Positions 1 to 41,272 of a stretch of DNA of 41,272 bases are shown here, piece by piece. The DNA is taken from NCBI GenBank assembly GCA_036504895.1, contig DASXUJ010000025.1:1-41272 (forward strand), written 5' to 3'. Below the pieces are notes generated by a model. That model saw only the letters and a list, made by a program, of their open reading frames with translations. It did not search any database and had not been told where the DNA came from. A program made the translations under genes and the position numbers. How positions within the stretch are numbered: position 1 is the stretch's first letter; each line of letters opens with the position of its first letter. The DNA is from Syntrophorhabdaceae bacterium (GTDB taxonomy: Bacteria > Desulfobacterota > Syntrophorhabdia > Syntrophorhabdales > Syntrophorhabdaceae).

Positions 1-208
1 CGATGCGCAGGAAATTACCTTTGATATCGTCTACATAATTATGGTCATCATGATCGTGGCTGGTGAGCACCACATCCGCCTCCTCGGTAATCTTTCCATA
101 AGCAAGGGCCCCGTCGAATGCCCCGGACTGGTAAGGATCGATAATGATCTTCACGCCCTGATCGGTCGTAATCTTAAACGCCGCATGACCAAACCATTTG
201 ATCTTCAT
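1..208 (-). CDS. MBL-fold metal-dependent hydrolase, 3' end cut by window edge
   Basis: Only the first 69 codons lie in the window. The protein begins MKIKWFGHAAFKI and has an IIDPY strand followed by the metal-binding motif SHDHDDH, the HxHxDH signature of the metallo-beta-lactamase fold. This N-terminus resembles the UPF0173 / UlaG-like group of cytosolic hydrolases (family knowledge). The ATG at 206-208 is preceded by GAGGAGG at good spacing, which fixes the start. The substrate cannot be predicted. It is transcribed away from the amidinotransferase remnant at 414. Confidence 0.85.
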   Translation of the reverse strand, partial: MKIKWFGHAAFKITTDQGVKIIIDPYQSGAFDGALAYGKITEEADVVLTSHDHDDHNYVDDIKGNFLRI

Positions 209-413
209 CCCTTGCCTCCTCACGTTTTTCTTGATAATAAACCGGGGGGGAAAAAGTGTCAAGGAACATGAAAAACCTTTCAGGGCGTAAAATCCTTGAC
301 AACAGGTCCTGCCTGCCGGGAAAATAGAGAAGTCGATTGAGATCACCAGTGCAGACAATAGAGACTGATTTTCCCCGCCATGGAAGGCAATGACATCTTG
401 ATATGGAGGTGCT

Positions 414-705
414 ATGGAACAGGGTCGGCTGGAGGCATATAACGAATGGGGAGAGTTACGTACCGCCCTCGTCGGTATCGAGGATCAGACCATGGAGCCG
501 GAGTGGGTGGATGCCCTTAAATGGCTTTCCCCGGAGGGTAAACAATTCTGCCTGGACTACGGGGGCAGGAAAACGGAAGAGATCTTCCCTGACAAGGCGC
601 GGGAGATCAGAAGCCAGCTTGTTCATTCTCCTCCCCCTCAACGCCACCATAGAATACGGCAGCGGCCCCCGCTGCCTCACCTGCGCGCTAAAGCGCGACC
701 CGTAG
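414..705 (+). pseudogene. Amidinotransferase/arginine-deiminase family remnant with internal deletion and frameshift
   Basis: The ATG at 414 has a GGAGGTGCT ribosome site, and the first ~60 residues (YNEWGELRTALVG, then LDYGGRKTEEIFPDKAREI) look like the N-terminus of the guanidino-group-modifying superfamily (amidinotransferase, arginine deiminase). After about position 612 the match continues in the next frame, which ends LNATIEYGSGPRCLTCALKRD before TAG at 703-705. The family's C-terminal loop with the catalytic Cys (GGxRC-type) looks like this. Intact members are roughly 260-400 residues; both ends together here give fewer than 100. The reading is an ancestral gene that lost its middle, with the joint near 610-630 out of frame. 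No function is expected. Confidence 0.7.
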
Positions 706-713
706 ACAAATAG

Positions 714-1273
714 GCCCAATAACCGTTTTCGTGTCTAACGAAACAATTTCACCAGGCGCGGTCAACACTCTCTTTAAATGAAACGTGCTTACCAAGAGCC
801 CGCAGCGAACGCTGCGGGCCAATTCAACTGCACAGTTTTTTCCGGCATCCATATTACAAAAGAATAAAAGTGCCGGGTTGACTGGACGGCCGCACGGGCT
901 GGAAAGTTCAGATTCGTTGCTCTGGGAGCATCGCAGGACCGTAGCCCCCTCCCAAGAGGTACAAGTTGCACTGTGGCCGGGTACCCGCACCCTCTAATCA
1001 AACCAAAAAGATAGGATCTGCGCCTGCGGGCGGCAAGTCCGAGGGCTCGAGCGAACCAGGGCGGCGGAGATGGGCTTTTCAGTTCGCGCCGGTGGCCATC
1101 AACAAAAATAAATCACCAGATAAACTATCGTCGATAAATCAACAATTTACGGCATGAAACGCCCCAAATCCTCTCCAACACCCTGTGCTCTTACACTGCT
1201 GGACGAAGAAGGCGGGCTGTGGTATAAAAAGTGTCTTACATCGGCGGCCTGACCGCCTTAAAAAGGAGCTGCT
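714..1273. other. 560-base intergenic stretch, no gene recognised
   Basis: No frame here looks coding. A perfect 9-bp hairpin (arms 798-806 and 811-819, loop GAAC) is followed 15 bases later by a T run, so it could act as a weak plus-strand terminator. The segment 860-1080 is GC-rich with several short inverted repeats (for example GGGAG/CTCCC near 927-956), while 1090-1150 is AT-rich. A structured RNA in 860-1080 is possible, but I recognise no known RNA family. Confidence 0.4.
1200..1228 (+). promoter_or_regulatory. Candidate sigma-70 promoter for the gene at 1274
   Basis: TGGACG (1200-1205) and TATAAA (1223-1228) are separated by exactly 17 bases, matching TTGACA/TATAAT at 4 and 5 of 6 positions. 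Transcription would start near 1235, leaving a leader of about 40 bases with a small hairpin (GGCGG/CCGCC, about 1241-1256). Confidence 0.45.
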
Positions 1274-1585
1274 TTGGACACCTATTTTATTAAAATATCC
1301 GTAACCCCCCTGCCTGACAACCCCATGGTCACCAAAGTGGAGAGCGCCCACGTCCACTTTTGGATCGTGGAGCCTTCCCAGGAAGAGGCGCTGAAGCGGG
1401 CCACCCGCTACCTCGCCTCTTACAAATGGCAGATCGAGGCCATCGAATCCGGACCCGTGGCGACCAGCGCCGCTGATTTCGTGACCCAGCAGGAAGGATT
1501 GAAAGGCTGGTGGAAGGCGAAACAAAAAGGCTTCGCCGCCCATTTCGAGGCAAAGCCGATACCCGGGGAATTCAAGAAAAGCTGA
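1274..1585 (+). CDS. Hypothetical protein, 103 aa
   Basis: The gene starts with TTG at 1274 behind AAAAGGAGC. The product is a small soluble protein without signal peptide, Cys motifs or membrane segments. Its first half reads as alternating strands (YFIKISVTPL, AHVHFWIVEP) followed by a helix (SQEEALKRATRYLASY), suggesting a small alpha/beta fold, and its tail is basic. It has its own candidate promoter and converges on the torD-like gene. I do not recognise the family. Confidence 0.65.
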   Translation: MDTYFIKISVTPLPDNPMVTKVESAHVHFWIVEPSQEEALKRATRYLASYKWQIEAIESGPVATSAADFVTQQEGLKGWWKAKQKGFAAHFEAKPIPGEFKKS

Positions 1586-1601
1586 CGAGCCCCCGGCCGT
1601 C

Positions 1602-2267
1602 TTACGAGCTGAGCATCGCCTCGTGGAGCTTCAGATCGGCTCGTACCAGGGCTTCCGCCAAAGAAGCGGCCGCCTTGAAAAATGACGTCTCCGCTGTTTT
1701 TTCGATATGCGTGGCAAACAGGGGGATCCAGATTGCGAGGTGGTCCCTCACGAATGCCTGCTCCTCTTTCAATTCCTTGACGATGGGCTCAAATTCACGC
1801 TCATAAAGGCCCATCCTCTCCGAGAGATCGAGGCCCGAGAGAAAACGGAAAGCGAATTCAACGGCCACATGATCGTCGGGCTCTTTGAAGGCCTGCTCCT
1901 TCTCGAAACCCCCCTTTTTATATATTTCCATTATTTCACGGGTTGCGGCTCCATAGAGGGTGTGCTCGAGATAGGATGACTCGGACGGACATAAGGAGCC
2001 TTCCTTTCCCCCGGCGAAAAGGGCCGCATAATCCCTGGCCCCCTCCTTGAGCTTCAAATGGACGAGGGCCTCCTCCAGCTTTTCCGCCTTTTCCCACACC
2101 CCGGGCTCATCCCATATTGCTTTCATATGCGATAGATCAATGAGCTCTTCCCTCATGCGGGTCAAGGCCTTACGGGTCGGCTCGCTATAAAAGGAGGTGG
2201 CGAGGGCGCCGTAGAGGGAGGAAGAGATGGTCAGGCAATCGCGCAGGTTATCCGACCATTCAGACAT
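1602..2267 (-). CDS. TorD/DmsD-family molybdoenzyme maturation chaperone
   Basis: This 221-residue, all-helical, acidic protein has the family signature around EPDDHVAVEFAFRFL (compare the conserved E/D-x-DH-x-x-x-E-x-x-F-M-x-x-L). TorD-like chaperones bind the Tat signal of one partner molybdoenzyme and hold it in the cytoplasm until the cofactor is loaded (family knowledge). The start overlaps the end of the Fe-S subunit gene by 8 bases, and the large subunit is one gene further upstream, so its client is almost certainly the product of 2871-5093. Confidence 0.88.
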   Translation of the reverse strand: MSEWSDNLRDCLTISSSLYGALATSFYSEPTRKALTRMREELIDLSHMKAIWDEPGVWEKAEKLEEALVHLKLKEGARDYAALFAGGKEGSLCPSESSYLEHTLYGAATREIMEIYKKGGFEKEQAFKEPDDHVAVEFAFRFLSGLDLSERMGLYEREFEPIVKELKEEQAFVRDHLAIWIPLFATHIEKTAETSFFKAAASLAEALVRADLKLHEAMLSS

Positions 2268-2847
2268 AATAGACTTTCGGTTTTGTCCCCAGCTCCGGCT
2301 TCAAAGGTTTTGCGCCTGTCTTCAGGAGCCGCGCGACCTCGGACTTCGGATCGTCGGAGTCGCCGAACACGCGGGCGAGAGTAGTGCACGCCTCCACGCA
2401 CATGGGCGGCTTCTTCGCGCTCACCCTGTGGAGGCACCAGTCGCACTTATCCACCTTGCCGGAGACGTGGCGGCGATGGGTCTCCCGCGCCTTTGCTGCG
2501 GCGCCTTCATAAGGAAGAGGGGGCGTGAAATAGCCCTTCTCCGGGTTCATATGGCGCGCCCCGTAAGGGCACGCCTCGATGCACCTGCCGCAGCCGATGC
2601 ACTTGTCCTGATCCACTACGATGATGCCTTTGTCGTTCTTAAAGGTTGCCTGCACCGGGCAGGGGGGAACGCACGGGGGGTTCTCGCACTGCATGCACAT
2701 CCCCACTTCCCACGTGGCATCGACGCGCTCTCGTATCACAGTGCGGTCACACCCCGGCATGGTCAGATTTTCCATTTTACACGCCACCGAGCACGTCTGA
2801 CACCCGGTGCACATGTTCGTCTTTATCACCATTATATATGAGGCCAT
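2260..2847 (-). CDS. Four-cluster 4Fe-4S electron-transfer subunit (DmsB/PsrB type)
   Basis: The 195-residue protein has four cysteine groups: CTGCQTCSVAC, CMQCENPPCVPPC, CIGCGRCIEAC and CDWC...CVEAC, sixteen cysteines in all, the pattern of the beta subunits of DMSO-reductase-family enzymes carrying four [4Fe-4S] clusters. It would pass electrons between the molybdopterin subunit and an unknown partner. There is no Tat or Sec signal; in this family it is usually co-exported with the catalytic subunit. The gene is 23 bases downstream of the catalytic gene and overlaps the chaperone gene. Confidence 0.92.
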   Translation of the reverse strand: MASYIMVIKTNMCTGCQTCSVACKMENLTMPGCDRTVIRERVDATWEVGMCMQCENPPCVPPCPVQATFKNDKGIIVVDQDKCIGCGRCIEACPYGARHMNPEKGYFTPPLPYEGAAAKARETHRRHVSGKVDKCDWCLHRVSAKKPPMCVEACTTLARVFGDSDDPKSEVARLLKTGAKPLKPELGTKPKVYYV

Positions 2848-2870
2848 ACTATCCCTCCCTGATGCGCCAT

Positions 2871-5093
2871 TTATGCCTTTCTCACGTTACAGAGTCCCGA
2901 TTTATAAGGGGGAAACCCCGAGATGGGATCGAAATTCCGGGTAACCATCACATTCACGTCCTGGCTGGGCCAGCCGTGGAACATGTCGACCATGCCCGCG
3001 CTCACCATCTCCGTAAGGTGGGCCTTAATCGTGATGGCGCCGTGGGCGTTCTCCAGCACCACTTTGTCGCCTTCCCTAATCGCCCGGGCCGCGGCGTCGC
3101 CGGGGTTGAGATTGACCACGGGCTCGGGCTGAAAATCGCTCACCCACGGCACATCGCGCCATTTGCTGTGGGTGAAAAAGGGAATCCGGGCCCCGGTCAT
3201 GAGGACGAGGGGATACTTCTTCGCCATATCGGGACGGCTCGCGGGGCTCTCCACGGGCTCCTTGTAGACAGGAAGAGGGTCGAAGCCGTGTTTCTTGAGG
3301 ATCGTAGAGAAAACCTCCACCTTTCCCGTGGGAGTATTGAAGCCGGGCAGCTTGTCTTTCCGAAGGTCTCCCGATGCATATTTCTTTGATTTCGGCGGTT
3401 TCGGGGCGGGCACGGTCATCATTGCGCCCGGCGCGCTCCTGAGCTGCGCCACGGTGAGGCCCGCGGGCTTCAGGTATTCATCGATGACCGCTTCGAGGTT
3501 CCCATTGGAAAAGGCATCGCCGCAGCCTGAGGCGGTCGCGATATCGGCGATGATCTGCCAGTCTTCACGCGCCTCCCCGAGGGGTGGGACGGGCTGGCGC
3601 TGATAGACGCTTCGTCCGAAGGTTGCGACCGGCGCGAGCCTCTCGAAGCAGGTTGCCGCGGGCAGTATGATATCGAGAAAGTCGTGGGTCCAGGGCCGGT
3701 AGAAGAAATCGGCGGCCACGCTAAAATCGAGGCGGGACAAGGCCTTCTGGTAGAGGTCGGGCTGGGGCCACATCTTCGCATTCCCGCCGAAGAGGAGCAT
3801 GGCGCGGATGCGGCCTTTTTCCACATATTCCGGGAGATTGTTCACCTGGATCTCCGGGATCATCTCGGCCCATACAGGGTAAAAGTCACGGTCGGCGCGG
3901 TTCGCCACGAAGCGGGGAAGAAGGTCGGCGCGCCTGCAGAAGACGGGATGGCCGATCCAGTCGGGGGGAAGGGCAGGCGTGGGCGGTATGGCTACGCCTC
4001 CCGGCCTGTCGAGGTTACCCGTGATGGCCACGAGGGTGAGGACAGCCCTCACGTTCTGATTTCCGTTGCTGTGATGGACCACCGGGGAGGCGCTTATCAT
4101 GACCGTGGTGGGCCCCTTGGCAAAAGCGCGGGCCCCCTCCCTGATCGCATCCGCCTTTACCCCCGTGATCGATGCCGCCTTCTCCGGGGTAAAGGACTTC
4201 ACGTACTCCTTGAGCTCTTCGAAGCCGTGGACCCATTGGGTGACAAATTCTTTGTCGTAAAGGCCTTCTTCGATCACCACGTTCATCATGGCGAGGGCAA
4301 GGGCGCCGTCCGTACCTGGCCTCAAGGGGAGATGAACGCCTTCAAGGGTACGGACCATGGGGGTCTTCCTGGGGTCGACCACGAAGTAGCGCACCCCGGA
4401 CTCTTTGGATTTAATGAGCCCTTTCATGGCGGTGGCGCCCGAATAAGACTGGTTCACGCCCCAGATGAAGCAGTTCTTCGTATCTTTGGAGGGAGCATTT
4501 CCCGCCGCCGTCTCTCCATAGAGAAGCATCCCCCCGAGACCGACGGACCTGGAGCACGTGGAGCTCTCGGTCCCGAAGTTGGGCGAGCCGAAGGAATAGG
4601 CGAGTCTCTGGAGGGGCGGCCGCATCTCCTTGGGGTCGCCCGTATAGAAAAGGACCTTATCCGCGCCGTGCTTCGCCTTGATCTCCTTGAGCCTTGCGCC
4701 GATGGTACGAAGGGCCTCATCCCAGGAGACACGCACCCATTTCGGCGGCTCTCCCTTGGGCGTAGTCCGCTTCAGGGGAAAACGGAGCCTTTCCGGGTGG
4801 TACTGCTCCTGAAGCTGGGCATATCCCTTGGAGCAGAGGGTATTGGCGGGATAATTGAAATCCCGTCTCGACTCGACCCTTGTAATGACGGAACCCCTCG
4901 TGAAATAGGTAATGCCGCATTTCGGCACATGGTTACACCCGTCGCAGTACGTATATCTCCTCGTCTCCCCATCGATACCTTCACTGCCGTCCGCCTTCAC
5001 CTTCCGGAGAAGGCCGGGCGCGCTGCATAAAAGCATACCGGACGAGCCTGCCACCATCACATCTTTCAGAAATTCCCTCCTGGTCCGCTTCAT
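2871..5093 (-). CDS. Tat-exported molybdopterin oxidoreductase, catalytic subunit (PsrA/PhsA-like)
   Basis: The start is set at 5093, where GAGGAGG precedes ATG and the protein opens MKRTRREFLK, a Tat signal; an in-frame ATG at 5114 would only add seven residues. In the 740-residue product Cys50, Cys53, Cys59 and Cys87 form the N-terminal [4Fe-4S] site (CX2CX5CX27C), and the segment SFGSPNFGTESSTC puts Cys180 where the Mo/W ligand sits. The C-terminus (NLNPGDAAARAIREGDKV) is the molydopterin-dinucleotide-binding domain. This is the architecture of polysulfide/thiosulfate reductases, acetylene hydratase and relatives; the substrate cannot be chosen. The Fe-S and TorD genes follow, but no NrfD-type membrane subunit. 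Confidence 0.9.
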   Translation of the reverse strand: MKRTRREFLKDVMVAGSSGMLLCSAPGLLRKVKADGSEGIDGETRRYTYCDGCNHVPKCGITYFTRGSVITRVESRRDFNYPANTLCSKGYAQLQEQYHPERLRFPLKRTTPKGEPPKWVRVSWDEALRTIGARLKEIKAKHGADKVLFYTGDPKEMRPPLQRLAYSFGSPNFGTESSTCSRSVGLGGMLLYGETAAGNAPSKDTKNCFIWGVNQSYSGATAMKGLIKSKESGVRYFVVDPRKTPMVRTLEGVHLPLRPGTDGALALAMMNVVIEEGLYDKEFVTQWVHGFEELKEYVKSFTPEKAASITGVKADAIREGARAFAKGPTTVMISASPVVHHSNGNQNVRAVLTLVAITGNLDRPGGVAIPPTPALPPDWIGHPVFCRRADLLPRFVANRADRDFYPVWAEMIPEIQVNNLPEYVEKGRIRAMLLFGGNAKMWPQPDLYQKALSRLDFSVAADFFYRPWTHDFLDIILPAATCFERLAPVATFGRSVYQRQPVPPLGEAREDWQIIADIATASGCGDAFSNGNLEAVIDEYLKPAGLTVAQLRSAPGAMMTVPAPKPPKSKKYASGDLRKDKLPGFNTPTGKVEVFSTILKKHGFDPLPVYKEPVESPASRPDMAKKYPLVLMTGARIPFFTHSKWRDVPWVSDFQPEPVVNLNPGDAAARAIREGDKVVLENAHGAITIKAHLTEMVSAGMVDMFHGWPSQDVNVMVTRNFDPISGFPPYKSGLCNVRKA

Positions 5094-5269
5094 GGTCTGC
5101 CCTCCTCGCGTCATGCGCGACTGCTTCGTAGATCATACGAAAGAGGAGAGAGGGTGTCAAGGTTTAGCGAAATTGAAGGGCACGAAGTCTAGTCCCGGGG
5201 CGCGGAACCGAATATAGTCTTAAGTTTGAAAAAATGATATCATCCTTTTTATAAGACAGGAGGTAGCCT

Positions 5270-5950
5270 ATGAAGGCAAAGGAAGTAACGGAAAAGGTGT
5301 ATATAGTAGGAAGCTCCGACTTATCCGATTCCCGGGATTGCTCGGTTTATCTGATCGATGCAGGGGACCTGGTGCTCGTTGACGCGGGGGCCGGTCCCGG
5401 CTTTGACCGGATCGTATCGAATATTAAGAATTTAGGTTTCGACCCGGGGAAGATCTCCACCCTCATCCTCACCCATTGCCACATAGACCATGTGGGCGGC
5501 GCCCACTTTTTCAAAGAGAAATACGGGCCCCAAATCGTGATGCACGACCTCGACGCCCGGGTGGTAGAGCGGGGCGACCAGAGGATGACCGCCGCCTTCT
5601 ACTATAATATTAATTTCAAACCCCTGCCGGTGGACATCAAGTTTGCCAAGGAGGAAGAGCACCTTTCCGTCTGCGACCATGACATCGTCTGTCTCCACAC
5701 CCCCGGCCACACCCCGGGCTCCATGTCCGTCTATCTGGACATAGGCGGCAAGAGGGTGCTTTTCGGCCAGGACATCCACGGACCTTTCATGAAAGATTTC
5801 GGCTCCGATCTCCGCCAATACCGGGAATCAATGGAGAAACTCCTCGCCCTCAAGGCCGATGTACTCTGTGAAGGCCATTTCGGCGTCTACCAACCCGCCG
5901 TCAGGGTCGCCGATTATATCGAGCGCTACCTTGACGAGTACGGCGAATAG
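5270..5950 (+). CDS. MBL-fold hydrolase (glyoxalase II-like)
   Basis: The 226-residue protein carries the metal-binding motif THCHIDHVGG near residue 70, a later metal His in HTPGHTPGSMSVYL, and FGQDIHGP and CEGHFG for the remaining ligands, so the binuclear site looks complete. It lacks a signal peptide and is probably a cytosolic thioesterase or lactonase-type hydrolase. AGGAGG lies seven bases before the ATG. It is the first gene of a plus-strand run diverging from the molybdoenzyme genes, and ends nine bases before the next gene. Confidence 0.88.
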   Translation: MKAKEVTEKVYIVGSSDLSDSRDCSVYLIDAGDLVLVDAGAGPGFDRIVSNIKNLGFDPGKISTLILTHCHIDHVGGAHFFKEKYGPQIVMHDLDARVVERGDQRMTAAFYYNINFKPLPVDIKFAKEEEHLSVCDHDIVCLHTPGHTPGSMSVYLDIGGKRVLFGQDIHGPFMKDFGSDLRQYRESMEKLLALKADVLCEGHFGVYQPAVRVADYIERYLDEYGE

Positions 5951-5959
5951 GAGGAACCT

Positions 5960-6481
5960 ATGACAAGAGGAGGCTATATCACGCCCTTCGGCGGCGCCAC
6001 CCCTGTAATTCATGAAAAAGCTTACGTCGATATATCGGCCCGTATCATCGGGAACGTCTCGATTGCCGCAGGCGCGTCCATCTGGCCCGGCGCGGTACTC
6101 CGGGCGGACAGCGACCTCATCCGCGTAGGGGAGAGGGCCGCAGTCCTCGACCTCGCCCTCATCGAGGCCCCTGAAAATCAATCAGCCATTTTAGAAGAAG
6201 AGGCGCTGATAAGCCACGGCGCGATCATCCACGGCGCCCTCATAGGGGCCCGATCTCTTATTGGGATTGGGGCGATCGTACTCGACGGAGCCGTCATAGG
6301 CACAGGCTCCATAGTCGCCGCCGGAAGCCTCGTCCCGCCCGGCATGGATGTCCCGCCCAATTCGCTCGTCATGGGCACCCCCGCCAAACGGGTCAGGGAA
6401 ACCACCCCCGAAGAGCGGGAAAATATGATGAAACAGCTCCACGGCCTTTACAGAAAGTCCCGCATCTATCTCAAAGCATAA
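5960..6481 (+). CDS. Gamma-carbonic-anhydrase-like hexapeptide-repeat protein
   Basis: The 173-residue protein is a left-handed beta-helix protein with imperfect hexapeptide repeats from about residue 17 to 125 and a C-terminal helix, as in the gamma-CA/YrdA/PaaY group. Two zinc histidines are present (His86 and His91 in ISHGAIIHG). The first zinc His, normally in a VGxxTNIQDxxVxH segment, aligns with Glu69 in VGERAAVLDLALIEAPE, so the canonical site is incomplete. It may bind metal differently or be structural. It sits between the MBL hydrolase and an unknown gene, each about ten bases away. Confidence 0.85.
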   Translation: MTRGGYITPFGGATPVIHEKAYVDISARIIGNVSIAAGASIWPGAVLRADSDLIRVGERAAVLDLALIEAPENQSAILEEEALISHGAIIHGALIGARSLIGIGAIVLDGAVIGTGSIVAAGSLVPPGMDVPPNSLVMGTPAKRVRETTPEERENMMKQLHGLYRKSRIYLKA

Positions 6482-6491
6482 GGAGGAGATC

Positions 6492-6917
6492 ATGAGCCTG
6501 CAAGAAGAGATACAACAGGTATTCGCCGGCCTTCAGGCCGAATTTTCCGAGAAAAAGGGTATTATCAGTGCGGAATATACGGTAGCAGAACGAAAATCGT
6601 TCCTCTCCAAGAAGAAACTCGCCTATATCGCAAAATACCGGATCGATGAGACAAAAAAAGAAGTCCGCTTCACCGAAATGCTCAAAGAGTCAGGCTCCGG
6701 CTTCTCCTCAGGAGAAGAAAGCGGCTTCGGCTTCAAAAAAGAGACCTACAAAACCGGCTTCGGGGGCAGTGAGGGCACCATAGAAGAGCAGAGTACCCTC
6801 TTCGGTAAGAAATACTCCTACACCTTCGACTATGGAAAAATAAGAAAAGCCGTAGAAGAAAAAGTCAAAGCCGCAGGATATGGGTTCAAATATCAGATAA
6901 CCCCGATAGGGCTGTAA
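6492..6917 (+). CDS. Hypothetical protein, 141 aa, Gly/Ser/Phe-rich centre
   Basis: Eleven bases after the gamma-CA-like gene, with AGGAGG before the ATG. The N-terminal part is a charged helix ([16 protein letters not shown]), followed by strands; the middle (about residues 63-95) is unusually rich in Gly, Ser, Phe and Lys ([25 protein letters not shown]), and the end is again helix plus strand. It has no signal, Cys or membrane segment. The family is not recognised; co-transcription with the two upstream genes is likely. Confidence 0.7.
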
Positions 6918-7099
6918 AGAAAGAGAAGGCCACCCAAACAGTCAGCGCCCCCGGCGTATATCTGCGCCTTAATCCCGAACATTGCGTCCCGCAGAACCGT
7001 GCTTACATTCTCATCAGGCCCTCACGGGGGAAGCGGTGCGGTGCAAGCATTTATCCTTGCGCCGCGCGAGAAACCACAAGAAACCAATTGGAGGATGAC

Positions 7100-7558
7100 A
7101 TGTTCGACTATTATTTGGAGCACCTTTTTTCCTATTCCGTGACCATGAACCCGCCGGAGGTGATAGGCCCGGTACCGGAGGGCATCAGGGTCAATCTCTA
7201 TATCACGGGAGGAGAGATCGGCGGACCGAGGCTCCGGGGCATACTCCGCCCTCTGGGGGCCGATTGGCTCACCATCCGCAGGGACGGGATAGCCATACTC
7301 GACGTCCACGTCACAATCGAGACCCATGACGGCGCCCTCATATATGCACCTTATTCAGGCATGGGAGACATGGGTGAGGACGCGTACGAGAAGTTCCTCA
7401 AAGGCGAGCCGCCCCACACCGTGCAGCTCCGCACGGTCCCGCGCTTCCAGACCGCCCACCCCGAATACCAGTGGCTCAACCGCCTCCAATGCCTCGGCAT
7501 AGGGGAGGTAAATCTCGACCGCCTGGACGTCCATTACGACCTGTACGCAGTGCGGTAA
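7100..7558 (+). CDS. DUF3237 family protein
   Basis: The start is the ATG at 7100, six bases after GGAGG; an in-frame TTG at 7088 lies on top of that ribosome site and is unlikely. The 152-residue product shows the DUF3237 pattern: [59 protein letters not shown] and [22 protein letters not shown]3237 proteins are small beta-barrel proteins of unknown biochemical role, often near aromatic or lipid catabolism genes (family knowledge). A gap of 182 bases separates it from the preceding gene, and a perfect hairpin begins directly after its stop. Confidence 0.82.
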
Positions 7559-7608
7559 GGTGGAAGTTCAAACCTTCCGGAGCCGTTCGGAAGATCTTAA
7601 CTTCCACC
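7559..7608 (+). terminator. Hairpin immediately after the DUF3237 stop codon
   Basis: GGTGGAAGTT (7559-7568) pairs perfectly with AACTTCCACC (7599-7608), and inside it CTTCCG (7574-7579) pairs with CGGAAG (7588-7593). The structure starts on the base after TAA. No T run follows, so it is either a factor-assisted terminator or an RNA-stabilising hairpin. Confidence 0.5.
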
Positions 7609-7657
7609 TACTTGTATATCTTTGCCATTATGGCTTAGCATTTAATAATCTGCCAAG

Positions 7658-7776
7658 CCAGGCTGCAGTCTTTCGCAGAACAAGGCGATTAGGAGGAGCC
7701 GACGCAGGCGTATTTCTCATACGTCAAGGAGAGCGACGACGCGGGCAACGCAGGGCTGCGGAAGAATCCAGCCTGG
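7658..7776. repeat. Palindromic repeat, copy 1 (119 bp)
   Basis: The ends are imperfect inverted repeats: the left arm CCAGGCTGCAGTCTTTCGCAG faces a right arm reading CTGCGGAAGAATCCAGCCTGG. Inside are a small hairpin, GCGTATTTCTCATACGTC, and a purine-rich AGGAGGAGC stretch. It shares order and most bases with copy 2. Where the tips differ between copies (CAG/CTG here, CAT/ATG in copy 2), pairing is kept, which indicates a structure preserved by selection or by the copying mechanism. Confidence 0.75.
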
Positions 7777-7782
7777 TGCCCA

Positions 7783-7906
7783 CGAGGGGCTGAAGTCTTT
7801 CGCATATCAAGGCGGCAAGGAGGAGCATGGTGAAGGCGTATTTTTAATACGTCGAACCGTGCCACGACGCAGCCAACGCGGAGATGCGGAAGAATTCAGC
7901 CCCTCG
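7783..7906. repeat. Palindromic repeat, copy 2 (124 bp), abutting the cupin stop codon
   Basis: The 23-base arms (7783-7805 and 7884-7906) match at 21 of 23 positions; the left arm starts CGAGGGGCTGAAGTCTTT. The centre carries GCGTATTTTTAATACGTC. The last base of the element is directly next to the cupin gene's stop codon (TTA at 7907-7909), so it forms the 3' end of that transcript. There is no coding capacity, so a non-autonomous, MITE- or REP-like element is the simplest view. Confidence 0.75.
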
Positions 7907-8248
7907 TTAATCGGGGTAGGCGGCTACTACTAGTATCACCATCATATTCTCTTTATCATTCTTGAGCCCGTGCGGCTCGCCTGCGGGGAGCCATATCGCG
8001 TCGCCTTCTTTTACTTCCCTTTCCTCGGCGCCCACTTTCATTATTCCGCCGCCGTTTAAGACGAAGTATATCTCCTCCACTTCATCCACGTGCTCGTCGA
8101 TCGCGTTGCCGGGAGGGAGCATGGCATAGGCGAGAAATTCCATTGATTTAAGGAACTGGCTGGTCATGATCATCCTGGCCATTGCGCCGCGGTGGGCTAC
8201 GTAGGTGGTGGCGAGCACTTCGGGGTCGGTCATGTTTCTTACGATCAT
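7907..8248 (-). CDS. Single-domain cupin protein
   Basis: The 113-residue protein contains both cupin motifs: HVDEVEEIYFVLNGGGIMKVG (metal His and Glu) and EGDAIWLPAGEPHGLKN (second His), giving one six-stranded barrel that probably binds a divalent metal. The start ATG at 8248 has TGAGG five bases upstream. Such small cupins act as sugar, phenolic or oxalate-type binding proteins or sensors; the ligand is unknown. It lies downstream of glnA on the same strand with 95 bases between. Confidence 0.85.
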   Translation of the reverse strand: MIVRNMTDPEVLATTYVAHRGAMARMIMTSQFLKSMEFLAYAMLPPGNAIDEHVDEVEEIYFVLNGGGIMKVGAEEREVKEGDAIWLPAGEPHGLKNDKENMMVILVVAAYPD

Positions 8249-8261
8249 CGGGCCTCACAAT

Positions 8262-8323
8262 GAGACTTCTTCAGTCTCTTAAGGGTATTTTTCGGGAGCC
8301 GGAAGGCCATAACCCTCTTCCGG
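8262..8323 (-). terminator. Two hairpins between glnA and the cupin gene
   Basis: Arms 8299-8305/8317-8323 (CCGGAAG/CTTCCGG) and GAGAC/GTCTC at 8262-8266/8274-8278 form two small stems just past the glnA stop. Neither is followed by a clear U run on the minus strand, so termination is uncertain; the cupin gene may be partly read from glnA. Confidence 0.35.
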
Positions 8324-8343
8324 GAATCCGCCAATCAGTCATT

Positions 8344-9666
8344 CTACAGGATCGGCAGGTAGTTGTCTACCTCGTATTTCGAGACGTGGGTCCTGAAACG
8401 GTCCCACTCTATCCGTTTGTTTTCCATGAGCTTCTCGAATACGTGGTCTCCCAGGGTCTCCCTGATGAGGGGGCTCTTCTCCGCCTCCTCGATGGCCTCA
8501 GAGAGGCTGCCGGGCAAAGAGCCTATCATAAGCTCCTTCCTGCGCGAATCCGTCATATCATACACGTCTTCCTCGATGGGCTGAGGCAGGGGATACTTGT
8601 TCTTTATTCCCTCCAGGCCCGCCCGCAGCATGGCAGCGAAGGCAAAGTAGGGATTGGCCGCGGGGTCCGGGCTCCGGTACTCCGCCCGTGTGGCGTTTTC
8701 TTTACCCGGCTTATAGAGGGGCACCCTCACGAGGGTGGACCTGTTTCTGCGCGCCCAGGCCACATAAACCGGCGCTTCATAGCCGGGCACGAGCCGTTTA
8801 TAGGAATTTACCCATTGGCTCGTGAGGAGCGTAATCTCCCGGGCGTGCTTGAGGAGCCCCGCGATATACCATTTCCCGATGTTCGAGAGGTAATACTTGT
8901 CCTTCGCATCATAAAAGGCATTCTTCTTTCCCTTGAAAAGGGACTGGTGGACGTGCATGCCGCTTCCGTTCACGCCGAACATGGGCTTGGGCATAAAAGT
9001 GGCGTATACCCCATACTCCCGCGCCACTTCCTTTACCACGATCCTGTAGGTAATCGTGTTATCCGCCATGGCCAGGGCGTCCGTATACCTCAGGTCTATC
9101 TCGTGCTGGGACGGGGCCACCTCATGATGGGAATATTCCACCTTTATGCCCATCTCCTCAAGGGTGAGGATCGTGTCCCTCCTTAAGTCCATGGCCTCGT
9201 CGAGGGTGGTGAGGTCGAAGTAACCCCCCTTATCCAGGATCTCCGTGCCCTGATCGGACTTGAAATAGAAGTATTCGAGCTCCGGCCCCACGTAAAAGGT
9301 GAAGCCCATGTCCGCGGCGATCTTCAGGTTCCTTTTGAGCACATAGCGCGGGTCCCCTTTATACGGGGTGCCGTCGGGCTCGAGGATATCGCAGAACATC
9401 TTCCCCACGGACGTCCCCTCCGAGTGCCTCCAGGGAAGGACGGTAAAGGTGGCGGGATCGGGTTTCGCGATCATATCGCTCTCGTCGATCCGCGCAAACC
9501 CCTGGATCGAAGAGCCGTCGAACCCCATGCCCTCCGCGAGGGCCCCCTCCAGCTCATCGACGGTAATGGAGAAGCTCTTGGCAATGCCCAATATGTCGGT
9601 GAACCAGAGCTTGATGAATTTCATCCCCGTGTCGCGGGCAGACTTCAAGACCTGTTCCTCAGTCAT
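8344..9666 (-). CDS. glnA: Glutamine synthetase, type I (alpha subgroup)
   Basis: ATP-dependent formation of glutamine from glutamate and ammonia, in the cytosol, as a dodecamer. The start is MTEEQV at 9666, preceded by GAGGAGG; an ATG at 9708 would add 14 unrelated residues. The 440-residue length and motifs fit GSI: GFDGSSIQGFARIDESD, NGSGMHVHQSLF and the RNRSTLVRVP active-site segment. The C-terminal region around EEDVYDMTDSRRKEL lacks the NLYDLPPEE-type adenylylation tyrosine of GSI-beta, so control is probably by feedback or protein binding rather than GlnE. It shares its upstream gap with the divergent rplU promoter. Confidence 0.95.
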   Translation of the reverse strand: MTEEQVLKSARDTGMKFIKLWFTDILGIAKSFSITVDELEGALAEGMGFDGSSIQGFARIDESDMIAKPDPATFTVLPWRHSEGTSVGKMFCDILEPDGTPYKGDPRYVLKRNLKIAADMGFTFYVGPELEYFYFKSDQGTEILDKGGYFDLTTLDEAMDLRRDTILTLEEMGIKVEYSHHEVAPSQHEIDLRYTDALAMADNTITYRIVVKEVAREYGVYATFMPKPMFGVNGSGMHVHQSLFKGKKNAFYDAKDKYYLSNIGKWYIAGLLKHAREITLLTSQWVNSYKRLVPGYEAPVYVAWARRNRSTLVRVPLYKPGKENATRAEYRSPDPAANPYFAFAAMLRAGLEGIKNKYPLPQPIEEDVYDMTDSRRKELMIGSLPGSLSEAIEEAEKSPLIRETLGDHVFEKLMENKRIEWDRFRTHVSKYEVDNYLPIL

Positions 9667-9817
9667 GACGTGCCTCCTCTCGATTGCCCTCAATGGCGCT
9701 TGTCTCATCTATGCGCACCATCCCGAATAATGTCAATGGCTTGGGCTTCTTCCGGCCATATATACTAAAGGCCTCCGCCTCCCATAATCCCGACCCATCT
9801 TTCGACGCACTTCTTTC

Positions 9818-9846
9818 TTGACTTTCAGGCCCTATGTATGTATTAT
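9818..9846 (+). promoter_or_regulatory. Sigma-70 promoter of the rplU operon
   Basis: TTGACT (9818-9823) and TATTAT (9841-9846) are spaced by exactly 17 bases, each 5 of 6 to consensus. Transcription would start near 9853, giving an AT-rich leader of about 55 bases with two T runs before the rplU ribosome site (AAGGAG at 9897-9902). This is the only strong promoter seen ahead of the twelve-gene operon. Confidence 0.7.
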
Positions 9847-9908
9847 ATGTAGCTTTTTTTTGAAATGTGTTATATGTACTTTTTTTAAAATAAAGGAAGG
9901 AGTTCATT

Positions 9909-10241
9909 ATGATGTACGCCATTATCAAGAGTGGAGGCAAGCAGTACCGGATAGCGGAAGGCATGAAAATCAAACTCGAGAAATTCGCCATCGCGGAAGG
10001 AGAAGAGGTTGATATACGAGAAGTCCTCGCGGTAAATAACGGTGAGGAGACCCTTATCGGCAGCCCTTATGTTGAAGGCGCCTACGTTCACGGAAAGGTC
10101 CTCTCCCACGGCAAGGCCAGGAAGGTCACGACCTTCAAGTACAAAAGAAGGAAAGACTACAAGAAGAAAATCGGTCATCGCCAGCCGTATACCGAATTAT
10201 TCGTAGAAAAGATAGTGATGGAGGCAGCTCATGGCGCATAA
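9909..10241 (+). CDS. rplU: 50S ribosomal protein L21
   Basis: Opens [17 protein letters not shown] and contains [25 protein letters not shown], diagnostic for L21, which binds 23S rRNA in the large subunit. Length (109-110 residues) is normal. Two adjacent ATGs are possible starts (9909 and 9912); the second gives the usual MYAII start, and both fit the AAGGAG site. The gene overlaps rpmA by 11 bases. Confidence 0.97.
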
Positions 10242-10488
10242 GAAAGCAGGCGGAAGCTCAAGGAACGGAAGGGACTCGAGCGGTCAGAGACTCGGCGTAA
10301 AGATCCACGCGGGCCAAGCGATAAGGGCGGGAAGCATCATCGTAAGGCAGCACGGCACAAAAATACATCCGGGTAAGAACGTGGGCATGGGCAGAGACTT
10401 TACCCTTTTCGCACTGATCGACGGTGTGGTGAAATTCGACTCTTTCGGGGAAGACCGGAAGAGGGCGAATGTTTACCCTAATGAATGA
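10231..10488 (+). CDS. rpmA: 50S ribosomal protein L27
   Basis: The 85-residue protein opens [20 protein letters not shown] and has [19 protein letters not shown], the conserved L27 sequence whose N-terminal tail reaches the peptidyl-transferase centre. The tail starts MAHKKAGG directly, so there is no cleavable Firmicutes-type extension. GGAGG precedes the ATG inside the rplU end. Its last four bases are shared with the obg start (ATGA). Confidence 0.97.
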
Positions 10489-11480
10489 AATTTGTCGATG
10501 AAGCGCGTATTCACGTAGAGGCAGGCAACGGAGGCCGGGGGGCGTCGAGCTTCAGAAGAGAAAAGTTCGTCCCCAGAGGCGGCCCCGACGGAGGAGACGG
10601 CGGGAAAGGGGGAGATGTAGTCATCGCGGGCAAATCGAACCTTACGAGCCTCCTGGATTTCAGATACAAACGGATTTACCGAGCAGAACATGGCAAAAAC
10701 GGAAGCGGGAGAAATAAAAAGGGGCGGGACGGGAAGGATATTACCATCTCCGTACCTTTAGGCACCATCGTAGCGGATGATGCCGGCGTGACTCTTTGCG
10801 ACGTCACCAAAGACGGCGAGGTGTTTATCATCGCCCGTGGCGGCAGGGGAGGAAAGGGCAATGCCCATTTCGCCACCCCCACCAAGAGGGCGCCCTCGCA
10901 ATTTCAGTATGGCGAGGAGGGCGAGGCGAAAGACCTCAACCTGGTCCTCAAGCTTCTTGCCGATGTGGGTATCGCCGGTCTTCCCAATGCAGGAAAGTCG
11001 ACACTCATCGCAAAACTTACCGACGCGAAGCCAAAAACCGGAGATTATCCCTTCACCACCCTCACCCCGAACCTCGGCGTCTATCGAGAAGAGGACGAGG
11101 TAGTAGTGATCGCCGACATCCCGGGACTTGTGGGAGGGGCTTCACAGGGCAGGGGTTTAGGTATTACATTCCTGAAACATATCGAGAGGACGGGGATGCT
11201 GCTGCTCCTTCTCGATACCTCGTCGCCCGATCCACTGGGGGATTACGAGGTGCTCCTTCACGAGCTTTCAACTTACAAGGCCGCCATGGCGGATAAAAAA
11301 AGGATAGTAGTCCTTAATAAGATAGATCTCGTTCCGGCCCAGGACCTCGTGAAATGGGAAAAGGACCTTGCGGTCAGGGGAGAAGAAGTGATGAAGGTGA
11401 GCGCTCTCGAGGGAACGGGTATCGAGGCGCTGAAAACCGTCGTCAGAAAGAAAGGTGCACCGAGGAACGTGGATGGCTGA
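10485..11480 (+). CDS. obg: Obg/CgtA family GTPase
   Basis: GTPase that binds the 50S subunit late in assembly and links growth to nucleotide state. The Gly-rich Obg domain (about residues 1-158, with [12 protein letters not shown]) is followed by the G domain: GLPNAGKST (P-loop), [22 protein letters not shown] and SALEG. At 331 residues it ends after the G domain and has no OCT C-terminal extension, as in most proteobacterial members. Start by ATGA overlap with rpmA; its stop lies within the proB start. Confidence 0.96.
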
Positions 11481-12582
11481 GAACATAAAAAGGGTTGTAG
11501 TGAAGATCGGCACTTCCGTCCTGCTCGATAAGGAAAAGAAGGTCTCCATGGGCAAGATGGAAAGCATCGCCCGGCAGGTGAAAGCGGTAAAGGATATGGG
11601 GATAGAGGTGGCCGTCGTCACGAGCGGCGCCGTTGCCTGCGGGATGGAGAGCCTCAACCTCAAAAAAAGACCGAAGGAGATCGAGAAAAGGCAGGCCCTG
11701 GCATCCATTGGACAGGTGGTCCTCATGAAGATGTACCGGGAGACTTTCGAAAGGGAGAAGATGCGGGTGGGTCAGATACTGATGACCCACGAGGATATAA
11801 AGAGCAAGGTACGGTGCCTCAACCTGACCAACACCTTAAACTCCCTTATCGGCCTCAATACCATACCCATAATCAATGAAAATGACGCCCTCTCCTTCAC
11901 GGAGATAAAGTTCGGCGACAACGATAACCTTTCCGCCCTGATCGCCCAGATATGCAGCGCGGACCTCCTCCTGCTCCTTTCCGACGTGGAAGGCCTTTTC
12001 GATAAAGACCCGACAAAGCACGCGGGCGCGCGGATGATAAAGGTAGTGAAGAAGATAGATAACGACATAGAGAAGCTCGCCGATGGGACCCACAGCGAAA
12101 AAAGCATCGGCGGCATGGTAAGCAAGCTCGAAGCCGCAAAAAAGGCGGGCAATTACGGCATCTCGACGAGGATCGTGAGCGGCGATGTGAAAGACGTCAT
12201 CGTCCAGGTGATTAAAGGCGCGGATGTGGGCACCCTCTTCCTCCCCGAGAGGAAACTCGCGAGGAGCAAGTGGTGGACCGCCTTCGCCTTCAAGCCTAAA
12301 GGGGAAGTACTGGTCGATGAAGGCGCCGAGCAGGCCATCCTCCATAACGGGAGGAGCTTATTGCCTACCGGGGTCGTGAAAGCGGAAGGCGATTTCAGGC
12401 GCGGCGAATGCATCGAGGTGGGCAACCTCAAAGGCGAAGTGATCGCCAGGGGCATCACCAATTACTCCTCATCGGACATGCAGAAGATCAAAGGAATGAA
12501 AAGCGGCGAGATCGAAAAGAAACTCGGCGATAAATATACCACGGCGGAAGTGATTCACCGGGACAATATGGTGATCTTATGA
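11473..12582 (+). CDS. proB: Glutamate 5-kinase with C-terminal PUA domain
   Basis: First step of proline synthesis: ATP-dependent phosphorylation of glutamate. The start is ATG 11473 ([17 protein letters not shown]), overlapping the obg stop by eight bases; a GTG 18 bases upstream is less likely. The amino-acid-kinase domain ([51 protein letters not shown]) covers residues 1-255, and the PUA domain about 275-360 ([26 protein letters not shown]). It forms an operon pair with proA. Confidence 0.95.
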
Positions 12583-13823
12583 AGCCCCTTGAACTTGCAT
12601 CGGCCGCGAAACGGGCATCCCACGTGTGCGCCCACCTCCCGACGGCACAGAAGGACCAAGCACTCCTTGCCTTGAAAAAGAAGATACTGGAGAAAAAAGC
12701 GTACCTTTTCGAGGAGAACAAGAAAGATATCGCAGAGGCGGAAGCATCGGGCCTGCAGAAGAGCATGATCGACCGGCTCCGCATCGATGAGAAGATCATT
12801 GCGGAGATGGCGGCGAGTCTCGCCGATGTGGCAGCCCTTCCCGACCCGGTGGGTGAGATCGTAAAGATGTGGAAGCGGCCGAACGGGATGCGGGTCGGCA
12901 GGATGAGAATCCCCATCGGCGTAATCCTCGTGATCTACGAATCCCGCCCCAATGTCACGGTGGAGGCTTTTTCGTTGTGCCTTAAGAGCGGCAACTGCGT
13001 GATATTGAAGGGAGGCTCCGAGGCGCATCATTCGAATGCGGCCCTGGCACGCCTTATTTCCGAGGCCCTGACCGAGACGGGGATTTCCACGGACGTGGCC
13101 CTGCTCGTGGCCACGGGTGACAGGAATTATATCTACGACCTCCTCAAGATGGACGAAGAGATCGACCTTGTCATACCGAGGGGCGGAGAGGCCCTTATCA
13201 GGAGCGTGGTCAAGGAGTCCCACATCCCCGTGCTGAAGCACTACAAAGGGGTGTGTCATACCTTCGTGGACGCCCACGCGGAGCCGGAGATGGCCCTCCA
13301 GATCTGCCTCAACGCAAAGATACAGAAGCCCGCCACGTGCAACGCCATGGAGACCCTCCTCGTCCATGAAGCGATCGCGCCCGAATTCCTCCCCCCCATG
13401 GCGCGCCTTTTCGAAGAAAAGGGCGTGGTCCTCAAGGGATGTGAAAAGACAAGGGCCATTCTAACCGACCTTGCCGAGGCGACGGAAGAAGACTGGTACG
13501 AAGAATATCTCGATCTCGTGCTTGCGGTCAAGGTGGTGAAAGACATGGACGACGCGATCGCCCATATAAGGAAATACGGCTCGGACCATACGGAGGCGAT
13601 CGTCACCTCCGATTACGGCAATGCATGGAAGTTCGTCCACGAGGTCAACTCCTCCCTTGTCCTCGTCAATGCGTCGACCAGGCTGAACGACGGCTTCCAA
13701 TTGGGACTCGGCGCGGAAATGGGCATCAGCACGACCAAGCTTCATGCCTTCGGACCCATGGGGCTTGAAGAGCTGACGGTCACAAAGTTTATAGGTCTTG
13801 GTGAAGGACAGTTGAGGATATAA
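12579..13823 (+). CDS. proA: Gamma-glutamyl phosphate reductase
   Basis: NADPH-dependent reduction of glutamyl phosphate to the semialdehyde, the second step of proline synthesis. The 414-residue protein has the ALDH-type fold with [21 protein letters not shown], the VIPRGG segment, and [14 protein letters not shown] containing the catalytic Cys. The end [31 protein letters not shown] is typical of ProA. It starts by ATGA overlap with proB. No proC lies in the window. Confidence 0.96.
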
Positions 13824-14458
13824 TGGCGATCGGCATATTCGGCGGCACCTTCGACCCCGTTCACATAGGACATCTCAGGGCAGCCGAGGAGATCAGGGAG
13901 TCCCTGGGTCTTGAAAGGGTCTTTTTCGTGCCCGCCCCCATGCCGCCCCATAAGAGAGATAAAAAGATCGCTCATATAGACCAGAGAGTCGAGATGCTCA
14001 AGCTGGCGGTGAGAAATAACCCTTTCCTACGCCTGTCGGAACTGGAGATCAAGAGGGGCGGCATCTCCTATTCCATAGATACCATAGAAACCTTTGAAAA
14101 AAGATATGGGGAGATCTATTTTATCCTGGGGCTTGACGCCTTTCTGGAGGTAGATACGTGGCGACGATATGAGGAGCTTTTTTTTCATGCCCACTTCGTC
14201 GTCATGCTCAGGCCCACGGAATGCAGGGAGTGGGGGGCTGAAATCCTGCCGGAGGCGATAAGGAGGGAAGTGACACGGATCGACGATACCACCCTTCATC
14301 ATATATCGGGGAAACGTATACTGTTCCATCGCGTGACCCAGCTCGACATCTCCTCCACCCGTATCCGGGAGGCATCGCTTCGGGAGGAATCGATCCGGTA
14401 TCTCGTACCCGATAGAGTTGAAAGATTCATAAAAGAAAGGGGGCTATATAAAATATAG
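13823..14458 (+). CDS. nadD: Nicotinate-nucleotide adenylyltransferase
   Basis: Adenylates nicotinate mononucleotide in NAD synthesis. The 211-residue protein shows GIFGGTFDPVHIGHLRAAEE (the nucleotidyltransferase GTFDPxHxGH motif), VPAPMPPHK and, near the end, DISSTRIREA (the ISSTxIR motif). The ATG overlaps the proA stop by one base and has TTGAGG before it. The nadD-rsfS order is widely conserved. Confidence 0.95.
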   Translation: MAIGIFGGTFDPVHIGHLRAAEEIRESLGLERVFFVPAPMPPHKRDKKIAHIDQRVEMLKLAVRNNPFLRLSELEIKRGGISYSIDTIETFEKRYGEIYFILGLDAFLEVDTWRRYEELFFHAHFVVMLRPTECREWGAEILPEAIRREVTRIDDTTLHHISGKRILFHRVTQLDISSTRIREASLREESIRYLVPDRVERFIKERGLYKI

Positions 14459-14844
14459 TGGAAACTAAAGAAAAGGCAATGCTCGCAGGAAGGCTGGCGG
14501 ATGAAAAAAAGGCGCTCGATATCGCGGTGATAGAGCTGTCGGGCCTCACGGATATTGCCGACTTTTTTGTAATTACGAGCGGCACCAGCGAAAGGCACGT
14601 GAGGACCATTCTCGAAAACGTGGAGAAGGGGATGAAAGAGGCCGGCATCAAGGCCTACTCGGTGGAAGGGCGGGAACAGGGAAGATGGGTGATAATTGAT
14701 TACCAAAATGTTATCATTCATATCTTTCTTGAACAGCTAAGGGAGCTCTATGACCTCGAGAGCCTGTGGATCGAGGCAAAAAGGTTCCGGATAGAGCGCG
14801 AAAATACGCAACCAGAGGTGGAAAATGGAGAACGAGAAACTTGA
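14458..14844 (+). CDS. rsfS: Ribosomal silencing factor RsfS
   Basis: Binds ribosomal protein L14 and prevents joining of subunits under starvation (family knowledge). The 128-residue protein has KALDIAVIELSGLTDIADFF, TSGTSERHVRTI and GREQGRWVIIDYQNVIIHIF, the standard RsfS sequence. It starts with GTG overlapping the nadD stop by one base, consistent with translational coupling. Confidence 0.95.
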   Translation: METKEKAMLAGRLADEKKALDIAVIELSGLTDIADFFVITSGTSERHVRTILENVEKGMKEAGIKAYSVEGREQGRWVIIDYQNVIIHIFLEQLRELYDLESLWIEAKRFRIERENTQPEVENGERET

Positions 14845-15193
14845 GTATTTCAAAAAAAGACTGCTGAAGATGCGGGCGGAGATCCTGAATAAGGCGAGGA
14901 AACTGAAAGAAGATTCCTACTCTCTCGGGACGGACGGGATTCAGGACATGGCCGATGCCGCAAGCAATTCATATACGTCTGATATTCTCATGAGTATCAG
15001 TGATAATGACCTTCATCTTCTCAAGGATATCGACAGCTCCCTCGACAAGATCGCTCACGGCGCCTACGGCGTCTGCGAAGAATGCGAGGAGAAGATAAAC
15101 GAGAAAAGGCTTGAAGCAAATCCTGTAGCGAGGTATTGTATTACGTGCAAGAGACAGATGGAAGAAAAGGGAGCTGAAAGGCGGGGAGTGTAG
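14825..15193 (+). CDS. DksA/TraR-type zinc-finger protein
   Basis: The 122-residue protein has an N-terminal coiled coil (EYFKKRLLKMRAEILNKARKL) whose loop side carries DMADAAS, fitting the DxxDxA tip motif DksA uses in the RNA polymerase secondary channel. A four-Cys zinc finger follows (GVCEECEEKI...YCITCKRQ, CX2CX17CX2C). It probably modulates transcription initiation, but it is shorter than E. coli DksA (151), so I do not assign the symbol. It overlaps rsfS by 20 bases with AGAGG inside rsfS. Confidence 0.88.
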   Translation: MENEKLEYFKKRLLKMRAEILNKARKLKEDSYSLGTDGIQDMADAASNSYTSDILMSISDNDLHLLKDIDSSLDKIAHGAYGVCEECEEKINEKRLEANPVARYCITCKRQMEEKGAERRGV

Positions 15194-16567
15194 GTGAAAT
15201 ATAAGTTATTCTTCTTTCTCTTTTTGCTGTTCTTCATCGTCTACCTGGGCGTCTCCCATCTCAACCCGGATAACGTAAGATTTTATGTAGGATTCGGAAA
15301 ATATTACGAAGACAGCGTAGCCTATTTCGTATCTCTCTCCTTTCTGCTGGGTATCGGCGTATCGATAATTTTCGGCTTTTTCCAGGACATCAGGTCCTCT
15401 TTCGGGAAATGGCGGGAGCGGGGCAAAGATAAGAAGAGGACCGAGTACCGTGAAATAATTGAAAAAGCAAGAACCTACGAGCTTAAAGGGGACAGGGAAA
15501 AGGCGATAGAGAGCCTCGACCGCCTCGTCAAAAGAGGCCCCGAAATGGAGGAGCCTTATCTCGTACTGGCGGACATGTACTCTTCCATGAAGGACTACGG
15601 CAAGGCAGTGGAAACCCTCACTTCGGGCCAGGTCCACATGGGAAAGCAGGAGGCCCTGCTTTTGAGGACCGTAAAAGCCCGGCTTGCGATGAAGAACATG
15701 GCAAAAGTAGAGGAGGGACTCAGGGAGATTATCGGTCTCAATGAATCGAACCTCGAAGCACTGGGCCTTCTCCGCGATTTTTATCTCTTGCGGAAAGACT
15801 GGGCCCAGGCCATGGATGTGGAGAAAAGGATTCAGAAATTCATCAAAACCGACGATGAAAAAAGAAGGCTCATGGGCATCAGGTACGAGATGGCCCGGAC
15901 CGTTTTCAATAAAAAAGATACCAACTCCTATGAGGAGATCACCACAGAACTCAAAGAGATGATCAATGAGGACAAGCGTTTTGTCCCCGCCTATATCCTT
16001 CTCGCCGAAACCTATAAATGCATGAGCAAGGCTAACGACGCGGCCAGGGTCTATGCACGGGGCTGGGCGAAGACAGGTCACATGGTATTCCTCCTCAAGA
16101 TGGAAGACCTCTATATAGACCGGGGCGATCCGGGCGTAATCCTGAAAATCTACCGGAGAATCCTCGATCTTTCGCCGAAAAACCACCTCACCTCCTTTCT
16201 CTACGCAAGGCTCTGCCTGAGACTTGAAATGATCGACGAGGCCATCGACACCCTGAACCTCCTCCTGGGAGAGGGGCAGGAGTTCCGCGGCCTTCACCGG
16301 GCAATGGCTGAAGCTTACATCCATCGCGGAACGATGGATAGGGCGGTCGAGGAGTTCCGGACGGCCTTTCCCATGAAGCATATCTATATCCCCTTTACCT
16401 GCAACAACTGCCAGTCCGTGAAAGAAGAATGGTCCGATTTCTGCGAAAGCTGCCTGAGCTGGAACACGATCAGCGTGAAGAGAGAAGAGTTTCTCTCCAC
16501 CGATTCAGCGGAAATACGAATGCTCTCCGAACGCGAAGACTGGGCCCAGGGAGGTCAGATCTTATAA
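15194..16567 (+). CDS. LapA-LapB fusion: membrane-anchored TPR/rubredoxin protein
   Basis: Starts with GTG directly after the preceding stop. Residues 1-65 hold two hydrophobic helices (FFFLFLLFFIVYLGVSHL and YFVSLSFLLGIGVSIIFG), the layout of LapA (DUF1049). TPR repeats follow to about residue 395 (for example EKAIESLDRLVKRGPEMEEPYLVLADMY), and the end has a rubredoxin-like zinc site: Cys403, Cys406, Cys417 and Cys420. In E. coli LapA and LapB are separate adjacent proteins that control LpxC degradation by FtsH; here both appear in one chain. The site is probably the inner membrane, facing the cytoplasm. Confidence 0.8.
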   Translation: MKYKLFFFLFLLFFIVYLGVSHLNPDNVRFYVGFGKYYEDSVAYFVSLSFLLGIGVSIIFGFFQDIRSSFGKWRERGKDKKRTEYREIIEKARTYELKGDREKAIESLDRLVKRGPEMEEPYLVLADMYSSMKDYGKAVETLTSGQVHMGKQEALLLRTVKARLAMKNMAKVEEGLREIIGLNESNLEALGLLRDFYLLRKDWAQAMDVEKRIQKFIKTDDEKRRLMGIRYEMARTVFNKKDTNSYEEITTELKEMINEDKRFVPAYILLAETYKCMSKANDAARVYARGWAKTGHMVFLLKMEDLYIDRGDPGVILKIYRRILDLSPKNHLTSFLYARLCLRLEMIDEAIDTLNLLLGEGQEFRGLHRAMAEAYIHRGTMDRAVEEFRTAFPMKHIYIPFTCNNCQSVKEEWSDFCESCLSWNTISVKREEFLSTDSAEIRMLSEREDWAQGGQIL

Positions 16568-16629
16568 TGAAGATCTCGTCCGACTCCCCCTTCCCGCCCC
16601 TGCCCTCGCAATAATACCGGACCGGGACG

Positions 16630-17325
16630 GTGCCTGATGTTCTCCGCCTTCTCCTTGATATCCTTTACCCCCTGAAATGCGGAGGATGCGGCGCCCACGG
16701 GAGCGTGCTTTGCCGGGAGTGCGTTGAGGGCTTCCGGGTAGTGGAAGAGGCTTCCACATGCCCTGTCTGTGGAAGGTGGATGGGCACGAGAGCCGTGTGC
16801 GGAGAATGTATCACTCATAAGAGGGGGTTTCAGGAAGGCTTTTACGGGTTCTACTTCGAGAACAGGCTCAGGGATGCACTCCATTCTTTCAAATTCGAGA
16901 AAAGAAAAGACGTGGGAAGACTTCTCGTGGCGCTCATAAAAGATAAGGTCGCCTCTTTTTCAGGCAGATTCGACACCATCATTCCGATCCCGGTCACGGA
17001 AAAGCGGCTTAAGGCAAGGGGTTTTAATCAATCCTTCGTCATAGGTGAAGAAATCTCCCGCATCACCGGTCTGCCCGTGGCGCCCGGGATACTCGTGAAA
17101 ACACAGGAGACCCTGGATCAATACAGCCTCTCGAAGACCGAGAGGCGTAAAAACATAAAAGGAGTTTTCTCCGTACTCGATAGAGCGTGTATAGAAGGTA
17201 AAAGGGTGCTTCTCGTCGACGACCTCTTCACCACTGGTTATACTATGAAGGAAGCGGCACAGGCCCTGAAAAAAGAAAAGGCCGGGGATGTCGCGGTATT
17301 CGCCCTGGCGCGCACAGGATCATGA
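16630..17325 (+). CDS. ComF family phosphoribosyltransferase-like protein
   Basis: The 231-residue protein begins with a zinc-finger region (CGGCGAHGSVLCREC, CPVCGRW, CGEC) and continues as a type I phosphoribosyltransferase fold: DTIIPIPVTEKRLKARGFNQ and the PRPP loop VLLVDDLFTTGYT. ComF proteins take part in DNA uptake or processing; enzymatic activity is unproven. It starts with GTG at 16630 with little ribosome site, 62 bases after the LapA-LapB gene, the widest gap in the operon, so a minor internal promoter is possible. It ends by ATGA overlap with the next gene. Confidence 0.9.
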   Translation: MPDVLRLLLDILYPLKCGGCGAHGSVLCRECVEGFRVVEEASTCPVCGRWMGTRAVCGECITHKRGFQEGFYGFYFENRLRDALHSFKFEKRKDVGRLLVALIKDKVASFSGRFDTIIPIPVTEKRLKARGFNQSFVIGEEISRITGLPVAPGILVKTQETLDQYSLSKTERRKNIKGVFSVLDRACIEGKRVLLVDDLFTTGYTMKEAAQALKKEKAGDVAVFALARTGS

Positions 17326-20300
17326 AAAAACTGCTCTATGTCTTCATATCCCTGGTCTGCCTCCTCACGATAGGCCTTCTCCTCCTGTGGGGGAACCTTC
17401 CGGCAGTGGGCTCCTACGTGCTGAGCAGGCTCGCCGGCGGCACGGTCGAGATCGGGAGCTTCGCCTTCTCCTATCAAAAAGGGATCCTTTATCTGGATAT
17501 AAAAGATATCCGGGCCGAGGGAAAGGTCACGGGAAACGCTAAAGACCTGAAGGTGGCCATCAACCCGAGGAAAGGACTCTATTTCAACCATGTCGCCCTC
17601 TCCGATTTCAGCGTCACCATACCGAAACAGAAAAAAGGGAAGGCAAAATTCTCTATAATCCCCACGGACCTTCTCGAGGCGAGAAACGGCGTCATCACCT
17701 ACGGAACGGAAAAATTCACGATAAAAGCGCTTACGGCGGAGCACCTGAGAAAGGGCAAACCCTTCCGGTTCCGCGGCGAGATAGAGAACGACCGGTGGTT
17801 CGCCGCGCTCATGGTGGACGGTGAAGGTCTCGTCAAGGGAAAAAATGGGGCAGTAAAAGGCACGGCATCGGTAAAGGGCCTCGATATGGGCCAATGGACC
17901 GAAGATATGGCGGGTTTCGTAGATGGCGCGGGGACCTTCGCGTACGAAAAGAACAGACTCTCCCTCGAGGCGTCCTTTGCCGTTTCGGGATACGAATTGC
18001 GGATAGAAGAGCTTAAGGATCCCCGTTTTCACGAGACGCTGCGGGGCACGGCGACCCTTTCCTATGAAAAGAACGTGCTGCGGGTCCATGTACCGGAGGT
18101 AATCTTCAAAGACGCGCCATTCCGTGTGGACGTGGAGCTTACGGACCTCGACGTCTCACGGGTGGAGGTCTCTTCCGGTCTTCTGGATGTGAAGGAATTC
18201 AAGCACTATGTCGACCTTGACAAGATCGAGAAGGGTGCATCCAGCCTGTGGGACTATGTGAAAGGCGGCCGGGTCGCCATTAAAAGGATCAGCTATATCG
18301 CGGCAGGTCGCCATTCCGACGTAGACCTCGTCGTCAAAGACCTTTACGGCTCATATAAGACATGGCAGATTTCCGCCATGGAAGGAGCCGTTCATATCGA
18401 CAACAAGTCCGTTTCGGCGACCGGCGTAAAGGGGACATGGGAAGATTCCTCCTTCCGGGACGTGACCGCTTCCTATGCCTTTTCGTCCAAAAAAATGAAA
18501 GTCGACGGCTCCTACACGGTCAATCTGAAAGATGTGGCCCCCATGGTGAAAAGAGATGATTTCTCCCTCTCCCAAGGCCTCTCATCAGGCAGTTTTTCAG
18601 TGGAAGCACAGGAGGGGGGCGCCATGGCTTATCGCGGCAACGGGGTCATGACCGGGGGCGGGGCGATCTGGAAGACCCTGCCCTTCTCTTTCAAGGGCGC
18701 CTACAGCTTCGCCCGGACAGGTATCAGCTTCGAGCCCCTCGAGGTAACCCGGGAAGGCACCGACCTTACCATCACCGGGTCATGGAGCCCCGACCGGATG
18801 GGCTTCAGGATCAAAGGCCCCCTGGAGGCGGCCCATGTGGAGCACATCCTGCCGCTGCCGGTCAAGACCGGGGGCATGGCCTTCATCGATGTGGGCATAG
18901 AGGAGAAGGACCTCATGTACAAGGTCCACGGGGCAATCGACATGAAGGACCTATCCTACGAGGTCCCGGGGGTGATGACCAAGAACCGGGGCTTCGCCAA
19001 TACGGCGAATTTCGATATTTCGGAGGAAAAGGACCTCCTTCACCTCACCCGTCTCACCTATAACCTCGGCCCCATCGACGCCGACATCAAGGGGGACATA
19101 AGGAAAAACCGGATCATGGACCTCGATGTAGCCTTGAAAGTCGACGGCTTTGAAAAAGTGGCACCCCTCTTTGCGACCACGGAGACCGTGGCCAGGGGCG
19201 ACGCCGAAGCGGTAATGTCCTTGAAGGGCGTGGACCTGCAGACGAAGAAAGTCTCCTTCGCGAAGGGGTACATCAATGTAAACAATGGTTTTTTTAAGAT
19301 CCCGGGTCTCGGGAAACCCCTTAAAGAGGTCAAGCTCCAGGCGAATTTTACGGGGGATGCCTTCGCCGTGAGGGTGGACCGTTTCATCTGCGGAGCGAGC
19401 ACGATGAGAGCCGGATCGCTTCATGCAGAGGGGCTCCAGGCTCCGCGCTTCGCTCTCGCCCTGGATATGGAAAGCCTGGACATGGACGATTTCCAGAGCG
19501 ATTCCGAATTCAAGGCCCGGCCCTTAAAGCCCGACAGCCCATTCGGCCGCGCGAAAGGCACCCTCACGATGAAAGCAGGCGCCGTGAAGCTGGGCGCTCT
19601 CAAGGGCAGGAATCTGACTATCGAAGGTACGATGGACGAAAGAAAGGTCACGGTGAAGGAATTAAAAATGGATACCCTGGGGGGGCACGCGGCCTTTTCG
19701 GGGGCAGTCGATCTTTCCGGCCTGTCGCCCGCTTTCTCGGTGAACGGCAAGCTCGATAATATTACGAGCAAAGAAGTGCTCACCGCCCTCGATTCGGAGG
19801 CGCAGGTAGTCAAAGGGACATGGTTCGCCCAGGGAAATCTAAGTACCCACGGCCGGACGAAAGAAGAGATGATTGCCGGCGTGAACGGAACGCTACACCT
19901 CTATAGCGAGAACGGAGTAATCAAGCGGTGGAACCTCCTGTCAAAGGTGCTGGGTCTGCTCAACGTATACGAGCTCGTGAGGGGCAAGGTCGACCTCGGC
20001 GCGGAGGGCCTCCCCTATGAGCGAATGGGCGCCACATTCAATGCGAGGGAAGGCGTCTTCAGAACGGATAACTTCATTATCGACAGCCCGGCCATGGTTC
20101 TCACCGGTTCAGGCGACATCTATACCGGGAAAAATGAAATTGACGGCAACATTATCGTGTCACCCCTGGTCACCATCGATTCCATCTTTGACCGGATCCC
20201 CCTCCTGGGGCGTATTTTCGGAAAGAAAAAGGGCGGCTTCCTCTACGTCTCTTATGAAGTGAAGGGACCGCTTCAGGACCCCGACGTACGGGTGAAGTTC

Positions 20301-20375
20301 GTCGACACCATCGGGGGAAGGGCCTTGGAAATCATAAAAGGGGTACTTACATTGCCGAAAGAGGTATTTCAATGA
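17322..20375 (+). CDS. AsmA-like (YhdP/TamB-type) envelope protein, 1017 aa
   Basis: A single N-terminal membrane anchor (LLYVFISLVCLLTIGLLLLW) is followed by about 990 residues of short beta strands, mostly periplasmic. The C-terminal region (LLSKVLGLLNVYELVRGKVDL, LTGSGDIYTGKNEIDGNIIVSPL, PLLGRIFGKKKGGFLYVSYEVKGPLQDPDV) matches the AsmA/YhdP C-terminal domain. Proteins of this family form long hydrophobic grooves that move phospholipid between inner and outer membranes (established for YhdP/TamB/YdbH). It couples to comF and to the following gene by ATGA overlaps; placing it with the LapAB fusion suggests an envelope theme. Confidence 0.8.
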   Translation: MKKLLYVFISLVCLLTIGLLLLWGNLPAVGSYVLSRLAGGTVEIGSFAFSYQKGILYLDIKDIRAEGKVTGNAKDLKVAINPRKGLYFNHVALSDFSVTIPKQKKGKAKFSIIPTDLLEARNGVITYGTEKFTIKALTAEHLRKGKPFRFRGEIENDRWFAALMVDGEGLVKGKNGAVKGTASVKGLDMGQWTEDMAGFVDGAGTFAYEKNRLSLEASFAVSGYELRIEELKDPRFHETLRGTATLSYEKNVLRVHVPEVIFKDAPFRVDVELTDLDVSRVEVSSGLLDVKEFKHYVDLDKIEKGASSLWDYVKGGRVAIKRISYIAAGRHSDVDLVVKDLYGSYKTWQISAMEGAVHIDNKSVSATGVKGTWEDSSFRDVTASYAFSSKKMKVDGSYTVNLKDVAPMVKRDDFSLSQGLSSGSFSVEAQEGGAMAYRGNGVMTGGGAIWKTLPFSFKGAYSFARTGISFEPLEVTREGTDLTITGSWSPDRMGFRIKGPLEAAHVEHILPLPVKTGGMAFIDVGIEEKDLMYKVHGAIDMKDLSYEVPGVMTKNRGFANTANFDISEEKDLLHLTRLTYNLGPIDADIKGDIRKNRIMDLDVALKVDGFEKVAPLFATTETVARGDAEAVMSLKGVDLQTKKVSFAKGYINVNNGFFKIPGLGKPLKEVKLQANFTGDAFAVRVDRFICGASTMRAGSLHAEGLQAPRFALALDMESLDMDDFQSDSEFKARPLKPDSPFGRAKGTLTMKAGAVKLGALKGRNLTIEGTMDERKVTVKELKMDTLGGHAAFSGAVDLSGLSPAFSVNGKLDNITSKEVLTALDSEAQVVKGTWFAQGNLSTHGRTKEEMIAGVNGTLHLYSENGVIKRWNLLSKVLGLLNVYELVRGKVDLGAEGLPYERMGATFNAREGVFRTDNFIIDSPAMVLTGSGDIYTGKNEIDGNIIVSPLVTIDSIFDRIPLLGRIFGKKKGGFLYVSYEVKGPLQDPDVRVKFVDTIGGRALEIIKGVLTLPKEVFQ

Positions 20376-21235
20376 AAATAGGTATTATCGGTGCTGGTAA
20401 AGTAGGTTCGGCCATAGGCCACGCAATGAAGGCAAAGGGGCTCCAGGTGACGGCAATCTCGGATATAAGGCCGGAATCTTTACGCATGGCGAGACAATAC
20501 CTGGGGGAGGAGTGTCTCTACACGGACCAAAACCGGCACGTGGTGGAGGCGAGCGACGTGATCGCCGTGACCACCCAGGACCGGGAGATAAAGAAGGTAG
20601 CGGAAGAGATTTATGAAAGCGGCCAGAACGTCGAGGGCAAGCTCTTCTTCCATACGAGCGGCGCCCATTCCTCGGCCATGCTTAAACCCCTCGATGAAAA
20701 AGGGGCGATCCTCGGATCCCTCCATCCTCTCCAGACATTCCCGGACATTGAAAGCGCGATCAACGTGCTGCCCGGCACCTATATATTCATCGAAGGAGGG
20801 GAAGACGCCCTCGCCACCCTCACCCATCTCGCAAACACCATCGGACATGAAGCCGTGGTTATCGAGGGGGCCCATAAGGTCCTTTACCACCTTTCCGCAG
20901 TCTTCGTCTGCAACCTCCTCTGCGCCCTCTTCGGAAGCGCGGAAGGGGTGATGGAGAGGATCGGCATCGGTCTCGAGCCCTTCCACCCCATAATCAATGC
21001 GACCCTCAAAAATATCGAGGAGAAGGGGCCCCTCATGTCGCTTACAGGACCGGTAATCAGGGGCGACGTGGAGACAATCGCCGACCACCTGCGCGCCATG
21101 GAAGGCATGGAAGGCCAGAAAGCCGTCTACAAGGCCCTGTCGCTGGCCGCCCTTCAAATGACAAAGAGAAGGGGCGTCCTCGACGATGAGACCGTCAAAA
21201 ACATGGAGACGCTACTGAAGGGGATCAAGGGATAA
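20372..21235 (+). CDS. Rossmann-fold NAD(P)-binding protein, DUF2520 type
   Basis: The 287-residue protein starts KIGIIGAGKVGSAIGHAM, a GxGxxG dinucleotide site, with SGAHSSAMLKPLDEKGAILGSLHPLQTF in the middle, characteristic of the Rossmann-like/DUF2520 pair of domains. The C-terminal half is helical and resembles F420- or ketopantoate-reductase relatives. Reaction unknown. It is the last gene of the long operon (ATGA overlap), followed by a 73-base convergent gap. Confidence 0.85.
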   Translation: MKIGIIGAGKVGSAIGHAMKAKGLQVTAISDIRPESLRMARQYLGEECLYTDQNRHVVEASDVIAVTTQDREIKKVAEEIYESGQNVEGKLFFHTSGAHSSAMLKPLDEKGAILGSLHPLQTFPDIESAINVLPGTYIFIEGGEDALATLTHLANTIGHEAVVIEGAHKVLYHLSAVFVCNLLCALFGSAEGVMERIGIGLEPFHPIINATLKNIEEKGPLMSLTGPVIRGDVETIADHLRAMEGMEGQKAVYKALSLAALQMTKRRGVLDDETVKNMETLLKGIKG

Positions 21236-21308
21236 GCCCCCGGAAGCTCCCCGCCGGTCGAGGCCCACTCAGGCGCCGCCCCCGCAAGGAGACCGGGTTC
21301 TTTACTCC

Positions 21309-21779
21309 TTATTTATTAATGGTGGCGAGACACTCGATTTCCACTTTTGCTCCCAGGGCGAGACCGTTCGCACCGATCGCGCTTCGAGCCGGCAGCCGGT
21401 CTGTTTTGAAATAGGTCATATAGATCTCGTTCATGAGCGGCCATTCCAACATATCCGCGATCATGACCGTGCATTTAAACACGTTGTCCATAGAAGAGCC
21501 GTATTTTTCAAGGGTAGCCTTGATATTCTCCAGGGTCTGCCTCGTCTCTGCCTTTATGCCTCCCGGCGCCACCTTCATCGTCCGGTAATCAACGCCTATC
21601 TCGCCGGAAAGATAAAGGATGTTCCCCACCCGCGCCGCGTCTGAAAAAGGCAATGCCATGGGACGGGGCGTCTTGAGATATTCGACCGGCCTCTCCTCTC
21701 TGCCCTGTCCCGCTCCCGCACCAATCGCACATAAGACTGAAAATGAAACTGCAGCAATAAGAATACCGGTTACTCTCAT
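21309..21779 (-). CDS. Exported RidA-family protein
   Basis: The start is ATG at 21779, preceded by AAAGGAGG; this makes the protein begin with a Sec signal peptide (MRVTGILIAAVSFSVLCAIGAGAG). The mature part is a RidA/YjgF domain with YLSGEIGVD, TRQTLENIKATLEKYGSSMDNVFKC and PARSAIGANGLALGAKVEIECLA; the Arg in PARS is the residue that in RidA holds the imine substrate carboxylate. RidA proteins deaminate reactive enamines in the cytoplasm; an exported form, about 156 residues before cleavage, is uncommon and its substrate unknown. It converges on the long operon. Confidence 0.88.
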   Translation of the reverse strand: MRVTGILIAAVSFSVLCAIGAGAGQGREERPVEYLKTPRPMALPFSDAARVGNILYLSGEIGVDYRTMKVAPGGIKAETRQTLENIKATLEKYGSSMDNVFKCTVMIADMLEWPLMNEIYMTYFKTDRLPARSAIGANGLALGAKVEIECLATINK

Positions 21780-21931
21780 TCTCTTTCCTCCTTTTCCTTT
21801 TTGTCCTAATACCGTATACAGCGGCCCGTCCGTAACGCTCTTATCTGCCCGCCGCACCGTGGTGCGGGCCTTCCCGCGCCGTACCTTTTACTTGATATTA
21901 TGCGCAAAAATAGTTATGAATTCAAACGCGC

Positions 21932-22849
21932 ATGGCACCTAAAACGAGACATATGTGGACCCGGACCGCGATAGCAGCCGGTTCATTGGCTCTTTTCCTT
22001 CTGGTTGCGGGTGATTTCCTTTACGCCCAGCGCAGGGGCGGAGGCGGGTCTATGCAGCAGCAGGGAAGAGGAAGGACCGAATACCGGGAGCCGACCCTTC
22101 CTCTTGATTTTGACGACCGGCCCTTCGAGATGGACCAGGCGCGCCTGCCGACGTTTTATGTGGGGTATGAGCCGGGACGCCTCTATGACCGTTTGAAAAG
22201 CCGGAAATCAGACCCCACCCTCGTCTATGCCATCCGCTTCAACTCCGCCGATACGCGGTATGATCCGTCCGACGAACTCCTTCACGTGCGGTGCCGCCTG
22301 TCGGGGGTACTTGCAAGCAGGAAAGAGACCGACGCCCTGAAGGGATTGAGCGTCAAATATACGCCCCTCATAGATAACCGTTATTCGGGCACGGACGCAT
22401 CGGGCGCACGAGTTGAAATGGAAGAGATCAAATTCCAGGAGTACCTCCTCGCGTTCCGGAATTTCAACGAATACCCGGTGGAAAAGGCGGGATCTTCCAC
22501 CGCCGGCAGGGTTTTACCGGGAAGGGTTGCCGAGCTTCCGTGGAGCGGAGCGGATGACCGCATGCCCCGGGATGCGATCTCGGGCACCATCCGTTTCACA
22601 CCGAAGGAGGCAAAGCAGATGGCCGACAGGGTCGCGGTCCTCCTCGTCTTCAGGCCCGAGGCACCCTACGGGGGAAGTGAATCGATGGAAGAGCGGCCCG
22701 GCCGCGGGACTTACCGCCACCTCTTCGCCCAATACTATTACATCTATGCACGCCTTCTGGAAGTATGGCTCTACGATTTTGACACGGGGAAGATATTTGA
22801 AAAGATGAAGCCCAGGAAGTCCGTCCGCTTCCCTCAATCTTCTCCGTGA
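21932..22849 (+). CDS. Exported hypothetical protein, 305 aa
   Basis: A hydrophobic N-terminus (TAIAAGSLALFLLVAGDFLYAQ) fits a Sec signal cleaved after YAQ. A short basic, Gly/Gln-rich linker (RRGGGGSMQQQGRGR) precedes a soluble domain of about 250 residues with many aromatic and charged residues; DNRYSGTDASGARVEMEEIKF and RLLEVWLYDFDTGKIFEKMK stand out. The start may also be the ATG at 21953; neither has a clear ribosome site. Family not recognised; a periplasmic location is likely. Its 3' end overlaps the convergent gene by 16 bases. Confidence 0.7.
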   Translation: MAPKTRHMWTRTAIAAGSLALFLLVAGDFLYAQRRGGGGSMQQQGRGRTEYREPTLPLDFDDRPFEMDQARLPTFYVGYEPGRLYDRLKSRKSDPTLVYAIRFNSADTRYDPSDELLHVRCRLSGVLASRKETDALKGLSVKYTPLIDNRYSGTDASGARVEMEEIKFQEYLLAFRNFNEYPVEKAGSSTAGRVLPGRVAELPWSGADDRMPRDAISGTIRFTPKEAKQMADRVAVLLVFRPEAPYGGSESMEERPGRGTYRHLFAQYYYIYARLLEVWLYDFDTGKIFEKMKPRKSVRFPQSSP

Positions 22850-23244
22850 AATGTGCCGGCCTGCTCCTGCCATGAATAGAGGGGCATTATCCGATCCACG
22901 TGAAAATAGACGAGGAACGTCTTCTTCAGGTCTCCCGCGGGGAGATAGTAGCCCGTTTCGGACCTGAACCGCTCCACCGCCGCCGGGTCTTCCTCCTCCC
23001 TCAACTTAGTAATAAAAAGGCGCCTGCCCCGGGAAGCCGGCGCTTTTTCGATAAACAAAATCGACGCATGGGGGTTCGACGCAAGATTCGCGTGAGACAG
23101 CCGGTCGAGCATAATCAGCGCGATCGTCGTTTCATCGACCACCCCCGGTTTGGTATAGACCGCCTGATCCACCACCCCCGTCGAATCCGCCGTCGCAAGC
23201 ACGCACAGCCCGTCATTTCCGTCAAAATACTCTTTGAGCGTCAT
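22834..23244 (-). CDS. Pyridoxamine 5'-phosphate oxidase-like flavin/heme-binding protein
   Basis: The start MTLKEYFDGN at 23244 follows CGAGGAGGTTGAG. The 136-residue protein shows the split-barrel layout of the PNPOx-like superfamily: LCVLATADSTGVVDQAVYTKPG, LIMLDRLSHANLASNPHASILFI and LVYFHVDRIMPLYSW. Such proteins bind FMN, F420 or heme; the cofactor and reaction cannot be stated. It is tail-to-tail with the exported protein and lies downstream of the TetR gene on the same strand. Confidence 0.82.
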   Translation of the reverse strand: MTLKEYFDGNDGLCVLATADSTGVVDQAVYTKPGVVDETTIALIMLDRLSHANLASNPHASILFIEKAPASRGRRLFITKLREEEDPAAVERFRSETGYYLPAGDLKKTFLVYFHVDRIMPLYSWQEQAGTFHGED

Positions 23245-23332
23245 CTCAACCTCCTCGGAATATGAGCGATTATAGGGATTGGGGGAGGAGATTGTCAAGG
23301 AGAAGGGCCCCGCCCGGAGGGTGGGTGGGACG

Positions 23333-23426
23333 AGTTGGGTGCCTGAGTGCTCGACGAGCCTTAGCGGGTAATGAGCGCAGCCGAAGCGGGGACTGCAATG
23401 CCCTCCCGGCGGCGAGTCACCCAACT
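23333..23426. repeat. Palindrome-ended intergenic element, 94 bp
   Basis: AGTTGGGTG (23333-23341) and CACCCAACT (23418-23426) are perfect inverted ends of a GC-rich, non-coding block with further short repeats inside (CGACGAGC, AGCGCAGCCGAAGCG). It lies between the TetR gene and the PNPOx-like gene. The size and inverted ends resemble a repeated palindromic element, but only one copy is in the window. Confidence 0.4.
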
Positions 23427-23488
23427 GAGGATACATTGGTTTTCTTTGTTGCCGGTGCTGGAGTTGCTGGGTTACTGGAGTTGCTGCT

Positions 23489-24103
23489 CTATTGTTTCAC
23501 CGATAACCCGCTCATTACCATTTCTACTGCCGTGGCGGCTATTTCCTGTATTTCTTCTTTTCTGTTGTAGTCGAACCAGAAGGTGACCCAGGTCAGCATA
23601 CCCAGTACCAGGAGGGCCAGCCTGGACGGCTTCGCCTTGTTGGCGATCACGCCTTTTTCCTGCAGCTCTTTTATTGTATTCCTCAGCAGGTAGTAATGCT
23701 TCTTCCACATCTGCCTCACTTCCTTGAAATAGTTATCTCGTATTGCCAGAGTCTCATGGAGGAGGACCCTCAGCTCCGGATGAGTGCAGACTATCTCCGC
23801 AAAACCCTCTATCATTTTTGTGAGTCTGGCAAGAGGGTCTTCTACGGCGGACATCTTTTCCAGGTGGGGAGCCAGGTCTCTCTCTATGGCCTCCATGTGG
23901 AGGAGGTAGAAAAGGTGTCTCTTGCTCTTGGCATAATAGTAGAGGGTGGGTTTTGTGATCCCGGCGGCTTCGCAGATGTCGTTGGTGGTGGCCGCGTCAT
24001 AGCCTTTCTCGAGGAAGAGCTCCATGGCCGCTTTGAAAATGGCATCCCTGTTTCGGGAGACGGAGCCCCCGTTCTTCTTTTCCCTTCCCTGCCCTTTCGC
24101 CAT
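23489..24103 (-). CDS. TetR/AcrR family transcriptional regulator
   Basis: The 204-residue protein has an N-terminal helix-turn-helix, RDAIFKAAMELFLEKGYDAATTNDICEAAGITKPTLYYYAKSK (about residues 18-62), typical of TetR proteins, and a helical ligand domain with a KstR2/FadR-like C-terminus (LLVLGMLTWVTFWFDYNR). It probably represses its own gene and perhaps the PNPOx-like gene downstream; the ligand is unknown, acyl-CoA types being common in this subgroup (family knowledge). The divergent neighbour is a chemoreceptor. Confidence 0.92.
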   Translation of the reverse strand: MAKGQGREKKNGGSVSRNRDAIFKAAMELFLEKGYDAATTNDICEAAGITKPTLYYYAKSKRHLFYLLHMEAIERDLAPHLEKMSAVEDPLARLTKMIEGFAEIVCTHPELRVLLHETLAIRDNYFKEVRQMWKKHYYLLRNTIKELQEKGVIANKAKPSRLALLVLGMLTWVTFWFDYNRKEEIQEIAATAVEMVMSGLSVKQ

Positions 24104-24149
24104 ATTCCTTCTCTCACGCCATGTTCCGACAGGACCTTTAAGTACGCAT

Positions 24150-24178
24150 CCAGCTTGCTGGTCGGTCGGGTAATTATA
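24150..24178 (-). promoter_or_regulatory. Candidate tetR promoter -10 and operator palindrome
   Basis: On the minus strand a perfect TATAAT lies at 24178-24173; a -35 at 17 bases is weak (TTCCAA). Just downstream, over the expected start site, are CCGACCGACCAG and the palindrome CCAGC-TT-GCTGG (24150-24161). A repressor bound there would block its own promoter, the usual TetR arrangement. Confidence 0.4.
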
Positions 24179-24216
24179 GCAGAAGAGCGTATTTATTGGA
24201 AGTTTTTGATAATTTC

Positions 24217-24243
24217 TTAAGTAACTTTTTAAGATGGCGATAA
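24217..24243 (+). promoter_or_regulatory. FliA (sigma-28)-like promoter of the chemoreceptor gene
   Basis: TTAAGTAA (24217-24224), 11 bases, then GGCGATAA (24236-24243) compares with TAAAGTTT-N11-GCCGATAA: 5 of 8 and 7 of 8 matches at the exact spacing. It lies about 70 bases before the chemoreceptor start. Confidence 0.5.
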
Positions 24244-24313
24244 TTTATTTTGAACACATAGATCACTTGGTAGCACATGGACAGGTTAGACGATAAAACA
24301 CGAGGAGCGCGCC

Positions 24314-25936
24314 ATGAGATTCGGAGATCTTAAGATCAGCAGGAGGCTGGGCATCGGTCTGGGGCTTATAATTGCCTTTATGGTCCTTCTTACCATTACC
24401 GGCATATGGAGCCTGGGCACTATAAACGGCAAACTTGAGCAGATAATCGGCGTGAACAATACGAAGATCAATCTTGCGCACATCATACAGACTTCCATTG
24501 CAAACCTCGACAAGGCGGTTCTCACTATCGTGGTGGCCAATGAAGAGGGCATGACAAAGACCGAAAAGCAGAAGATCGCCCAGGCGCGGGAAGCCTACAA
24601 AACCGCACTCGAGAAATTGGAGGGCATGGAGAAGAGCCCCAAGGGCAAGGAGCTTATCGAGGCGATCAAAGGAAACGTGGCGATTGCCCGGACTGCCAAC
24701 GATAAGGTAATTGAGCTTGCGTCTGCGGGAAACACTCAGAGTGCAAGCACCCTGCTCACGGGCAGTCTTCAAATATCGGGCATGCTGTCCGAATCGTGTG
24801 ACGAGATGGTGAAGTATCAGAGCGAACGCACCGCCATAGGCGCAAAGGAGGCGAGGACCACCTTCGTACGGGCGCGGTTCGTGCTCATTATTATCGGCGC
24901 GGTAGTTTTCGCATTCGCCATATTCCTTGCCTCTTTCCTGGCGCGGGGAATCGCAAAGCCCTTAAGCGAGGGCGTAGCCGTGGCACACAGGATCGCAGAC
25001 GGCGACCTGACGACGGAGATCGAAATAAAATCGCAGGATGAGACGGGACAGCTTTTGACCGCAATGAAAGATATGGTGGGGAAACTCCAGAAGATCATCG
25101 GCGAGGTGAAGAGCGTGGCCACGAATATGGCGGCGGCGAGCCAGCAGTTGAACCAGAGCTCCGAGATAATGTCCACCGGTGCGGGTGAGCAGGCAGGCCG
25201 GGCATCCCAGGTGGCCACTGCTTCGGAAGAGATGTCCCAGACGGTGCTCGATATAGCCAAGAATACATCGGCCATCGAAACGTCCGCAACGGATACGGCA
25301 CGACTCGCAAAGGACGGGGAGGACGTGGTCGACAGGTCAGTGGAGAAGGTGAAGGCAATCGCGAGGACCATAGGCCAGTCGGCGGAGCTTATCAAGTCCC
25401 TGGGAGAGCGATCGAACCAGATTGGAGAGATCATCAGCGTCATCAACGATATCGCCGACCAGACCAACCTCCTTGCCCTCAATGCGGCAATCGAGGCGGC
25501 CAGGGCGGGCGATGCGGGTCGCGGTTTCGCGGTCGTGGCCGATGAAGTGAAGAAGCTCGCGGAGAGAACGGGCAATTCCACCTCGGAAATCGGAGGAATG
25601 ATCCAGTCGATACAGAATGAGGTCCACCAGGCGGTGATCTCCATGGAGAACATCAGCACTGAAGTGAAATCCGGGGTTGACCTGAGCAGCCAGGCAGGAG
25701 ACGTGCTCCGCAATATAGTGGGCAGCGTCAACGAGCTCCACAGCATGGTCCAGCAGATCGCCTCGGCCACGGAGCAGATGGCTGCAACCTCAGAAGAGAT
25801 CAACAGGGATATCGAAACCATAGCCTCCGTCTCCAAAGAAACCTCAAAAAGCTCAGAGCATATCGCCTCGGCCTCCCAGGAGCTGGCGGGCCTGTCCATC
25901 ACCCTGGAGCAGGTAGTCGGAGGATTCAGGGTTTAA
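24314..25936 (+). CDS. Methyl-accepting chemotaxis protein
   Basis: The 540-residue receptor has TM1 (about residues 13-35), a periplasmic four-helix-bundle sensor of some 150 residues, TM2 ([20 protein letters not shown], about 190-210), a HAMP domain ([23 protein letters not shown]), and the coiled-coil signalling domain with the hairpin tip [40 protein letters not shown]. No CheR-binding pentapeptide is seen at the C-terminus. The ligand is unknown. GAGGAG precedes the ATG, a FliA-like promoter lies upstream, and a strong terminator follows, so it is a single-gene unit. Confidence 0.95.
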
Positions 25937-25962
25937 GAAAGAAAAGTTACCATCGGGTCCCC

Positions 25963-25998
25963 ATAACCCCTCATTCCCCAAAGGGAATGAGGGGTTAT
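25963..25998 (+). terminator. Strong hairpin terminator after the chemoreceptor gene
   Basis: Sixteen perfectly paired bases (25963-25978 with 25983-25998, stem ATAACCCCTCATTCCC, loop CAAA) lie 27 bases after the stop, followed by TCTATATT. Because the flanks are A/T on both sides it may stop transcription from either strand. Confidence 0.8.
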
Positions 25999-26248
25999 TC
26001 TATATTCCAGCCCCCCAACAAAGCCTCTACGGGCTTTGCCCGAGGAGGGCGCGACGAAATCCTATAAAACAGTGGATCTTTGTAAAGCGTTAATGCGGAA
26101 GAGAAAAAAGCAGGCTCTTCCCGATGAGATCAGGCGTGGTTCAAAAACGGATGGGTCAATCTCAATCGTCCCGCGTGATGTAGCCCGCACCGCGGGCGAG
26201 AAGGGGAGGCTCCGATAGCTTTGCTATCGGAGGGGGCGCCGCAAGCCC
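25999..26248. other. Convergent intergenic region with two further hairpins
   Basis: No convincing gene lies between the chemoreceptor and the DUF4013 gene. Two perfect hairpins are present: CAAAGCC/GGCTTTG (26019-26025, 26032-26038) and CTCCGATAGC/GCTATCGGAG (26210-26219, 26223-26232, loop TTT). Either may end transcripts arriving from the DUF4013 side. The stretch between is non-repetitive. Confidence 0.5.
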
Positions 26249-26917
26249 CTATGGTAGTTGCACGTCTCTTTCCACGATCTCCGTGGAAAGAGACGTGCGC
26301 CGGAAAATCTGGGTGAAGTAGTAGGTGGAGACGAGGAGGACATAGTAGGTCACCACCGACAGAAGGGCGACCATGATGAGCTGGAGGAAAAAGGCCTTGG
26401 GGATCGGGATGATCTTCCAGCAGACGAACAGGGCGAGCACCGTGCCCACATAACCCGCCAGATAAGGCAGGGTAACTTCCTTGATGGCCCGGAGGATCTT
26501 CTCAAATTCAAGGGCCTGCCTGAAATCGGATTTTTCCGAAAAGGTGATGAAGGCAAAGGGCAGGAAGAAGGAGGAGATGAAGAGGGCCACATAAGAGAGC
26601 TGAATCATGATCCCGCCGAAAAACCCCGTGAGGCTGCTTAAGGACTGGAGGAAGAAGCCGCAGGAGAACATGAAGAACGGGATGGCCCCGTAAAGAATAA
26701 AGAGGAGGAGCATTTTTGCCCCCTCCATCCATATCTCGTACCTCCGGTCCCATGTGGGCAGGCCCACGCTCCCGATCATGACCACCCTCGACACCTTTGA
26801 AAGATACCCGAGAGAGAAGAAGTTAAGGACCGGTATGTACAACAGCAATCCCCCGTATATCCATCGCGAGACATAACGGCTGTTCAGGCTGAACTGGATA
26901 AAAGGGATGACATCCAT
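26249..26917 (-). CDS. DUF4013 multi-pass membrane protein
   Basis: The 222-residue protein has about five hydrophobic segments (for example LLLFILYGAIPFFMFSCGFFL, LSYVALFISSFFLPFAFITF, AFFLQLIMVALLSVVTYYVLL). The N-terminal LLYIPVLNFFSLGYLSKVSRVVMIG followed by LPTWDRRYEIWMEGAKMLL fits DUF4013, an inner-membrane family of unknown role. It begins two bases after the SDR gene's stop. Its last 17 or so residues are encoded by a large palindrome (26260-26298), so the natural C-terminus may have been altered. Confidence 0.8.
   Translation of the reverse strand: MDVIPFIQFSLNSRYVSRWIYGGLLLYIPVLNFFSLGYLSKVSRVVMIGSVGLPTWDRRYEIWMEGAKMLLLFILYGAIPFFMFSCGFFLQSLSSLTGFFGGIMIQLSYVALFISSFFLPFAFITFSEKSDFRQALEFEKILRAIKEVTLPYLAGYVGTVLALFVCWKIIPIPKAFFLQLIMVALLSVVTYYVLLVSTYYFTQIFRRTSLSTEIVERDVQLP
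26260..26298. repeat. 17-bp perfect inverted repeat inside the 3' end of the DUF4013 gene
   Basis: GCACGTCTCTTTCCACG (26260-26276) pairs perfectly with 26282-26298, leaving a 5-base loop (ATCTC). It lies within the coding frame, encoding the residues TSLSTEIVERDVQ, nine bases before the stop codon. As RNA it would be a very stable hairpin at the transcript end. Confidence 0.8.
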
Positions 26918-26919
26918 AA

Positions 26920-27714
26920 TTATTTGCCTTTGGCCGCCTTGCCGATGAAATCGAGAAGACCTTCAGGGGTATAGCCCGTCATGCCGCCGTCCATGGTGAT
27001 GGTCTCGCCATTGATATATGCCGCCTCTTTCGTCGCCAGATAGAGTATGAGACCCACGTATTCTTCCACATCCATCATCCTGCCCATGGGTGTCCTGCCG
27101 GAAAGGTAGTTTACGAAGGCCTCTTTCCTGACGAGCCCCTCGTTCATCCCGCCCTTGATGAACCCGGGAGCCACGGTCACCGTGGTGACCCCGAATTTCG
27201 ACCATTCATAGGCAAGGGTCCTCGCCATGACCATAAGTCCCGACTTGCTCACCGCGTAGGGCAGAAAACCCTGCTCTCCGAAGAGGGCGACCTGGGACGC
27301 GATATTGATGATCCGTCCGTACTTCCCTTCGATCATCTTTTTGCCGAATATCTGGCACGCATAGAAGGCGCCTTTCAGGTTTATGTCGATCGATTTGTCG
27401 AATTCCTCTTTCTTCATCTTCGCCGCGGGTCCGAGAGCATTCACCACGCCGGCGTTATTGACGAGCACGTCGACCCTGCCCCACTTATCCATGGTCTTCG
27501 CCGCCACGTTTTCCATCGCGGCATAATCGGTTACGTCCGCATGGAAGGCGAGGACCGGTTTTCCCTTGAATTCCTCCTCGAAGCGGGCGACCGCCTCTTC
27601 GGGGATACCGCAGACTCCCACGGAGGCACCTTCTTTGAGAAATTCCTCCGCCATGGCCTTGCCCAGGCCGCGGGTCCCGCCCGTGATAAATACTACCTGC
27701 CCTTCAAACCTCAT
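26920..27714 (-). CDS. Short-chain dehydrogenase/reductase
   Basis: The 264-residue classical SDR has the TGGTRGLGKAMAEEF cofactor motif (TGxxxGxG), NNAGVV, the catalytic Ser in INIASQVALFGEQ and YAVSKSG (YxxxK). The residue pattern after beta-2 (GVCGIPEEAV) does not clearly indicate NAD or NADP. It looks like a FabG-type enzyme that oxidises or reduces a hydroxyl/keto group; the substrate is not known. It overlaps the SPL-like gene by four bases (ATGA). Confidence 0.92.
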   Translation of the reverse strand: MRFEGQVVFITGGTRGLGKAMAEEFLKEGASVGVCGIPEEAVARFEEEFKGKPVLAFHADVTDYAAMENVAAKTMDKWGRVDVLVNNAGVVNALGPAAKMKKEEFDKSIDINLKGAFYACQIFGKKMIEGKYGRIINIASQVALFGEQGFLPYAVSKSGLMVMARTLAYEWSKFGVTTVTVAPGFIKGGMNEGLVRKEAFVNYLSGRTPMGRMMDVEEYVGLILYLATKEAAYINGETITMDGGMTGYTPEGLLDFIGKAAKGK

Positions 27715-28658
27715 AACCCACCTCCGTAGAATTTCCTTATCCTGTCATCAAAAAGGTCGACCAGGTCCCCGCTCGTTGCGAGGTCCTTCCCCATCGCCTC
27801 CCGCCACACATCGGGCCGCTCCATGCAGAGGTAGACGAAGAGGTCGGGACTCCGGCTCTTCAGCATATCCTGGAGCATCTTATAGACCTTTACCCTCTCT
27901 TTCTTCAGGTAACGGTATTTCCCGTCTTCTCCCCGTATGAATTCACCGTAGAGGAGGTTTCGCCTTTCATGCTCGATAAAATGGTCCATGAGCCCCGGCG
28001 GGAACCTGAGAAGCCCGAGGCTTATCCATATGATCCTCTCCGGATCGAGGATCCTGCATATGTCCTCTGTCAGATACTCATAATCCTTCTCGAAACCGTC
28101 ATAAATGATCACGGGGTCGAGGTGGAGCCCTACGAAGGAGCCCATCTCCTGCGCCTTGCGGGCCGCTTTCAATCTCTTGTAAAGGGGACTCGTCCGCCGC
28201 TCTTCCCGATCGATCGACCTCTGGGGGGCGAGGGAGAAAGAGACCACGGTATAGGGATTGAGAAAAGGCGCAATAGGAGAGATATCCGCCCACTTCGATT
28301 TCAACTCGAGGAGGGCCCGCTTCTTTTCCCCGAAATATTCCATCAGGGGCCCGTTGAGCCTGAATCTCCGGTCGAGGGCCAGGCTGTCGGACAGTTCGCC
28401 CGTGCCGAACCTCAACACATGGTCCAACTCACCCTCTATCTCTTCCTCTATCTGGGAGAGGATGTAAGGGATATCACCGTGCACGCTTATGCCGGCGGTA
28501 TTCATATAATATTTGAGTATACAGTACGAGCAGGAGAGGACGCACCCCTCGATGAGGTCGATCGTCTTGTAGCCGCAGCAGACGTGGTTCTTCGTGCCGG
28601 GGCAGTCCCGGACTATTCTCCCTTTCGTCTCGACAAAATTAACCTCTTGTAAGTTCAA
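27711..28658 (-). CDS. Spore photoproduct lyase-like radical SAM protein
   Basis: The 315-residue protein has CCGYKTIDLIEGCVLSCSYC, with Cys39, Cys43 and Cys46 forming the CX3CX2C site of radical SAM enzymes, in the sequence context of the SPL family (CPGT...CCGY...DCSYCILQ-type). True SplB repairs the thymine spore photoproduct. This bacterium shows no sign of sporulation, so the target, DNA or otherwise, is open. It overlaps the ParB-like gene by 20 bases and the SDR gene by four. Confidence 0.82.
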   Translation of the reverse strand: MNLQEVNFVETKGRIVRDCPGTKNHVCCGYKTIDLIEGCVLSCSYCILKYYMNTAGISVHGDIPYILSQIEEEIEGELDHVLRFGTGELSDSLALDRRFRLNGPLMEYFGEKKRALLELKSKWADISPIAPFLNPYTVVSFSLAPQRSIDREERRTSPLYKRLKAARKAQEMGSFVGLHLDPVIIYDGFEKDYEYLTEDICRILDPERIIWISLGLLRFPPGLMDHFIEHERRNLLYGEFIRGEDGKYRYLKKERVKVYKMLQDMLKSRSPDLFVYLCMERPDVWREAMGKDLATSGDLVDLFDDRIRKFYGGGL

Positions 28659-29550
28659 GGATGCTCCCTATCGATCCATTGTCCAGGGTCCTGCGGAGTT
28701 TTTCCAGGGCCTTCTCTAAATCCTCAATATCCCTGGTTCTTATACCTATATCAATATACTCCTTTTCAAAAAAAGGGTCTACCCTTATATCAATGTTCGG
28801 GGGCAGCGCCATCCGGACCTTCACCTCTTCCAGTCTCGCTTCCATGGAGGTGAGCAAGGGATGGGTCCGTTGCTTCAGCTTCGCCCGTAAATCGCCGGCA
28901 TTCTCCGTGCCCCCGAGGGCAACGAAATCGATCCGCCCTTCTTTCACCTTCATAAGCGCGATCAGGCGCAGGAGGTCTCGCAGATACCCTTCAGTGACGT
29001 GCAGCGGCGAAAGGAGCGCGAGAAGCTCCTTTCTCTCCGCCTCATTGAATTTCAACAAATCTTCTATATTCCTGAGGGAAAGGCCATTCGTGTGGATAAA
29101 TGCCTTGAATGGGTCCCCGGCCCGTGCGAGGGCGAGAAAGGTGCTCAGGACCTTTTCATGGGGACTGCACCCGAGGACCTCCATGGTCCCGAAGGTCTCT
29201 TCCGATGAAAAGCCCGCCGCGGCCATCTTGTCCAGGGCGATCGCTTTTTCCACCACATTAAGGCCTCTCCCCGCGTTTGCATGGATCGCCCGGATAAGAG
29301 CTCCCTTTTCTTCAAGGCCGGACTCCACGAAAGCAGGCACTTCCGTAAGCCCGAGGCGCAAGGCTGCCTCCGCCCTTTTATGTCCCGATATGATGACAAA
29401 AGGGGAACCTTCGAGGAGAAGGAGGGGCTCCACAATCCCGACAAGGTCTATGGAAGGCAGAAGAGGCCCCGGCTCCATGGGATAGGAGATACAAAACCTC
29501 CGGTCATCCACATCGATGCGCTCAAGGGCTATAGTCGCGAGATAAGCCAT
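28639..29550 (-). CDS. ParB N-terminal-domain (ParB/Srx-like) protein
   Basis: The 303-residue protein has a ParB/sulfiredoxin-type N-terminal domain: VEPLLLLEGSPFVIISGHKRAEAALRLGLTEVPAFV (GxRRxxA box), followed by IHANAGRGLNVVEKAIALDKM, matching the ENxxRxxLxxxExA box of ParB. A helical middle with LSLRNIEDLLKFNEAERKELLALL follows, and a predicted amphipathic C-terminus. There is no parA nearby and it is not next to an origin, so it is not a chromosome partition ParB. It heads a four-gene minus-strand run. Confidence 0.8.
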   Translation of the reverse strand: MAYLATIALERIDVDDRRFCISYPMEPGPLLPSIDLVGIVEPLLLLEGSPFVIISGHKRAEAALRLGLTEVPAFVESGLEEKGALIRAIHANAGRGLNVVEKAIALDKMAAAGFSSEETFGTMEVLGCSPHEKVLSTFLALARAGDPFKAFIHTNGLSLRNIEDLLKFNEAERKELLALLSPLHVTEGYLRDLLRLIALMKVKEGRIDFVALGGTENAGDLRAKLKQRTHPLLTSMEARLEEVKVRMALPPNIDIRVDPFFEKEYIDIGIRTRDIEDLEKALEKLRRTLDNGSIGSILELTRG

Positions 29551-29721
29551 ATAATCCGAGCGTAAACAATAACAGAGGGGGAACGGGGTGTCAATATTTA
29601 GGACAGGCGCAGTGAATGGGCGCGCGATGCACGTGCGCCAAAGAAGAGTGGATGAGAAACCTGGATTATTTGAATATCGCCGGTCTCAACGCCCGTGGGC
29701 TGCCCGTAAGGATTGCCCACC

Positions 29722-31917
29722 CTAGATGAGAGAATATCCCCCTTCCCTGAAAAGTATGAGGCAAACGCGCGTTGCTTCTGGATCGTAGAGGGTTCCCTTC
29801 ATGCCCTCTATCTCCGCGAGCGCTTTGGCGACATCGGCGCCGGGAGCGTAAGGGCGGGGGGCAACCATGGCCTCCACCGCGTCGGCGACCGCGAGAATGC
29901 GTGCCTCGAGGAGTATCTCGCTCCCCTTGAGGCCGAGGGGATATCCGGAGCCGTCGATGCGCTCGTGGTGCTGGAGGATGATCTCCGGGATCGGATAGGG
30001 GAGGCCCGTCTCCTTGATCAGCTCGTACCCCGACCGGGGATGGACTTTTACAAGGTTCTGCTCCATTTCGGTGAGGGGGCCCGGTTTCATCAGTATTTCG
30101 GCAGGCACCGATATCATGCCCACGTCATGGATGCGGGCCGCTTTTTCTATGTTATCCGCCATATCAGCTGAAAAGCCCATCTCTATGGCGATGGCCCTCG
30201 CGAGCCGGGAGACCCTTTCCTGGTGCCCTTTTATGCCCGGGTCCCGGGCTTCGGTGATCCGGGAGACCATGTCGACCATGCCGCCCAGGGTCGATTTAAG
30301 CTCTCTTAACTCTTCTTCTGCAAATTTCCGGGTGGTGATGTCCTCTACGGTGCCTTCGTAATAGACAAGCCTCCCGGTGTCGTCGCGGACGGCATGCGCC
30401 GTGTTGGAGACCCAGTGGAGGCTGCCGTCTTTTCGTCGCATCATGATCTCGAAGTTCCTGACCGAACCTTCCTCCTCGACGAGCTGCTTGAGCCTTGCCC
30501 TCCGGCTCGGGTCTACATAGAGCTGATGGGCGATGTCGGTGACGGACGCGATCATCTCCTCGGGAGAATCGAATCCGTGGATTCGCGCCAGTGCCGGATT
30601 TACGCTCAGGTAACCGCCCTCCGGCGTGACCTGGTAGATGCCCTCCACCGCGTTCTCGAATATGTTCCGGTATCGTTCCTCCGATCTCCTTAAACCCTCC
30701 TCCGCCTGTTTTCTCCTCGATATGTCCCGGGCAATGGAGAGGACCAGGGTGCGGTCCTTTTGGGTGAAGAGGCGGGAGCTGATCTCCACGGGAATCCGGT
30801 CCCCCTCCCTGGTTACATGGGTAGTCTCGAACCAGACCGATCCGGTTTCGATGAGACTCTCCATTATCCCGGGGAGGTCGACCGCCCCTTCACGGGCATC
30901 TATATCCCTCGGTCCCATGGAGAGCATCTCTTCCCTCGTATATCCCAGCCGCTCGCATCCGATCTCGTTTACCTCCACGAAGCGTCCCGGCATCCCGGAG
31001 GGGGTGATCTCGAAGAGGTATATGGCATCGACCGCGGTGTTAAAAAGGGTCTTGAATCTTGATTCGCTTTCCTTGAGGGCCTCTTCCGCCCCCTTTCGTG
31101 CGGTAATGTCTTCGAGGGTGCCCTCATAATAGAGGACCTCTCCCTTTGCCCGTGCCTTCACGGCTCGGACATTGAGAGAGCCCCACATGAGGCTCCCATC
31201 CTTCCTGTGGAACTGCGCTTCGAAGCCCCTTACCACCCCGGACGTCTCGAGAATCCTCTTAAAAGTACGCCGGTCTTCCGCGCGGGCATAGAGCTCGGAA
31301 CCGATGCTCGTGATCCCTTCCTTCATCTGCGTGGGTGTGACATATCCGAACATGCGGGCCATGGCCGGGTTGACCGTCATGAGCCTGCCCTCGGGGGTGC
31401 TCTGGAATACGCCTTCCACCGCATTTTCGAAGATGCCCCTGTATTTCTCTTCACTCTCCCGGAGCGCCTTTTCCGCATCCTTACGCTCCGTGATATCGGT
31501 AAACATGGCAAAGGAGCCCTGAAACCTGTCCTCTCCGTCAACAATGGGCGACGCGGAGGCGTGGGCCCACAGGACAGTCCCGTCCTTTCTTTTGAGCCTC
31601 CTCTCGTATCTGCCGGGAATGCCCTGGCGCCGCATGGCGGTCTTCTCCGCGAGGTCGGGGAAATCTTCTTCGAAGAGAAACTCGTCGTGCCTTCTTCCGA
31701 TCATCTCCTCCGGCTCGTAGAGGAGCATGGCGGCCATCCTCCTGTTCACGAAGGTGGTGAGGTAGGTTTCATCGAGGACCCATATCCCCTCTTCGGCGGT
31801 GTCTATAATGCGCCGGTATCGCTGCTCCGGATCGGACCTGCGGAGCTCGTCAAGACGCTGCCCCATTCTTCGGATCTCATCCAGAAGCTCTTCGTATGTC
31901 TTTTCTGCCTCTTTCAT
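29722..31917 (-). CDS. Four-PAS HD-GYP domain protein
   Basis: The 731-residue protein has a coiled-coil start, PAS domains at about 30-145, 155-275, 285-403 and 412-532 (each ending in a DITxRK-type linker), and an HD-GYP domain at 545-731. PAS 2 and 4 are closely similar, an internal duplication. The HD-GYP domain keeps His597-Asp598, HHERIDGSGYP (650-660) and later VADAVEAM, but the usual HDxGK lysine is Met601. HD-GYP proteins hydrolyse cyclic-di-GMP. No membrane helix is seen, so it is likely a cytosolic redox, gas or ligand sensor. It overlaps the activator gene by four bases. Confidence 0.9.
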   Translation of the reverse strand: MKEAEKTYEELLDEIRRMGQRLDELRRSDPEQRYRRIIDTAEEGIWVLDETYLTTFVNRRMAAMLLYEPEEMIGRRHDEFLFEEDFPDLAEKTAMRRQGIPGRYERRLKRKDGTVLWAHASASPIVDGEDRFQGSFAMFTDITERKDAEKALRESEEKYRGIFENAVEGVFQSTPEGRLMTVNPAMARMFGYVTPTQMKEGITSIGSELYARAEDRRTFKRILETSGVVRGFEAQFHRKDGSLMWGSLNVRAVKARAKGEVLYYEGTLEDITARKGAEEALKESESRFKTLFNTAVDAIYLFEITPSGMPGRFVEVNEIGCERLGYTREEMLSMGPRDIDAREGAVDLPGIMESLIETGSVWFETTHVTREGDRIPVEISSRLFTQKDRTLVLSIARDISRRKQAEEGLRRSEERYRNIFENAVEGIYQVTPEGGYLSVNPALARIHGFDSPEEMIASVTDIAHQLYVDPSRRARLKQLVEEEGSVRNFEIMMRRKDGSLHWVSNTAHAVRDDTGRLVYYEGTVEDITTRKFAEEELRELKSTLGGMVDMVSRITEARDPGIKGHQERVSRLARAIAIEMGFSADMADNIEKAARIHDVGMISVPAEILMKPGPLTEMEQNLVKVHPRSGYELIKETGLPYPIPEIILQHHERIDGSGYPLGLKGSEILLEARILAVADAVEAMVAPRPYAPGADVAKALAEIEGMKGTLYDPEATRVCLILFREGGYSLI

Positions 31918-33467
31918 GCGACTGTTCCCATTTTTGCGGCCCTGCCGAAGGGGATGCCCAGCTTTCGCATCCTGTGGCGAAGGGTTCCGGGGTTGATGCC
32001 CAGTATAGCCGCCGCCCCGCCGGCCCCTTCAACCCTCCCTTCCGCGGCCTCCAGGGCACGCCGAATGTGAAGGGCCTCGATGCCCGTGAGGGTCATGCCG
32101 GTCTCTTCCCTGGTCTTCTCCGCCTCCCTGTCATGGTCCCCCTGAAGGCCTACGATATCTTCGTAAGTGAGGGGCTTTCCTTCGTGGATGATGATAGCGC
32201 GCTCCACCGCGTTGGAAAGCTCTCTCACGTTGCCGGGCCAGTCGTATCCGATGAGCTTCTCCATGGTCCCCGGTGCAAGGCCGGGCACGAAATTGAAACC
32301 AACCTCCCGGGATTTCTTACGCATGAAAAATTCGACCAGGGCAGGAATATCCATCCGCCGCTCCCGGAGGGGCGGGATATGGATGGGAAAGACGGAGAGG
32401 CGATAATAGAGATCGTCCCTGAAGAGGTTCCGCGCCACGAGAGTGCGGAGGTCCTTATTGGTGGCCGAGATAATCCGTATATCGACCTTGACCGACTGGA
32501 CGCCGCCCACCCTCTCTATCTCCTTTTCCTGGAGTACCCTCAGGAGCCTTACCTGGGCATTGGGGGGAAGCTCGCTCACCTCATCAAGAAAGATCGTTCC
32601 CCCATGGGCCCTTTCGAATCTTCCCCGCTGCTGGGATGAGGCCCCCGTGAAGGCGCCTTTTTCGTGGCCGAAAAGCTCGCTGTCGATCAGGGAGTCGGGG
32701 ATGGCCCCGCAGTTTACCTTTATGAGGGGACCTGAGTGGCGGGGCGAGAAATTATGGATCGCATTGGCCATGAGCTCCTTGCCCGTCCCTGTCTCCCCGT
32801 AGAGCACCACCGGGCTCGGCTGGGGCGCGACTTTGAGGACCTGTTCCATGGCAGCTTTCAATCCGAATTCGGCGCCCACGATCTCCTCGCTGTAGCCGCG
32901 GCGAAGCTCGTTCTGAAAATACCTGCTGTCATCGGCCAGCAGTTCTTTCAGCTTCATGAGCTCCTGGTAACGGCGGCTGTTGGCCAGGGCTACTGCCGCG
33001 GGCTCGTTGATGAGGGACCATAGTCCCCCGTGCTCCTGTCCATAGCGACCCCTCCCTTCCACGCGGCCGATAAAGGAACCGACGAACTTGCCCTCGATGA
33101 TAAGTCTCCCCACGATGATCGAGGAATCGGGCCAGCGGTAGTGGCGGGCGACGGGTTTCAGTATCTCGTCCTCGTATACGTCGCCGCATACTCTTACGCG
33201 GGGAAATTTCACCGGATCTTCGAGCTGACCCCGCAGGGGCATGGCCATGGTGATCCGGTCGGCCCGGGCAACACCCCCCTTTTCATCGGCAGTCGCCACC
33301 ACTTCAAGTACTCCGGCGAGGGGGTCGTAGACGGTGAAGATCAGCTCGTCGGCGGGGATGATCTCCCTGATGTAGAGGAAACAGCGCCAGAGGGCCTTCT
33401 CGATTTCGAGACTCCCGCAGATGCGCAGAGTAATCTCCCGGAAGAACCGGTTTTCATCTATTTTCAT
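31914..33467 (-). CDS. Sigma-54-dependent transcriptional activator (GAF-AAA-Fis)
   Basis: The 517-residue protein has a GAF-like sensor (about residues 1-165), an AAA+ domain with Walker A GETGTGK (224-230), the sigma-54 contact loop GAFTGA (271-276) and Walker B TIFLDE (291-296), and a Fis-type helix-turn-helix near the C-terminus (GGAAAILGINPGTLRHRMRKLG). All parts needed for ATP-driven opening of sigma-54 promoters are present. Translation of the HD-GYP gene starts in its stop (ATGA). A sigma-54-type promoter lies about 1.1 kb upstream. Confidence 0.94.
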   Translation of the reverse strand: MKIDENRFFREITLRICGSLEIEKALWRCFLYIREIIPADELIFTVYDPLAGVLEVVATADEKGGVARADRITMAMPLRGQLEDPVKFPRVRVCGDVYEDEILKPVARHYRWPDSSIIVGRLIIEGKFVGSFIGRVEGRGRYGQEHGGLWSLINEPAAVALANSRRYQELMKLKELLADDSRYFQNELRRGYSEEIVGAEFGLKAAMEQVLKVAPQPSPVVLYGETGTGKELMANAIHNFSPRHSGPLIKVNCGAIPDSLIDSELFGHEKGAFTGASSQQRGRFERAHGGTIFLDEVSELPPNAQVRLLRVLQEKEIERVGGVQSVKVDIRIISATNKDLRTLVARNLFRDDLYYRLSVFPIHIPPLRERRMDIPALVEFFMRKKSREVGFNFVPGLAPGTMEKLIGYDWPGNVRELSNAVERAIIIHEGKPLTYEDIVGLQGDHDREAEKTREETGMTLTGIEALHIRRALEAAEGRVEGAGGAAAILGINPGTLRHRMRKLGIPFGRAAKMGTVA

Positions 33468-33489
33468 AGATTCTTCTCGTATTCAATTA

Positions 33490-33509
33490 AACTGTCGTAT
33501 ACAACAGTT
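33490..33509. promoter_or_regulatory. Inverted repeat in front of the sigma-54 activator gene
   Basis: AACTGT (33490-33495) and ACAGTT (33504-33509) are perfect inverted repeats around CGTATACA, 23 bases before the activator start. GTATACAA occurs again at 33532-33539, and TATACC/GGTATA form another inverted pair. The spacing and position suit an operator, perhaps for autoregulation; no binding protein can be named. Confidence 0.4.
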
Positions 33510-33790
33510 ATACCTGATTTCCAAAAAAAGGTATACAAATTTAGGAAAAATATTCTGTCGCTGAGGGAGACGGAGGTTGCCTGCCCGGTCCTTTGGACAA
33601 TTATTGGGCGAATGCTCGCTTGATAAGGCAAGAGGCCATCAGGAATGGTTGCGACTCTTCGTTCCAATTGGAAAGACTTGGAGGCCTCGGTGGAACAACT
33701 GTCGATAGATGGGGAACTCCTTCTAATCAGGGAGATTAATTTCATGAAAACAGAGGGTGGTAATTAATGTGTAATTTAATGGTGCGGGGA

Positions 33791-33983
33791 GGACCGGTTG
33801 TCAGATTGAGCGGGAGTAGGAGGAGCAACGGGAATGGAACCGGTCCCTGTGAGAAAGAGTAAGAACTTGGAATCTTTGTGGAGAAACCCCGACAAAAGTC
33901 AAGCGTGTCCGGGAAGCATGTGCAGCCAAGGAGGTCACGCGGTCTCGGACACGCATCGATCTTTTTACCCCGGGGAGGGGTTT
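33791..33983. other. Structured intergenic block with nested inverted repeats
   Basis: Within the 647-base gap 33468-34114, two structures follow one another. GGACCGGTT (33791-33799) pairs with AACCGGTCC (33838-33846). Then AAACCCC (33884-33890) pairs with GGGGTTT (33977-33983), enclosing GCGTGTCCG (33903-33911) paired with CGGACACGC (33946-33954), which is followed by ATCGATCTTTTT. Nothing else in the gap reads as coding. It may be an RNA element or the remains of a mobile element; no family recognised. Confidence 0.5.
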
Positions 33984-34114
33984 ACTGATACACAGGCGGA
34001 TTGAAGCCCGGGCAAGCTCCATCCCGCTTTATTACACCACTTCTGATCTCAAATGAACCTTTTACACGAAGCAGCATTTGAAATCGCCGGGAAGGGCACC
34101 GGAGACAACTCTTT

Positions 34115-34429
34115 TTAGTGATACCTTACCTTCAGACCCCGCTCCATGGGAAGGGCGGCCTCCCGGCTTATTCGCGCGGCCCGGTCGAGCCTTCTCTCCC
34201 TGCCGGTGTCCAACCGGACGACCCTGTCGAGAGAGACGCATCCGAACACTTCTATAAGGGTCTCATCCATTTCACCGTGGGGCAAGGCAAAATCGGCCGT
34301 GCTCATTATTCTGCCTTTTCCTGTTTTCACGTTTCCAAGAGAGACGCATCCGAACACCTCTATAAGCGCCTCATCCATTATACCGGCCCTAGACCCGCCT
34401 TCGGACTCAAACCCCCGTTCTCGTGCCAT
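34115..34429 (-). CDS. Putative small protein with two copies of a Cys-containing 14-residue repeat
   Basis: From ATG 34429, with GGGAGGG just before it, the frame encodes 104 residues. MDEALIEVFGCVSL and MDETLIEVFGCVSL occur 36 residues apart; the DNA copies share the 20-base run GTGTTCGGATGCGTCTCTCT but differ at a synonymous Glu codon, which speaks for selection on the peptide. The remainder is charged and basic (REAALPMERGLKVRYH at the end), without signal or membrane segment. It lies downstream of a sigma-54-type promoter. I recognise no family. It could be a regulator, a peptide precursor or a non-expressed frame. Confidence 0.45.
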   Translation of the reverse strand: MARERGFESEGGSRAGIMDEALIEVFGCVSLGNVKTGKGRIMSTADFALPHGEMDETLIEVFGCVSLDRVVRLDTGRERRLDRAARISREAALPMERGLKVRYH

Positions 34430-34572
34430 AATGCCCTCCCGTCCCAGGCCTTTATCCGGGTACGTCAAGGCCCTTGTATGACCCTGACCGGTAAGCCTGG
34501 TATGACGACTATCGCGATCGGCCCTGTCCCTGTGTAGCCGGCCGATTTGTTTCGAAGTGATACTCCGTAAGT

Positions 34573-34588
34573 AGCAATGTGCATGCCA
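34573..34588 (-). promoter_or_regulatory. Sigma-54 (-24/-12) promoter upstream of the repeat-peptide gene
   Basis: On the minus strand the sequence TGGCATGCACATTGCT matches TGGCACG-N4-TTGCW at all but one defined position, with the exact -24/-12 spacing. Transcription would begin near 34561 and run left, about 130 bases before the small gene's ATG at 34429. Confidence 0.6.
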
Positions 34589-34637
34589 TGGTCAAAGCGT
34601 AATATTATTAAAGCGTTAATCGAGGTGATAATTGTCA

Positions 34638-34655
34638 GCTATCGTCGGCGATAGC
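34638..34655. promoter_or_regulatory. Palindrome upstream of the sigma-54 promoter, candidate activator site
   Basis: GCTATCG (34638-34644) and CGATAGC (34649-34655) form a perfect palindrome about 85 bases upstream of the predicted start site, the usual place for a sigma-54 enhancer. A related direct repeat, CGACTATC, occurs at 34659-34666 and again at 34506-34513. The nearby sigma-54 activator is the obvious candidate to bind. The rest of 34430-34755 shows no gene. Confidence 0.45.
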
Positions 34656-34755
34656 CATCGACTATCATATGCAACAGAAATTCACATAACTGCCAGATGA
34701 GTCAGTTGTGAGGAAAGGGTAAGGCAGGAATGGACGAAGAAAGTGCCCGGGAGAA

Positions 34756-35568
34756 TCAGAGGTATTCTCTTCTCAACTGTTCTATCATCTCGCCGGTCAG
34801 CTTCTCCGCTTTTCTCAACTCGGCGAATTTTGCGAGGAGGTCGTCGACGGTAAGCCGCTCCTTCTCCTTTCCCGGGATATCGTCGATGATCCGGCCCTGA
34901 TGCATCATCACCGTGCGGCTCCCCATCTCCAGGGCCTGCTGCATGCTGTGGGTCACCATCAGGGTGGTGAGGTTCCCCCGCTCGATAAAGGTCTTGGTGA
35001 GTTTTATGATCTGGGCCGCAGACCTGGGATCGAGGGCGGCAGTATGCTCGTCGAGAAGGAGGACCTCCGGTTCCCGTATCACGGTCATAAGGAGGCTTAT
35101 GGCCTGGCGCTGTCCCCCGGAAAGGGTGCCGATCACCGTGCCGAGGCGCGTCTCGAGCTGCATCTCAAGCTCCGCGACCCTCTGCCTGAAGAAATCGATC
35201 CGCTCTTTGGTGAGACCCCTCCCGAGAAAGCGTTTCCTGCCCCTCAGGTAGGCGAGGAGGAGGTTTTCCGCAATGGTCATGTCCGGCGCGGTCCCCATGA
35301 AGGGGTTCTGGAACACCCTGGCTACTGAGCGTGCCCGCTCGAAGTCCCGCTTCTTCGTCACATCCTTCTCGTCGATGACGACCCTGCCCGAGTCGGGAAG
35401 TACCGTACCCGCCACCACGTTGAGGAGGGTCGACTTTCCGGAGCCATTGGTGCCTATGAGGGTGACGAACTCGCCTTTCTTTATGAGAAGGCTCACGTCC
35501 CGGAGCACACAGACTTCGTTTACCGTGTGGGGATTGAATGTCTTATTGATGCTGCTGAGCTCGATCAT
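34756..35568 (-). CDS. ABC transporter ATP-binding protein (TrpZ/LivF-like)
   Basis: The 270-residue ATPase has Walker A GTNGSGKS, the Q-loop VFQNPFMG, the ABC signature LSGGQRQ, Walker B VLLLDEHTAALD (Glu and His in place of the more usual EP) and the H-loop VTHS. It starts three bases after the stop of the permease-SBD fusion gene, with which it forms the transporter. The arrangement is like the TrpXYZ-type importer family that uses PF04392 binding proteins; the substrate is not determined. Confidence 0.93.
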   Translation of the reverse strand: MIELSSINKTFNPHTVNEVCVLRDVSLLIKKGEFVTLIGTNGSGKSTLLNVVAGTVLPDSGRVVIDEKDVTKKRDFERARSVARVFQNPFMGTAPDMTIAENLLLAYLRGRKRFLGRGLTKERIDFFRQRVAELEMQLETRLGTVIGTLSGGQRQAISLLMTVIREPEVLLLDEHTAALDPRSAAQIIKLTKTFIERGNLTTLMVTHSMQQALEMGSRTVMMHQGRIIDDIPGKEKERLTVDDLLAKFAELRKAEKLTGEMIEQLRREYL

Positions 35569-35571
35569 CTC

Positions 35572-38391
35572 CTACCTCTTCACGATCGCTGCCTTTGAGA
35601 GCAGGCTGTCGGGGATCTTTACCCCGTAGAGGGCGGCCAGTTTCAGATTTACCCCTATTTTTTCAGGGACATAATCCTTGATCGGGATCTCTTTCGTCGT
35701 CTCGCCCCGGATCACGCGTTCGGCAACTCTCGCGGTCTCGACCCCAACCTCATGGTAATCGGCGCCGATGGAAAGGAACGCGTCGTGCTCCACGTCGGTG
35801 GGATCGTTGGTAAAGTAAGGGATCTTCCGGCCGTTCAGAATTTCGGCGATCGTTCTCGAGGCGAGTATCACGGAATTGTCTCCGGAGGTAAGGAAGAGGT
35901 CGATCCCCCTGTTGAGAAGGGCCGACAGTGCGTCCTTCACCTCATCCGTAGACGTCACCGTCCGCTCCACAAGTTCGAAATCATATTTTTTCGCCCATTC
36001 CCGCGCCTTGAGGGTACATGCCTCGGAGCTTGCCTCGGAAGGGTTCCACACGATCCCTATCCGTTTTGCCTTGGGAAACACGGTCCGCATCGTTTTTATG
36101 GTCGCCTCCACGGGCTGGAAGGTCGCGATGCCGGTGAGGTTGGGGATGTGGTCGGACGGACTTTTGGCCACTCCAAGCCTGTAGGGATCGGTGACCGTGC
36201 CGAAGACATGGGGTATGGTCTTGTTGCCGTTGGCCGTGACCTGTAACGCGAGAGAAGAGACGGTGATGATATAATCGAAGCCCTGGCGCACCATGTCCTG
36301 CACGATGGCCTGGGCAGTGCCGTAATCGTTGTGCGAGTTCTTCAGGGTTACTGTAATCCCGTATTTATCGAGGGTCCCGCTTTTCGTCAGCTCGTCCATA
36401 ATGCCCTTCGTGCTCTCCACGAGGAGGTAATTGTCCGAAAACTGGAAAATGCAGAGCCTCCTGGCGCTTCGCCCGGGCACCGCGGCGCGATAGACCGCTG
36501 CCGCTTCTGCGACAAGGTCGGAGGGGAAGGTGATGCCGAGCTTTTTCGCCGCGGCGTCATTCAGTTTCAGGGTGAGCTTGCGATACTTTTCAAAGGGTAT
36601 ATGGGCGGGTTTTTCGCCCTTGATGATCCGATCCACAAGATGGGCGGCCTGGGTGCCGCTCAAAGCGTAGTCGTACCCGTAGGCAGCCAGTGCACCGGCC
36701 TGGAGACGCTCTATGTCGCCCGTGAAAACGGGGATCTTCTTCGCGTCCGCTGCCTTTATCACGGAGTCGAAGGCGGAGTAGACAATATTATCCGGGCTCA
36801 GGACGAAGGCGTCGATCCCCTTGTGGGTGAGCGACGTCGCCGCCTGGTAGACTTCCGATGAACCTGCGACGGTGGCGCCCACAAAGGTGACGTCCCGGTT
36901 TTGCGTAACGGCCTGTTTCAGGTTATTGACGTTATAGACCGAATTTTCCTGGGAGGGGTCCCAGATCGCCCCTACTTTTATCTTTCCGGGCAGGATCCTT
37001 GTCGCGAGGCCGAGGAGCTTATCCTCCGGCACGGAACCGTAGACGCCGGTCACATTCGGGAGGTGGTCCGTGTCCGTCTTGCCCGCCCCTATGATAAAAG
37101 GGTTTGCCACCGTGGCAAAGACAATGGGGCGGTCCTTGATCTTGTTCACGGCTGCCTGGGTGCATCCCGTGGAGATGGGGACCACGATGTCCACGCGGTT
37201 ATGGAGAAATTTATCCATGATCGAATTGACGGTGGTCATCTCCCCGTTTGCATTTTCGAGATCGATGACGACGTTTTTGCCGTTCTCGTATCCGAGCTTC
37301 TTCATCTCTTCCACGAAGCTGACTCTCGTGATGTTCAGGAGGTCGTGGTCGACGAGCTGCACCACGCCGATCCGTATCGCCTTCGAGGAGAGGACGGTCC
37401 GGTTGCCGAAAATTCTATAGGCGGCGAAGGAGCCCGCGCCGAGACAGACTACCAGGATGAGGCTCACCCATGCCTTGCGATGGTGTCCGGTCTTTATCGC
37501 TGATGCCGCGCGGCCCATTTTCTTCACGTCCCATCGGTGAACGACTTGGGGCGACACGAGGATTACAAGGACGAACAGGGCGGTGATGAGCTTGAGGTCG
37601 ATAGGGTCGAGACCCACGTAAAGGGCCAGGGCCACCATGAGACGAAAGGCGATGGAGCCGATGATGACGGAGAGCACTTTCGCGTAGATCGACCTCGTCC
37701 GTATGACCGATTCCCCGATGATCACCGCTGCGAGACCGAAGACGATGGAGCCGATGCCCATGCCGATGTCGGCGAAGCCCTGGTATTGGGCCACGAGGCT
37801 TCCCGATATGCCTACAAAACCGTTCGCAAGCGCGATGCCCACCATCTTCATGGCGTTGACATTCACCCCTGATGCGCCGGCCATGGCGGGATTGTTTCCT
37901 ACTGCCCTCATGGTGATGCCGAAATCGGTCTTGAAAAAATAGGAGACCACAAGCCAGAAGAGGAGGGCGACCACAAAAAAGACCATGGCGAGTAGCAGTT
38001 CATGGGGCATCCCGGGATTCAGGTTGCGCAGCATCGTGATCACGCCGGGTTGGGAGAGGAGGGGGATATTCGACCTTCCCATGATGTGGAGATTTACGGA
38101 ATAAAGGCCGGTCATGACGAGGATGCCCGCGAGAAGTCCGTTGATGCTGAACCGGGTATGGATGAAGGCGGTGATGACGCCTGCCAGGGCCCCTGCGAGA
38201 AAAGAGAGGGTGAGGGCCAGGAAGGGGTTTACCCCCGCCACGATCAGTACGGCGGTTACCGCCGCCCCGGTGACGAAACTCCCGTCTACCGTAATGTCGG
38301 GAAAGTCATGGATGCGAAAGGTGATAAACACACCCATGGCCAGGAAGGCATACAGGAAACCGAGGTTTATCGCGCCCATCCAGAGGTCCAC
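35572..38391 (-). CDS. ABC permease fused to two tandem substrate-binding domains
   Basis: The 939-residue protein begins with GTG behind GAGGG. Residues 1-285 are a LivH/RbsC-type permease with about eight hydrophobic helices (GNNPAMAGASGVNVNAMKMVGIALANG is the typical permease core). A further helix (VSLILVVCLGAGSFAAYRIFG, 309-329) leads out, then two domains of the ABC_sub_bind family (PF04392) follow, about 338-630 (IGVVQLVDHDLLNITRVSF, FATVANPFIIGA) and 645-935 (FGTVTDPYRLGVAKS, FTNDPTDVEHDAFLSIGADY). The two are divergent copies. Both would lie outside the inner membrane. Substrate unknown. Confidence 0.9.
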   Translation of the reverse strand: MDLWMGAINLGFLYAFLAMGVFITFRIHDFPDITVDGSFVTGAAVTAVLIVAGVNPFLALTLSFLAGALAGVITAFIHTRFSINGLLAGILVMTGLYSVNLHIMGRSNIPLLSQPGVITMLRNLNPGMPHELLLAMVFFVVALLFWLVVSYFFKTDFGITMRAVGNNPAMAGASGVNVNAMKMVGIALANGFVGISGSLVAQYQGFADIGMGIGSIVFGLAAVIIGESVIRTRSIYAKVLSVIIGSIAFRLMVALALYVGLDPIDLKLITALFVLVILVSPQVVHRWDVKKMGRAASAIKTGHHRKAWVSLILVVCLGAGSFAAYRIFGNRTVLSSKAIRIGVVQLVDHDLLNITRVSFVEEMKKLGYENGKNVVIDLENANGEMTTVNSIMDKFLHNRVDIVVPISTGCTQAAVNKIKDRPIVFATVANPFIIGAGKTDTDHLPNVTGVYGSVPEDKLLGLATRILPGKIKVGAIWDPSQENSVYNVNNLKQAVTQNRDVTFVGATVAGSSEVYQAATSLTHKGIDAFVLSPDNIVYSAFDSVIKAADAKKIPVFTGDIERLQAGALAAYGYDYALSGTQAAHLVDRIIKGEKPAHIPFEKYRKLTLKLNDAAAKKLGITFPSDLVAEAAAVYRAAVPGRSARRLCIFQFSDNYLLVESTKGIMDELTKSGTLDKYGITVTLKNSHNDYGTAQAIVQDMVRQGFDYIITVSSLALQVTANGNKTIPHVFGTVTDPYRLGVAKSPSDHIPNLTGIATFQPVEATIKTMRTVFPKAKRIGIVWNPSEASSEACTLKAREWAKKYDFELVERTVTSTDEVKDALSALLNRGIDLFLTSGDNSVILASRTIAEILNGRKIPYFTNDPTDVEHDAFLSIGADYHEVGVETARVAERVIRGETTKEIPIKDYVPEKIGVNLKLAALYGVKIPDSLLSKAAIVKR

Positions 38392-38393
38392 GA

Positions 38394-38735
38394 CTAGCCC
38401 TCGAGCTCGATAATGGCCGCCATGCCTCCCGAGAACCGTGATTTCCCGAGGAAATGCTGGATCCTGTGCACGGAAAAGTCATTGAAGATGCGGGCGATCT
38501 CGGCGTCAAAGCCTTCAAGGCTGTTTCCCATGGGCGCCTTATCGAAAATGGCGCCGTGGACATGGAAAGCGCTTCCCTCCGACAGGAGGGCCTGCGTCAT
38601 GGGCCCCAGGAGGGACCTCTCCCGGACCGCGATGCCCGTGGCCACCACCACATGATTCACGAAGGCGGGCTCCACGGGAAAATCGATCCAATGGGGAAAA
38701 TTCTCGTTGTCGAAAATACGGCCGCCCCCTGCCGG
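38394..38735 (-). pseudogene. Detached C-terminal part of the STAS-domain gene
   Basis: Immediately after the TAA that ends the STAS gene, the same frame stays open for 113 codons: GGRIFDNENFPHWIDFP, then VNHVVVATGIAVRERSLL, GSAFHVHGAIFDKAP and FLGKSRFSGGMAAIIEL. It reads as a natural continuation rather than a separate gene. The only in-frame start is GTG at 38675, with no good ribosome site. It ends two bases before the permease GTG. It is either non-functional, produced by restart, or joined to the upstream part if the stop is a recent mutation or error. Confidence 0.65.
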
Positions 38736-39620
38736 TTACAGCTCTTTGATGGGCGGCTGCTTGAGGTGCATGGCCCAGACGCCTTTACTCTCCGCGATTA
38801 TGACAAAACCGATCACGTTTTTCGACGAGATTTCCATAAATGACATTATCAGGCCGGCCAGATCTATCGTGCCGCCGGGGGCCTCTTTAAAGGAGAGGAG
38901 GTATCGGTAGTCGCCCCGAAACCCGAACCCGTGAAGCATCTTATAGGTAATGCCCCGGTCTTCATCTGCCTTGAGCACAAAATCAACGGCGGACTGTTTT
39001 ACGGCGGGATAAAAGAAAAAATTGTTCTTCACCGTCATCGACTCACCGAAAAGGGCTTTATATTCTTCATAGGAGGAGCCGAGGGCGGCCAGACCACACC
39101 CGAATTCCATGTCCGTCGGTCTCACTTCCACTACATCCTCTTTCGCAAAAGATGCAGTCTCGGCTTTTTCAGGAGAGCCGATTGCGAGAAGGGACCCCAT
39201 GGAGCATTCCCGCTCCACGTATTCCACCATAATGCCCTTTATTTCTCTTGGCACGATCCCCGAGCCGGCCTGCCCGGCGCCTGTCGGTCCCGCGATATCC
39301 GCAAGGCCCCCTATGATGCGGAAGACCTGGGTAAAGCCGCTCATCCTGAAGATCTCGAAGACGGAATCGGTGATGCCCGAAAGTATGATCTCGCCCCCCA
39401 CTTTTTTCAGCTCCTTCTGGGCCACGAGAAAGATCCTGAGGCCCGCGCTGCTCACGTAGGTCACGTCCGCCATATCCGCGAGAAGGGTGCGCTCTCCCGC
39501 AAGAACAAGGTCTTCGAATATTTTTTGGATGGAGGAGGCGCTCAGCGCGTCGATGCGACCTGCCATGGCGATGCACTTCAATCCAATGCCGGCGAGGTCC
39601 TTTAGGTGGTACTCGAACAC
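38736..39620 (-). CDS. STAS-domain (anti-anti-sigma-like) protein, interrupted by in-frame TAA
   Basis: The first ~105 residues are a STAS domain (GRIDALSASSIQKIFEDLV, VTYVSSAGLRIFLVAQKELKK, where Ser-Ser is the phosphorylation site in SpoIIAA-like proteins). A second region (MEFGCGLAALGSSYEEYKALFG, KMLHGFGFRGDYRYLLSF, FVIIAESKGVWAMHL) follows, typical of a domain that continues past the TAA at 38736-38738. The start is GTG at 39620, a weak choice because AAGGG touches it. It is next to and upstream of the transporter genes, so it probably regulates them or their use. Confidence 0.75.
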   Translation of the reverse strand: MFEYHLKDLAGIGLKCIAMAGRIDALSASSIQKIFEDLVLAGERTLLADMADVTYVSSAGLRIFLVAQKELKKVGGEIILSGITDSVFEIFRMSGFTQVFRIIGGLADIAGPTGAGQAGSGIVPREIKGIMVEYVERECSMGSLLAIGSPEKAETASFAKEDVVEVRPTDMEFGCGLAALGSSYEEYKALFGESMTVKNNFFFYPAVKQSAVDFVLKADEDRGITYKMLHGFGFRGDYRYLLSFKEAPGGTIDLAGLIMSFMEISSKNVIGFVIIAESKGVWAMHLKQPPIKEL

Positions 39621-39818
39621 GCCCTTAGTGTATCACAAAATCGGCGGAGGCTCCTCATTTATGTTCTTTTGCAATAAATGTCTGTTGACAATTGAGTTGC
39701 CCGAAGTATTCTATAAAAATTGTCGGTGCCACCGGGTGCTCACGCCGGATGATGCCCGAAAAAGGACCGATTTAATGGGGGGATGGTCACTGAATCTCAA
39801 GAAAATCAGGAGTCTCTT

Positions 39819-40604
39819 ATGGGTGTCGTGAAAAGCCTCGTTGTTCTGACTTTCATCTTTCTCTTCGCCGGGGCATCTTCTGCTGATGACCGGGAGCTGG
39901 AAACGCTCTTTGGGAATCGGGGAGTGGAGGGGGCCATTGTCATTTCATCCCTCGATGGAAAGAAAGAGTACGTCTGGAACGAGGACCGGGCCCGGAAGAG
40001 ATTCGTGCCGGCATCGACGTTTAAAATCCCTCACACCTTGATTGCCCTCGATCAGGGGGCGGTCAGCGATGAGAAGGCGGTAATACCATGGGACGGGAAG
40101 AAGCAGGAGGTGAGGGGCTGCAACAACGATCAGAGGCTGGAGACGGCGTTCCCCCTCTCCTGCGTATGGTTTTATCAGGAGCTGGCAAAGCGCATGGACA
40201 GAGCGAAATACACAGAGCTTCTCGGAAAAACAGGTTACGGCAATGGCCTTGCCGGGCCTGATCTGACCACCTTCTGGCTCGCGGGCGATCTGTCGATATC
40301 TCCTTACGAACAGGTCCTGTTCCTTCGGAATCTTTATCACGGGTCGCTCCCTTACAAGAAGGAACATATGGAAGTGGTGAAAAAGCTCATGGTAAACGAG
40401 GTGAATCCCCTTTTTACGGTCCGCGCAAAGACCGGCTGGGCGGCAAGAACCTTGCCCGAACAGGGTTGGTTTGTGGGATACGTGGAGACGGGAGGGCAGG
40501 TCTGGCTCTTTGCAACCCACATCGATATAAAGAAAGCCGCCGACCTCGCGCTACGCAAGCAAATCACCCTCGATGCGCTAAAATTGAAGGGGATAATAAA
40601 GTAA
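39819..40604 (+). CDS. Class D (OXA-type) beta-lactamase
   Basis: The start ATG at 39819 follows AGGAG and gives a Sec signal (MGVVKSLVVLTFIFLFAGASSA) and a 261-residue precursor, the normal class D length. All active-site motifs are present: Ser66-Thr-Phe-Lys69, Ser114-Cys-Val116, Tyr140-Gly-Asn142, Trp in FWLAGDLSIS, and Lys204-Thr-Gly206. It should hydrolyse penicillin-type drugs in the periplasm; the spectrum cannot be read from sequence. No integron, transposon or plasmid feature is near, so it looks like a resident chromosomal gene. A lipoprotein gene follows after 78 bases. Confidence 0.93.
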   Translation: MGVVKSLVVLTFIFLFAGASSADDRELETLFGNRGVEGAIVISSLDGKKEYVWNEDRARKRFVPASTFKIPHTLIALDQGAVSDEKAVIPWDGKKQEVRGCNNDQRLETAFPLSCVWFYQELAKRMDRAKYTELLGKTGYGNGLAGPDLTTFWLAGDLSISPYEQVLFLRNLYHGSLPYKKEHMEVVKKLMVNEVNPLFTVRAKTGWAARTLPEQGWFVGYVETGGQVWLFATHIDIKKAADLALRKQITLDALKLKGIIK

Positions 40605-40682
40605 AGAACGATGGACTCCTTGAAACGATACATCATTAAAATCATCTTGCCCCCGGGGCGCACATTATGATAAAAAGGGGGC

Positions 40683-41174
40683 ATGAAGAAAAGATCGAGA
40701 GGACTCGCGGCCGTCCGCATACCCGTCATCCTTTTTGTCCTTGCCGCCCTGACCGGCTGCTATTCACTCCGTGTCGATATGACCCCCTATTCCGCACCGT
40801 CCTCCTGTCCCGTCACCGTGACGGATGAGCGTGCCGATCCCCGGGCGATCGTGGGAAGCGAGATCGATTTCACCATCGCACCCCCCCTTACGAAGGTGCT
40901 CAAATCGAAGCTCTGCCGTAGCGACACAGTGGCCGAGTACGTGACCCGCAACACCACCGTAATACGGATAAGCCGCGCCGAGATCTCCAGTTTCGGCTTC
41001 GTAGGCACTACAAAGATGCTCACTATCGAAGGTAGCCTTTGGGCAGGTCTTCGTCAATATCAGATCGTTGCCCGGGGAACAATTGAATCGGACGTCCCCG
41101 AGCGGTTTTGGCCGGCCCTCCTCAATTCAGCGCTCGATGACTTTGTAAAAAGGGTGGAAGAAAAACTTCCCTGA
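40683..41174 (+). CDS. Hypothetical lipoprotein
   Basis: The 163-residue protein begins with a basic segment and a hydrophobic stretch ending in the lipobox LTGC, so Cys26 would be lipidated and the protein anchored in the membrane. The mature part has two further cysteines (SSCPV and SKLCRS), possibly a disulfide, and a pattern like YajG-type or DUF4136-like envelope lipoproteins, but this is not firm. It ends before a 98-base tail without a recognised feature. Confidence 0.75.
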   Translation: MKKRSRGLAAVRIPVILFVLAALTGCYSLRVDMTPYSAPSSCPVTVTDERADPRAIVGSEIDFTIAPPLTKVLKSKLCRSDTVAEYVTRNTTVIRISRAEISSFGFVGTTKMLTIEGSLWAGLRQYQIVARGTIESDVPERFWPALLNSALDDFVKRVEEKLP

Positions 41175-41272
41175 GAGGGATGCCCCTTACAGCAGTGACA
41201 ATTCTGTCACATATCTCACCTGTTTTCGACATTCCTTGTCGTTCCATGGACTTCGTTTTTTATAAATCCTTT

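Follow-up and report, generated by a model that had tools for sequence, protein, structure and literature searches.

Sigma-54 activators of the NtrC/NifA type combine an AAA+ domain carrying the GAFTGA motif with a Fis-type HTH, and paired palindromic sites lie upstream of the -24/-12 promoters which they serve; the site of NifA is TGT-N10-ACA. The window analysed here, which is the whole stretch of 41,272 nucleotides, contains a locus that resembles these systems in all of these features, and the site form found in its family, CTGT-N8-ACAG, is similar to the NifA site. It differs from them in that the N-terminal 180 residues of the window's activator have no family assignment, and in that the only clear predicted target of this activator in the genome is one small gene. 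On the enzyme side the closest described systems are the ATP-dependent benzoyl-CoA reductase BzdNOPQ and the 2-hydroxyacyl-CoA dehydratases HgdABC and HadBCI, which belong to the HGD-D/BadF-type enzyme class and rely on Fe-S chemistry. In most relatives of the window a similar operon, with two HGD-D proteins and two BadF/BcrA-type ATPases, is found beside the small gene. Unlike in the described systems, its proteins score far below the curated cut-offs of the reductase-specific models (bzdN/O/Q) and the operon was therefore not filed as a benzoyl-CoA reductase; it also lies outside the window itself.

We propose that the locus is a sigma-54 switch devoted to a single small protein. Upon a signal the next-door activator, bound to a tandem CTG-N10-CAG array about 65-120 bases upstream, would open the -24/-12 promoter, and the output would be a protein of about 11 kDa made of two similar Cys-containing units. 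This protein would most likely be an intracellular accessory or regulatory factor for a 2-hydroxyacyl-CoA-dehydratase/benzoyl-CoA-reductase-type system. Taken as a whole, a dedicated sigma-54 switch making such a protein for an HGD-D/BadF system seems to us somewhat better than an even bet. The initial annotation had already suggested that the activator drives the promoter and that the small protein is the output, and this is supported by joint conservation, by the activator clade and by a site matrix built from relatives only. The features concerned are the following:

29722-31917, minus strand: PAS/HD-GYP protein (HD_5 domain match; motifs by eye)
31914-33467, minus strand: sigma-54 activator, AAA+ with GAFTGA and C-terminal Fis-type HTH (domain match and motif)
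33492-33507, no strand assigned: predicted activator-type site CTGTCGTATACAACAG, about 25 bases upstream of the activator start codon (best matrix score in the window)
34115-34429, minus strand: small-protein gene, 104 residues, ATG start (homology, dN/dS, ribosome site)
about 34310-34378 and about 34199-34270, minus strand: the two MDE[AT]LIEVFGCVSL units of the small protein
34573-34588, minus strand: -24/-12 sigma-54-type promoter TGGCATGCACATTGCT (pattern match, conserved in relatives)
34638-34655, no strand assigned: palindrome GCTATCG-N4-CGATAGC (16-mer at 34639-34654), in the promoter-proximal slot at -66
34662-34677, minus strand: predicted activator-type site CTGTTGCATATGATAG, slot -89 (relatives -90 to -92; second-best matrix score in the window)
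34690-34705, minus strand: third, weaker predicted activator-type site CTGACTCATCTGGCAG, slot -117 (relatives -118 to -121; site matrix)

The 104-residue frame, its ribosome site (GGGAGG) and the two near-identical units, with the sequences MDEALIEVFGCVSL and MDETLIEVFGCVSL, had been recognised from the letters alone and are all present; the DNA repeat beneath the units extends over 48 bases and is 90% identical. By profile search, the bacterial family of the window has homologues in 27 of its 39 species; none of the seven further genomes of the class contains the protein, nor does any genome outside the family among 395 sampled across the phylum. A homology search of 60 relatives likewise found homologues in most genomes of the same family, nearly all with open frames. 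The homologues have about 95-120 residues, and each has two E-x-x-[LI]-[IV]-E-x-[FY]-G-C units except in one species, where a single-unit version (L122, G005, 7946-8149) has a tail with two additional Cys. An invariant or almost invariant Cys marks each unit; Glu and Gly-Cys are invariant, and the conservation extends to the residues between and after the units. Judged by codon substitution, as the initial annotation had advised, the gene is under purifying selection: pairwise dN/dS for close pairs is 0.03-0.21, with a single exception of 0.43, and the other reading frames of the window's copy contain 9 and 5 stops. The DNA of unit 1 and unit 2 is identical at 37-38 of 42 positions in the window and the sister genome G002 and at 20-33 of 42 elsewhere, a pattern suggesting that an old duplication has been homogenised locally. 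In one genome (G017, locus L111) the whole gene is duplicated in tandem (9675-9992 and 10345-10662).

A chance open frame is ruled out by the conservation and dN/dS, and a mobile or CRISPR-like element by the absence of a second copy of the repeat from the genome. The unit was also considered as a targeting tag on other proteins, and its profile is significant only for these small genes. Searches of Pfam, NCBIfam, PHROGs and solved structures yielded no match to the small protein apart from sporadic weak hits of single members; isolated E-values of 0.0004-0.01 (e.g., Phage_NinH) were treated as noise, since other members do not repeat them. Two AlphaFold2 runs gave no confident fold (mean pLDDT 44 and 46). 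A literature search with the motif string returned unrelated papers only, and no paper on a comparable small protein under sigma-54 control came up. By the tests run the small protein is a new family, and from its distribution and conservation the gene is a real, hitherto unnamed protein family confined to one bacterial family.

The 16-base -24/-12 match reported ahead of this gene is in place and correctly spaced. It has GG and GC ten bases apart within TGGCAY-R-N4-TTGCW, and TGGCATGCACATTGCT is the sole match in the window with zero mismatches. In the whole genome the near-identical pattern TGGCAYRNNNNTTGCW occurs 21 times, compared with 5 occurrences of a reversed-pattern control. A single match of this kind is on its own only suggestive, and conservation decides: a near-perfect -24/-12 match precedes the small gene in all 26 copies read (that of the window and 25 of relatives), at a distance of 43-159 bases. 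In the tandem duplicate of G017 each copy of the small gene has its own sigma-54 promoter and site array.

Sequence-predicted activator sites lie upstream of the promoter, as is typical for sigma-54 dependence. The window has tandem CTG-N10-CAG sites spaced by 28 and 23 bases, with slots at -117, -89 and -66. In the relatives the usual arrangement is a pair of CTG-N10-[CT]AG sites separated by 23 bases, one at -90 to -92 and the other at -67 to -69, and many loci have a third at -118 to -121. The perfect 7-bp palindrome noticed earlier, whose centre and the expected start site are about 85 bases apart, fits into this array as one of three tandem activator-type sites. It scores only 3.5 with the site matrix of the relatives and its centre differs, but it lies 23 bases from the next site, in the slot equivalent to that of the relatives, and its arms are CTATCG/CGATAG compared with CTGTCG/CGATAG in the family. 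From position and arms we read it as a probably diverged copy of the promoter-proximal site. When the matrix, which was trained on relatives only with the window left out, was scanned over the whole 41-kb window, the site at 33492-33507 ranked first and that at 34662-34677 second. The first of these stands just upstream of the activator gene and is possibly an autoregulation site. Seven loci share the pentamer pair CTGTT-N6-AACAG and seven share CTGAC-N6-GTCAG, compared with at most 3 in shuffles, which ignore the relatedness of the loci; the upstream sites of genus g5 are mostly of the CTGAC/GTCAG type.

The product of 31914-33467 has the Sigma54_activat domain, the GAFTGA motif and the C-terminal HTH of an NtrC-type activator, and that of 29722-31917 has an HD domain with HD and HHE..DG.GYP motifs, read by eye in the translation, as in HD-GYP proteins. 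The order of these neighbours, sigma-54 activator and then HD-GYP protein, was thus described correctly, but the activator does not directly follow the small gene, since about 650 bases without a recognised gene separate the two. Within this gap an inverted repeat, GCGTGTCCGGGA / TCTCGGACACGC, is located at 33903-33954.

In 16 genomes, belonging to six genera, the small gene has a close relative of the activator (70-77% identity) as its neighbour, and protein, promoter and activator are kept together in these genomes, as a check put forward with the initial annotation had asked; a seventeenth genome with a close relative (G023) has the activator at a contig end with its neighbour outside the contig. 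Usually the activator and the small gene are transcribed divergently; the window has them in tandem, and each keeps its own site. The activators beside the small gene form one clade with 100/98 support, and outside one genus members of this clade always adjoin the small gene. Since many of the species are closely related, the locus counts are not independent events. The genomes compared show gene, promoter, predicted sites and activator conserved as one unit. In g5 (11 species with the small gene) the activator clade is absent and the loci read contain no sigma-54 activator, so another activator must serve there. The activator search of contigs gave only distant activators (best 44-55%), and the small protein is absent beside them.

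Among the 21 sigma-54-type promoters of the window's genome, strong sites occur only at that of the small gene. One other promoter has a weak site, TTATCATATATGATAG at -88 (L194, G000:C15, site 5659, minus strand); it is the perfect sigma-54 promoter of an acyl-CoA dehydrogenase gene, which is divergent from a paralogous activator. Because only this one has even a weak site, the activator looks dedicated to the small gene. We strongly infer from these comparisons that the neighbouring activator would act at the small-gene promoter.

The link of the small gene to a reductase/dehydratase-type operon is new and lay beyond the sight of the initial annotation. An HGD-D gene comes next after the small gene in 23 of 27 species, and where the contig is long enough the set consists of two HGD-D proteins and two BadF-type ATPases, the composition of a benzoyl-CoA reductase or HGD-D operon. 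The closest solved relatives of its proteins are BzdN and BzdO of the ATP-dependent benzoyl-CoA reductase. A close HGD-D homologue is present in all 27 species with the small protein (G061 being counted by reading its locus) compared with 6 of the 12 species of the family without it (Fisher p 0.0003, uncorrected for relatedness). The enzyme operon of genera g5 and g9 is preceded, in the gap, by a conserved TTGACA-N17/18-TARAAT (sigma-70-type) promoter of its own, which is rarely matched in shuffles; small gene and enzyme genes are therefore not simply one operon. A similar TTGACA/TARAAT-type promoter stands before the HGD-D genes in G000 and G002, where these do not adjoin the small gene, and both the window's genus and genus g4 carry the enzyme genes elsewhere and without a sigma-54 promoter. 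Together with a clear terminator after the small gene in one relative (L107), the separate enzyme promoters indicate that the sigma-54 product is probably mainly the small protein and not the enzyme, although read-through into the enzyme genes may occur. From this gene context we infer, weakly, that the small protein may act on the reductase/dehydratase system. In four loci (L104, L105, L106 and L108) the gap between the small gene and the HGD-D gene also contains a conserved hairpin with the loop GTTCGTGGCGC; a GCCAC downstream of it could pair with the loop, and L104-L106 have no Rfam match.

The main rival explanation has the small protein feeding back on its own activator, as anti-activator or co-activator and possibly with the HD-GYP protein involved, and the enzyme operon as a mere neighbour. 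In genera g1 and g4 the small gene is indeed kept together with the activator rather than the enzyme genes, the strong site shortly before the activator gene suggests that the loop is closed, and an HD-GYP gene adjoins the activator in 14 of the loci read. We nevertheless consider it rather unlikely, as 11 species of g5 keep the protein beside the enzyme operon while the activator clade is not nearby. A role as a redox or metal protein for the oxygen-sensitive reductase system, in which two Cys (four in a dimer) would bind Fe-S or metal or form a thiol switch, would make sense of the invariant or nearly invariant Cys and of the Fe-S chemistry of the adjacent enzyme class; it is unlikely in view of the single-unit species, in which two Cys units are evidently not obligatory, and no cluster-binding motif was recognised in the small protein.

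It had also been suggested that the peptide is a small regulator, which it may be, or that it is processed at the Cys repeats, a proposal which found no backing because the neighbourhood has no conserved gene for a protease, for export or for modification. This neighbourhood likewise speaks against a modified or cleaved RiPP-like precursor with the repeated Cys units as cores, and so do the conservation between and after the units and the lack of precursor-family matches above noise; the short length, the repeated units, the invariant Glu and Gly-Cys and the lack of a confident AlphaFold2 fold would agree with such a peptide, which we regard as very improbable. That the conserved unit is an RNA element (sRNA or leader) and not a protein is hardly credible with low dN/dS, ribosome sites before the ATG and frequent stops in the other frames. 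The repeat of the window can be drawn by eye as a short stem (GAGRCNC/GCGTCTC) and the gap after the gene folds well in some relatives, but Rfam gave nothing in the window and only rRNA in the loci of seven relatives.

If the dedicated switch is the right explanation, a whole activator-promoter circuit is kept across several genera for one unnamed protein of about 100 residues, which is unusual. If in addition the small protein acts on the neighbouring ATP-dependent system, it would provide a level of control for anaerobic CoA-ester reduction; to our knowledge no described system has such a level. Going further, the twin-Cys protein might be the founding member of a new class, small accessory proteins induced through sigma-54 that serve ATP-driven CoA-ester reductases or dehydratases of the HGD-D/BadF type; they would tune or protect an enzyme expressed from its own promoter and would be made on demand by a dedicated activator. 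This extension is tentative, and we think it a real but minor prospect. A dedicated activator with tandem sites and a single small target lends itself to a clear genetic test.

Other genes of the window were noted in passing. A gene at 35572-38391 (minus strand) encodes a 939-residue protein in which an ABC permease domain is fused to two TrpX-like substrate-binding domains, and its ATPase gene (34756-35568) adjoins it. At 27711-29550 (minus strand) a ParB-like gene (28639-29550) overlaps a gene whose product looks, by eye, like a radical-SAM spore-photoproduct-lyase-type protein, and a frame at 39783-40604 (plus strand) resembles, by eye (STFK, KTG), a class D beta-lactamase.
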